Shown: piece by piece, positions 1-34,733 of the stretch
Position numbering within the stretch: position 1 is the first letter of the stretch
Layout of the letters: the number at the start of each line of letters is the position of its first letter
DNA from: a virus
Reading direction: 5' to 3' (one strand)
Length of the DNA stretch: 34,733 nucleotides
Virus record (IMG/VR): IMGVR_UViG_3300017917_003145
Location: 1 to 34,733 of that record
Notes under the pieces: generated by a model
What the model was told of the DNA's origin: nothing
Database searches by the model: none
What the model saw: only the letters and a program-made list of their open reading frames with translations
Translations under genes and position numbers: made by a program

Positions 1-1162
1 CTTCTTCGCCCCACTCGCCAAACGGCATACCGTCAGTAAACATAATGAACTTTTTGGGTTCGATGTTTTCTGCTTTCATAAACTCCCAGTTAGCCATAAA
101 GTCAGTGCCGCCGCCGCCCATGGGTTCGTAGTTCATGATATCTTCAATGTTGTCACTAGTATAAGTCTTAACATTGTAGATTTCAGTATCAAAGCACCAC
201 AGCGTAATCTTGTATTCATCGAAGGCTTCCATAATACCTTTGATTTCGCTCAAGAATGCCTTGCTATCAGCTTCGCTAATACTACCCGATTGGTCCATAG
301 CAATACAGATATCAATCATGTCGCCGGGCTTGAGACCAGGCATGATAGCATCCATGTGCCAGCCCCGACGACTTGGGCGAGCCCAAGTGTAGTCGTTCTT
401 GATAACTGCGGTAATTTGTTGCTGTAGCAGTTCCTTCCAGCCAATAACCGGAGCAGTAAGATCTTTGAGCAGACGCTTAACACCCGACGGCAAGTTGCCG
501 GCACCTGCAGCCTGTGCAGCAGCAATAACTGCACCTTTGATCTCGTCACGGATTGCTTGTGCTTCTTCCTTGCTCAGTTTTGGACGACCGTTACCATCCT
601 TGCCATCACCTTCGCCATCGCTGCCGTCACCTTCTTCCAAGTGATCGTCCAGCAACATCTGTTCCAATTGATCAAGATTGATCTTGTCTGCGTTTTCGTA
701 CAAGTAATCGTACACTTCTTCGTACGATTGTCCTTTGAACTTGGCATCAAACAAGATAGGAACTACACTAATCTTTTCACCAATACGCTGTTCGACTAAG
801 TCTTGGTTAACGCAGTAGTCGGCAGCAATGTTACTTAGACGCGGTTGGCGATCACCTCGCCGTCCCATATGATCATACACCGCATGCAGGATCTCGTGAC
901 CCACTAGGAATTCGAGCTGCTTGAGAGGCATCTTGTTAACGAATTCGCTGTTATAATAAAACCTGCGACCGTCGGTAGCAGCGGTGCCGCACCACTCGTC
1001 GGCGTTGGTCAGTGTCATGCGGGTAGCCAACTGACCAAAGAACGGAGCCTTGAGCAGAAGGCCAATTCGAGCAGTGGTCAGTTTCTCACGAGCCGCCGCA
1101 TCCGTTTTAGGATCAGTTACGGTTACTACTTTTTCTTTATCAATTACAGTAGATTCTGCCAT
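1..1162 (-). CDS. VWA-like / HExxH metallopeptidase domain protein (DUF2201 type), 3' end cut off by window
   Basis: The 387 visible codons run off the left edge. The N-terminal half carries an HExxH zinc-peptidase signature (H89, E90, H93 in GHEILHAVYDH). An acidic Asp/Glu/Gly-rich linker follows, then a von Willebrand A domain with a MIDAS-type DQSGS, a GGGGTD threonine and a FTDG aspartate. This is the DUF2201 plus VWA architecture. Such proteins usually pair with a MoxR/CobS-type AAA+ ATPase, and one lies 0.4 kb upstream. The start at 1162 has an AAGGAGC ribosome site about 10 bases ahead and a consensus promoter. A chaperone or metal-insertion role is inferred from the family; the phage target is unknown. 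Confidence 0.85.
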   Translation of the reverse strand, partial: MAESTVIDKEKVVTVTDPKTDAAAREKLTTARIGLLLKAPFFGQLATRMTLTNADEWCGTAATDGRRFYYNSEFVNKMPLKQLEFLVGHEILHAVYDHMGRRGDRQPRLSNIAADYCVNQDLVEQRIGEKISVVPILFDAKFKGQSYEEVYDYLYENADKINLDQLEQMLLDDHLEEGDGSDGEGDGKDGNGRPKLSKEEAQAIRDEIKGAVIAAAQAAGAGNLPSGVKRLLKDLTAPVIGWKELLQQQITAVIKNDYTWARPSRRGWHMDAIMPGLKPGDMIDICIAMDQSGSISEADSKAFLSEIKGIMEAFDEYKITLWCFDTEIYNVKTYTSDNIEDIMNYEPMGGGGTDFMANWEFMKAENIEPKKFIMFTDGMPFGEWGEE

Positions 1163-1189
1163 GTGTATATGCTCCTTAACTATATCAAT

Positions 1190-1218
1190 ATTATAGCGCA
1201 AAATGGATTTATTGTCAA
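1190..1218 (-). promoter_or_regulatory. Consensus sigma-70 promoter for the VWA/metallopeptidase gene
   Basis: On the minus strand TTGACA (1218-1213) and TATAAT (1195-1190) are separated by exactly 17 bases, a perfect match to the bacterial housekeeping promoter. The start codon is about 28 bases downstream of the -10 box. The spacer contains CCATTTTGC, which recurs in the promoter at 3291-3319. Confidence 0.85.
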
Positions 1219-1535
1219 CGCCATTTTAGCAGTACATTTGATAACACGGTGTCGTTTTTCAAGTAAATGTACAAGTATTCTTTTTCGGGATCTATGTGCC
1301 AGCACCAAGGAGGATCAAATGCTTGATGTCCGTGGCAAGCCAAAGACACTTTGACGTAGAGGGTTCTTTCGCAACTTGGGCCGTACTGATCCACCATCCA
1401 AGTACGTAGCTGGTGAAAGAACCTAAATCTTTCCCCGGTATACGTCGGCAACCCGTTTTGAGTAATGTACAACCGATACTTCCACAAGTCGTGATCGGTA
1501 TGTCTACGGTCCAAGGGTTCGACAGTGAATTGCAT
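1215..1535 (-). CDS. Hypothetical protein, 106 aa
   Basis: I do not recognise the family. The protein is rich in aromatic and basic residues and has no membrane segment. The ATG at 1535 is preferred; an in-frame TTG at 1562 would add nine residues but would lie inside a terminator-like hairpin. The ATG sits immediately after the U-tract of that hairpin and no good ribosome site is visible, so expression would need read-through from the MoxR gene. Its 3' end overlaps the -35 box of the next promoter. The composition reads like a real protein, but support is moderate. Confidence 0.5.
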   Translation of the reverse strand: MQFTVEPLDRRHTDHDLWKYRLYITQNGLPTYTGERFRFFHQLRTWMVDQYGPSCERTLYVKVSLACHGHQAFDPPWCWHIDPEKEYLYIYLKNDTVLSNVLLKWR

Positions 1536-1574
1536 AAAAAATAAGGGGGTCTTACGGATCAAAGTCCTGCCCCC
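1536..1574 (-). terminator. Rho-independent-like terminator after the MoxR gene
   Basis: On the minus strand GGGGG (1574-1570) can pair with CCCCC (1549-1545), with a small inner GGA/TCC stem in the 20-base loop. The sequence TTATTTTTT follows directly. It lies 20 bases past the MoxR stop codon. It may be partial, because an ORF begins right after it. Confidence 0.55.
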
Positions 1575-1593
1575 GCCTCACACGCGATTAAAC

Positions 1594-2700
1594 TTACTTA
1601 GAACTACCTGCTGCTGCCAACACATACTTACCAAAGCGTTGATGGAACTCGTCAAAGCTTGGCATCTTGCCCGGTACCATGGGCAGGTTATAAGTAGTCA
1701 GAGCAACACGAGCACCCATAACAGTAACCTCAGTAGTGAAGTTATCCATCATAAAGCGCAGGAAGTTATCTGCCATCTTATGAAACTCGGCAATCTTGTC
1801 TTTGCCGTTTTTCTGATAGTAGTCCTGGAGCTCGTAACACATGCTCGTAGTCAGCGAATACATGGCCGAGATTTCTTTGGTCTTGAGCTCCTTGACCTTG
1901 CCCGCCAGGATGTCTTCGGGCTTGGGCAGCTGACCTGCAATCTTGCGATGTGCCATGAACTTGACCGCAGTACCTTCGCCAACACAGCCTGCAACCAGGT
2001 CAGTAAGCTCTTGGGCACTCATGCCTTCGTCGTAGCAGAACTCACTTGCAAACGACCACGAACGCGGAGTAGCGAACGAACGCGAGTTGCTACGCGGATC
2101 AAAGTCAAACATGTCGCTCTTGGCAAAACTCAGATAACCAACAACGTCCGGGTGAATCTTGTTCTTAACTGCCCAGTTCTGCCAAGAGTCAAAGTCAGTA
2201 CGCACCTCAAGGTGAACAAAACGGTTCGCCAGTGGGCTAGGCATACGATAAGTAACACCCTTGTCACTATCGCGGTTACCAGCAGCAACCATGACAACAT
2301 TGTCTGGCAGCACATACTTACCAATGCGTCGGTTCAGAATCAGCTGATATGCAGCAGCCTGAACAGCCGGCGCAGCCGAGTTCATCTCGTCTAGCAGTAG
2401 AACGATAATTGGGTACTGAGCAGCAAGTTCTGCGTCCGGCAAGTCAATTGGCGGAGCCCAGTCCATAAGACCTTTGTCTTTATTGAAGAACGGGATACCG
2501 CGCATGTCAGTGGGTTCCATCTGCGACAGACGCAGGTCAATCATATAACCACCAAGCTCTCGGGTGATGTCTGCGATAATCTCAGATTTGCCAATACCCG
2601 GCGGACCCCACAGGAACATGGGACGCTTGTGTTTGAACGAACGAAGAATACGGCTACGAGCTTCTTCGGGGGTAACGGTGCGAGTTTCGGTTACTGCCAT
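1594..2700 (-). CDS. MoxR/CobS-type AAA+ ATPase, 368 aa
   Basis: This is an ATP-driven remodelling enzyme. Walker A is GPPGIGKSE (residues 32-40) and Walker B is VLLLDEMNSA (D104, E105). A sensor-1-like VAAGNRDSDKG stretch follows, and then a helical lid. In the MoxR family such ATPases act with VWA-domain proteins on a shared substrate, as in RavA-ViaA and CobS-CobT. The VWA/HExxH gene lies downstream on the same strand, which fits that pairing. The start at 2700 has a strong AAGGAGA site. A terminator-like hairpin follows the gene, so the two partners may be transcribed separately. The substrate in the phage is unknown. Confidence 0.9.
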   Translation of the reverse strand: MAVTETRTVTPEEARSRILRSFKHKRPMFLWGPPGIGKSEIIADITRELGGYMIDLRLSQMEPTDMRGIPFFNKDKGLMDWAPPIDLPDAELAAQYPIIVLLLDEMNSAAPAVQAAAYQLILNRRIGKYVLPDNVVMVAAGNRDSDKGVTYRMPSPLANRFVHLEVRTDFDSWQNWAVKNKIHPDVVGYLSFAKSDMFDFDPRSNSRSFATPRSWSFASEFCYDEGMSAQELTDLVAGCVGEGTAVKFMAHRKIAGQLPKPEDILAGKVKELKTKEISAMYSLTTSMCYELQDYYQKNGKDKIAEFHKMADNFLRFMMDNFTTEVTVMGARVALTTYNLPMVPGKMPSFDEFHQRFGKYVLAAAGSSK

Positions 2701-2732
2701 TTAAATCTCCTTAATCAACGTGTGAAACAATA

Positions 2733-2738
2733 TTATAA
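2733..2738 (-). promoter_or_regulatory. Possible -10 box upstream of the MoxR gene
   Basis: A TATAAT hexamer in an AT-rich stretch lies about 33 bases before the MoxR start. No convincing -35 hexamer is present at 16-18 bases, where the hairpin arm at 2754-2762 lies. This is weaker than the neighbouring promoters. Confidence 0.35.
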
Positions 2739-2753
2739 TATAATTGCGAATAA

Positions 2754-2783
2754 GCGTCTGTCGTTTTTACGCAACAGACGCTC
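2754..2783 (-). terminator. Perfect 9-bp hairpin between the 156-aa gene and the MoxR gene
   Basis: AGCGTCTGT and ACAGACGCT form a perfect nine-base stem around a 12-base loop, five bases past the stop codon of the upstream gene. No U-tract follows on the minus strand (TATTCGC), so it may be an RNA-stabilising or processing hairpin and not a true intrinsic terminator. Confidence 0.45.
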
Positions 2784-2787
2784 ACTA

Positions 2788-3258
2788 TTAGAAGCAGACC
2801 TTACCAGCTTCGCGTTTGGCTTCAAGCTTGGCATCAACTTTGGCCAAGAATTTGTCCCACTTAGCTGAGTTACGCTTCCACTCAGCAAAGCTCACGGTGG
2901 GCATCAGACCGCTAGCTTCACGCTCGGCCATTGCAGCAGTCCATTCCGCTTTGAGAGCGTCATCACCGCCTTTTGCAGCGACCACCTTGGTGGTTTTGGT
3001 GCCTTTGACTTTGACCGTTGCAGTTTTAGCAACAGTTGCAGTTTTAGCAACACGAGTTGCTTTGCCAGCAGTTATGCCCTTTGTTGCAAGATAAGCAACA
3101 GCAGCTTCTTTGTCCATTGCCTCGGGCAGCTCGATCATGTTAACATCTGTGCAACCAAAACGCTCCAGTGCTTTGGCACGTTTAGCATCGTTAGCAAATT
3201 TGTAAACAGTAGCGCCTTTTTCGGTGCAAGTACCTGCGAAAGTGAACAGTTTAGACAT
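2788..3258 (-). CDS. Basic Ala/Lys/Thr-rich hypothetical protein, 156 aa
   Basis: Residues 1-60 look like a small folded domain (MSKLFTFAGTC start). A low-complexity linker follows with two copies of the hexapeptide AKTATV inside a run of Lys, Thr and Val. The C-terminal part is an amphipathic helical region rich in Trp, Ala and Lys. It has its own promoter (3291-3319) and a GAGGAGC ribosome site. The basic linker could bind nucleic acid, but that is inference. It lies upstream of the MoxR/VWA pair, is separated from them by a hairpin, and may or may not work with them. Confidence 0.75.
   Translation of the reverse strand: MSKLFTFAGTCTEKGATVYKFANDAKRAKALERFGCTDVNMIELPEAMDKEAAVAYLATKGITAGKATRVAKTATVAKTATVKVKGTKTTKVVAAKGGDDALKAEWTAAMAEREASGLMPTVSFAEWKRNSAKWDKFLAKVDAKLEAKREAGKVCF
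3017..3052. repeat. Two tandem 18-bp repeats inside the 156-aa gene
   Basis: The 18-base unit beginning GTTGCAGTTTTAGCAAC is repeated exactly, at 3017-3034 and 3035-3052, encoding the duplicated hexapeptide. Each unit is itself a small inverted repeat (GTTGC/GCAAC), close to the hairpin at 3331-3346. Confidence 0.85.
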
Positions 3259-3290
3259 GTAATACGCTCCTCATTAGTTACTGTACCACT

Positions 3291-3319
3291 ATTGTAGCAA
3301 AATGGCGAATTACGGTCTA
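3291..3319 (-). promoter_or_regulatory. Sigma-70-like promoter for the 156-aa gene
   Basis: On the minus strand TAGACC (3319-3314) and TACAAT (3296-3291) are separated by 17 bases. The start codon at 3258 is about 33 bases downstream, with a GAGGAGC ribosome site between. The spacer shares CCATTTTGC with the consensus promoter at 1190-1218. Confidence 0.6.
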
Positions 3320-3330
3320 CCAAAATTATC

Positions 3331-3346
3331 GTTGCTTTTTAGCAAC
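3331..3346 (-). terminator. Hairpin after the 121-aa gene (weak terminator candidate)
   Basis: GTTGCT and AGCAAC form a six-base stem around a four-base loop, about 15 bases past the stop codon at 3362. A second small CACC/GGTG hairpin lies just before it in the direction of transcription. Only a short T-run follows (ATAATTTTGG), so termination is uncertain. Confidence 0.35.
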
Positions 3347-3361
3347 ACCGTTTGGTGGTTG

Positions 3362-3727
3362 TTAAAGTTGCAAGTTATCCAAGTATTGCTGCAAGTTATC
3401 AGCATGCAATTTTAGCATGGTAGCTTCCTCGCTGCCCAGCAACAGTATCTCGTCCATTTTTTGTATATAATACGGACAAGTCAACAATCGGCTCATTTGC
3501 AGCAGAGTTCGGTTCCGTAAAGGTTCCGGTAGGTTACATTGGTAGACAGGAATTTTTGTAAATTTTTTAATATACTGAATTCCAGATTTGGATAAACGCA
3601 GGTTTGAAGAGTCGGTGTGATTCCACCACCATATCTTGATCACAGAAGGATATTCAAAAGCGTCCCGTCCCGAGGCTTGTAGAATCCCTTCTGTGTAAGA
3701 TTGTTGATTACGGGTAGATTTGGTCAC
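3362..3727 (-). CDS. Conserved-looking phage hypothetical protein, 121 aa
   Basis: I cannot name a family. The protein appears soluble, with a Trp-rich VIKIWWWNHTD segment near residues 30-40, a basic middle and a helical Leu-rich C-terminus. The start is GTG at 3727. It overlaps the 3' end of the broken gene at 3708-3994, the same tight overlap seen throughout the window, so the two were probably translationally coupled when the upstream gene was intact. Confidence 0.65.
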   Translation of the reverse strand: MTKSTRNQQSYTEGILQASGRDAFEYPSVIKIWWWNHTDSSNLRLSKSGIQYIKKFTKIPVYQCNLPEPLRNRTLLQMSRLLTCPYYIQKMDEILLLGSEEATMLKLHADNLQQYLDNLQL

Positions 3728-3994
3728 CTTGTTTCATCAAGACCACAGTGAATTTGTCAGTCTTAAACAATGTGTTAAGTTTTTTACAAAGATTAATAGC
3801 ATGCCCGCTATTGCTAAAGCTTACCTTTTTGTATTTTGGTCCTGGTTAAGCAACTACATATTTGAGCTTTTTAAATTAATTGGTTTATTATCATAGAAAA
3901 CTGCCCAAATTCCTTCGCTGCTTAGAACTTGATCACTCTTGTAGTTAGACTTATTAACGTGTTCTAACAATATTGTTGGTTTAGGTCTGGACAT
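3708..3994 (-). pseudogene. Small phage gene broken by a frameshift and a stop codon
   Basis: From the ATG at 3994 the frame codes for 46 residues (MSRPKPTILLEHVNKSNYK onward, then EGIWAVFYDNKPINLKSSNM) and stops. The following 47 codons, in another frame, read PGPKYKKVSFSNSGHAINLC onward to GDQIYP, ending at 3708 inside the next gene. Together they form one ordinary small phage protein of about 94 residues. Joining them needs one frame change near 3857 and reading past a TAA just before the Pro-Gly. Promoter-like and ribosome-site-like sequences are still present. It may be a decayed gene or a sequencing or assembly error. Confidence 0.7.
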
Positions 3995-4016
3995 TGCATG
4001 GTTTCCTTGAACTATG

Positions 4017-4024
4017 TATTTATG
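4017..4024 (-). promoter_or_regulatory. T4-late-type promoter-like octamer
   Basis: The minus strand reads CATAAATA, one base from the T4 late consensus TATAAATA, 22 bases ahead of the ATG at 3994 with a GGAA element between. T4-like phages drive late genes from such sites with a gp55-type sigma factor; that factor is not seen in this window. Confidence 0.35.
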
Positions 4025-4045
4025 CCGTAAACTGGGCAGTTTAAG

Positions 4046-4258
4046 TTAAAACCCGCCACCGTCTAAGCTTATTGCGGTTGGCGGTGGAGTGGGGGTCTCT
4101 GCAGACTGTGATTCTGCAATATTAGCAAGTAGATTGAAAATATCGGCATGCAAGTTTCTAGCTTCTTCTGCTGATAGTGCTAGTTGTTTGCTACCTGTTT
4201 GATTCATAATTTTAACTCGTTCGTTAAAATTTTTAATCGCTAAACTTAGTTTTTGCAT
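4046..4258 (-). CDS. Hypothetical protein, 70 aa
   Basis: A small helical protein beginning MQKLSLAIKNFNERVK, with a Pro-rich tail and a Gly-rich C-terminus (DGGGF). It overlaps the upstream gene by 13 bases. A conserved helical segment (residues 25-50, rich in Ala, Glu and Leu) suggests a small structural or adaptor protein. No known domain is recognised. Confidence 0.7.
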   Translation of the reverse strand: MQKLSLAIKNFNERVKIMNQTGSKQLALSAEEARNLHADIFNLLANIAESQSAETPTPPPTAISLDGGGF

Positions 4259-4719
4259 TTCAAATCCTTTAATCTGTTGCGCATTTCTTCTTTTGTTACA
4301 AAAGGCCCAAGGTACTCATATCTATTCACTGTAATGTTTTTTGGACAAAACGTTTCTGTCCATACGGAATTTAATTTAATCAAGTAATAGCCGGCACAAA
4401 ATAAACTTTTACTTTTAAGAGTTTTACTATAGATAGGTAGTTTTCGTTGAACATCCCATACTTGATTGTATGCCCGACCAACAACAGGATACCCATAAAC
4501 TGTTTTATTATTTTCTTTTTTGGGCTTTTCCTGTGAACTAAATTTTATATTGTATTTTTGTTTAAGATTTTTAACACTAGGAAAAAATTCTCGTTGTTCT
4601 TCATGTACATATGCATACCCACCATCGTCACGAGCTTGAATGGTAGCAACTTTATTCCCAGAATCTTCAACGACCCAGAATTTATTTTTAACAACTGGTT
4701 TAGCAATTAGTTCACTCAT
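4246..4719 (-). CDS. Conserved phage hypothetical protein, 157 aa
   Basis: The N-terminus (KFWVVEDSGNKVATIQARDD) looks like a small beta-rich domain. A YGYPVVGRAYNQVWDVQRKLP segment follows, and then a FCAGYYLIKLN and TFCPKNITVNRYEYLGPF region near the end. From memory the pattern resembles a hypothetical family common in aquatic T4-like phages, but I cannot assign a function. It overlaps the upstream gene by eight bases and the downstream gene by 13, within a run of co-directional small genes. Confidence 0.75.
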   Translation of the reverse strand: MSELIAKPVVKNKFWVVEDSGNKVATIQARDDGGYAYVHEEQREFFPSVKNLKQKYNIKFSSQEKPKKENNKTVYGYPVVGRAYNQVWDVQRKLPIYSKTLKSKSLFCAGYYLIKLNSVWTETFCPKNITVNRYEYLGPFVTKEEMRNRLKDLKCKN

Positions 4720-4969
4720 GTTTTTCTTTTAAAACTTTCATGGTAATGATTTTACCAATTTCCTGTCCAAGATCATGACCGTCGGGGATAACATACAGTT
4801 CCGATACTTGTCCCGGATGAGTGGCAATATCCATAATATATCCGCCGTTGGCACCGTGTATACTGATATTGATTTTTTGATTAGGAAATTTTTTATCGTA
4901 CATATATTGTCCAATATCAATGGTGGGAATCTGTCCGACTGTGGCAGCGTTCATGGTATAAGTGCTCAT
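4712..4969 (-). CDS. Hypothetical protein, 85 aa
   Basis: A small soluble protein with alternating hydrophobic residues and Gly turns (ISIHGANGGYIMDIATHPGQ), suggesting a compact beta fold. It overlaps both neighbours by a few bases (ATGA type), consistent with translational coupling. No family is recognised. Confidence 0.7.
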   Translation of the reverse strand: MSTYTMNAATVGQIPTIDIGQYMYDKKFPNQKINISIHGANGGYIMDIATHPGQVSELYVIPDGHDLGQEIGKIITMKVLKEKHE

Positions 4970-5241
4970 TGTTTCATTTGCTCCAGCATGATGGCCTGCG
5001 CTACTTGTTTGGCAAAATCTTCATCCTCGTGAATCATATACAATGTACCTTCGTTACGATCTAACTTATGATTGTAATTACGGCATTCGAGTATATGTCC
5101 GCCCACTGCTTTGTACAAAACAAAATTCAAACCATCTTGGCGCGGTGAAGTTCGATGGTCATCGCTGCTAACAAGCACAGCAGTCTCTTGCATACTGTCG
5201 TCGGTTAACCATTCGCGTATTTTTCTTTTTAGCCATTTCAT
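4966..5241 (-). CDS. Hypothetical protein, 91 aa
   Basis: The start at 5241 (MKWLKRKIREWL) is chosen over a longer upstream frame because it overlaps the preceding stop codon and has a GAGGAG ribosome site. The N-terminal amphipathic basic helix is followed by alpha/beta-like sequence (GLNFVLYKAVGGHILECRN) resembling the style of the 85-aa protein encoded next. The function is unknown. Confidence 0.7.
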   Translation of the reverse strand: MKWLKRKIREWLTDDSMQETAVLVSSDDHRTSPRQDGLNFVLYKAVGGHILECRNYNHKLDRNEGTLYMIHEDEDFAKQVAQAIMLEQMKQ

Positions 5242-5582
5242 TTGTGTTTCTCCTCTTCTTGACACAATGCTTTCATCATTTCAAACTTATCGTTTAATTC
5301 TTTTAAACCGGGGTGCCGAGCCATAAGTTCCGCTAGCTGCTTTTCTTCTTGCATCTTTTTACAGGCCCACTCTATTGCCTGTTTAGCATCGTGACCTAAA
5401 TCTATAGATGCAGTACTGCCTATTATTTGCCAACTTAATCCATCATATACTTCTATTCTTGCCATATTAGGATTATATCTAAGCTGGCCTGCGCTTAGTG
5501 CGCCCGGGCTCATCGACGGTGTATAAGTATTACCACCTTGGATGTTTATATGTGATGAGCCGCTGTATAAGTGTTGAATCAT
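5238..5582 (-). CDS. Conserved phage hypothetical protein, 114 aa
   Basis: It begins MIQHLYSGSSHINIQGG. A segment LRYNPNMARIEVYDGLSWQ resembles short repeats seen in phage virion and tail-fibre-associated proteins. The C-terminal half is helical and charged (AIEWACKKMQEEKQLAELMA). A virion role is possible but unproven. It overlaps both neighbouring genes by four bases. Confidence 0.7.
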   Translation of the reverse strand: MIQHLYSGSSHINIQGGNTYTPSMSPGALSAGQLRYNPNMARIEVYDGLSWQIIGSTASIDLGHDAKQAIEWACKKMQEEKQLAELMARHPGLKELNDKFEMMKALCQEEEKHK

Positions 5583-5953
5583 ATATATTCAGTTAATAAA
5601 ATAGATACTGTAAAGCCTATAAACAAATAGGTCAGAGCATGTACAAATTGATCAATACCGATCCACATCCAGAATTTATTTGAGTCACTATTCATTCTAA
5701 CAGTAATTCTACGATGCGCTAAATCAACAACATAGTGTATTGCGGCATCAATTACAGCAAGCATAACACATGCTTGCAAATTTAAGAAATGCATTAATAT
5801 CACATAGGTCAAAGCACCATGGAGACCGGCATGCTGCAACCCACCTAGTCTACCAAAGTGCCCTTTGTCTCTCAGCATACGATCGCTTTGCCAGCAAAAG
5901 TCTGCTAGAAAGTGTTTAAAGAATAGTAAGGCTAATACAAGCCAAGTGGTCAT
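5579..5953 (-). CDS. DUF3307-like integral membrane protein, 124 aa
   Basis: It has three to four hydrophobic helices, with conserved-type motifs KHFLADFCWQSDRML near residue 13, the HAGLHGALTY histidines near residue 41 and an AIHYVVDLAHRRI helix. The His/Asp pattern in membrane helices matches the DUF3307 family, whose biochemical role is unknown. It probably sits in the host inner membrane. It overlaps its neighbours by four bases on each side. Confidence 0.7.
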   Translation of the reverse strand: MTTWLVLALLFFKHFLADFCWQSDRMLRDKGHFGRLGGLQHAGLHGALTYVILMHFLNLQACVMLAVIDAAIHYVVDLAHRRITVRMNSDSNKFWMWIGIDQFVHALTYLFIGFTVSILLTEYI

Positions 5954-6186
5954 TCTGGCTCCTTAAAGTAATCCCAACCTTCACCACCCAAGGCCTTTTG
6001 TACTTCCCATTTAGCTGCTTCTTCTTTGCAATGCTTAGGCATGCCAACACTGCCGACTACTGCATCACAATAATTGCAGCGATAGCTGTGGCAGTTGCTT
6101 TCTTCGTCATAGTATGCCATACTACCGCAAGGTAAACTCATCCAATCCATACCAAACATAAGAGAAAAATCTACAGGTGCAGTCAT
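5950..6186 (-). CDS. Small Cys-rich hypothetical protein, 78 aa
   Basis: The start at 6186 (MTAPVDFSLMFG) uses an ATGA overlap with the upstream stop. A CHSYRCNYCDAVVG stretch and a later Cys/His pair (MPKHCKE) suggest a small zinc-ribbon-like knuckle, consistent with nucleic-acid or protein binding. No family is recognised. Confidence 0.65.
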   Translation of the reverse strand: MTAPVDFSLMFGMDWMSLPCGSMAYYDEESNCHSYRCNYCDAVVGSVGMPKHCKEEAAKWEVQKALGGEGWDYFKEPE

Positions 6187-6410
6187 TCTGACAATGCCTC
6201 CCATACAAGTTCACTGTCTTTAACATTGGCTACTACAGTAAGCCATCTTTTGTTTAATGCCTGCCGAATAATTAAAGCGATGTCGCTGGGACAATCGGCA
6301 GAAATTGTAAAACTAGCACGACCAGTGATCATGAACCCGTCAGAAATATAAAACTCTGGTTCATCTTGTCGAATAGGTCTGATAGTTGATTTGTGTGCAG
6401 TGTAAGTCAT
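6183..6410 (-). CDS. Hypothetical protein, 75 aa
   Basis: A short soluble protein (MTYTAHKSTIRPIRQDEPEF) with beta strands then a helix (SDIALIIRQALNKR). Both ends overlap neighbouring genes. No domain is recognised; support comes from its position in an overlapping gene string. Confidence 0.65.
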   Translation of the reverse strand: MTYTAHKSTIRPIRQDEPEFYISDGFMITGRASFTISADCPSDIALIIRQALNKRWLTVVANVKDSELVWEALSE

Positions 6411-6544
6411 TTAGATAATGCAATATAAATGAAAGATCCAATCAAACTACCAACAAGTCCGCCGAACCCTAAATATCGCCAACACACAGCAGTGACCATG
6501 GACTGAAATAAAATCCACAATTGCAAATTTGCAAAAGAAATCAT
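6407..6544 (-). CDS. Small membrane protein, 45 aa
   Basis: The frame begins MISFANLQLWILFQSM and ends FIYIALSK. It has ATGA-type overlaps with both the exonuclease gene upstream and the 75-aa gene downstream, which supports real translation. A hydrophobic Gly-rich stretch (LGFGGLVGSLIGSFIYIAL) would span a membrane once. The function is unknown. Confidence 0.65.
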   Translation of the reverse strand: MISFANLQLWILFQSMVTAVCWRYLGFGGLVGSLIGSFIYIALSK

Positions 6545-7530
6545 TCTGGGTACTCCGCACTTAGAAACTCTGAATATTGTGTTGAATGTTCGCTCAGTCT
6601 GTTAAGTTCATACTTGCCACAGAACTTGAGAAACTGAGCACCCACCATTGGCCGGCTACGCTTTACTGCACCTGCTGCTATAGTTTCAGCAATTTTGGCC
6701 TTAATCTCATCAGGTTGTGCAGTGAGATCCACTAACACACGATTGCGTTCGTAGTCGTCTAAGACTCTATGCTCCACACCGTTATGATCTGTCCATCGCT
6801 GAAGCATAAGGTTATTCCAAGCAAATCCTTTTTTATGTTTGTCAGCAAAAGCTTCAGTGAGACCAATTTTGTTTTTGGTACCTTTCGTCCTAACACCGGG
6901 GTATGCGGAAAAGATATTATCCGTAGGGTCTCCGCGCATGCACTTCTCAAACAAGATCCACTGCGGATCAGGTATGACCTTGGGTGCCTTAGTCTTTTTA
7001 TCAATTACCAGTTTACCTTTTTTATCAAGGATACCTTCTAGCGTGTGTAGTTCGTCGGCAACACCGTTATATTGCTGTACATTCGGCGCCAGTAACTGGT
7101 AGAAATCGGTGTCGGAGGATATAATGACATGGTTATCGTTGGGGTGGGCCTGTATGAATCCAGCAATGAGATCATCTGCTTCAAGCTCTGGATGCTGAAG
7201 AACTGTGCAATTAGTCTTTTCTGCGAGGAACGTTTTAAGGTTATCAAACGCTTCCCAAAATAGTCGGTCCTCTTCCTGCTCGGATTCAGTGAGGGCCGCA
7301 CGAGCGACAGCACGATTCTTTTTGTACGGCTCGTAATAATCTTTTCGCCATGACCGTCCCTCCAAACAGAATACCACATGGTCAGCTTTTTGATCGCGCC
7401 ATGCTTTATTAACTGATCCGAGGGTAACATGAATAGCAAATCCCAACTTGTCCCAAGTGTCTGATTGACGATGGGCCGAGTGACGGGCACGAAAGAATGT
7501 GTTTGCGGTGTCTACAATTAGATATCTCAT
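6541..7530 (-). CDS. 5'-3' exonuclease / RNase H-like FEN family nuclease, 329 aa
   Basis: It is predicted to remove RNA primers and 5' flaps during replication, as the T4 rnh product does. The metal-binding acids lie in VDTANTFFRAR (D7), the helical-arch LEGRSWRKDYY region, PELEADDLIAGF (E115-D120), ISSDTDFYQLL (D140, D142) and RGDPTDNI (D201, D204), the order of the FEN/PIN superfamily. The length is normal for phage members. A promoter-like signal lies just upstream with a very short leader. It is part of the replication set with the polymerase and clamp. Confidence 0.9.
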   Translation of the reverse strand: MRYLIVDTANTFFRARHSAHRQSDTWDKLGFAIHVTLGSVNKAWRDQKADHVVFCLEGRSWRKDYYEPYKKNRAVARAALTESEQEEDRLFWEAFDNLKTFLAEKTNCTVLQHPELEADDLIAGFIQAHPNDNHVIISSDTDFYQLLAPNVQQYNGVADELHTLEGILDKKGKLVIDKKTKAPKVIPDPQWILFEKCMRGDPTDNIFSAYPGVRTKGTKNKIGLTEAFADKHKKGFAWNNLMLQRWTDHNGVEHRVLDDYERNRVLVDLTAQPDEIKAKIAETIAAGAVKRSRPMVGAQFLKFCGKYELNRLSEHSTQYSEFLSAEYPE

Positions 7531-7546
7531 GTATTAATAGTAGCAT

Positions 7547-7574
7547 ATTATAACAATGCGGTCAAGTGCGGCAA
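7547..7574 (-). promoter_or_regulatory. Possible sigma-70-like promoter for the exonuclease gene
   Basis: TTGCCG (7574-7569) and TATAAT (7552-7547) are spaced by 16 bases on the minus strand. The start codon is only 16 bases past the -10 box, and no ribosome site is seen, so the mRNA would be nearly leaderless. Confidence 0.4.
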
Positions 7575-8225
7575 TAAGAATTCTGCCCATTTCCTGTGGG
7601 CATCTGGACCAAAATGATATGATTCATTGGATTTAAATCCACAATTGGTTAACCATTTCCAGTATGTCATATTGGGGTCATACGGATCTATATATGAGTT
7701 GTGCCAATCTTTTTTTGATTGATTGCTAAAATCGTTATAAGTGTTAAAGAACAAATGAGGAATTTTTAAATCAGACAATTCAGTATGTAATTCAAAAATT
7801 TGATCGTGTGCCTGCGCAGTAGCTCGTTGCCAATCTAAATTAGCAATATAATTTTGGTATTTTTCTTTTATTTCGTTGGGCCAATCATGTCCAATGCCGC
7901 CGGCATTCACTTGCCAGTAGATACCATTACACAACCATTCTTCTCGCTCCCAAGTACTCCATCCAATTATGATAGCATCAGGTTGGTGATTTCTAAGATA
8001 ATCTCTTGTTGTTCTTATAATCCTAGAATTTGAACTGGCCGATTCAGCATCGCAATGCAGTACCGCAAACAGCTCATTGGCAATATTGCATCCATAAGTA
8101 ACCCGTTCGTTATCGGGATGTGGAATTCGTCCTAGTGCATGATAAAAAGGATCATCATTGGCAAAACAGTAAGAATTTACTGCTTCGGCACCTGCACTGT
8201 GACTATCACCGTTAACGTATAAGAT
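7548..8225 (-). CDS. SGNH/GDSL hydrolase-like protein, about 225 aa, no canonical start codon
   Basis: The open frame runs from a stop at 8247 to 7548. Near its N-terminus it reads LYVNGDSHSAGAEAVNSY, a GDS(H) block I. A DAIIIGWSTWEREEW strand and a C-terminal HFGPDAHRKWAEFL block with Asp and His follow, as expected for SGNH esterases. The first normal start in frame is a TTG at 7934, which would remove the GDSH motif. The best position for the true start is an ATC codon at 8225, so it may use a rare start or have lost its ATG. It overlaps the upstream gene by 49 bases. Substrate unknown. Confidence 0.65.
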   Translation of the reverse strand: MLYVNGDSHSAGAEAVNSYCFANDDPFYHALGRIPHPDNERVTYGCNIANELFAVLHCDAESASSNSRIIRTTRDYLRNHQPDAIIIGWSTWEREEWLCNGIYWQVNAGGIGHDWPNEIKEKYQNYIANLDWQRATAQAHDQIFELHTELSDLKIPHLFFNTYNDFSNQSKKDWHNSYIDPYDPNMTYWKWLTNCGFKSNESYHFGPDAHRKWAEFLLPHLTALL

Positions 8226-8617
8226 GAAGAGATTTCGGTCCTTCCATTACCTAGATCGTAACGATCTACGCGTCTTGGCCTAGCATCTACCGGTTGATTA
8301 GCTTCCCATTGCTCGAAGTTTTCGTTTAAAATATTGCGACATACACTTTGGAACCATCGATCCACAATTTCAGCATCGGTGTCGTCCTTTTTTTGCATGT
8401 AACCGGCTTTGACTAGTCTAGAAACAAAAATTTCATTCCAATCTAATTCAAATGCACCGTTACCAACATCTTCAGGATCAAGTTCAACTGCCACTACGCT
8501 AATGTACGGCTCACCTGCTTCTGTGGCCAATTCTTTGGCTGTTTTTGCTTTAACTTTGACCTTTGGTTTTTCTTCCTTGGGTTCTTCTTTGGGTTTCTTT
8601 TTTAACCAATCAAACAT
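8177..8617 (-). CDS. Conserved phage hypothetical protein, 146 aa
   Basis: The Lys/Glu-rich N-terminus (MFDWLKKKPKEEPKEE) precedes a folded region with GAFELDWNEIFVSRLVKAGY, DRWFQSVCRNILNE and DLGNGRTEISS motifs. From memory the pattern matches a small protein conserved in cyanophage-like myoviruses. It has no known function. It starts at the stop codon of the upstream gene. Confidence 0.75.
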   Translation of the reverse strand: MFDWLKKKPKEEPKEEKPKVKVKAKTAKELATEAGEPYISVVAVELDPEDVGNGAFELDWNEIFVSRLVKAGYMQKKDDTDAEIVDRWFQSVCRNILNENFEQWEANQPVDARPRRVDRYDLGNGRTEISSSYTLTVIVTVQVPKQ

Positions 8618-8850
8618 TAGATTGTTCCTTTCAATTTTTCAACTAACCATGTATCCCGAGTGATCCATCGGCTATAAGCTCTAAGAGGGCTTAATGCTTT
8701 GTTAATTCCCCTATAGGCCCATTCAAACCAAATTTCTTTGCCGGTTATGTCGCACCTATGCGGCAACCATGCAAACTGTAAACTCCAACTAGCATCTTTA
8801 AAAAAGGTATCTTCTGCACTTACTTCGGAACCGTCAGTATAATCATTCAT
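8617..8850 (-). CDS. Hypothetical protein, 77 aa
   Basis: A short protein rich in Trp and aromatics (WSLQFAWLPHRCDITGKEIW). A single CDITGKEIWFE turn could be half of a Cys site. It overlaps the upstream 61-aa gene by eight bases and abuts the 146-aa gene. No family is recognised. Confidence 0.6.
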   Translation of the reverse strand: MNDYTDGSEVSAEDTFFKDASWSLQFAWLPHRCDITGKEIWFEWAYRGINKALSPLRAYSRWITRDTWLVEKLKGTI

Positions 8851-9028
8851 TATGTTTTAACCATCCTATTTCGTAGTAAAATCCAACAATATCTAAATAT
8901 TCAAGTCGACGATGGGAAAATTCAAAACTCCATCTGCTACGTCGTAGGGTCCAAACATGATTTTTTATTCGCAATGACCATACGTGTCCTGTTCCGGTTT
9001 TGAGCGAATAATAATTAAATTTAGACAA
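8843..9028 (-). CDS. Hypothetical protein, 61 aa, TTG start
   Basis: A TTG start at 9028 (MSKFNYYSLKTGTGH) abuts the queE stop codon (TGATTG). The protein is small, basic and aromatic-rich with several Trp/Arg pairs and ends EIGWLKHNE. Coupling to queE is likely from the arrangement. No function can be assigned. Confidence 0.55.
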   Translation of the reverse strand: MSKFNYYSLKTGTGHVWSLRIKNHVWTLRRSRWSFEFSHRRLEYLDIVGFYYEIGWLKHNE

Positions 9029-9898
9029 TCAAGTTCCCCATTCGTTCTTAAACAATGGTACTTGTAATCTATCACTGTATCGTAATCCGTGTTTCATTGC
9101 AAGTAATGCCACCGTTTTGTTATTCAATGAATATACGCTTTCAACACCGCCCACTGGCATCAGATACACAGCACCTTTAAATCCTGCATTGCGATATTGT
9201 TCTGCAGCTTTTAACGCATCTTTTACATCTTCTTCTGTAGACACAACAAACTTGAGATAAGTGTAACCAACTTCTTCGTATTCGCATACAATAGACGGAC
9301 ATATAGCTTCTTCCCACCGTTCGCCGCTGGCTGGCAATTTTGCACTAACACTAAATGTAAGTGCATCACGGCCACGACGTCCTGTTTTATTGTTTAGTGT
9401 CCAATCTAGCAAATAATGTTTGAACTCTTTGGTTAACTGTTGAGTACCATTGGTTTCAAAAGTAATTTCTTTTAACTTTTGCATACGTGGATGATTCAAC
9501 AAGTCAGGATAACTACGCTGCCATCCTAGTAGTGGCTCTCCACCTGTAATAACAAGATGCTCGTCCTTCCACTTACCATGGGGAAGAATTTCCATAATAC
9601 GTTCTACAATTGCATCTGTAGTTAACATAGGGCTTAGATCTTTAAAGTCTGGGTGCCACGATGCATAACTGTCGCAACCTGTGCTTACAAGCGGAAGCTC
9701 TTCGTATTTTGTGTACGGAGTTCTTTGGTGTTGAACGGCAATGTCCTCTGCTTCTGCGCTTAGTTCTCCGCGCGGCATGCCGAAGCCTGCACATTTAAAG
9801 TTACAACCAAATGTACGCAAGAAAACACTAGGAACACCCATGTAGCGACCTTCGCCTTGGATGCTATAAAATAATTCTGCTACTTTTAATTTACTCAT
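9029..9898 (-). CDS. queE: 7-carboxy-7-deazaguanine synthase QueE (phage type), 289 aa
   Basis: This radical-SAM enzyme converts 6-carboxytetrahydropterin to 7-carboxy-7-deazaguanine. The start FYSIQGEGRYMGVPSVFLR is diagnostic. Two cluster cysteines are in GCNFKCAGFG (C32, C36). The expected third cysteine is missing there and probably comes from TGCDSY (C75) after an insertion of about 40 residues. HLVITGGEPLLGWQ (118-122 is TGGEP) is the SAM-binding glycine motif. At 289 residues it is longer than typical bacterial QueE. It works with FolE and QueD in this window toward the base inserted by DpdA. Confidence 0.92.
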   Translation of the reverse strand: MSKLKVAELFYSIQGEGRYMGVPSVFLRTFGCNFKCAGFGMPRGELSAEAEDIAVQHQRTPYTKYEELPLVSTGCDSYASWHPDFKDLSPMLTTDAIVERIMEILPHGKWKDEHLVITGGEPLLGWQRSYPDLLNHPRMQKLKEITFETNGTQQLTKEFKHYLLDWTLNNKTGRRGRDALTFSVSAKLPASGERWEEAICPSIVCEYEEVGYTYLKFVVSTEEDVKDALKAAEQYRNAGFKGAVYLMPVGGVESVYSLNNKTVALLAMKHGLRYSDRLQVPLFKNEWGT

Positions 9899-9901
9899 AA
9901 T

Positions 9902-10051
9902 TTACCAATGTCGAATAATACCTGCTATGATAAACAGGTTTGTTACAATATATACTAACACAATAGCGGTACGGATGCAAGCAATCTTGTTTGCTTCTAC
10001 ATCCGTTGTTCCTGATTTTTCGCCTAGTGCCTTAGCCCACAAGCGCCACAT
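9902..10051 (-). CDS. Small membrane protein, 49 aa
   Basis: The frame starts MWRLWAKALGEKSG at 10051, overlapping the cupin stop by one base (TGATG), and ends HW just before queE. A single hydrophobic span (AIVLVYIVTNLFIIAGII) follows an amphipathic basic head. Position and overlap support translation. The role is unknown. Confidence 0.65.
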   Translation of the reverse strand: MWRLWAKALGEKSGTTDVEANKIACIRTAIVLVYIVTNLFIIAGIIRHW

Positions 10052-10392
10052 CAATGGTTACGCTTTCCGTCGAATACACAATTGAATACAAGATTCATTT
10101 CTCCGGTATTAATAACACGATGGAATGCACCATCTGGAATAAGAACAATATCGCCGGGCTTGACTGTAAAAGGAGCGTCTGTTTCGTTGCCCACAATCAT
10201 TTCTCCGTAACCTTGTACAAAGAAATAAACTTCTTCTTGCCCTGCATGTCTGTGGCCTCTTGTGCTTTGTCCACGATATAATTTGGTAGAACTTAGTACA
10301 AGGTTATTTAGAGTTCGATTATCTTTAAGTAGATAAACTTCGTTGTCTTTGACAACTTCGCCACCTACATCATGTACGTTATATTTGATCAT
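10051..10392 (-). CDS. Cupin-domain protein, 113 aa
   Basis: A single small cupin barrel. Motif 1 is GQSTRGHRHAGQEEVYFFVQG (H47, H49, E53/E54, closing Gly), and motif 2 is GDIVLIPDGAFHRVIN with a second-motif His91. The metal-binding residues are all present. Small cupins bind metals and sugars or act as isomerases and dioxygenases, so the substrate cannot be named. It abuts the SbtA-like permease at 10392 and is in the block between queD and queE; a role with the permease or with the deazaguanine path is inference. Confidence 0.85.
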   Translation of the reverse strand: MIKYNVHDVGGEVVKDNEVYLLKDNRTLNNLVLSSTKLYRGQSTRGHRHAGQEEVYFFVQGYGEMIVGNETDAPFTVKPGDIVLIPDGAFHRVINTGEMNLVFNCVFDGKRNH

Positions 10393-11333
10393 TATTGCAC
10401 CATAGTTGCTAAGTGTGTATAGAGTGGAATTCCGACTAAAATATTAAAAGGAAAAGTAATACCTAGACTCAACCCAAAATACACACTTGGATTGGCTTCG
10501 GGTATAGCATGACGCACAACTGCAGGTACTGCAATGTAACTTGCCGATGCAGCAAGAACCATTAACAATATTGTATTACCGTGGCTTACTCCAAACAATG
10601 TACATAGTCCAAGCGCCGCCAAACTGTGTATCAAAGGAAACACCACAGCATAACCTAACAACATTGGACTTTTATCTCGTAAGTCTGGAATACGTTCTGC
10701 TACCTTTAGACCCATATCTAACAGGAAGAATGCCAGCATGCCCTTAAACAAATCACCAGTGAATGGTTTCATTACTGCCATACCTGCATCTCCAGTTACA
10801 AAGCCAATAACCAATGCAGCTAGTAGTAGTAAATGAGCACCGTCAGTAAAGGATTCGTGCAGTATAGATTTTATACTAACCGTAGAGGTAGTCCTATACC
10901 ATGCAGCCAACGCTACTGCCATGATAATTGCCGGTGATTCCATTAAAGCCATTACTGCTGCCATCACGCCACTAAATTCTATACCAGCATTGCCTAAGAA
11001 TTGAGTGGCAGTAACAAAGGTAACCGCACTAACTGAACCATATGTGGCTGCTACTGCGGCACTATCATACCCATTTAAAAATCTTTTTAAAATTAGATAG
11101 CTTATAGCAGGAATAGCCAATGCCAAAAATAATCCTAATGCAATTACTATGGTGATTTCTGAAGTGAATCCGCTTTTGCTAAGGGCTACTCCGCCCTTGA
11201 TACCCAAAGCCATTAAAAGATATAGGCTTAAAAATTTTGATATTTGTTCTGGGATAGCAAGATTAGATTTTACTAACCCAGCAATGATACCAAATACAAA
11301 AAATAATATAGCTGGGTCTAAAAGGATATTCAT
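10392..11333 (-). CDS. SbtA-like sodium-dependent bicarbonate transporter family permease, 313 aa
   Basis: About ten hydrophobic helices. It begins MNILLDPAILFFVFGIIAG, with characteristic ALGIKGGVALSKSG near residue 45, AATYGSVSAVTFVTATQFL near residue 97 and ALMESPAIIMAVALA, plus a second inverted-repeat-like half with SASYIAVPAVVRHAIPEANP. These match the SbtA/DUF897 permease family, known for sodium-dependent bicarbonate uptake in cyanobacteria. The start at 11333 overlaps the queD stop (ATGA). It could import an anion or a precursor for the neighbouring pathway. The role is not shown by the sequence. Confidence 0.82.
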   Translation of the reverse strand: MNILLDPAILFFVFGIIAGLVKSNLAIPEQISKFLSLYLLMALGIKGGVALSKSGFTSEITIVIALGLFLALAIPAISYLILKRFLNGYDSAAVAATYGSVSAVTFVTATQFLGNAGIEFSGVMAAVMALMESPAIIMAVALAAWYRTTSTVSIKSILHESFTDGAHLLLLAALVIGFVTGDAGMAVMKPFTGDLFKGMLAFFLLDMGLKVAERIPDLRDKSPMLLGYAVVFPLIHSLAALGLCTLFGVSHGNTILLMVLAASASYIAVPAVVRHAIPEANPSVYFGLSLGITFPFNILVGIPLYTHLATMVQ

Positions 11334-11833
11334 GCAAAGAGATCCTCGTTCCATTCGCGATGGCCTTCACGGAAAGCCATGTTAGCTTGTGTTTCGCGAA
11401 CTTCTACTCTATAGCACCAAAGACGATTGTGCTCGCCGAGTCCCCACATGTCTGGAATGTATACACCATTTACGTATTTGTACAGTTGATCTGCTAGGCC
11501 TTCGCAACCTAGTTTGGGCAGCACGACAATTTTAGCCATTTTCTTTTCTTGTAACAATTTAAATGTTTCAAGTTCTGGATCATCTTGTGCTACAATTAGT
11601 GTATGGTCGAATTGATCTTCTAGAATCTTTTTCAATTCTTTCAAGCCACCATAATCAGCAGCCCAATTACGTACATCCAAATCGTCAGTACCAAAATAAA
11701 ACTTCATGCTAAACGAATAGCCATGAATTAGATTGCAATGGCTGTCGGCACGCCACTGACGATAGGCGCAAGGAAATGCGTCATGATATTCTTTTGTACT
11801 TGTGTATTTGTAAACTCTTGTTGGATAAGACAT
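11330..11833 (-). CDS. queD: 6-carboxy-5,6,7,8-tetrahydropterin synthase QueD (divergent phage type), 167 aa
   Basis: It would convert 7,8-dihydroneopterin triphosphate from FolE to 6-carboxytetrahydropterin, the QueE substrate. Motifs in order are FPCAYRQWRADSHCNLIHGY (C22, Y24, H32, C33, H37, Y39), an LDVRNWAADYGGLKELK strand-turn-helix, FDHTLIV (D76, H77), GCEGLADQL (E111) and VEVRET (E147). The T-fold pattern is clear, but two positions that are normally zinc-binding His (AHRL and HGH) are Tyr. An AGGAGA ribosome site precedes the start. QueD and the permease overlap by four bases. Confidence 0.85.
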   Translation of the reverse strand: MSYPTRVYKYTSTKEYHDAFPCAYRQWRADSHCNLIHGYSFSMKFYFGTDDLDVRNWAADYGGLKELKKILEDQFDHTLIVAQDDPELETFKLLQEKKMAKIVVLPKLGCEGLADQLYKYVNGVYIPDMWGLGEHNRLWCYRVEVRETQANMAFREGHREWNEDLFA

Positions 11834-11922
11834 GTTATTCTCCTATATTAAATTTTAACATAGGCCTGCAGAATTTGTAAAGCGGGATGAAGAGCCAGGA
11901 AGGCCGCTGTATTTTACTTAAA

Positions 11923-12099
11923 TTACTTAATTGGTATGCAACCAGCCGATATACGATATTGATCAGATTTCCAATTCTTTACCACAGCATCTTTGAGTGC
12001 TTGACATTCTTGATAACTACTTGTTACAATATTAATCGACCCTTTGGTAGGAAGCGCCGTAACTGACACAGCATGTAACATTATAACAATAGCCCACAT
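11923..12099 (-). CDS. Small secreted or periplasmic-like protein, 58 aa
   Basis: The frame starts MWAIVIMLHAVSVTALPTKG, which looks like a short signal sequence or anchor, and contains two Cys (QECQAL and AGCIPIK) that could form a disulfide. It begins nine bases after the stop codon of the 112-aa gene. A CATAAATA octamer four bases before the ATG is probably too close to act as its promoter. The roughly 90 bases that follow before queD hold only weak inverted repeats and the queD ribosome site. Confidence 0.55.
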   Translation of the reverse strand: MWAIVIMLHAVSVTALPTKGSINIVTSSYQECQALKDAVVKNWKSDQYRISAGCIPIK

Positions 12100-12107
12100 G
12101 CAGATAT

Positions 12108-12446
12108 TTATGCGATCTCTCGAGCATGACGTTCCATCACTGCTTGTAAGTTATTTGCAGTAATGTGATCAAAAAATTTTATAATAAACATGCTGGCAGC
12201 ACTTGCATCATTACCGTGAAAATGTAGTCTAGTACCGCCCTCACCGTTTTGATAATGATGACATCGTTTGCCTTGGCCGTAACTCACATACCAAATTGAT
12301 CGTTCGCGTCCTCGATGATCGTACCACGAATCTTGATACACTCGGCCTTCTACCAAGCGATACCATTCGATCATGTCATCGGTTAGCTGATCAACATCGA
12401 CCCAAACAGCATAGGTTACAGTACAGCCTGGTGGCAACGCAATCAT
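12108..12446 (-). CDS. Hypothetical protein, 112 aa
   Basis: The start at 12446 (MIALPPGCTVTYAVWVDVD) uses an ATGA overlap with the phosphoribosyltransferase stop; a longer upstream frame is only the shadow of that gene. The protein is alpha/beta with Trp/Tyr-rich strands (RVYQDSWYDHRGRERSIWYV) and a HFHGNDASAASMF segment. It is probably co-translated with the phosphoribosyltransferase. No family is recognised. Confidence 0.65.
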   Translation of the reverse strand: MIALPPGCTVTYAVWVDVDQLTDDMIEWYRLVEGRVYQDSWYDHRGRERSIWYVSYGQGKRCHHYQNGEGGTRLHFHGNDASAASMFIIKFFDHITANNLQAVMERHAREIA

Positions 12447-12994
12447 TGTTCCCACCAAGCTTCCCAGGGAAATACCACCCATACTGGGTTTTCTAATTTG
12501 TTTATAGTGATTCCCGAGTAATCTACATTTGTAAAATTGCTGGCATCGTTGTTGATCACTGTGGCAAATCTCACATTGTGATTCCAAACATGATCCCATG
12601 CAGGGTCGGCTGGCAAGCAACTGGACTGCCAATCATTCACAATCCATTGCAGTGTACTACCCGAATCATTGATATCGTCCACAATCAAGATATTTTTCTT
12701 GTAGGTTGCATCGCTACGTTTAGCTATGCCTTCCTGCATGTCTTTAGGAATATAACCAAATGCATCTTCAGCCATCCACAGATTGCTTTCAGGACCGCTG
12801 CTGCTGTCCCTGAGACTGACATTTAGTGTATGCATGGGCACATCAAGATAATGACTGAGCATGACGGCAGGAGTTAGCCCGCCGCGATTGAGACCCACAA
12901 TGTAATCTGGGTGCCAATTGTCATGGCTCATGTCTCGAATGATTCGATGAACTGCGGCACGAATTTGTCGATCGTTGTAATAGATCTTGCTCAT
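12443..12994 (-). CDS. Purine-type phosphoribosyltransferase, 183 aa
   Basis: The PRPP-binding loop NILIVDDINDSGSTLQWI (D106, D107, S111-G112-S113) is unmistakable for the type I PRTase fold. Upstream YIVGLNRGGLTPAVMLSHYL is the N-terminal strand and loop. It resembles xanthine/hypoxanthine PRTases; the base it uses is not certain. It would salvage a nucleobase to its monophosphate, which could serve nucleotide supply or the modified base pathway nearby. It overlaps neighbours on both sides. Confidence 0.85.
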   Translation of the reverse strand: MSKIYYNDRQIRAAVHRIIRDMSHDNWHPDYIVGLNRGGLTPAVMLSHYLDVPMHTLNVSLRDSSSGPESNLWMAEDAFGYIPKDMQEGIAKRSDATYKKNILIVDDINDSGSTLQWIVNDWQSSCLPADPAWDHVWNHNVRFATVINNDASNFTNVDYSGITINKLENPVWVVFPWEAWWEQ

Positions 12995-13182
12995 TAGTCA
13001 CGGTCCATTACTGTTGCTTCTTTGATTAGAGTAACCAAAGAATCAAGATCATTGCAAAGAATTTTTGCAGTGGCCCAGTTTTCGTTTTCATCCCTGCCGC
13101 TAACTTCTATCATATAACCGTTGTCATACATATACACGGTGAAATTGTCGTTAACTTTGTTTAGTTTTTCATTGAGATTCAT
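12994..13182 (-). CDS. Hypothetical protein, 62 aa
   Basis: A small acidic protein (MNLNEKLNKVNDNFTVYMYD) with strand-turn-strand-helix pattern and a C-terminal helix LDSLVTLIKEA. Overlaps at both ends. The function is unknown. Confidence 0.65.
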   Translation of the reverse strand: MNLNEKLNKVNDNFTVYMYDNGYMIEVSGRDENENWATAKILCNDLDSLVTLIKEATVMDRD

Positions 13183-13403
13183 TTTAATCCTTTTTTAAGT
13201 TTAGCTTCTTGAATACCTTGTGCAATCATTTTTTTAAATATTAAAACCACACGTTGTTTTTCGCGCTCGGTTAGATACTTTACTACAACTAATTTGTCCT
13301 CGTAACTTTTAGCATTATCCAAAAATTCTTCTGGAACAGCAATTTTGGGTTTTCTTTTAAACTTTTTTAAATTTGCTTTTACATCATCGTTATCATCGGA
13401 CAT
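13179..13403 (-). CDS. Basic hypothetical protein, 74 aa
   Basis: The acidic start MSDDNDDVKANLKKFKRKPK gives way to a Lys-rich helical protein (FLDNAKSYEDKLVVVKYLTE). The basic amphipathic helices would suit nucleic-acid or protein binding. It is located between folE and the phosphoribosyltransferase. Confidence 0.65.
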   Translation of the reverse strand: MSDDNDDVKANLKKFKRKPKIAVPEEFLDNAKSYEDKLVVVKYLTEREKQRVVLIFKKMIAQGIQEAKLKKGLK

Positions 13404-13431
13404 TTTTCGGCTCCTTTTAGTCTATTTAAGA

Positions 13432-14172
13432 CTATCTGGGCGCGAATTCTTGTTGTAGTTTAATATTATCAAAGAACTCTTTTTTAGTGGCCGGATCATC
13501 TTTAAAAGAACCTTTTAGCACAGTTGTTTGTGTGAGGCTAGAATGCGCCATAATACCACGATTCTCGCAGCAGCCGTGGGTGGCTTGTATGTATACTGCA
13601 ACATCTTTGCTTCCAGTCGCAAATTCAATTTCTCGAGCAATATCCATGCATAGCTCCTCCTGTAATGTTCCACGGCGAGCACACCACTGGGCAATCCTAG
13701 TATACTTTGAGAGTCCGATAAGTTTGGGACCAGCAATAATACCAATATATGCAACGCCTGTAACAGGTTGGTGATGATGACTGCAAACACTTTTAAGCTC
13801 GCTTCGTACAACCAGCATACCTTCGTATTTCCCGTCGGTATCGTTCGGGAACGCAGTTGCGTTCGGGGTTGGTTCATATCTACCTGCCATTAATTCGTTG
13901 TAGTACATTTTAGCCAAGCGCCTTGCAGTGCCTTGACTATTTGGATCCGTTGCTCTGTCAATAAGAAGAGTGTCCAACACTTGTTCAAATGCCACAGTAG
14001 CTTCGTCAATAAGCCGAGCTTTGTCTGTTTCGCTTACATAGCTGCTGATGTTATCGCCGGCCCAGTATCTTTTGCCATCTTTCTGCATTCTGGCCAAAAT
14101 ATTTTTGTATACCGGACCTTCACTATTGGTCTCAGTTACGTCGTTGCTTTCGTACATCTTGTTATAAACCAT
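13432..14172 (-). CDS. folE: GTP cyclohydrolase I FolE, 246 aa
   Basis: It makes 7,8-dihydroneopterin triphosphate from GTP, the first step to 7-deazaguanines (and to folate). Catalytic zinc ligands are visible in VCSHHHQPVTG (C130, H133) and QATHGCCENRG (C201). KLIGLSKYTRIAQWCARR is the conserved folE core. The ATG at 14172 is chosen for its GGAG site; ATGs nearby would change the N-terminus by only a few residues. It overlaps the aminotransferase gene by 11 bases. The N-terminal roughly 45 residues are extra relative to the core. Confidence 0.93.
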   Translation of the reverse strand: MVYNKMYESNDVTETNSEGPVYKNILARMQKDGKRYWAGDNISSYVSETDKARLIDEATVAFEQVLDTLLIDRATDPNSQGTARRLAKMYYNELMAGRYEPTPNATAFPNDTDGKYEGMLVVRSELKSVCSHHHQPVTGVAYIGIIAGPKLIGLSKYTRIAQWCARRGTLQEELCMDIAREIEFATGSKDVAVYIQATHGCCENRGIMAHSSLTQTTVLKGSFKDDPATKKEFFDNIKLQQEFAPR

Positions 14173-14758
14173 TGTTATCTCCAATAATTGTAATATCTCT
14201 TAGGTCTGGATATTGATGATATTTAGGCGGTTCGTTTACAAAGTATAACTTTTCTAAACCGATCCTTGCATCTTCAATAGTGGGCCTATAATGGTAACCA
14301 ACCTTGAAAACACGTTGTTCTTGCCACGGTTGCATCGCAAGGTCTCGTCCATCATATCTCTGTTGTAGTAAAAAGCCATATGCTTCCTTGTCATCTAATA
14401 GTATAGCACCACCATGACCTATTTGTAAAGGCTTGTTATGACCAAAGCTCAGGCATTGCATTTGTCCGGGTCTATACATTCCTGCTTCTAATCTACGTGC
14501 GCTATCCCAAATATCTGTTCCGTAAAAACGGTATTCTCCGGTCCATTTCTCTGGAACAAGTTCATATTCAATACCTAACTTGTGCATGGTCATTGGAATG
14601 GACAGATAGGTATAAGCAGTGAACTGAACTCGCTTGACCTGTTTATATCGCAAGCACATTTCAATAGCATGTGTGCAACAGTCAGTCATAACAGCATATG
14701 GAGCACCGGTCTTTTTTGCTAGTAGTTGTTCAAATTGTAATATGGTATCAAAGCTCAC
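14162..14758 (-). CDS. Short DegT/DnrJ/EryC1-type aminotransferase, 198 aa
   Basis: PLP-dependent sugar aminotransferase fold. FEQLLAKKTGAPYAVMTDCC (residues 9-28) matches the cofactor-phosphate region. WDSARR has the pyridine-binding Asp (D85), and LSFGHNKPLQIGHGG carries the candidate PLP lysine (K109). The usual family length is 370-400, so the C-terminal domain is absent here; it ends with a normal stop overlapping folE. The GTG at 14758, overlapping the epimerase stop, is chosen because the longer frame is epimerase shadow. It probably acts on a nucleotide-sugar from the adjacent epimerase. Confidence 0.75.
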   Translation of the reverse strand: MSFDTILQFEQLLAKKTGAPYAVMTDCCTHAIEMCLRYKQVKRVQFTAYTYLSIPMTMHKLGIEYELVPEKWTGEYRFYGTDIWDSARRLEAGMYRPGQMQCLSFGHNKPLQIGHGGAILLDDKEAYGFLLQQRYDGRDLAMQPWQEQRVFKVGYHYRPTIEDARIGLEKLYFVNEPPKYHQYPDLRDITIIGDNNGL

Positions 14759-15722
14759 GAGTGTACCATTTATAGGCAGAATCAACGATTTGATTGATGG
14801 TTGAATAATTTGGCTTCCATCCCAACACATGATGTGCTAGGTCGGCATTGGCTACTAAACGGTCCGGATCACCCGACCGCCTCGGTCCCACTGTAACACT
14901 AATAGTTCCGTAATTTAACAAAACGTAATCAATTATTTCTTGATTACTGATACCATGTTGCGTACCAAGATTAAACACAGCAGCAGATTTAATTGTTTGA
15001 TTCACCATCCATTCGATTGCACGAATGTGTGCATCCGCTAGATCCCAAACATGAATATAGTCACGAATACAAGTTCGATCTGGTGTTGCATAATCGTTGC
15101 CATTTAACGTAAACACTTTATCTGCCAATTTAGATTCTAATACTCGCGCAATAATATGACTGGCACCGGGTGCCTGCCCAAGATCGTGATTAAATGGTTC
15201 AGCACCACATGCATTGAAATATCTAAAACAAACACTGGGCAATCCGTAGGCACGATTGTAGTCAGCAAGTATGCGCTCAGTCATTGCTTTAGTTGCACCG
15301 TAAGGACTGATAGGTTGCACAGGATCTGATTCAACCAAGGGCAGTCGTTCAGGATTACCATACACACTGGCACTTGAGCTAAACAACACTACGGGTTTCT
15401 TTTTTAAATCTTTAAGACAATTGAATAACGCGATTGTCTTGGACACATTATTATCGTAATACTTGGCAGGATCCTCAACACTTTCACCAACAAGAATGTC
15501 GCCGGCACAATGTACTACAACATCTGGCTCTAGTTCTTCGATCCAAAGCAAAGACTGTTTGCTAGCATAATCTGCATACAAAAAGCCATCTACACCTTTA
15601 AGAGTATGATCTCTACGTTCTCGATCAATAATATAAACATGATTGGCAGAATCATGTTGCTTGAGTGCTCGAGCAATGTGGCTACCAATATAACCACATC
15701 CTCCGGTAATAACTATTTTCAT
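14748..15722 (-). CDS. galE: UDP-glucose 4-epimerase-like NAD-dependent sugar epimerase, 324 aa
   Basis: An extended SDR enzyme. The NAD-binding motif is GGCGYIGSHIARAL at the N-terminus. Catalytic Ser is in SSSASVYGNPE and YxxxK is YGATKAMTE. FRYFNACGA, GNDYATPDRTCIRDYIHVWDLA and a normal C-terminal substrate domain follow. Full length for GalE. It would interconvert UDP-glucose/UDP-galactose or a relative, feeding the glycosyltransferase just upstream and the aminotransferase just downstream. Confidence 0.92.
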   Translation of the reverse strand: MKIVITGGCGYIGSHIARALKQHDSANHVYIIDRERRDHTLKGVDGFLYADYASKQSLLWIEELEPDVVVHCAGDILVGESVEDPAKYYDNNVSKTIALFNCLKDLKKKPVVLFSSSASVYGNPERLPLVESDPVQPISPYGATKAMTERILADYNRAYGLPSVCFRYFNACGAEPFNHDLGQAPGASHIIARVLESKLADKVFTLNGNDYATPDRTCIRDYIHVWDLADAHIRAIEWMVNQTIKSAAVFNLGTQHGISNQEIIDYVLLNYGTISVTVGPRRSGDPDRLVANADLAHHVLGWKPNYSTINQIVDSAYKWYTREL

Positions 15723-15946
15723 TAGTATTCTGCTCGTAAAGTAGCCAACATTTTAAACTGTTCGTAGATTTTTGTCAAATCAATCTCGCCACCAACAGGA
15801 TCCTTTACATGGTATGTTAACCCGTCAAGATAGGCTCGTCGAACATTCTTATAAAGTAGAATGGCATAATCGGGATGCAAATCTTGCCAATATATTGCAT
15901 CCTGTAGCACACTATGCCAATCACTAAGATTAATACTTGGATTCAT
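15722..15946 (-). CDS. Hypothetical protein, 74 aa
   Basis: A small helical protein (MNPSINLSDWHSVLQDAIYW) that overlaps the glycosyltransferase by 17 bases and meets the epimerase start. Its place between two sugar genes suggests a linked function, but no domain is visible. Confidence 0.65.
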   Translation of the reverse strand: MNPSINLSDWHSVLQDAIYWQDLHPDYAILLYKNVRRAYLDGLTYHVKDPVGGEIDLTKIYEQFKMLATLRAEY

Positions 15947-17123
15947 GTGTATGCTTACGATAGTCTGTACTCATACGCAACCACTGTTCTCCGTTGCCTT
16001 CGAGAATATCGCAGATGCGGTCAATAGTGCCATCGTTCCACGCACTAAATTTACCCATGTTGGCGTGTGGATGATCAAGCAAGGGGATGAGTTTTTGTAC
16101 AGCGTCTCGTAATGACCACGGGACATAAAGTCGTTCAGGATCATTTGCAAAAGCTTCGGGAAAGCTACGGTATGCGGGGTATAAGATATTAGCCCCAAGA
16201 GCGTCCGCCTCGCTGGCAGTATTTGACACCCAATCCTGAAGAGCACAATTAAACAATACTCGCGTATCGTTGAGTAGAGCATAGTAATCGTTCTTTTCAA
16301 GGTCTTCATAAACCTTTAGTTTTCCTTCTGCTTGCAGTCTACGAGTACGCTCCATATAACTATCGTTATTGGACTTTAATTTACTACCACTAAAGATAGC
16401 GAATTCAACTGCAGGCCAATCATTATACGGCATTGCTTGTAAGCGATGATACTCTTCAATTAGATCCATGTAGAAGTCAGGTTGCTTTTCCTGATCCCAT
16501 CTAGCAGCAAATCCCACACGGAACGCACGTTCCTTAAATGGCTTTAGTTCACCGGGAACACGGCTGCGTACTTCCGCTTTGCCAAATGCAAGACCGCTGA
16601 TGTTATAGACAGGTGCCTTCCATCCTGCCACCTTCATATGCATGACCATTTCCTCGTTGGTTGCGAGAACAATGTCAGCAAATGAATCTACCATCTTTTC
16701 ATAGTGACCCATCCATTCCTGCATGCCCCAGACATGAACAAAGTCATCGGGGTCAATAGTTTGTGCAAGGCAACGAACGGCAATGCGAGGACGCATGTTA
16801 GCAGGCACTTGATCAAGAATATAAGGTAAGCTCTCGATGCCGGGTTGAAACATGTCTTCAAAGTAGATAACATCTTCATTAGTAACTTCTCCTGCTTTCA
16901 TTTTGCGAACAAGATTCATCAATTGGCTCATGCCAAAATATGTACGACCATGTGCATCTAGCACTTGTCCTGTAACAATTGCTTGATCATTGCTCAATGT
17001 TTCGCCGGGCACAATTTCATAATTGATACCACGGCGTTCAAACACAGCGCGATTCCACTCTTGTAGTTGTAGAGTGTATCTTGCTTTATAAGGCTCTAGG
17101 CCCATGTACCATAACTTACGCAT
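15930..17123 (-). CDS. GT-B-fold glycosyltransferase-like protein, 397 aa
   Basis: The second Rossmann half opens with FRVGFAARWDQEKQPDFYMD near residue 212, typical of phage GT-B transferases. A FNCALQDWVSNTASEADALG segment follows, in the donor-binding region. The N-terminal half (MRKLWYMGLEPYKARYTLQL) is a plausible acceptor domain. It may transfer a sugar to DNA, to a virion protein, or to host glycan; its DNA-modification neighbours make DNA one option. It starts at the stop codon of the 168-aa gene. Confidence 0.78.
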   Translation of the reverse strand: MRKLWYMGLEPYKARYTLQLQEWNRAVFERRGINYEIVPGETLSNDQAIVTGQVLDAHGRTYFGMSQLMNLVRKMKAGEVTNEDVIYFEDMFQPGIESLPYILDQVPANMRPRIAVRCLAQTIDPDDFVHVWGMQEWMGHYEKMVDSFADIVLATNEEMVMHMKVAGWKAPVYNISGLAFGKAEVRSRVPGELKPFKERAFRVGFAARWDQEKQPDFYMDLIEEYHRLQAMPYNDWPAVEFAIFSGSKLKSNNDSYMERTRRLQAEGKLKVYEDLEKNDYYALLNDTRVLFNCALQDWVSNTASEADALGANILYPAYRSFPEAFANDPERLYVPWSLRDAVQKLIPLLDHPHANMGKFSAWNDGTIDRICDILEGNGEQWLRMSTDYRKHTHESKY

Positions 17124-17629
17124 TACTTTTTGTCCTTGGGTAGTAGTCCATTGTTGATTTTGATATTTAGGTCACGAATCTCGTGCGGAGAAATATGCAT
17201 GCCACTCTGTATAGCGTTCCAATATTCTTTTGGGTCAATGGATTGGCCGGCAGCCTTAGCTCCGGTTGTGGTGTTGCTATATTTTACGTCAACTCCGGAA
17301 TCAAAGTCCTTGGGCCATCCTTGAGAGCGATAACCACCAAGACCTTGAGTAGTAGCTATTTGTCTTTTTAAGTTTTCGATCTCTTGTTCCAGTTTTCGGA
17401 AGTACTGCCACTGCTCGCGTATATCCTCTTGCATTCTACGCAACGGACCGTGTTTGGATCTTGTTCGTCCTTCATGATCATCTGTATCAGTGAGAATGAC
17501 CATCATCATTAATTGACGCAGGGCATTCTTGACTCTAGGATCATCACTGACCATGGCTTGATCAAACATTTCAACAAATCGTTCTAGATCATAATCGGCT
17601 GCATCTTTTTCCCGCATTGCTCCGCTCAT
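17123..17629 (-). CDS. Conserved phage hypothetical protein, 168 aa
   Basis: The start at 17629 (MSGAMREKDAADYDLERFVE) overlaps the upstream stop (ATGA). The N-terminal part is helical with an LRQLMMMVILTDT hydrophobic helix. A coiled-coil-like middle (EQWQYFRKLEQEIENLKRQI) and a DPKEYWNAIQSGMHISPHE tail follow. From memory a similar family is conserved in T4-like aquatic phages. The function is unknown. Confidence 0.72.
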   Translation of the reverse strand: MSGAMREKDAADYDLERFVEMFDQAMVSDDPRVKNALRQLMMMVILTDTDDHEGRTRSKHGPLRRMQEDIREQWQYFRKLEQEIENLKRQIATTQGLGGYRSQGWPKDFDSGVDVKYSNTTTGAKAAGQSIDPKEYWNAIQSGMHISPHEIRDLNIKINNGLLPKDKK

Positions 17630-17889
17630 AGCCAACCTCCGGCTCGTGCGATGCCAATCACACCTACCAAGATCCAAAAAGCATTTAGTAGGGTATATGC
17701 TCGATCTTTTTTGAGCGTTGCACAGTAAGTCAACAATATTGCATCTGCGGTGTTAAAAATCCAAACAAACATAAATGGACTCGCTGGACCCAACCACGAC
17801 ACCAATGTAAAACTAATGATACGCATAACAACACCTAGCATTTCCATTGCTGGGATATTGTTTTTAATAAAATCAGTAATTAATTTCAT
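17626..17889 (-). CDS. Integral membrane protein, 87 aa
   Basis: Three hydrophobic segments (MEMLGVVMRIISFTLVSWLG, FMFVWIFNTADAILLTYCA and LLNAFWILVGVIGIARAG). It overlaps neighbours with four-base ATGA junctions on both sides. A membrane-bound accessory factor of unknown role. Confidence 0.7.
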   Translation of the reverse strand: MKLITDFIKNNIPAMEMLGVVMRIISFTLVSWLGPASPFMFVWIFNTADAILLTYCATLKKDRAYTLLNAFWILVGVIGIARAGGWL

Positions 17890-18104
17890 ACACGTTCTTT
17901 CTTGGCATACCAGTTATTTTTTGGATATTTGCCTCTGCGAGCGCGATCAAATTCACCCCACGGGGTTTTTTCGTTGTATAGGTGTCTTTCGTCGTATGGA
18001 TACCCGTACTCAACACAGAACTCACGATACTTGTCAAGCTCGTCAAAAATGTTAGAAACTTCGGGTTTCATGGTTAGATACTTCTTGAGCCATTTAGCGG
18101 CCAT
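17886..18104 (-). CDS. Hypothetical protein, 72 aa
   Basis: A small basic protein (MAAKWLKKYLTMKPEVSNIF) with YREFCVEYGYPYDERHLYNE and a charged C-terminus (WYAKKERV). No function is recognised; the reading frame is supported by the overlap with the membrane protein gene. Confidence 0.65.
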   Translation of the reverse strand: MAAKWLKKYLTMKPEVSNIFDELDKYREFCVEYGYPYDERHLYNEKTPWGEFDRARRGKYPKNNWYAKKERV

Positions 18105-18115
18105 TTTAATTCTCC

Positions 18116-18565
18116 TTAGATTTTAATAGAAAGGGAGGGTTGATGAGTGTTGTAAGTGATATTGCAACCGTTTTCGTTGTCTTCACTTACACTAATTGTA
18201 ACATTACGACCTGGATATCTGTTAGCAATTTGGAGATAAAGATCGTCAGCAATCATTTCACAACTCTTATAGTCGAGCTGCAATATATTTTGTTCGCTCG
18301 AATACAGTCCTTCGAGCCATCGCTTGAACTGGATGAATTCGATATCGCGGTCATTGTGCCATACGTCGATGCACACCCTAAAATGAAAGATATGGCGATG
18401 GGGATAGCCAAGAAACGATACATCATATTGATCTCCGGTTGCTAGTTGTGGGTCTGTTGCGGCTGCGGGATAACAATGAATTCCTTCTTTTTGGAAGGTA
18501 ACCCAAATTTGCCTATTGGCGTGAAACATAATTCTATCTACTGCTGCTCTTTGTTCTTGAATCAT
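18116..18565 (-). CDS. Conserved phage protein with T-fold-like pattern, 149 aa
   Basis: The pattern resembles pterin-type T-fold enzymes (QueD/QueF/FolE superfamily). HRHIFHFRVCIDV is a His-bracketed strand, REIEF-like DIEFIQFKRWLEGLY looks like the strand-plus-helix motif, YKSCEMIADDLYLQI fits the substrate-anchoring Cys/Glu helix, and VTISVSEDNENG resembles the terminal strand with acidic residues. This is a pattern match by eye, not a proven relation. It is two genes downstream of DpdA and overlaps the 170-aa gene, so a role in base tailoring is possible. A conserved structural role with no chemistry is equally possible. Confidence 0.7.
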   Translation of the reverse strand: MIQEQRAAVDRIMFHANRQIWVTFQKEGIHCYPAAATDPQLATGDQYDVSFLGYPHRHIFHFRVCIDVWHNDRDIEFIQFKRWLEGLYSSEQNILQLDYKSCEMIADDLYLQIANRYPGRNVTISVSEDNENGCNITYNTHQPSLSIKI

Positions 18566-19074
18566 CGAATAACCTCATCTTTAGTGTATTTGGACCAGTC
18601 AGTAAATTTTGATCGATCCATTAAGTTATACACACTATGGCACCAAACTCCTGGATTGGACCTTGCAAAGTCTATGTCGTCTAGCTTAATTGTAGCATTA
18701 TACCCTAATTGTTGTATATAGGGCAATTTAACCGATATCATTGGAATGAACTGAGTGTTTTCGGTTAGCCCACTTTCAAGTAGTCCCCCAACTTCGGTAA
18801 CATCAATGTCCAAGGTGCACCAATAACCTTTAATAATGAAAGGCACTATCATGTTTGTCCAGCGTGTCCAATCAGAACTATCAGCACGACCGTTAGGAAA
18901 ACTTTGATTAGCACCAAAATAAATGTGTGTGCATTTGTGTGCGATTGCAGCCGCTTCAATAAGTTCTTGTGCTTGAACTCCAACTACAAAAAGTGTTTTT
19001 TGCCCGTATGCAGGAGTATGTTCGACTTCTGTTCCTGCAAATAAACTTATGTTATCATGTCCGTCTCTGTTCAT
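18562..19074 (-). CDS. Conserved phage hypothetical protein next to DpdA, 170 aa
   Basis: Alpha/beta composition with repeated strand-helix units: KTLFVVGVQAQELIEAAAIA, CTHIYFGANQSFP, GYWCTLDIDVTEVGGLL and FIPMISVKLPYIQQLGYNAT. It ends NPGVWCHSVYNLMD and KFTDWSKYTKDE. I do not recognise a catalytic family. It lies between the T-fold-like gene and the DUF465 gene downstream of DpdA, which hints at a shared pathway. From memory such genes occur beside queuosine-type genes in related phages. Confidence 0.7.
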   Translation of the reverse strand: MNRDGHDNISLFAGTEVEHTPAYGQKTLFVVGVQAQELIEAAAIAHKCTHIYFGANQSFPNGRADSSDWTRWTNMIVPFIIKGYWCTLDIDVTEVGGLLESGLTENTQFIPMISVKLPYIQQLGYNATIKLDDIDFARSNPGVWCHSVYNLMDRSKFTDWSKYTKDEVIR

Positions 19075-19286
19075 TATTCGTCACCATATCCAATTCTTTC
19101 ATTCTCTTCTTCCCATTGTAGGCGGGTTAGTCGAGAAATTTCGTCCTTGATTTGCAATTTTTGTTTTTTAAGATTTGCAAGCTTTTCAACTTCAACATGC
19201 GGATGATTACGTTCCATGTCATCAATTTGTTTGTTTAAAACACGATGCATTTCTTCTAATTGTCTAATTCTATTATTATAAGACAT
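19074..19286 (-). CDS. DUF465/YdcH-like coiled-coil protein, 70 aa
   Basis: The start at 19286 (MSYNNRIRQLEEMHRVLNKQ) is set by its position right after the DpdA stop. The family pattern is two helices with Glu/Lys-rich heptads: LEEMHRVLNKQIDDMERN, then LANLKKQKLQIKDEISRL. DUF465 (YdcH) proteins are small bacterial coiled coils of unknown role. Phage versions may help assembly or bind DpdA, but that is inference. Confidence 0.75.
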   Translation of the reverse strand: MSYNNRIRQLEEMHRVLNKQIDDMERNHPHVEVEKLANLKKQKLQIKDEISRLTRLQWEEENERIGYGDE

Positions 19287-19287
19287 A

Positions 19288-20835
19288 TTACCCCTCCAAA
19301 TGAGATTGCATAATATTTTCGGCTTCGTCTTCTGACATTTCTTCTGCGGAGTCTTCGACTTCTTCCACGGTTTCAAAAAGAGCATTAAACATTGTATTAC
19401 TGTTTTTGGTTTTTTTACCCTTGAATCCTCGCGTACCTACAATGTCCATCCAGTATCGATCGTAATGTTCAATAATTGCTTCGGCACTTGCACGATCAGG
19501 TGCAGAAAAAATAGCTTCAACAATGTCTCTAAACTGAGCGTGGTCACCATTGACGTTCCATAACATAGCAGGTCGTTCTCCTGCATCGTATGCCCTGTTT
19601 GCTCTCTGCACTGATTCAATATGTGTCCAAACATTGTGCCCCATCATTAACGCATAACTAAAACTATCCCAACTAGTTTTGCCCTCTTTACCGTTTTTGT
19701 TTAGATCACCGGGTTTGTATATGCAAACATCTTTGATGGCCAAATGTTTACTAATTGGACTGTCCTCGAATACTTCAAATATACCATCTTGTAATACAGC
19801 ATCTCGGAACGATCGAGTATCTGTTGCATATTTTTTGTCGTCAGCACTGGGCTTCATTTTATATGACCATTTGCTATCGTGCTCAAGATCAATCCAATGA
19901 TACATTTGTCCGTTGGCTGTCGCTAAAAAAGGACTCGCACAATCAAAACTAATAGTAAATGCAGGGTTAACATACTTACGGACAGCTCGTTGAATGTCAG
20001 TTAACAATAACGCCCATTCTAGTTTACTTGTACCCAAAAAGTGCATCCAGTCGTGAACACCTTCCTGTAACAAGTTGTCATAACGTAGTGCAACTAGACG
20101 TTTGAGTACAAGATGAATATCGCACATGTTCTGTCCGCCCATTGCCCATCCATCAAAGTGTGTGTCTGGGTATTTGTTAGGATCACAAAACTCTTTCATT
20201 TCTTGATACCATGATTCTGCACTGGTATGATTGTCCCCTTGCAGAACATTCAAGAACTTGGCACCACCGTTGTTTTTGCCTTTACGATGTTGCATAAAGT
20301 ACAGGTTATTGAATTTTGTGGCATCTACAGCTTCTTCTAGTGTAGTAATGCCACAGGCCTTGCTAGCTTTCTTGTCGTGTATGACCCAGGTAGGGATATC
20401 AAGAATCATACCATAATCGGCAATACCATCTAACCATTTTAACACAGCTGAACGCTTCTTTTCAGCTTTTGGGCATCCACTATTAGCTTTCCAGTCGCCC
20501 TCCCAAAGACCTTTGGCAATTTGGAATCCACCCGAGTCACCCAACATAAAAGTACCGGCTTCGCGTTTACGAACCATGTCTTCGCTAGGATCGTCCTTAG
20601 TTAAATCTAGATTTGCGTGTCCGCCCGAGTAGAGACTCCATCTGTACGGGAAGAGTCCTTTTTGGCTATTGAGCCAATTGAATTGCTCCATGTCCTGTAA
20701 TGCCTGTGGCATACGAGCAGGATCAACATAGTCATTGTTAACACGTTGTTTTCCTATAAAAGTTGCGTAGAAACCAGATATAGCAGGCAAGAACACTGCA
20801 TAATCTAGTTGTTTTGCTGTTAAGTTATCCTGCAT
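19288..20835 (-). CDS. dpdA: DpdA-type DNA 7-deazaguanine transglycosylase (TGT superfamily), 515 aa
   Basis: It would swap guanine in DNA for a 7-deazaguanine made by FolE-QueD-QueE. TGT landmarks are GTFMLGDSGGFQIAKG (D100, the base-recognition Asp), KFLNVLQGDNH (near residue 205), HFLGTSKLEWALLL (near residue 265) and TISFDCASPF (D298, the presumed nucleophile), plus HFDGWAMGGQN. At 515 residues it is longer than bacterial TGT (about 375); the C-terminal part is acidic (VEEVEDSAEEMSEDEAENI). It overlaps the sulfotransferase-like gene by 11 bases. Confidence 0.88.
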   Translation of the reverse strand: MQDNLTAKQLDYAVFLPAISGFYATFIGKQRVNNDYVDPARMPQALQDMEQFNWLNSQKGLFPYRWSLYSGGHANLDLTKDDPSEDMVRKREAGTFMLGDSGGFQIAKGLWEGDWKANSGCPKAEKKRSAVLKWLDGIADYGMILDIPTWVIHDKKASKACGITTLEEAVDATKFNNLYFMQHRKGKNNGGAKFLNVLQGDNHTSAESWYQEMKEFCDPNKYPDTHFDGWAMGGQNMCDIHLVLKRLVALRYDNLLQEGVHDWMHFLGTSKLEWALLLTDIQRAVRKYVNPAFTISFDCASPFLATANGQMYHWIDLEHDSKWSYKMKPSADDKKYATDTRSFRDAVLQDGIFEVFEDSPISKHLAIKDVCIYKPGDLNKNGKEGKTSWDSFSYALMMGHNVWTHIESVQRANRAYDAGERPAMLWNVNGDHAQFRDIVEAIFSAPDRASAEAIIEHYDRYWMDIVGTRGFKGKKTKNSNTMFNALFETVEEVEDSAEEMSEDEAENIMQSHLEG

Positions 20836-21451
20836 AAAATTTAATAGACCTAATTAATTTGTAATCGTTGGCAAAATACCAATCCAACTTAGTAATGTAT
20901 TTAGAATTTTGTTTCAAGACTTGTTTAAAAATTTCTTTAAATTTTTTTCTTTCAGGACTGTCGTCAGTTACATGTTGATAGTCGTACTTGAAATAATTGT
21001 TAGTCATTCCGCGATTAATTAAGAATTGACTAAACAATTCTCGATAGTGAGAGCCGCACCAAAAAAATGTACAGTTATCAAGATTTAATTTTTCTAAAAA
21101 TAATACTTGTTGCTCGGTATGATCATCAAATGCTATTCTATCAAAGACTAAATCAAAAAAATAGTTTGAAAGATGAGCAGCATCTAAATCGCGATGGTAC
21201 AAGTACATATATTCAGCAATACCGCTCAACCATCGCTCAACAGGATCTCTTAACACCACTAATGCATGTTTGTGATATAAATTGTCGGTATGATAGTTAT
21301 AATGCTGCCATCCCCAATCTTTTAAATTGGGTTTGGTCCACGAACTGGCATTTTTGGGGATATTGACATACATAAGGTCAGTGTCGGGATGACTCAAACA
21401 TTCTCCAAACACATGACCTTTGTTCTTATAATATTCTAAGAATCCAATCAC
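20825..21451 (-). CDS. Sulfotransferase-like protein, 208 aa
   Basis: MYVNIPKNASSWTK (from about residue 27) resembles the PAPS 5'-phosphate loop, and VVLRDPVERWLSGIAEY (residues 65-81) the 3'-phosphate site of the sulfotransferase family 2 domain. Its length of 208 is typical for small bacterial or phage members. It would move a sulfo group from PAPS to an acceptor such as a sugar, but no acceptor can be named. The GTG start overlaps the clamp stop (GTGA). Confidence 0.72.
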   Translation of the reverse strand: MIGFLEYYKNKGHVFGECLSHPDTDLMYVNIPKNASSWTKPNLKDWGWQHYNYHTDNLYHKHALVVLRDPVERWLSGIAEYMYLYHRDLDAAHLSNYFFDLVFDRIAFDDHTEQQVLFLEKLNLDNCTFFWCGSHYRELFSQFLINRGMTNNYFKYDYQHVTDDSPERKKFKEIFKQVLKQNSKYITKLDWYFANDYKLIRSIKFYAG

Positions 21452-22170
21452 TTAGTTTGCGCTGGCAAGATATAGTTATAAATTGCAAGGCCCGAATCCA
21501 CTGTGATTTGTGCTGCACCTTCATCACTGAAACGAATCATTTTGTCGCCTGCTAGACTCAAGATACTGATTACTGCGCTAACTGGCCACGACCATGCTTT
21601 GCTCAATGAGCCTGCGATATCGTGTGCAAACACAAAGTTACCAGCATGGCTTGAGTGATCACCAAAATAAAATACTAGATTGTTATTTTCAGTTTTGGCA
21701 ATAAATGTCGTTTCTTCGCTATTTGCTTGTGCTTGAAATTTTAAACGCTGAATACTTGCTACCGCGGGTTCAATTTCAACTCCCCACTTGACGCCTTTAA
21801 ATTTTACAGTTTTTAATTTGTCATTAACGATTTCAGCACTCATAAAACGGTAATCGTTTTTGAAGTCGCCGGTGGAGTTTTCAAAATGGACTCCGTTTGG
21901 CGATCCGTCATCTTTCTTGGTAATAGTCAGTTTAGCATCGTCTTTGTATTCTGGGATATTTAAAATGGTATTTAATTTTCCTAGATTTGGCATTCCGAAT
22001 GTCCCAATAAATTCAGGGACAGGATTATGGAATTGTGCCTGCACAATAACTGTGCGTTCTTCACTAACTGCTTCAATTGCAGTATGACTATCTGTACCTA
22101 CGATTTTGACTAGATCAATAATTCCTAAACTGTGAGTGTGTTGAACAATATCTTGTAAATAATCTTTCAT
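21448..22170 (-). CDS. Sliding clamp, T4 gp45 type, 240 aa
   Basis: This is the DNA polymerase processivity ring. Two tandem clamp domains are visible: VEIEPAVASIQRLKFQ begins the linker and second domain, with FYFGDHSSHAGNFVFAH. The end LAIYNYILPAQTK resembles other gp45 proteins. In T4-like phages it also serves as the late-transcription activator platform, which suits the late-type motifs seen. It has its own promoter (22196-22224) and lies downstream of the polymerase. Confidence 0.88.
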   Translation of the reverse strand: MKDYLQDIVQHTHSLGIIDLVKIVGTDSHTAIEAVSEERTVIVQAQFHNPVPEFIGTFGMPNLGKLNTILNIPEYKDDAKLTITKKDDGSPNGVHFENSTGDFKNDYRFMSAEIVNDKLKTVKFKGVKWGVEIEPAVASIQRLKFQAQANSEETTFIAKTENNNLVFYFGDHSSHAGNFVFAHDIAGSLSKAWSWPVSAVISILSLAGDKMIRFSDEGAAQITVDSGLAIYNYILPAQTK

Positions 22171-22195
22171 GTAGAGTCTCCATTAATATGTTGAA

Positions 22196-22224
22196 ATGTT
22201 ACTATTTTTTAATGCGAATGTCAA
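22196..22224 (-). promoter_or_regulatory. Sigma-70-like promoter for the sliding clamp
   Basis: TTGACA (22224-22219) is followed by a 17-base spacer and TAACAT (22201-22196) on the minus strand. The -35 box overlaps the end of the methyltransferase gene. The clamp start at 22170 is about 26 bases downstream. Confidence 0.65.
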
Positions 22225-23153
22225 TTGTTAATGTACTTTATTTCGCCGGCTGTTTGTCCGACTTTTATTGATTTCAATTCACCCGGTTTTCTTAATTCTA
22301 TAATTGAGTATGCCGGCTCGCAGTTATAAAGATACACAGTTTCGAATCCTATACTCTCGGACATTGGAACCAAAATACTCTCTGGTACATAAGTCATATA
22401 ATAGTTTTCGGCATATCCGGCTGCTGCTGGCAAGTCTGCGTTGTTGTAGGTAAAAATAATTGTACCGCCCGGACGTAGCCAATCCATGGCCTGAATTAAC
22501 AATTGTTTGATGCTATCTATGCTAAGATAATTAAAAAAGTTATAACTAAAAATTAGCCCAAACTGATTTTTTGGTAAGTTTGGAATTTTATAGAAATCGT
22601 GAATCAAATATTTTCTAACCCGGCCTTGGTAGAGTGGAGGAAATTGTGCTATTGCACTTGATAGAAAATCAGAAAAAACGTCTGCAATATAAAGTGGATC
22701 ACTAGCAACTAGATATTTGGTCCACTGGCCATCCTTGCATCCTATTTCCAATGCTGGATATTGCCAATTACTATAAAGATTAATTCGTTGTAATAATATT
22801 TGTTCAAAGTCTTGATCTGGAGTAATTGATCTTGTTTGTCTAATAGTATCTGGATCTAAATACTTCAATTCAAGTTGATAATTTTCAGCAAAAAATTTTG
22901 CCGATAATTGATTGATTTTATCTTGCACTGATGCAACAAGACTAGTCAAATGTTCACAGTCTCTTTGAAATAATTGATCAATTTCTTTATGAGCATTAGC
23001 CAGTTCGGTAATTTTTGACGACAGTTCCGGATCAATGTCATAAGTTAAATTTAATAATCTTGAATAGTTTTTTTCGAGTTCGGTATTCAACCCGGTAACT
23101 TCCAAAGCTTTGGCCAATTGATTACGTAGTCTAACTAATTCATTGAGTTTCAT
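22221..23153 (-). CDS. SAM-dependent methyltransferase-like protein with N-terminal coiled coil, 310 aa
   Basis: The N-terminal roughly 105 residues form a Leu/Gln-rich helix (LSSKITELANAHKEIDQLFQ). A class I methyltransferase fold follows: YPALEIGCKDGQWTKYL is the SAM-binding motif I, GRVRKYLIHDFYKIP a later strand, FGLIFSYNFFNYL motif IV and WLRPGGTIIFTYNN motif V/VI. It may modify a small molecule, lipid or sugar; no DNA-binding motif is visible. It starts at 23153 (ATG), just past the polymerase stop codon, with a late-type motif 24 bases ahead. Confidence 0.75.
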   Translation of the reverse strand: MKLNELVRLRNQLAKALEVTGLNTELEKNYSRLLNLTYDIDPELSSKITELANAHKEIDQLFQRDCEHLTSLVASVQDKINQLSAKFFAENYQLELKYLDPDTIRQTRSITPDQDFEQILLQRINLYSNWQYPALEIGCKDGQWTKYLVASDPLYIADVFSDFLSSAIAQFPPLYQGRVRKYLIHDFYKIPNLPKNQFGLIFSYNFFNYLSIDSIKQLLIQAMDWLRPGGTIIFTYNNADLPAAAGYAENYYMTYVPESILVPMSESIGFETVYLYNCEPAYSIIELRKPGELKSIKVGQTAGEIKYINN

Positions 23154-23177
23154 CAAGTCACACTGTTGTTGATAATC

Positions 23178-23185
23178 TATTTATT
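23178..23185 (-). promoter_or_regulatory. T4-late-type promoter-like octamer before the methyltransferase
   Basis: The minus strand reads AATAAATA, one base off the T4 late consensus, 24 bases before the ATG at 23153. It overlaps the DNA polymerase stop codon. The spacing matches the octamer at 4017-4024. Confidence 0.35.
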
Positions 23186-25841
23186 CGAAGGTAAACAAGC
23201 TATCAAATGTTGTTTTAATATCTGTATGACTAGGAATATCCCACTCAAGAACGCCTAATAAGTTTTCTACCTTTTGATCAACAATAGTAGATTCCATTAG
23301 TCCATCGTCAAAGGGCAAATCTTTGAACCACTGTGGGATGTGTGTTTCGTCTGTAGGATAACCGACACTAGTGTAGCCTAGCGGATTATCTTTTAATTTA
23401 CACACAATAGTTTTCATGCCATCAACAATAGCCATACTGTAATTGTCACCGTGCATTCTGCGCAAGTTATTCCAATTCATAGCAGCACGAACGTGTCCGG
23501 GCATGTTCGCCTTGCCTAGTCGTTCTTCTTCGCGAGTATAATTAGTTAAATTATTAACACGTTTAGGTGTTCCTTTTTCCCATGCTGGTCGATCTTGGAA
23601 CGCAATCTTGAATTCTCTAACCTTATCATATACATGTTCCTTAGTACAGCCGGTTAGAACATCAGTTAGTAAATCACTTAAGAAGTCTTGTACAACCTTG
23701 GGTGTATCGGACCGCTTGAGATCAAGACCCATAGCCTTTACTTTGCCAGGCTTACCATAGGTGTCCAATCTGTTGCCTTCGAGATCATAAATTAGAACAG
23801 CATAGCGTTTCTTCTTTATAAATAGGCCCTTGCTAGCAACAAGCTCTCGTCCGCCTTTAATGAGCTCACCCATCGATCGCGGTACATGACAGGCTCGTTC
23901 CATAAATGCCGGAAAGCTTGCGTTAACTTGTTCAGCGATCGAGTCGTATAGTTGCACACAGATTTCTTTGTTCCATTCCATTCGTCCTGATTCAACTTCG
24001 TCTTTAATTGCCGGCCAAGCTGTAAAATAGCATGAATCAGTGTCGCCATAGATGATACTTTTACCAACATGGTCGTACTCTCCGAAGATACACTCATTGA
24101 TATACGCATCCATGTGTTTTGCGATGATTCGTCCAGTGAGAGTAGTACTTTGACCAATCCTTTTGTCGAAAAATCTACAACCTGGATTGAGAATTGCTCC
24201 GTAGAGACTGTTAAGATTAATCTTTTTGACAAGTTGTCGTTTGTCCCAGAATGCCTTATCTTCATCGGTGGTGGCTTCCTTCTTTTTCTTTTGCAGTTCT
24301 TTTCGTTCTGCATACCAGCGTTCTAGCAAGCCCGGAACAACTGCTTTTTGCTCATAGCTAAAGATAGTTCCGTTAGCACTCAACATCCAAGGTTGATTAC
24401 TGTCAAAGATCATGCGCCAAATATCGGCAGCACTCATTACATCCTCGCCGCCGGCTTCCCAGTCAACGGTAATTTCTGTGCCAGGTTCGGCATTCATTAC
24501 AGCTTGATATTCGAGACTACCAAACATGTTTTCCCAAGCATCTGCGAAGGAACTTCCGCTGGCCATTTTTTCTTGAATATACCTATCTGTCATTATCGGC
24601 CGGAGTTGACCAACAATGGACTCTTGTGCCATGTTAAGAGCGCGGATCGCTGAGGGGTATAGACTGTTGATGTCGATCGCCCCGATCCAGTTGTGCATTC
24701 CTTTTTTCGGGAAAGCAACATAGGCACCTGCTGCTTGTGTGTCTCCTTGTTCATCTCTTCCTTTCCTATTAGGTACTACCATACCTCGTTGATGTGCTTC
24801 GTTGATAATTGCCTGCTCAGTTACTGCTACAGCACCCATTGTGGTTGCCAATAAAACTGTGTTATCGTGTGCAAGTTCGTTAGCTAGATCTAGGAACCGC
24901 AGTTTCTTATCTAGTTTGGCAACAAGCATAGTATCTTGCCTGTTATAGTCAATGAACTTGGGAAAGTCTTTGTTGTATAGCTGATCTAGTGTGCCTTCGT
25001 ATTGTGTCTTGCGCTCATCTAGTTCATATTCACCAATGGCATCCAATGAATAACTGTGTCGTTCTTCATATGTATATTTGCGATAAAGTTGCATATAGTC
25101 CATATGCACTCGGCCAATCAAATCAAATGTGAGATTCTCGGCACCAAAGCGTTCGAAGGTGCGTTGTTTGGGCAGTTGCCCCCACAGGCAGAAACGTCTA
25201 GTATCGTCTTTGCTCAACACTCTAGTGACACGCATGGTCATGTACGGAATATCAAAGCCTTCTGAGTTCCATCCACTTAGTATATCTGCATCGTCGATAA
25301 TGTCAAGGAATGTGTTAAGCATGTCCTCTTCGCGTTCAAAGAGGAAACAGTTGTCATACTTGTTACAAATTTCTTGTGCAGTTTCCCAACTGTACGATTT
25401 AGGAGGAACTACAAGTGTAACCAGTTTGTTCATCCAGTCTAGGTAAACTGAAATAGCGGTAATAGCATTGAACGGATCTTCGGGTCGGCTAAAACCTCTT
25501 ACTGGATCAAAGTCGACCTCAATGTCAAAAAACGCAGTTTGTAGCTTGGGAGAATTTGCCCCAAGGTAGTGTTCTTCAAGGCAACGGAATACAGGATTGA
25601 TATCCGACTCCCAAAGACGCTTGTTAGAATTAATACGTAGTTCTTTTTGGAACTCCTTATACGAGCGACTGGAAAACCTACTAACGGGAGTACCGTAGAC
25701 AGTACGGAACTTACCACGCGGGTCATCGTAGTAAAAGATATACGATGCTGGGTATTCTCTATATACCCTTTGTCCGTCGACCCGTTCAACAACATGGATG
25801 CGATCCTGATTACGATCATAAAGTGCGTCAACATAGCTCAT
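23181..25841 (-). CDS. Family B DNA polymerase, T4 gp43 type, 886 aa
   Basis: This is the phage replicative DNA polymerase. Exonuclease motifs are FFDIEVDFD (near residue 105), GWNSEGFDIPYM (near residue 192) and DYNRQDTMLVAKLD (near residue 300). Polymerase motifs are IDINSLYPSAIRALN (motif A, near residue 393), KKINLNSLYGAI (motif B, near residue 550) and IIYGDTDSCYF (motif C, YGDTDS, near residue 600). The 886-residue length is close to the T4 enzyme (898). The C-terminus (FDSLFTFE) resembles a clamp-binding peptide. All key acids are present. Confidence 0.97.
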   Translation of the reverse strand: MSYVDALYDRNQDRIHVVERVDGQRVYREYPASYIFYYDDPRGKFRTVYGTPVSRFSSRSYKEFQKELRINSNKRLWESDINPVFRCLEEHYLGANSPKLQTAFFDIEVDFDPVRGFSRPEDPFNAITAISVYLDWMNKLVTLVVPPKSYSWETAQEICNKYDNCFLFEREEDMLNTFLDIIDDADILSGWNSEGFDIPYMTMRVTRVLSKDDTRRFCLWGQLPKQRTFERFGAENLTFDLIGRVHMDYMQLYRKYTYEERHSYSLDAIGEYELDERKTQYEGTLDQLYNKDFPKFIDYNRQDTMLVAKLDKKLRFLDLANELAHDNTVLLATTMGAVAVTEQAIINEAHQRGMVVPNRKGRDEQGDTQAAGAYVAFPKKGMHNWIGAIDINSLYPSAIRALNMAQESIVGQLRPIMTDRYIQEKMASGSSFADAWENMFGSLEYQAVMNAEPGTEITVDWEAGGEDVMSAADIWRMIFDSNQPWMLSANGTIFSYEQKAVVPGLLERWYAERKELQKKKKEATTDEDKAFWDKRQLVKKINLNSLYGAILNPGCRFFDKRIGQSTTLTGRIIAKHMDAYINECIFGEYDHVGKSIIYGDTDSCYFTAWPAIKDEVESGRMEWNKEICVQLYDSIAEQVNASFPAFMERACHVPRSMGELIKGGRELVASKGLFIKKKRYAVLIYDLEGNRLDTYGKPGKVKAMGLDLKRSDTPKVVQDFLSDLLTDVLTGCTKEHVYDKVREFKIAFQDRPAWEKGTPKRVNNLTNYTREEERLGKANMPGHVRAAMNWNNLRRMHGDNYSMAIVDGMKTIVCKLKDNPLGYTSVGYPTDETHIPQWFKDLPFDDGLMESTIVDQKVENLLGVLEWDIPSHTDIKTTFDSLFTFE

Positions 25842-25850
25842 AGGTATATT

Positions 25851-25985
25851 TTATTTTTTTATAAAGAAAAAATCAACGATGTATTCACAAAGTTGAGCAA
25901 ATTGCAGGCATGAAAACATAATAATCGCCATTACGAATCCAAGTAACGCCCAATAACCAAACATAGTTAGCATAATCTCAAACAT
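25851..25985 (-). CDS. Small membrane protein, 44 aa
   Basis: The frame begins MFEIMLTMFGYWALLGFVMA, overlaps the upstream stop by one base (TAATG), and ends FFFIKK ten bases before the polymerase start. A single membrane span is likely. Of the stretch between the two flanking genes, it fills nearly all. Function unknown. Confidence 0.6.
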   Translation of the reverse strand: MFEIMLTMFGYWALLGFVMAIIMFSCLQFAQLCEYIVDFFFIKK

Positions 25986-26272
25986 TAAGTCAACATCCTT
26001 ACTAGTCCTACAGTATCAATTGTAGTAAGCAGGAGGTAGTTAGCAAGCATGCCGAAAGATTTCCTGCTATAAGCAGCCCAAGCATAGATAGCACAGCCAA
26101 CAATCCACACAGGGTAAAGAACCAAGAGGGGCGGTGTTGGTACGGTAAGTGCCATTGCAATGCTACACCCAATACTAATAAGCCAAGCAACCAACTCGGC
26201 GATAAAGCGAATACGATGAGTGCGAAAGTCATCCTTGATCCAATTAAAAATTTTTGATACAATACTATTCAT
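25985..26272 (-). CDS. Integral membrane protein, 95 aa
   Basis: Three hydrophobic helices: FIAELVAWLISIGCSIAMAL, LLVLYPVWIVGCAIYAWAAY and MLANYLLLTTIDTVGLV. From memory it resembles a small membrane family found in cyanophage-like myoviruses. It overlaps the glycosyltransferase-like gene by eight bases. The function is unknown. Confidence 0.75.
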   Translation of the reverse strand: MNSIVSKIFNWIKDDFRTHRIRFIAELVAWLISIGCSIAMALTVPTPPLLVLYPVWIVGCAIYAWAAYSRKSFGMLANYLLLTTIDTVGLVRMLT

Positions 26273-27350
26273 TTAATAGACTTAGAAATTTTATATATGT
26301 ACTGGTATCTTTTAATCGAAATAAATTTCTTACGTTGTGTGCTTGCATCAAAATTAAATCGTTACGAGTAAAGGTACGATGTGTTTTTAATTCTTTTACG
26401 AGATTTACTACAGCGTCCATTCTATCGTTTAAATTGTACAAGGTATCATACGACTCCGAAAACAAATGATCACACGTCATAAATCCCAAATCTTTAAGAA
26501 ATTCTACATATTTGTAAGTGCCCATAATAACAAACGGGTGGCCCAACACTAGGCATTTTAAAGTTTTTTCAGTTATATGAAATTCGTTATTTTCAGCTTC
26601 AGTTTCAACTACTACACTAAATTTAGTGTGTGTAAATAACTCCGGTTTAGTAAAATAACTCAGCACATACTTGTGCTTACTGTTGCCAATTGGGGAATAA
26701 AATTCTTGTTCGAATTTTTGCCGTGATCGACTGTAGGAAATATCCAAGTTAATAAGATCATGATGTCCTAGCAACTCGCCAAAATAACTTGATAACGAAT
26801 TTGATAGATCAACTTGAGATTTAAGTTTAGTAATAAAAGTGTCGCGCCAGGGTTTTCCTCGTCCAGCTAGGCAAAGAAAATCATAAATTGGATTATATTT
26901 TTTTGGTACATCAATATCTAATAGGTAATGATAAAGATTTGCTGCATTTGCCAGTCTATTTTTAACATCATTGATTTCCCACGACATATAAACCAATGAA
27001 TAATTAAAACCAGTCCATTGATACTCTTTTTCGTTCCACCACGATTCGGAAAAAATTATATATCGTTTAGACAAATCAAATGTCTTTAAACTTATTAGAT
27101 CAATTAGTTGCCGTAGAGTTTCGACTACTATTATATTGGTATTGTGGAATTTGATATTTTTATTTTTATATAATTCAAAAACATCAACGATTAAAACAGT
27201 ACCAGACTCTTCGTTAGTAAAACTAAATTCCGTGCGAGATTGATTATGCAATATTTGTTCGGAGCTCTGAAAATAATCTAAATTGGTAACAAAGCTCCGA
27301 ACACTATTACACCCAAATGAATCTTGATCAGGAAAAAATTTAACAATCAA
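26265..27350 (-). CDS. Glycosyltransferase-like protein (GT10/fucosyltransferase-like C-terminus), 361 aa
   Basis: The C-terminal half shows FSVVVETEAENNEFHITEK followed by TLKCLVLGHPFVIMGTYKY and FLKDLGF, the donor-binding pattern of GT10-like transferases. NPIYDFLCLAGRGKPWRDTF opens the second domain. The N-terminal half has no recognised motif. The start is TTG at 27350, overlapping the dsbA-like stop (TTGA). The sugar and acceptor are unknown. Confidence 0.6.
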   Translation of the reverse strand: MIVKFFPDQDSFGCNSVRSFVTNLDYFQSSEQILHNQSRTEFSFTNEESGTVLIVDVFELYKNKNIKFHNTNIIVVETLRQLIDLISLKTFDLSKRYIIFSESWWNEKEYQWTGFNYSLVYMSWEINDVKNRLANAANLYHYLLDIDVPKKYNPIYDFLCLAGRGKPWRDTFITKLKSQVDLSNSLSSYFGELLGHHDLINLDISYSRSRQKFEQEFYSPIGNSKHKYVLSYFTKPELFTHTKFSVVVETEAENNEFHITEKTLKCLVLGHPFVIMGTYKYVEFLKDLGFMTCDHLFSESYDTLYNLNDRMDAVVNLVKELKTHRTFTRNDLILMQAHNVRNLFRLKDTSTYIKFLSLLNE

Positions 27351-27610
27351 AGAGTCTTGCCTACTGTTTGAAGAATGGTGTTAAGTTCTTCGTTGTCGGC
27401 GTTTTCGTCGCCTAGTTTACTTTTATGTGCAATTTTAATTGCCTTCTTGAGAATAGCAGGTTTGATTTCCATTTCTTCTGCTACTGCTTTGATAGTATCG
27501 CTAAGTCCGGCGTTGAGATCTTCGACCTCTTGCATGATAGCCATACCTTCGTTAATAATTTGAGTTAGTTTTGCTTTTTGTTCAGCAGAGAACATACGTG
27601 ATCCAGACAT
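27347..27610 (-). CDS. dsbA: DsbA-like double-stranded DNA-binding protein, 87 aa
   Basis: The Lys/Glu-rich helical protein (MFSAEQKAKLTQIINEGMAI near the start, then EMEIKPAILKKAIKIAHKSK) is a good match in length and pattern to T4-like phage DsbA, which binds dsDNA near late promoters. Its start is either 27610 or the internal Met at residue 6. It is preceded by a promoter and a structured leader. The assignment is by pattern, not motif. Confidence 0.55.
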   Translation of the reverse strand: MSGSRMFSAEQKAKLTQIINEGMAIMQEVEDLNAGLSDTIKAVAEEMEIKPAILKKAIKIAHKSKLGDENADNEELNTILQTVGKTL

Positions 27611-27633
27611 TCAGGTCTCCTAGTAAAAATGTA

Positions 27634-27662
27634 ATTATAAACAATTGTGCTTATAAAAGCAA
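27634..27662 (-). promoter_or_regulatory. Sigma-70-like promoter for the DsbA-like gene
   Basis: TTGCTT (27662-27657) and TATAAT (27639-27634) are separated by 17 bases on the minus strand. An AGGAGA ribosome site follows before the start at 27610. It lies downstream of the structured region at 27681-27747. Confidence 0.5.
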
Positions 27663-27680
27663 TAGAAGTTTGCTCACTTT

Positions 27681-27747
27681 AACCTGTTTCGGGCACGACT
27701 CCGAGTTAGGTAGCGCAGCAGCCGCGCACACCGGTCCTAAGGGTGTT
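27681..27747 (-). other. GC-rich structured intergenic region (candidate RNA element)
   Basis: In the direction of transcription three hairpins can form in a row. ACACC pairs with GGTGT, then GCGCG with TGCGC (one G-U), then a bipartite stem ACCT-TCGG with CCGA-AGGT around a symmetric AAC/AAC internal loop. The stretch is clearly more GC-rich than its neighbours and has no open frame. It could be a processed RNA, an attenuator, or a folded end of the 59-aa gene transcript. No known riboswitch consensus is recognised. Confidence 0.35.
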
Positions 27748-27748
27748 C

Positions 27749-27928
27749 TTATTTTTTAGGTTCGCAAGTGCGAGTCCTAATTGTAGTTCCATTGGACTGA
27801 AGTTCTTCTTTCCACTCAGAACATATTTGAATTTCTTTTTTATCCGGCGAAATTTGATCAACTGTCCAATTGGCTCCCATCCATCCTAGAGCACTAAAAA
27901 ATCCCCATACTAATATTTCTCCAATCAT
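27749..27928 (-). CDS. Small membrane-anchored or secreted protein, 59 aa
   Basis: It begins MIGEILVWGFFSALGWMGAN, overlapping the hydrolase stop (ATGA), then has a short soluble tail with two Cys (QICSEWKEEL and RTRTCEPKK). The N-terminus is a membrane anchor or signal sequence. Near its stop the DNA forms a long hairpin (27756-27780). The role is unknown. Confidence 0.6.
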   Translation of the reverse strand: MIGEILVWGFFSALGWMGANWTVDQISPDKKEIQICSEWKEELQSNGTTIRTRTCEPKK

Positions 27929-28497
27929 TTTGGCAATCTCTGATCAATGAGTTCAATGACTTGATCGTTGAGTACCACTTCGTAATGATTACAATCCAAT
28001 TCGATCAATTCCATAATATCTTCGCGTTTACGCTGGCTGGCTATTGTAACAACTCCGTCGTTGGGGGCAGGAATCCAAGGAGCAGATCCTTGTGTAGTTA
28101 CAATATTGGTCCATGGACAATTGATTTGAATTGATCTAGCATGTTTCATAGCCCAAGAATTTGGACCAATATCTTTGAGTAATCTGCTATAAGGCAGGAA
28201 ATATTTTGCTACGTCGGCAACTTCTGCACCACCGTACGGTGTGCTTAGGGTTATTGCACCTAATACTTGATTAGGAAATTTATTAGCAAGATGAATGGCA
28301 TAAATGCCACCCAGACTGTGACAAATAAAAAACATGTTTTTTTGAGCTGATAATAGCTCTTCCATGTTGGCTAAATTTTTTTCAAAACCGTTCCTGCTGT
28401 CATAGTTGATCAGCAGTTCCTGGCCTTTAATATGTTTTCGTATATAATTGAAACTTTCACTAGTGGCACTGGCACCGTGAATATAAACTAGAATCAT
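27925..28497 (-). CDS. Alpha/beta hydrolase (lipase/esterase-like), 190 aa
   Basis: A serine hydrolase fold. VYIHGAS near the N-terminus supplies the oxyanion loop. The nucleophile elbow is ICHSLGGIYAIHLANKF (S61), with Cys where Gly is usual in GxSxG. PAPNDGVVTIAS holds the acid (D147) and CNHYEVV the catalytic His (H171). All three catalytic residues are present. No signal peptide is visible, so a cytoplasmic substrate such as a lipid or small ester is likely. Confidence 0.8.
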   Translation of the reverse strand: MILVYIHGASATSESFNYIRKHIKGQELLINYDSRNGFEKNLANMEELLSAQKNMFFICHSLGGIYAIHLANKFPNQVLGAITLSTPYGGAEVADVAKYFLPYSRLLKDIGPNSWAMKHARSIQINCPWTNIVTTQGSAPWIPAPNDGVVTIASQRKREDIMELIELDCNHYEVVLNDQVIELIDQRLPK

Positions 28498-28501
28498 GCA
28501 A

Positions 28502-28936
28502 TTATTTTAAAGTTGATCTTAACATCCAGCAATGCTTGGCATGTGCGTCTTGACGGTCAGCATAGAAATTTGAGAGCCCAAACTCCTTGTGTGCTTCGGC
28601 TAATTCAAAAACAACTTTATAAATTTCAATCATTTTTTCGCAGTCTTGCTGTAATTCTGCAAGCATAGCTTCAGCGGGCATAATATCAGTTTCGTCTTCG
28701 ATTGCAGACAACATACTAAAACGACCGAAACTGGCCGGAGTATATCCGCCAATCTTACGAATATTTTCAGCAAATGCATCAATATTGTCTTGTACTTCGC
28801 TGTAAATAGTATCTAGTAAAGAGTGATACTGCGGAAAATTGGATCCTTCAACGTTCCAATGAAAAAATTGCGCTTTAACCATAAACGCATATTCGCTAGC
28901 AAATGCAACTTTGCTTAATTTAATAAGTTCTTCCAT
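28502..28936 (-). CDS. Dps-like ferritin, 144 aa
   Basis: A DNA-protecting ferritin-like protein. The ferroxidase motif HWNVEGSNFPQYHSLLDTIY followed by DNIDAFAENIRKIGG matches the Dps pattern (His, His, Asp and Glu ligands of an inter-subunit site). The N-terminal helix (LIKLSKVAFASEYAF) and four-helix pattern are complete. It could store iron and guard DNA from oxidative damage, perhaps the packaged or replicating phage DNA. A CATAAATA octamer (28945-28952) lies only eight bases before the start. Confidence 0.85.
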   Translation of the reverse strand: MEELIKLSKVAFASEYAFMVKAQFFHWNVEGSNFPQYHSLLDTIYSEVQDNIDAFAENIRKIGGYTPASFGRFSMLSAIEDETDIMPAEAMLAELQQDCEKMIEIYKVVFELAEAHKEFGLSNFYADRQDAHAKHCWMLRSTLK

Positions 28937-28952
28937 AGCATTGTTATTTATG

Positions 28953-29552
28953 TTATAAAATATATTTTTTTAGTTTGCTTGCAACTAAGTCAAACGACGG
29001 GTTATCTTCAAACCTACAAGTCAATACAACTCTAAATTTATCCGAATTATTAACACCCCTATGCGGTTTGTTAGTTCTGACTATGGATATACTTTTTTGC
29101 GAAGGCATAAAATCTATACATTCAAGCTTGTTAGCAATCCTGTCGTCAATAACATTGTAATCTGTCTCGTTGCTTATAGCAGGCAGTCCAACAATATCAG
29201 AGTGAAAAAATTCAAGATGTCCTACTAGACTCAAGTCAAAGTGCAAAGAAGTATTACAAGTTTCACTATAATAAGTGTCTGTGTGAGTGACCCCAACAGT
29301 ATGTGGAGGAACTACTAAAAATACACTATTAGATCTAAAAGTTAATCCCAATAGACGCATCAGTTTAATAAACTGAGGTTTCACTACTTTTTCTGTTGGG
29401 ATCATGTAGAGAGAGGATTTGTTGTCAAGATGATTTAATTCTGATTGATTACCAAGCTCGTCGGTTATTTTTAATAGTTCTTCGACGGAATGAATTAAAA
29501 TATCCTCGTATGTCCATTTGAGTCTTTTAAAGTTATTTTCCTTGCCCTGCAT
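28953..29552 (-). CDS. 2-oxoglutarate/Fe(II) oxygenase-like protein, 199 aa
   Basis: The double-stranded beta-helix pattern is visible: VGVTHTDTYYSE (H90, D92), a distal His in TNKPHRGVNN (H164) and an Arg in KFRVVLTCRF (R174) for 2-oxoglutarate. FFHSDIVGLP lies between. It could hydroxylate a protein, sugar, lipid or base. The start at 29552 overlaps the end of the small basic gene by 20 bases. The family call rests on this pattern alone. Confidence 0.55.
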   Translation of the reverse strand: MQGKENNFKRLKWTYEDILIHSVEELLKITDELGNQSELNHLDNKSSLYMIPTEKVVKPQFIKLMRLLGLTFRSNSVFLVVPPHTVGVTHTDTYYSETCNTSLHFDLSLVGHLEFFHSDIVGLPAISNETDYNVIDDRIANKLECIDFMPSQKSISIVRTNKPHRGVNNSDKFRVVLTCRFEDNPSFDLVASKLKKYIL

Positions 29553-29676
29553 ATTTTTTATGACTCTTTTTTGAATGTTTACTCATTGAACTAGTCTTAA
29601 CTCTGCGTCCACCTTGGTTTGTGAGTTTTATTACTTTTTTGATTTGTTTGTTGTTGGTTGTTCCGGGTTTTGCCAT
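29533..29676 (-). CDS. Small very basic protein, 47 aa
   Basis: The frame begins MAKPGTTNNKQIKKVIKLTN and is full of Lys, Arg, Ser and His (SKHSKKSHKKY), with a charge typical of nucleic-acid-binding tails. It has a strong AAGGAG ribosome site. From memory similar small basic proteins recur in aquatic T4-like phages. It may condense DNA or bind RNA; the function is unproven. Confidence 0.7.
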   Translation of the reverse strand: MAKPGTTNNKQIKKVIKLTNQGGRRVKTSSMSKHSKKSHKKYAGQGK

Positions 29677-29691
29677 GCTATTCTCCTTGAA

Positions 29692-30330
29692 TTATTCCCA
29701 TGCTACCATTTTAAAACGCTCTTGTACTACACCAAAATATTTACATTTGTATTCACTTTGTGCAAAAAAGTCTAAATGATGCCACTCTTCTTTTTTATTT
29801 AACAGTTGTTGTGCTGCATCATTCCAATCGATGTTGGCCAATATAGGTTCCACGTGTGCTTTTATTTCCTGTAACTCGTAGTAATCGAAGCCGTCGTATT
29901 CCCAGTGCAATATTTCAAAACAGTTACCATAGCAATCTGCATAGTCCATGCTAAAGTCCAATCCCCATTTAGGACGTAATCTAATCAATTGCCAGATTCT
30001 GGGAAAATACTTTGTCCACATTTTGAGTTGACTCAAGGCTTCGCCTTTGAATCCTTTGCGTTCAAATAATAAACTGTGATTGAGAATAGCACCCTCTACT
30101 TTATCAGTCTGATCAAACCATGGTTGTTTGACTGCTGTTCTATGGCTACGATGTAGTTCAGTTTTTGTTAGGTTCACATCAGCAAACAATTTTTCTAGTT
30201 CAGTTAAATCGTAACCGTTTTGATCAAATAATTCTAGATGACGTATCTTTGGGGCAAAATGACTTTCAATGGGAATAGACCAATAGCCATTAGAATCCCA
30301 TTGATTATTGGTAAGAATAAAATCCTGCAT
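29692..30330 (-). CDS. Conserved phage hypothetical protein, 212 aa
   Basis: The start at 30330 (MQDFILTNNQWDSNGYW) overlaps the upstream stop (TAATG). It is Trp/Tyr-rich, with HSLLFERKGFKGEALSQLK, MWTKYFPRIWQLIRLRPKWG and GLDFSMDYADCYGNCFEILHW regions. No membrane segment. I do not recognise the family. Gene order suggests late or structural functions. Confidence 0.65.
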   Translation of the reverse strand: MQDFILTNNQWDSNGYWSIPIESHFAPKIRHLELFDQNGYDLTELEKLFADVNLTKTELHRSHRTAVKQPWFDQTDKVEGAILNHSLLFERKGFKGEALSQLKMWTKYFPRIWQLIRLRPKWGLDFSMDYADCYGNCFEILHWEYDGFDYYELQEIKAHVEPILANIDWNDAAQQLLNKKEEWHHLDFFAQSEYKCKYFGVVQERFKMVAWE

Positions 30331-30731
30331 TAGTCTTTGATAATAGGACCGCCGGTGATCCAAAGTTCGCAACTTCTAGATCCAGCACACTTAAAGTGTA
30401 GAAAATTACAATAACCTAAGTCGGCTGCTTCTCTGGTTCGTTCAGCATCAAAGGCTTCCTTGCCCATACCACCTTCAATGCATTTGTACATGCTGTCAGA
30501 TATATTGAAGGCACCGCAATTGCTGCAAGTCATAGTACGAGCAGTTTTTTCGTCAATGTGCCACCGTTTTGCTGCCTCTTTCCAATAGTTACCAGGTTTA
30601 TCGGGATTGGCAGGACCGTAGTGGTGGTTATCAATCCCGTTCTGACGATTCTTAACATTAAGTTCTAAATCGTGTGTAGCTCTAGGACAATTTTTTCCTG
30701 CTGCTTCAACTAAGTTAATTAGATTTCTCAT
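30330..30731 (-). CDS. Conserved phage protein with Cys motif, 133 aa
   Basis: NCPRATHDLELNVKNRQNGI and HHYGPANPDKPGNYWKEAAK in the N-terminal half precede MTCSNCGAFNISDSMYKC, a CxxC knuckle, and a later YCNFLHFKCAGSRSCELW, together suggesting one zinc or iron site. From memory this arrangement is common in aquatic phage virion-region proteins. It overlaps the DUF5872-like gene upstream by 17 bases. Confidence 0.7.
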   Translation of the reverse strand: MRNLINLVEAAGKNCPRATHDLELNVKNRQNGIDNHHYGPANPDKPGNYWKEAAKRWHIDEKTARTMTCSNCGAFNISDSMYKCIEGGMGKEAFDAERTREAADLGYCNFLHFKCAGSRSCELWITGGPIIKD

Positions 30732-31446
30732 TGTCTTGATTTTTAAATATACGACGAATTATGCTTTGATTTTGTCTATTTGGATCTATGTAATTTTTTA
30801 CTTCTTGGTCTGCTAGAGAGCGAGGATCTTGTAATAATTTTCCTGCTGTAACTGCTGCTCCTATTAAATCTAGGCCTTTACGTAATGCACTTGGTTCCTG
30901 TTGATCTTGTGGTTGTAATTCGGGGATACCTTGTTCTTTCATGTTGCGAGTCTTGGTAGCAACATTCTTGGCTGCGCCTCTGCGTTCAGGATTGGGATCT
31001 TCCCTACGCTTTTTAGCTGCACTACTGGCACGACCTTTTTTACCTAGCGCATGTGCCTTGGCAGCTGGTAAGCATTTGGGTTTACCTTCGCCACTACTAC
31101 GGCCACCGCACTCGCCACGAATCTTACCATCCGGACCAAAGCGTACCCATTTTTCTCGAAACCACTTGCGTAGATCTTCTTGTAGTTCAGACTCGGACAA
31201 CACAGATAAATCATATTCGTATTGATCGATACTTTCCGACTGTCTTGTTTGTTTAGGGCCTTTGCGCTCTTTCCATTTTTTATCAGTAGAACAATAATAC
31301 CGGCCATAACCTTCGGCTATGTCTTGTTCTTCGTTGGTTTTCTTTTTGTTTTTTACACAATTAGGATACCGTTTACCAAACATGGTTTTCATACCTTCCT
31401 TGTGGTAACCTTTCCAACAAGCTTCTAGAAGTTCGCGATATTTCAT
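30715..31446 (-). CDS. DUF5872-like basic phage protein, 243 aa
   Basis: WKGYHKEGMKTMFGKRYPNC near the N-terminus is a short element that I recall from many phage virion-region proteins. The middle LRKWFREKWVRFGPDGKIRG, then CGGRSSGEGKPKCLPAAKAH and SSAAKKRREDPNPERRGAAK, is the basic Gly/Cys module of DUF5872. The site DIAEG (residues 42-46) resembles a prohead-protease site. The protein could be packaged with DNA or bind it in the capsid. It overlaps the 923-residue protein gene by four bases. Confidence 0.75.
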   Translation of the reverse strand: MKYRELLEACWKGYHKEGMKTMFGKRYPNCVKNKKKTNEEQDIAEGYGRYYCSTDKKWKERKGPKQTRQSESIDQYEYDLSVLSESELQEDLRKWFREKWVRFGPDGKIRGECGGRSSGEGKPKCLPAAKAHALGKKGRASSAAKKRREDPNPERRGAAKNVATKTRNMKEQGIPELQPQDQQEPSALRKGLDLIGAAVTAGKLLQDPRSLADQEVKNYIDPNRQNQSIIRRIFKNQDNEKSN

Positions 31447-34214
31447 TTTTTACTCTTGTTACCCCAATTCGCCGCACCTACTTTACGGCAGCGTACTAAC
31501 GCACCTGATGCATAAGCACTAGGCCAAACCTTGTAACGACTTTTTACTTTGTGATAGCAAGCATCTTGTTTTTCAGCTAGCATGCGATCTGAGTACGCAG
31601 GTCCGCCACATTCAGGACACAAGGTCGCTGATTCAGTCACTATTTCGTATCCGGCTCTCTGCATTTCGTCAAGGTACTTTTCGACATCCTCGTTAGTAAC
31701 TTTGTATTTCTTCTTCACTTCAGCGGCTTTTTTATATCGCTCTTCGTCGGGCAGATCGTATGTGGCTTTTAACTCTTTGTAATAATCAGGATCGGGCAGA
31801 CCTGACTTCTTGCGTAATTCTTGATGTCGCTTGTGTAGTCGATCTTGCACTGATCCTTCTTCTACATTCTGCTGAGATGATTGACTATTTAATGCATCAA
31901 TTACTTCTTTAATAAATTGTGGCCCATGAAACAAACCACGATATTGCCAGTAAAATCCCATGGGAATATATAATGTGTTATTTTTTAATTCAACTTTACC
32001 ACTCCACGGAAATGCAACAGATATATTGCTTCCATCAGATGATTTAAATAAATTTTCTAATTTTTTGTCAACATAGACATCGTTACGATCTTGATAAAAA
32101 GCAGACCAACTTGCTAAATCTTGAAAATTTCTTTTCACATATTGCAGTAATTTTTTGGAACCGGACACATAATCGGCAGCAGGTAGCACATTACGACCTT
32201 CTTCCATTTCACCTCGACGCTTACCAAAGGTGTTGTGAACAAGTTTATCTAACTTGGCGTGAAATTGAGTTTCTTTATCTTTACTAATACCAGTATCGCC
32301 TTCTGTCACGCCTCGCTTCATTTTGCTTAGTGCGGTGCTGGCCATATCATCGCTGTTTATATAGTTGCCGACAAGTTTGACATATTGATCAAATGTCATT
32401 CTTTGTACTTTCATGTTGGGATACATTTTGAGATCTTCTGCGTTCCACAGTGGTAGATCACCGCCGAACTCATTTAGGTAAGGCATAGGTAGCGCCGCCC
32501 ATAGATCATCAAATTCGTGTTCATCAACATCTGTAATTTTGATTGCTACTGATTCACCTTCCCGGGGGTCAGGGTGTACGGCGTAGATATTGCCTAAATC
32601 GTCGCCACCATTGAATTCGTCAGGACCAAATTCGTTCAAGCTGCCTTCTGCCACACCCCGTTCTCTACGCTTGAGTTCTGCCTGCACACGCTTGAGTTTT
32701 GCTCCTGAGCCAAATGCAGGAACGCCACCACCTGATACTTTCTTTACATAGGCCTGTAAGCGTTCAGTTGAATACTGACTTAAATCTTCACCTTCTTTAA
32801 TTTTTATTTTGTTTAGAATCTTCTCTGCATCTTTCGCAGCGTCTTTGGCTTTTTGCGGTTTCGCTGTGTGTTGTGTGCCACGCTCACCGGTAGTGTCTCT
32901 GCTGCCATATGTTCGATGACTTACATGACCATCACGACCTGGTTGTGGTGCTGATTTATCCATTTCTTTAACGACCCGAGCAACACCAACCATGTGGTCC
33001 TTGGGCTCTGATGGCTGCTTATCTCGTTCCTGTTCTTTACGCTTCCGAGCAGCAAGATCTGCCACACTGCCTTTCTTGGGCTTTTTGGCACCGTAACTGA
33101 AAGGACCTGCTTCCGCTACACCTTGTTCTTTTACTGGCCACGGCTTCAATGGACGACCTTTAGCATTGAACCATCCAGTCTGTGTTTCGTTATCCCATTT
33201 GGCCCATACTGCACTGTTACCAACCACACGCTCACCTTTACTATCACTGTAAAAGTCTGACATGTCATCAAATACTCTTGCATTGATGCTATCAACCGCA
33301 CGATCCCAATCTTTTTTATTATTTGTTTTAACATTATCAGTAATCATGTCGGCATCACGATGAACTGCACCTCTCATGTGATCCACATCGGGGAATCCAC
33401 CATGAAACTTTAAGCCTTCCTCCACATCACTAGTCTTTAACTTATCACGCAACTGTTTAGCCATCTTCATGTAATGGTCACGCTTGATATCGTTCTTAGT
33501 TGCTTTTGCTCTTTTTTCGTAATCGGCGATCATCGTCCATAAACGATTTTCTTTACGCTCGTCTGCGCCTTCTTCTATACCTTTTTGTGGCTTTACGTAC
33601 TTCATGACGAACCGGCGATATCTTTCGGCGTCACCTTTTCCAAACATTGCAATAGGATCGGCTCCCTTTTCATGTGCAATATCACGCCAGTAACTATCAG
33701 ACTCTTGATACGAATTAAATCCCTGTTGCCAACGATATTCGTGTTCTTCTTCTAAACTTTGCCCATATTCAGCTCGTACATCGTCCGAACTGTTAAATCC
33801 GTGTTGTCTAACGATGTACTCAATGTCGTCAAATGTTAATCCATAACGATCCATTAGCGTATCAAATTGGTCGTACACAATAGCGTTAACTACAGCATCC
33901 CACGGTACTTGCTTAGATACATTTTCAGGAATTTGTTTATCGTAAGCACGTTGTGCTCTAGCAAAACTATCGTCTGGAAATTGATGTGGCTTTGTAGGAG
34001 CCGCCAACGGTTCGCTCTGAATGCCACCTATTCTTTTTACATTAACAACTTTTTTGTTTCTTCGAGCACCAACTTTATCCCAATCAATATCATCGCCGTT
34101 GAAGTTTAATGTTTCGCTAGTTCCATCGTCGAAGAATACTTTGAAAGTAACATACTCTCCGTCCCTTAAACTTTCGTTTAATTGTTTTTTGTTAAAAAGA
34201 TCGTTAATAAACAT
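31443..34214 (-). CDS. Large modular protein with repeated protease-like sites (putative prohead polyprotein), 923 aa
   Basis: Unrelated-looking modules are separated by short [IVM]-x-E-[G/A/S] sequences. They are IEEG (213-216), VEEG (264-267), VAEA (366-369), IKEG (472-475), VAEG (521-524), VTEG (636-639), MEEG (670-673), VEEG (784-787) and VTES (859-862). Three share an RGV/QGV lead-in (366, 521, 636) with different codons. T4 gp21 prohead protease cuts [LI]-x-E before G, A or S, so this looks like a cleavable core or internal protein. The end holds CPECGG (866-871) and a basic SRYKVWPSAYASGALVRCRK module. Function not proven. Confidence 0.8.
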   Translation of the reverse strand: MFINDLFNKKQLNESLRDGEYVTFKVFFDDGTSETLNFNGDDIDWDKVGARRNKKVVNVKRIGGIQSEPLAAPTKPHQFPDDSFARAQRAYDKQIPENVSKQVPWDAVVNAIVYDQFDTLMDRYGLTFDDIEYIVRQHGFNSSDDVRAEYGQSLEEEHEYRWQQGFNSYQESDSYWRDIAHEKGADPIAMFGKGDAERYRRFVMKYVKPQKGIEEGADERKENRLWTMIADYEKRAKATKNDIKRDHYMKMAKQLRDKLKTSDVEEGLKFHGGFPDVDHMRGAVHRDADMITDNVKTNNKKDWDRAVDSINARVFDDMSDFYSDSKGERVVGNSAVWAKWDNETQTGWFNAKGRPLKPWPVKEQGVAEAGPFSYGAKKPKKGSVADLAARKRKEQERDKQPSEPKDHMVGVARVVKEMDKSAPQPGRDGHVSHRTYGSRDTTGERGTQHTAKPQKAKDAAKDAEKILNKIKIKEGEDLSQYSTERLQAYVKKVSGGGVPAFGSGAKLKRVQAELKRRERGVAEGSLNEFGPDEFNGGDDLGNIYAVHPDPREGESVAIKITDVDEHEFDDLWAALPMPYLNEFGGDLPLWNAEDLKMYPNMKVQRMTFDQYVKLVGNYINSDDMASTALSKMKRGVTEGDTGISKDKETQFHAKLDKLVHNTFGKRRGEMEEGRNVLPAADYVSGSKKLLQYVKRNFQDLASWSAFYQDRNDVYVDKKLENLFKSSDGSNISVAFPWSGKVELKNNTLYIPMGFYWQYRGLFHGPQFIKEVIDALNSQSSQQNVEEGSVQDRLHKRHQELRKKSGLPDPDYYKELKATYDLPDEERYKKAAEVKKKYKVTNEDVEKYLDEMQRAGYEIVTESATLCPECGGPAYSDRMLAEKQDACYHKVKSRYKVWPSAYASGALVRCRKVGAANWGNKSKK

Positions 34215-34215
34215 T

Positions 34216-34719
34216 TTAAATTGCCTGTTGTCTTAGTGCTGCTATTTGTTTTGAAAGATTTTCTATTTGTCTTTGCACACCAATTTTTTGCGCTGACATC
34301 TGTTGCAAGCTCATGGCTTTTTCTACTGGATTCGCGCCCTGTGGAAATGCTTTGTTTAGATCACTTAGCTGGGCTCTGGCGCCTTGCATTTCAGCATTCA
34401 AGCCCTTGATCTGATCTTGAATTTGGCTTTTGCCTGTCGCCACCTGCTGTCGTTGTGCTGCTATTTCAACAGGGTCTGCATCATCGTTTCCGGGACCTAC
34501 TGCCGTGCCAGGCGCACCATATTCGGCAAATTGCTGACGTAGACTTTCTTCCAAATCTTCTTCAACGCTTTCCTCTGCACTACCCCCTACCATACGATCG
34601 CGAGATTTAGTTGCACTATCTGTGCCCTTCCAGTAGCCGGGCCATTTTGGTCCTGTTGGCTTTTGCTCCGCAGAACTCATGTTATCCAGTGCTTCTAGCA
34701 ATTTTTTAATATCGCTCAT
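34216..34719 (-). CDS. Scaffold/prohead-core-like protein, 167 aa
   Basis: The N-terminus (MSDIKKLLEALDNMSSAEQK, then PTGPKWPGYWKGTDSATKSR) resembles modules seen in related phage prohead-region proteins. A long coiled coil covers the C-terminal half (QIQDQIKGLNAEMQGARAQL, LSKQIAALRQQAI). DLEESL (55-60) could be a protease site. It is immediately upstream of the 923-residue modular protein and shares its style, so an assembly or scaffold role is inferred. The start at 34719 has no strong ribosome site in the visible bases. Confidence 0.7.
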   Translation of the reverse strand: MSDIKKLLEALDNMSSAEQKPTGPKWPGYWKGTDSATKSRDRMVGGSAEESVEEDLEESLRQQFAEYGAPGTAVGPGNDDADPVEIAAQRQQVATGKSQIQDQIKGLNAEMQGARAQLSDLNKAFPQGANPVEKAMSLQQMSAQKIGVQRQIENLSKQIAALRQQAI

Positions 34720-34733
34720 TTGTCGTAAATGCC

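Follow-up and report, generated by a model that had tools for sequence, protein, structure and literature searches.

Two subfamilies of cyanobacterial SbtA, SbtA1 and SbtA2, are described in the available part of PMC9477826. In SbtA of Synechocystis 6803, docked HCO3- is surrounded by Ser114, Tyr140, Ser324 and Ser327 (PMC8352866). SbtA2 confers inorganic carbon uptake on E. coli with a Km of about 150 uM and has a PII-like partner, SbtB2, according to the accessible portion of PMC13249358. An SbtA-like protein from outside the cyanobacteria, that of Labrenzia, did not confer HCO3- uptake on E. coli, as stated in the available section of PMC4275256; this protein may be of another subfamily. 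A different transporter, YhhQ, is known in some phages and shows no correlation with any phage group, as far as the accessible text of PMC6884629 goes. Other, unrelated transporter families were shown to take up preQ0 or preQ1 (PMC11130926, available part). We found no account of a phage-borne SbtA in the literature, as judged on titles and the first lines of abstracts.

Here we describe an Sbt_1 permease encoded in a 34,733-nucleotide stretch of viral DNA, hereafter the window (Table 1). The B-family DNA polymerase of the window is best matched, at 47-51%, by those of the jumbo phages Phosso and Atu_ph07 (470-490 kb). The first 20 kb have a gene order common with region 463-477 kb of a 518,643-base IMG/VR record (G002). 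The phage polymerase and the gene order common with this 518-kb phage record led us to reject a contaminating host contig. The carrier is a giant, or jumbo, freshwater phage, and the permease is one whole gene slotted into its base-modification block.

Table 1 Features of the permease locus (window coordinates unless a locus is named)
Feature	Position	Strand	Evidence
QueE-like radical SAM protein	9029..9898	(-)	phrog_2076 2.6e-51
Membrane-type ORF, 49 aa, frequent between queD and queE in relatives	9902..10051 (about)	(-)	
Small cupin	10051..10392	(-)	PF07883 2.2e-13
Sbt_1 / SbtA-family permease (putative SbtA2-like subfamily), 313 aa	10392..11333	(-)	PF05982; AF2 model; start from ATGA and relatives
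QueD-like 6-pyruvoyl-tetrahydropterin synthase (PTPS) family	11330..11833	(-)	PF01242 1.7e-14; phrog_2389 4.4e-36
Phosphoribosyltransferase-domain protein, same gene run	12443..12994	(-)	PF00156 1.9e-14
GTP cyclohydrolase I (FolE)	13432..14184	(-)	PF01227 3.2e-38; phrog_2197 5.8e-44
TGT-superfamily (candidate DpdA-like) protein with DSGGFQ, unannotated	19288..20835	(-)	Best PDB match of model: archaeosine TGT 1iq8
AhpC-like, class II aldolase, AhpD-like and TerC cassette beside Sbt	L001:943-4680; L093:6737-9485		

The first-pass annotation had placed the permease in a phage 7-deazaguanine block. The matches to FolE, QueD and QueE confirm this description, and a candidate DpdA-like protein with a predicted TGT fold is also encoded in the window. 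The latter protein has no match in Pfam, PHROGs or NCBIfam. We call it DpdA-like because it carries DSGGFQ and because its model, of medium confidence (pLDDT 71.7), is closest to archaeosine tRNA-guanine transglycosylase, with an E value of 1.8e-4 but a TMq of 0.37. The DSGGFQ family is also encoded in Phosso (323249-324703) and PA5oct (222982-224280), and was retrieved at 80 viral loci and in 13 GenBank phage records. As judged from sequences and models, the block is plausibly devoted to DNA modification. No QueC over the cut-off was found in the window fragment, in G002 or in a further record, G003, and the host may supply this enzyme. The QueD-like protein of the window reads HGY, as does the Phosso copy, in place of the HGH of QueD. 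The QueE-like protein has CNFKCAGFG, and a dissimilar QueE, whose CNLDCQFC cluster looks canonical, occupies the same syntenic position in G002 (469207-470079). The QueE PHROG gave twelve matches of radical-SAM type in G002, most of them weak.

The permease sits within an open frame spanning 10392-11354. Its proposed ATG overlaps the queD stop as ATGA, and its phage relatives begin at the same residue. This ATG is thus most likely the start, as the first-pass annotation had it. At the other end, the permease and cupin genes overlap in a TAATG that holds the stop of the one and the start of the other. The gene was said to abut a cupin gene before queE. The contact with the cupin is indeed an overlap, but the cupin itself is not in direct contact with queE because the 49-residue ORF lies between them. 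The ATGA and TAATG junctions suggest that translation of the permease may be coupled to that of the block. The Sbt_1 profile (PF05982) matches over positions 1-307 of 308, with an E value of 1.7e-110 and a score of 369.6 bits, where the gathering threshold is 27. The permease is therefore a full-length member of the Sbt_1 superfamily. Since the Pfam search returned this family only, we rejected an assignment to the YhhQ family (PF02592). NCBIfam and PHROGs gave no match for the permease.

The AlphaFold (AF2) model of the permease (pLDDT 85.8) shows the 5+5 helix fold of SbtA. Its top five PDB chains are all SbtA (TMq 0.79-0.91). VIA-align gave a Z score of 41.1 to SbtA entry 8zor, over 317 residues with an rmsd of 2.4, and 37.9 to a second SbtA entry; the next family follows at 23.8. 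A phmmer search of the PDB retrieved SbtA alone. Full-length match and fold thus confirm the SbtA/DUF897 family proposed from the sequence at first sight. In an alignment to SbtA, Ser114 and Ser324 of the docked HCO3- site (PMC8352866) are kept, as Ser109 and Ser272, and the other two residues are changed, Tyr140 to Met135 and Ser327 to Ala275. The phage signatures are YGSVS and SASYIAVP, versus FGAVS and SSSDISGP in canonical SbtA (SbtA1).

Two acidic residues of the window protein are invariant in a 14-row alignment of the subfamily. The listed canonical rows have Val or Ile at the site of Asp213, and Asp at that of Glu139. The difference at Asp213 may mark a different ion coupling.

Relationships within the family were studied with an Sbt_1 alignment of 120 rows, from which four short rows (L079, L080 and, twice, L095) were left out, and with a tree of 80 of these rows. 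The tree groups the window permease with three other viral copies (L001, L002 and L093) in a single clade (100/100), which lies among Burkholderiales proteins. The viral copy L094 is found elsewhere, on a long branch. The canonical SSSDISGP is carried by 12 of the 120 rows, all cyanobacterial, and these rows have their own side of the tree (100/100). SASYIAVP, present in the phage rows, also occurs in the listed proteobacterial rows and in a second cyanobacterial group. More broadly, the 20-position signature of all four phage copies is the commonest in the alignment (43/120 rows). The phage copies lie on the same tree side as Burkholderiales proteins and cyanobacterial proteins of the second type.

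Several cyanobacterial genomes carry both cyanobacterial groups. A tblastn search with the Brocadia PII-like protein gave a match at 10 of the 11 second-group cyanobacterial loci. Because two groups exist and because of these PII-like matches, the second group is probably SbtA2. By its signature and its position in the tree, the phage permease would then belong to an SbtA2-like subfamily, if the second group is read in this way. Its identification as canonical cyanobacterial SbtA (SbtA1) was rejected on signature, with FGAVS, SSSDISGP, Tyr140 and Ser327 all missing, and on tree position. The same tblastn search gave no match to a PII-like gene in the window, in L001, L002 and L093-L095, or in the G002 and G003 pieces.

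The closest bacterial proteins, 60-65% identical, belong to freshwater Polynucleobacter and relatives, and the phage permease is most likely host-derived. The other three members of the clade all come from metagenome 3300017917. Over the six pairs of the four phage copies, raw pN is 0.13-0.20 and pS, which is saturated, is 0.71-0.78. The low pN beside a saturated pS points to purifying selection on the permease. One viral Sbt_1 copy (L095:8920-9892) is split across two overlapping frames, through a frameshift, a sequencing error or decay.

Comparison with sister phages shows how the gene is inserted. In L279 the order is queD-cupin-queE, and Sbt is missing exactly from ORF to ORF. DNA identity between L279 and the window, 74% and 82% on the two sides, reaches as far as the ATGA, breaks off there and resumes at the cupin ATG. 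The cupin of L279 directly follows queD and is 92% identical to that of the window; in L276 the cupin is also absent. Since the empty site is exact to the ORF, Sbt is single-gene cargo in a variable slot. In relatives, queD and queE either touch or lie up to about 9 kb apart, and the genes found between them include those for a methyltransferase, a radical-SAM protein, an oxidoreductase and MazG. Judged by its contents, the queD-queE interval is a cargo slot with fast turnover.

We then ask whether Sbt accompanies the que genes. From 591 confirmed viral relatives of queD we took the 80 best, whose products are 87-95% identical to the window QueD; in the DNA covered, queE-like genes were found at 61 of these loci, folE at 55 and Sbt at none. 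Sbt was also absent from 80 DpdA-like loci, and Sbt_1 from 26 longer records of relatives. Conversely, queD, queE and folE were found in the flanking DNA of none of the five other viral Sbt_1 loci, and the records of L093, L094 and L095 contain no PTPS. These viral scans were seeded by short patterns, so that relatives were missed, and many locus flanks are short. At 80 bacterial Sbt_1 loci, mostly from Polynucleobacter and related bacteria and hence not independent, no match to queD, queE, folE or yhhQ was seen. G002 holds all these genes scattered: Sbt is found at 135 kb, which is 160 kb away from queD (295 kb) and 330 kb away from queE, the latter lying with folE at 469-472 kb. A link of Sbt to deazaguanine chemistry is not supported, and what Sbt shares with the gene run is its position. 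Because Sbt travels independently of the block, the likeliest view is that it belongs to host metabolism and not, as a new component, to the deazaguanine pathway. The first-pass annotation had reasoned that relatives lying consistently next to carbon-metabolism genes, and never beside que genes, would speak against a role in the pathway. The relatives were indeed never found beside que genes, but they do not lie beside carbon-metabolism genes either.

Other genes recur near Sbt. At the 80 bacterial loci, TerC is found near Sbt in 28 and a LysR-type regulator in 31. In phages L001 and L093, TerC adjoins or is near Sbt, alongside genes for a class II aldolase and for AhpC- and AhpD-like proteins (Table 1). 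In G002, TerC is 26 kb from Sbt. The TerC-Sbt pair is not obligatory, since three viral TerC loci (L270-L272), two of which have the AhpC, AhpD and aldolase genes, have no Sbt. In L002, a 518-kb phage record, the gene after Sbt encodes an alternative oxidase (AOX; L002:11041-11643, 1.8e-80). AOX occurs at two of the 80 bacterial loci. An oxidase with 68-69% identity to that of L002 is encoded 1.2 kb from Sbt in L005 and L034 of Polynucleobacter meluiroseus. Because the TerC and AOX pairs are common to phage and bacterial Sbt loci, they suggest that phages acquired host neighbourhoods from Polynucleobacter-like hosts. No carbon gene was seen beside viral Sbt at any locus. A carbon-fixation context in the phage was rejected, as beta-carbonic anhydrase was found in none of six viral records and no PII-like gene was present.

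We moderately favour the view that the gene is host-derived and auxiliary, and that the permease, Na+-coupled and unregulated, imports bicarbonate, or a small anion much like it, for host carboxylases during phage growth. In this proposal, one lineage of freshwater jumbo phages would carry the gene, and its product would be a symporter of elevator type (5+5 helix), located in the inner membrane of the host. Uptake would be unregulated because the PII-like partner found beside the cyanobacterial relatives is missing. Carbamoyl-phosphate synthetase (pyrimidines), PurK (purines) and acetyl-CoA carboxylase all use HCO3-. Imported HCO3- might feed such carboxylations, on which phage growth draws, and might also contribute to pH balance. 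Auxiliary uptake of carbon or of an anion was one of the two roles initially put forward for this gene. Family, fold, subfamily and independent mobility favour it; the lack of carbon-metabolism neighbours does not. The two docked HCO3- residues of SbtA 6803 that differ in the phage also count against bicarbonate. They are among the reasons to consider that, in heterotrophs and phages, proteins of this subfamily transport some other small anion or a carboxylate, or serve Na+/pH balance, a possibility that we regard as doubtful but real. Asp213 and Glu139, invariant in the subfamily and different in canonical rows, are in line with it. So are the LysR-type regulators and TerC at bacterial loci, with the reservation that the TerC loci, being mostly from Polynucleobacter, are not independent, and the TerC, AhpC-like and AhpD-like genes of L001 and L093. 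Proteins of the ASBT, PIN and NhaP types also belong to the wider fold family, and the Labrenzia protein is reported inactive for HCO3- (PMC4275256, available section). On the other side, the second cyanobacterial group has the same signature and is probably SbtA2, a reported bicarbonate transporter (PMC13249358, accessible portion).

The other role initially put forward was transport of a deazaguanine or pterin intermediate. The permease would import or export a precursor for phage DNA modification, standing in for the YhhQ/QPTR of sister phages. A YhhQ/Vut_1 gene (PF02592, 2.6e-23) does occupy the slot region at 7 of the 80 queD loci, mostly right after queD (for example L244:1023-1649, L248:6340-6978 and L251:10514-11128). 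L248 shares the cupin and the small ORF with the window, in the order queD-cupin-yhhQ-small ORF-queE versus queD-Sbt-cupin-small ORF-queE in the window. A supply of preQ0 from outside could matter, since no QueC passed the cut-off in the window, G002 or G003, and unrelated families have been recruited for preQ0/preQ1 (PMC11130926, available part). Against this stand the lack of que linkage at all five other viral and all 80 bacterial Sbt_1 loci, the distances in G002, and signature residues that are the same as in bacterial relatives. YhhQ itself is not tied to any phage group (PMC6884629, accessible text), and the presence of two transporters in the slot may be coincidental because many other kinds of gene are found there. 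We therefore consider transport of such a precursor highly improbable. That Sbt_1 took the seat of YhhQ as a new kind of nucleobase-precursor transporter, with the queD-queE slot as a "transporter socket", is equally hard to credit. It is also improbable that the gene is a selfish or neutral passenger, acquired from a host by chance and of no benefit to the phage. Its rarity (five other viral loci found), the fast turnover of the slot and the split L095 copy would fit a passenger; four intact, diverged copies with low pN, and coupled start and stop junctions, argue against one.

If importation of bicarbonate is correct, genes for inorganic-carbon uptake are present in phages that infect heterotrophic freshwater bacteria, and bicarbonate supply becomes a possible limiting step in jumbo-phage infection. 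The permease is of a known transporter kind, new in phages: Sbt_1 was found in none of 50,697 phage records, and Foldseek (E <= 0.001) found no structural match to the model in BFVD. The locus is also a clean case of misleading adjacency in a phage pathway block, where the neighbour is interchangeable cargo and the site is empty in sister phages.

Among known systems, YhhQ/QPTR, the preQ0/preQ1 transporter, shares the slot region with the window permease but belongs to an unrelated family. SbtA (Slr1512) of Synechocystis 6803, of SbtA1 type (PDB 7cye, 7egl and 8zor), has the same Pfam family and fold, at about 30% identity. The phage permease differs from it by the lack of FGAVS, SSSDISGP, Tyr140, Ser327, the longer cytosolic loop and the SbtB partner, and the two lie on opposite sides of a 7.8-change branch. 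Cyanobacterial SbtA2-like proteins with a PII-like SbtB2 are closer: they have the same tree side and the same SASYIAVP-type signature, and that of Synechococcus (L083) is 47% identical. Unlike them, the phage members have no adjacent PII-like gene and branch with Burkholderiales. The Sbt_1 proteins of freshwater Burkholderiales, such as Polynucleobacter, have the same signature residues as the phage proteins, some with TerC or AOX neighbours. These bacterial genes are chromosomal, often with a LysR-type regulator, whereas the phage copies form a clade of their own.

Follow-up and report, generated by a model that had tools for sequence, protein, structure and literature searches.

The closest described systems are the internal head proteins of phage T4. 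According to passages of two published accounts, IPI–III and Alt are targeted to the prohead by a capsid-targeting sequence (CTS), processed by the gp21 protease and ejected; their short N-terminal propeptides end in a hydrophobic-x-E site, and their cargo varies between phages (PMC9026906, PMC5694885). The propeptide of IPIII has 10 residues, and the same passages describe its role and processing (PMC9026906, PMC5694885). Cleavage by gp21 is reported to follow L/I-x-E (PMC9026906). The T4 scaffold proteins gp22, gp67 and gp68 have several gp21 sites per chain. In phiKZ and SPN3US, head proteins with propeptides cut after x-x-E by a gp21-related protease are ejected, as described in part of one account (PMC5694885), and the motif in phiKZ is given as S/A/G-x-E in an excerpt of another (PMC13282480). 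The inner-body and ejection proteins of these two phages have long propeptides, and the passages concerned describe no cassette chain for them. A further comparison is provided by the polyvalent proteins (Iyer et al. 2017), which are multidomain, mosaic and presumed to be co-transferred with the DNA, according to the sections consulted (PMC5512222).

The window analysed here is a whole stretch of 34,733 nucleotides of viral DNA. It carries on the minus strand the gene P0001, with an ATG at 34214, 923 codons and a span of 31443–34214 (stop codon at 31443–31445), which encodes a modular, putative polyprotein. As in IPI–III and Alt, there is a short N-terminal, apparently capsid-targeting propeptide ending in hydrophobic-x-E, a gp21-type protease in the lineage, and a cargo that varies between phages. 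The T4 proteins have a single cargo and one or two cuts, whereas the chains of this lineage have up to about 15 modules and, unlike the T4 proteins, joints that are conserved in their DNA. P0001 shares with gp22, gp67 and gp68 the presence of several gp21-type sites in one chain. Those proteins are scaffold, however, whereas the P0001 lineage has a separate scaffold gene and pieces that are varied domains. In our view P0001, from a T4-like jumbo phage, is probably a cassette chain that is addressed by a CTS and separated by a protease. No description of a cassette polyprotein with protease-site joints was found in the open-access literature searched, and a literature search for the linker peptide returned only unrelated papers, mainly on alpha-synuclein.

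P0001 contains nine [IVM]-x-E-[GAS] sites, compared to 1.70 ± 1.28 in composition shuffles, and none of 5000 shuffles reaches nine. Exactly this number had been counted in an earlier reading of the letters (to be referred to as the sequence-only reading), and the cut positions, after residues 215, 266, 368, 474, 523, 638, 672, 786 and 861, reproduce the piece lengths that it listed. The more specific GV[AT]E[GA] is found three times (0.01 by shuffles), and control motifs with D or K replacing E are at or below their expected counts. A tenth, N-terminal site that the sequence-only reading did not list, LNE↓S (the arrow indicating the predicted cut), is located after residue 14. The broader [LIVM]xE[GAS] is present 10 times, with 2.4 expected, as would be the case for a substrate of gp21 (family S77). 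Among the minus-strand ORFs of at least 110 aa in the window, P0001 has the highest z score for site excess (5.2). The site excess and the gp21-type protease of the lineage support the proposal, made earlier, that P0001 is a prohead-protease substrate chain.

All pieces of P0001 are on the minus strand. Residues 1–14 (34173–34214), with the sequence MFINDLFNKKQLNE, would form a CTS-like propeptide that ends in a site. The first piece (residues 15–215, 33570–34172, site IEE↓G) may have two domains in the structural model, a β domain (residues 20–61) and a helical domain (residues 83–205). The second (residues 216–266, 33417–33569, site VEE↓G) is predicted to be helical, with pLDDT values above 90. 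The third (residues 267–368, 33111–33416) has the site QGVAE↓A, encoded by CAAGGTGTAGCGGAAGCA. The fourth (residues 369–474, 32793–33110) is the AGPFSYGAKKP module, found at 31 IMG/VR loci and preceded by VAE↓ or QGVAE↓ in the window as well as in L007, L010 and L013. The fifth (residues 475–523, 32646–32792) has the site GVAE↓G, encoded by GGTGTGGCAGAAGGC, and the sixth (residues 524–638, 32301–32645) starts with SLNEF, a start resembled by sequences after VAE↓G in several relatives. Next are the seventh piece (residues 639–672, 32199–32300, sites GVTE↓G and MEE↓G) and the eighth (residues 673–786, 31857–32198, site VEE↓G). The ninth (residues 787–861, 31632–31856) is the helical GSVQDRLHKRHQELRKK module, found at 54 IMG/VR loci, and the tenth (residues 862–923, 31446–31631), in which an additional cut (LAE↓K, after residue 881) is possible, ends in the basic two-Cys DACYHKVKSRYKVWPSAYASG module. 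The AlphaFold2 model of the entire chain has a mean pLDDT of 60.7, which is low confidence, with confident segments alternating with weak ones. Eight of the nine internal cuts are located in segments with predicted pLDDT below 50, which make up 40% of the residues.

No Pfam or NCBIfam domain in P0001 exceeds the cut-off, and its modules have no match to a known enzyme or fold. A fold search with the model gave nothing in the PDB at E ≤0.001; its one viral match is long but poorly superposed. A PDB sequence search found nothing convincing. Residues 812–923 match phrog_727 (E 1.2e-21) and residues 882–922 match phrog_38880 (5.2e-14), so that modules are shared with the modular cyanophage proteins of phrog_727/38880/3477. 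The phrog_727-type proteins of Kyanoviridae have in common with the lineage some hydrophobic-x-E↓ sites as well as the DACYHKVKSRY, CWKGYEKKGMKTMFGKRYPNC and DUF6321/DUF5872-like modules, but they are at another genome position and have very few GVAE linkers, with 8 sites in 157 proteins (loci with the C-terminal module). In comparison, the chains of relatives have Pfam matches to DUF6321, DUF5872, GNAT acetyltransferase, HicA, RMF, LysM, GH19, ParB_N, cytidine deaminase, NT5C and SutA-RBD, mostly with one or a few members per domain; DUF192 is found in a cyanophage chain. As in polyvalent proteins, ParB-like domains and, in one relative's chain, a weak LPD5 match are also present, whereas P0001 itself has none of the hallmark domains shared among polyvalent proteins. 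The sections consulted on those proteins describe neither an S77-site linker nor a DNA-level joint (PMC5512222). Cytidylyltransferase is present in cyanophage virions (PMC3037559, PMC9602691), and cytidylyltransferase-like domains are also observed among the chains of the lineage. The functions of all the modules are putative.

The neighbouring genes have sites of the same type, as the sequence-only reading had stated for those at 30715 and 34216. P0002 (243 aa, 30715–31446, minus strand) has the N-terminus MKYRELLE↓A, a CWKGYHKEGMKTMFGKRYPNC module and a DUF5872-like region, matches phrog_727 (7.1e-17), and contains three sites compared to 0.66 expected (z 3.0). P0003 (167 aa, 34216–34719, minus strand) has the N-terminus MSDIKKLLE↓A and two sites compared to 0.71 expected. 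P0014 (133 aa, 30330–30731, minus strand) has the N-terminus MRNLINLVE↓A, and its sequence forms part of a longer chain in L059. With P0001, four neighbouring genes in the window have hydrophobic-x-E N-termini. A joint in P0002 reads IAE↓GYGRYYC in the window, and in L014 further modules are inserted ahead of VTE↓GYGRYYC. The relatives of P0003 have extra sequence between conserved ends, a methyltransferase-like stretch in the case of G004, a related contig of 374 kb.

The DNA polymerase of the window (23181–25841) matches hundreds of IMG/VR contigs, the best with 93% identity, and is distant from those of isolates (51% for Sinorhizobium phage Phosso and 47% for Agrobacterium phage Atu_ph07). 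The relatives of the window phage, which is itself uncultured, make up a lineage of T4-like jumbo phages. In Phosso and Atu_ph07, the isolates closest by polymerase, the 43-kb stretches inspected contain no matching chain or linker. A scan with the whole of P0001 matched no viral contig because its modules are too divergent, and queries with the polymerase and with single modules did work. Orthologues of P0001 occupy the matching place, ahead of the P0002 orthologue on its upstream side, in L007, L008/L023, L010, L012, L013 and G004/L021. They range from 359 to 874 aa (808 aa in G004) and have common modules in differing number and order. For example, the GSVQDRLHKRHQELRKK module (residues 787–861) follows NVEE↓G in the window, IDE↓G in L008 and VVE↓G in L012. 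In L010, the propeptide MFVNDLFENKKITE↓ is followed directly by this module (GSAQDRL). The comparison of module order that the sequence-only reading had called for therefore shows shuffling, with homology breaking at the sites, and the pieces are unrelated in sequence, as it had described.

The positions of the breaks were analysed in 173 proteins of the lineage, counting edges within 5 residues of [LIVMF]xE↓[GASNDQ]. Homology edges are located near such sites 2.4–2.6 times more often than random positions, and control motifs with D, K or Q/R/T in place of E give 0.6 to 1.2, i.e. no enrichment. A motif-free count finds E enriched 3.5-fold at the residue immediately preceding right edges and V enriched 2.0-fold two residues earlier. 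This test and the test of N-termini described below took in mutually related sequences, and their P values are therefore not literal. At the nucleotide level, among relatives with at least 88% identity, a site is located no more than 15 nt from 62% of the left and 78% of the right breakpoints, compared to 13–14% in the null. It is conceivable that each linker was simply inherited with its module, and that the homology edges mark fast-evolving linkers rather than exchange, as local alignments tend to end in poorly conserved linkers. We consider such passive descent unlikely. In L273 and L305, flanks with 98.7% and 98.2% identity surround different middle cassettes. Moreover, linkers within one protein share codons at rates of 0.84/0.60/0.78, compared to 0.34/0.29/0.31 expected, even though the modules are mostly unlike.

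The GVAE linker is conserved in its DNA (CAAGGTGTGGCGGAAGG), with rare codons fixed. A sample of 178 GVxE linkers was taken from lineage proteins picked by module or synteny, independent of linker DNA. In these, Gly is GGT in 88% (background 46%), Val is GTG in 67% (background 20%) and Ala is GCG in 84% (background 8%). The signal drops sharply beyond about 20 nt, and the consensus, AGCAAGGTGTGGCGGAAGGC, encodes the cut site QGVAE↓G. Two codons upstream of the linker, K, E and Q all favour NAG compared to background; the DNA is thus maintained despite changes of the residue. Mismatches average 1.62 per GVAE site, whereas 4.23 are expected from synonymous choice (z −24). This effect weakens in variant sites, and neither the D or K controls nor the scaffold sites of G004 show it. 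Allowing up to 3 mismatches, 451 of 455 linker sites, in 195 proteins, are in one reading frame. An exact 17-mer of the linker is found in at least 120 viral contigs, at no fewer than 163 sites, all in open frames of at least 60 codons; among the 163 sites listed, 105 share their frame with at least one other such site. A 17-mer recoded synonymously with commoner codons is found in 26 places, nearly all in single-site genes that are mostly unrelated. A 19-mer of the linker is found in 7 places in bacterial genomes, none of them in a multi-site chain.

In the window itself the consensus is weak, with 3 to 11 mismatches of 18, although its sites still have 56 mismatches in total compared to 65.2 ± 3.0 by synonymous choice (P 0.0025). 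The codon sets of the three GV[AT]E[GA] sites are as the sequence-only reading gave them. It took their differences as a sign of selection on the peptide and not of recent duplication, and here the result is the reverse: the codons of the 178 linkers from relatives are strongly non-random (GCG 84% against 8%), and the linker is therefore inherited or copied as DNA. As the window sites still weakly display this conservation, their codon differences look like later divergence, and the three copies look like diverged versions of a shared linker DNA.

The linker DNA could in principle be conserved for translation, for example for pausing, and not for recombination, as the consensus contains Shine-Dalgarno-like hexamers (AAGGTG, GGAAGG) and rare codons (GCG 8%, GTG 20%). 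On the other hand, common codons (GGT, CAA) are fixed as well, K, E and Q at position −2 all favour NAG, and the nucleotide breakpoints are at the linker. Translation as the reason for conservation thus appears distinctly improbable, and a translational role may exist on top of a role as joint. More tentatively, with chances that we put somewhat below even, the 20-bp linker would be a dedicated recombination joint, an exchange site that also encodes a protease site, comparable to exon shuffling for injected effectors. Otherwise it would be plain microhomology whose copies stay alike through constant exchange.

The N-termini of the chains suggest a link to the prohead. A hydrophobic-x-E site is located at residues 6–20 in 109 of 141 linker-bearing chains, compared to 647 of 1927 other ORFs. 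In G004 alone no genome-wide enrichment of N-terminal sites is visible; it emerges only from the comparison of chains with other ORFs. The chains typically start with MRAQEFITE↓G, MKTTDFITE↓N or MKINEIISE↓Q, which we take to resemble the IPIII propeptide of T4. With LNE↓S at residue 14, P0001 has the short putative propeptide of a T4-type internal (CTS) protein.

The sequence-only reading had proposed a search for a gp21-type protease, which is positive among relatives. The 34.7-kb window yielded no gene for a protease, capsid or scaffold protein, and the control of the protease search was silent as well. Of 31 records examined, from relatives or linker-bearing contigs, 12 have an S77 protease (2 of 15 and 10 of 16); as all 31 are fragments, its absence from the others says little. 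In G004, the protease (E 6.5e-26, phrog_207, head maturation protease) adjoins a scaffold-like gene with 16 sites compared to 2.6 expected, the strongest excess among the 360 ORFs of that contig. The major capsid protein of G004 has the N-terminus MTQALLE↓SRWGETKEALLE↓GLNGSKRTTMGVILE↓NTRKMLAE↓NASGG, and the corresponding propeptide sites in the lineage are LLE↓S or LLE↓G, LLE↓G or LME↓G, ILE↓N, and LAE↓N or LKE↓N. In L299 the genes for portal, protease, scaffold and capsid protein are followed by a GVAEG chain in one cluster, which is partly present in L283 and L318. Overall, the sequence-only reading is partly supported.

These sites bear on whether the chain is cut at all. It could be injected as an uncut multidomain protein with the linkers as flexible tethers. 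Polyvalent proteins of similar design do exist, some of which are transferred uncut according to the sections consulted (PMC5512222), and the sites are in predicted disorder, where any tether would be. This appears quite improbable for P0001, however, as the linker keeps hydrophobic-x-E, the gp21 signature (PMC9026906), unlike a generic Gly/Ser tether, and homology edges show no enrichment of D or K variants. In addition, the chains begin with a T4-like CTS bearing the same site, and this motif recurs in the scaffold and capsid protein of the lineage. If it is cut, P0001 could instead be a core or scaffold-type chain like gp22, gp67 and gp68, chopped for removal and without a payload role. The most site-dense genes of the lineage are scaffold genes, and T4 core proteins are cut to fragments that mostly exit the head (PMC9026906). 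Nonetheless, the chains of relatives have GNAT, GH19, ParB_N, cytidine deaminase, cytidylyltransferase, HicA, RMF and LysM domains, and such enzyme- or effector-like domains fit cargo better than scaffold. A dedicated scaffold gene is separately present and module turnover is rapid, and we regard a scaffold role as very unlikely.

For the preferred reading of P0001 as a cassette chain, we infer the following sequence of events. The first 14 residues, acting as a T4 capsid-targeting sequence, would bring P0001 into the prohead core, where the S77 protease would cut after [hydrophobic]-x-E at about ten sites, mostly in flexible linkers. The small modules thus freed would stay in the head alongside the DNA, for delivery into the host, where they may have host-directed functions. 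The cassettes would be interchangeable, with modules gained and lost by recombination within the conserved linker DNA, and the DNA joint itself may promote this exchange. A link to virions is provided by cyanophages. The C-terminal DACYHKVKSRYKVWPSAYASG module is found in 365–366 phage records, nearly all of them cyanophages, and its proteins are in the gp16–gp17 region in those inspected; the first module of P0002 is found in 32 phage records. Both modules are present in SSCSM1_29 of Synechococcus phage S-SCSM1, which has the GenBank label virion protein. For this phage, 45 proteins were identified by mass spectrometry of purified virions (PMC9602691). The text of that paper does not name ORF29, and the virion evidence for SSCSM1_29 therefore rests on the GenBank label, which is taken as derived from the mass spectrometry.

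If the cassette reading is correct, many uncharacterised phage effectors could be searched for at once with the linker, as DNA or as peptide, given the presence of one exact 17-mer in at least 120 viral contigs, and the cut sites would give exact predicted ends of the mature modules for expression and structural work. The origin of phage mosaicism inside genes would become testable, at a defined sequence. The phage could alter its injected cocktail by cassette swaps while keeping packaging and processing, because the joint carries the processing signal. Moreover, if the joint is a dedicated one, any captured open reading frame would automatically be addressed, cut out and delivered.

The third module (YLYHATSASGLKGMLSSG) of the polyprotein chain in contig L273, encoded within positions 3346-5859 on the minus strand, had no match in an NCBIfam search and by eye looks like an ADP-ribosyltransferase-type fold. 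If it is of this type, the module would be a parallel to T4 Alt, which is directed to the capsid by a capsid-targeting sequence (CTS), processed by gp21 and ejected. In G004, a 374-kb contig from a relative of the window phage, genes with CTS-like N-termini are clustered at 102-111 kb. By eye, their products include deaminase-like, GH19-like, metalloprotease-like, methyltransferase-bearing and nucleotidyltransferase-like proteins, and they are likely more capsid cargo.

In three contigs, the capsid gene is separated from the GVAEG-bearing chain by a gene (L283, 3241-3984; L299, 7870-8589; L318, 1959-2678) that on inspection looks like a GIY-YIG-type homing endonuclease. A Ferritin/Dps-like gene (PF00210; 28502-28936, minus strand) lies close to the chain genes in the window, and G004 has a gene resembling it immediately after its own chain gene.

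The window also encodes a QueE-like radical SAM protein (9029-9898, minus strand). The product of 19288-20835, without a family match, looks by eye like a DpdA/TGT-type protein, and the two may be parts of a 7-deazaguanine DNA modification set. An SbtA Na+-dependent bicarbonate transporter is encoded at 10392-11354 on the minus strand (PF05982, E = 1.7e-110). A protein-level search for it among 50,697 phage records gave no matches, and the gene is possibly a so far unreported auxiliary metabolic gene.
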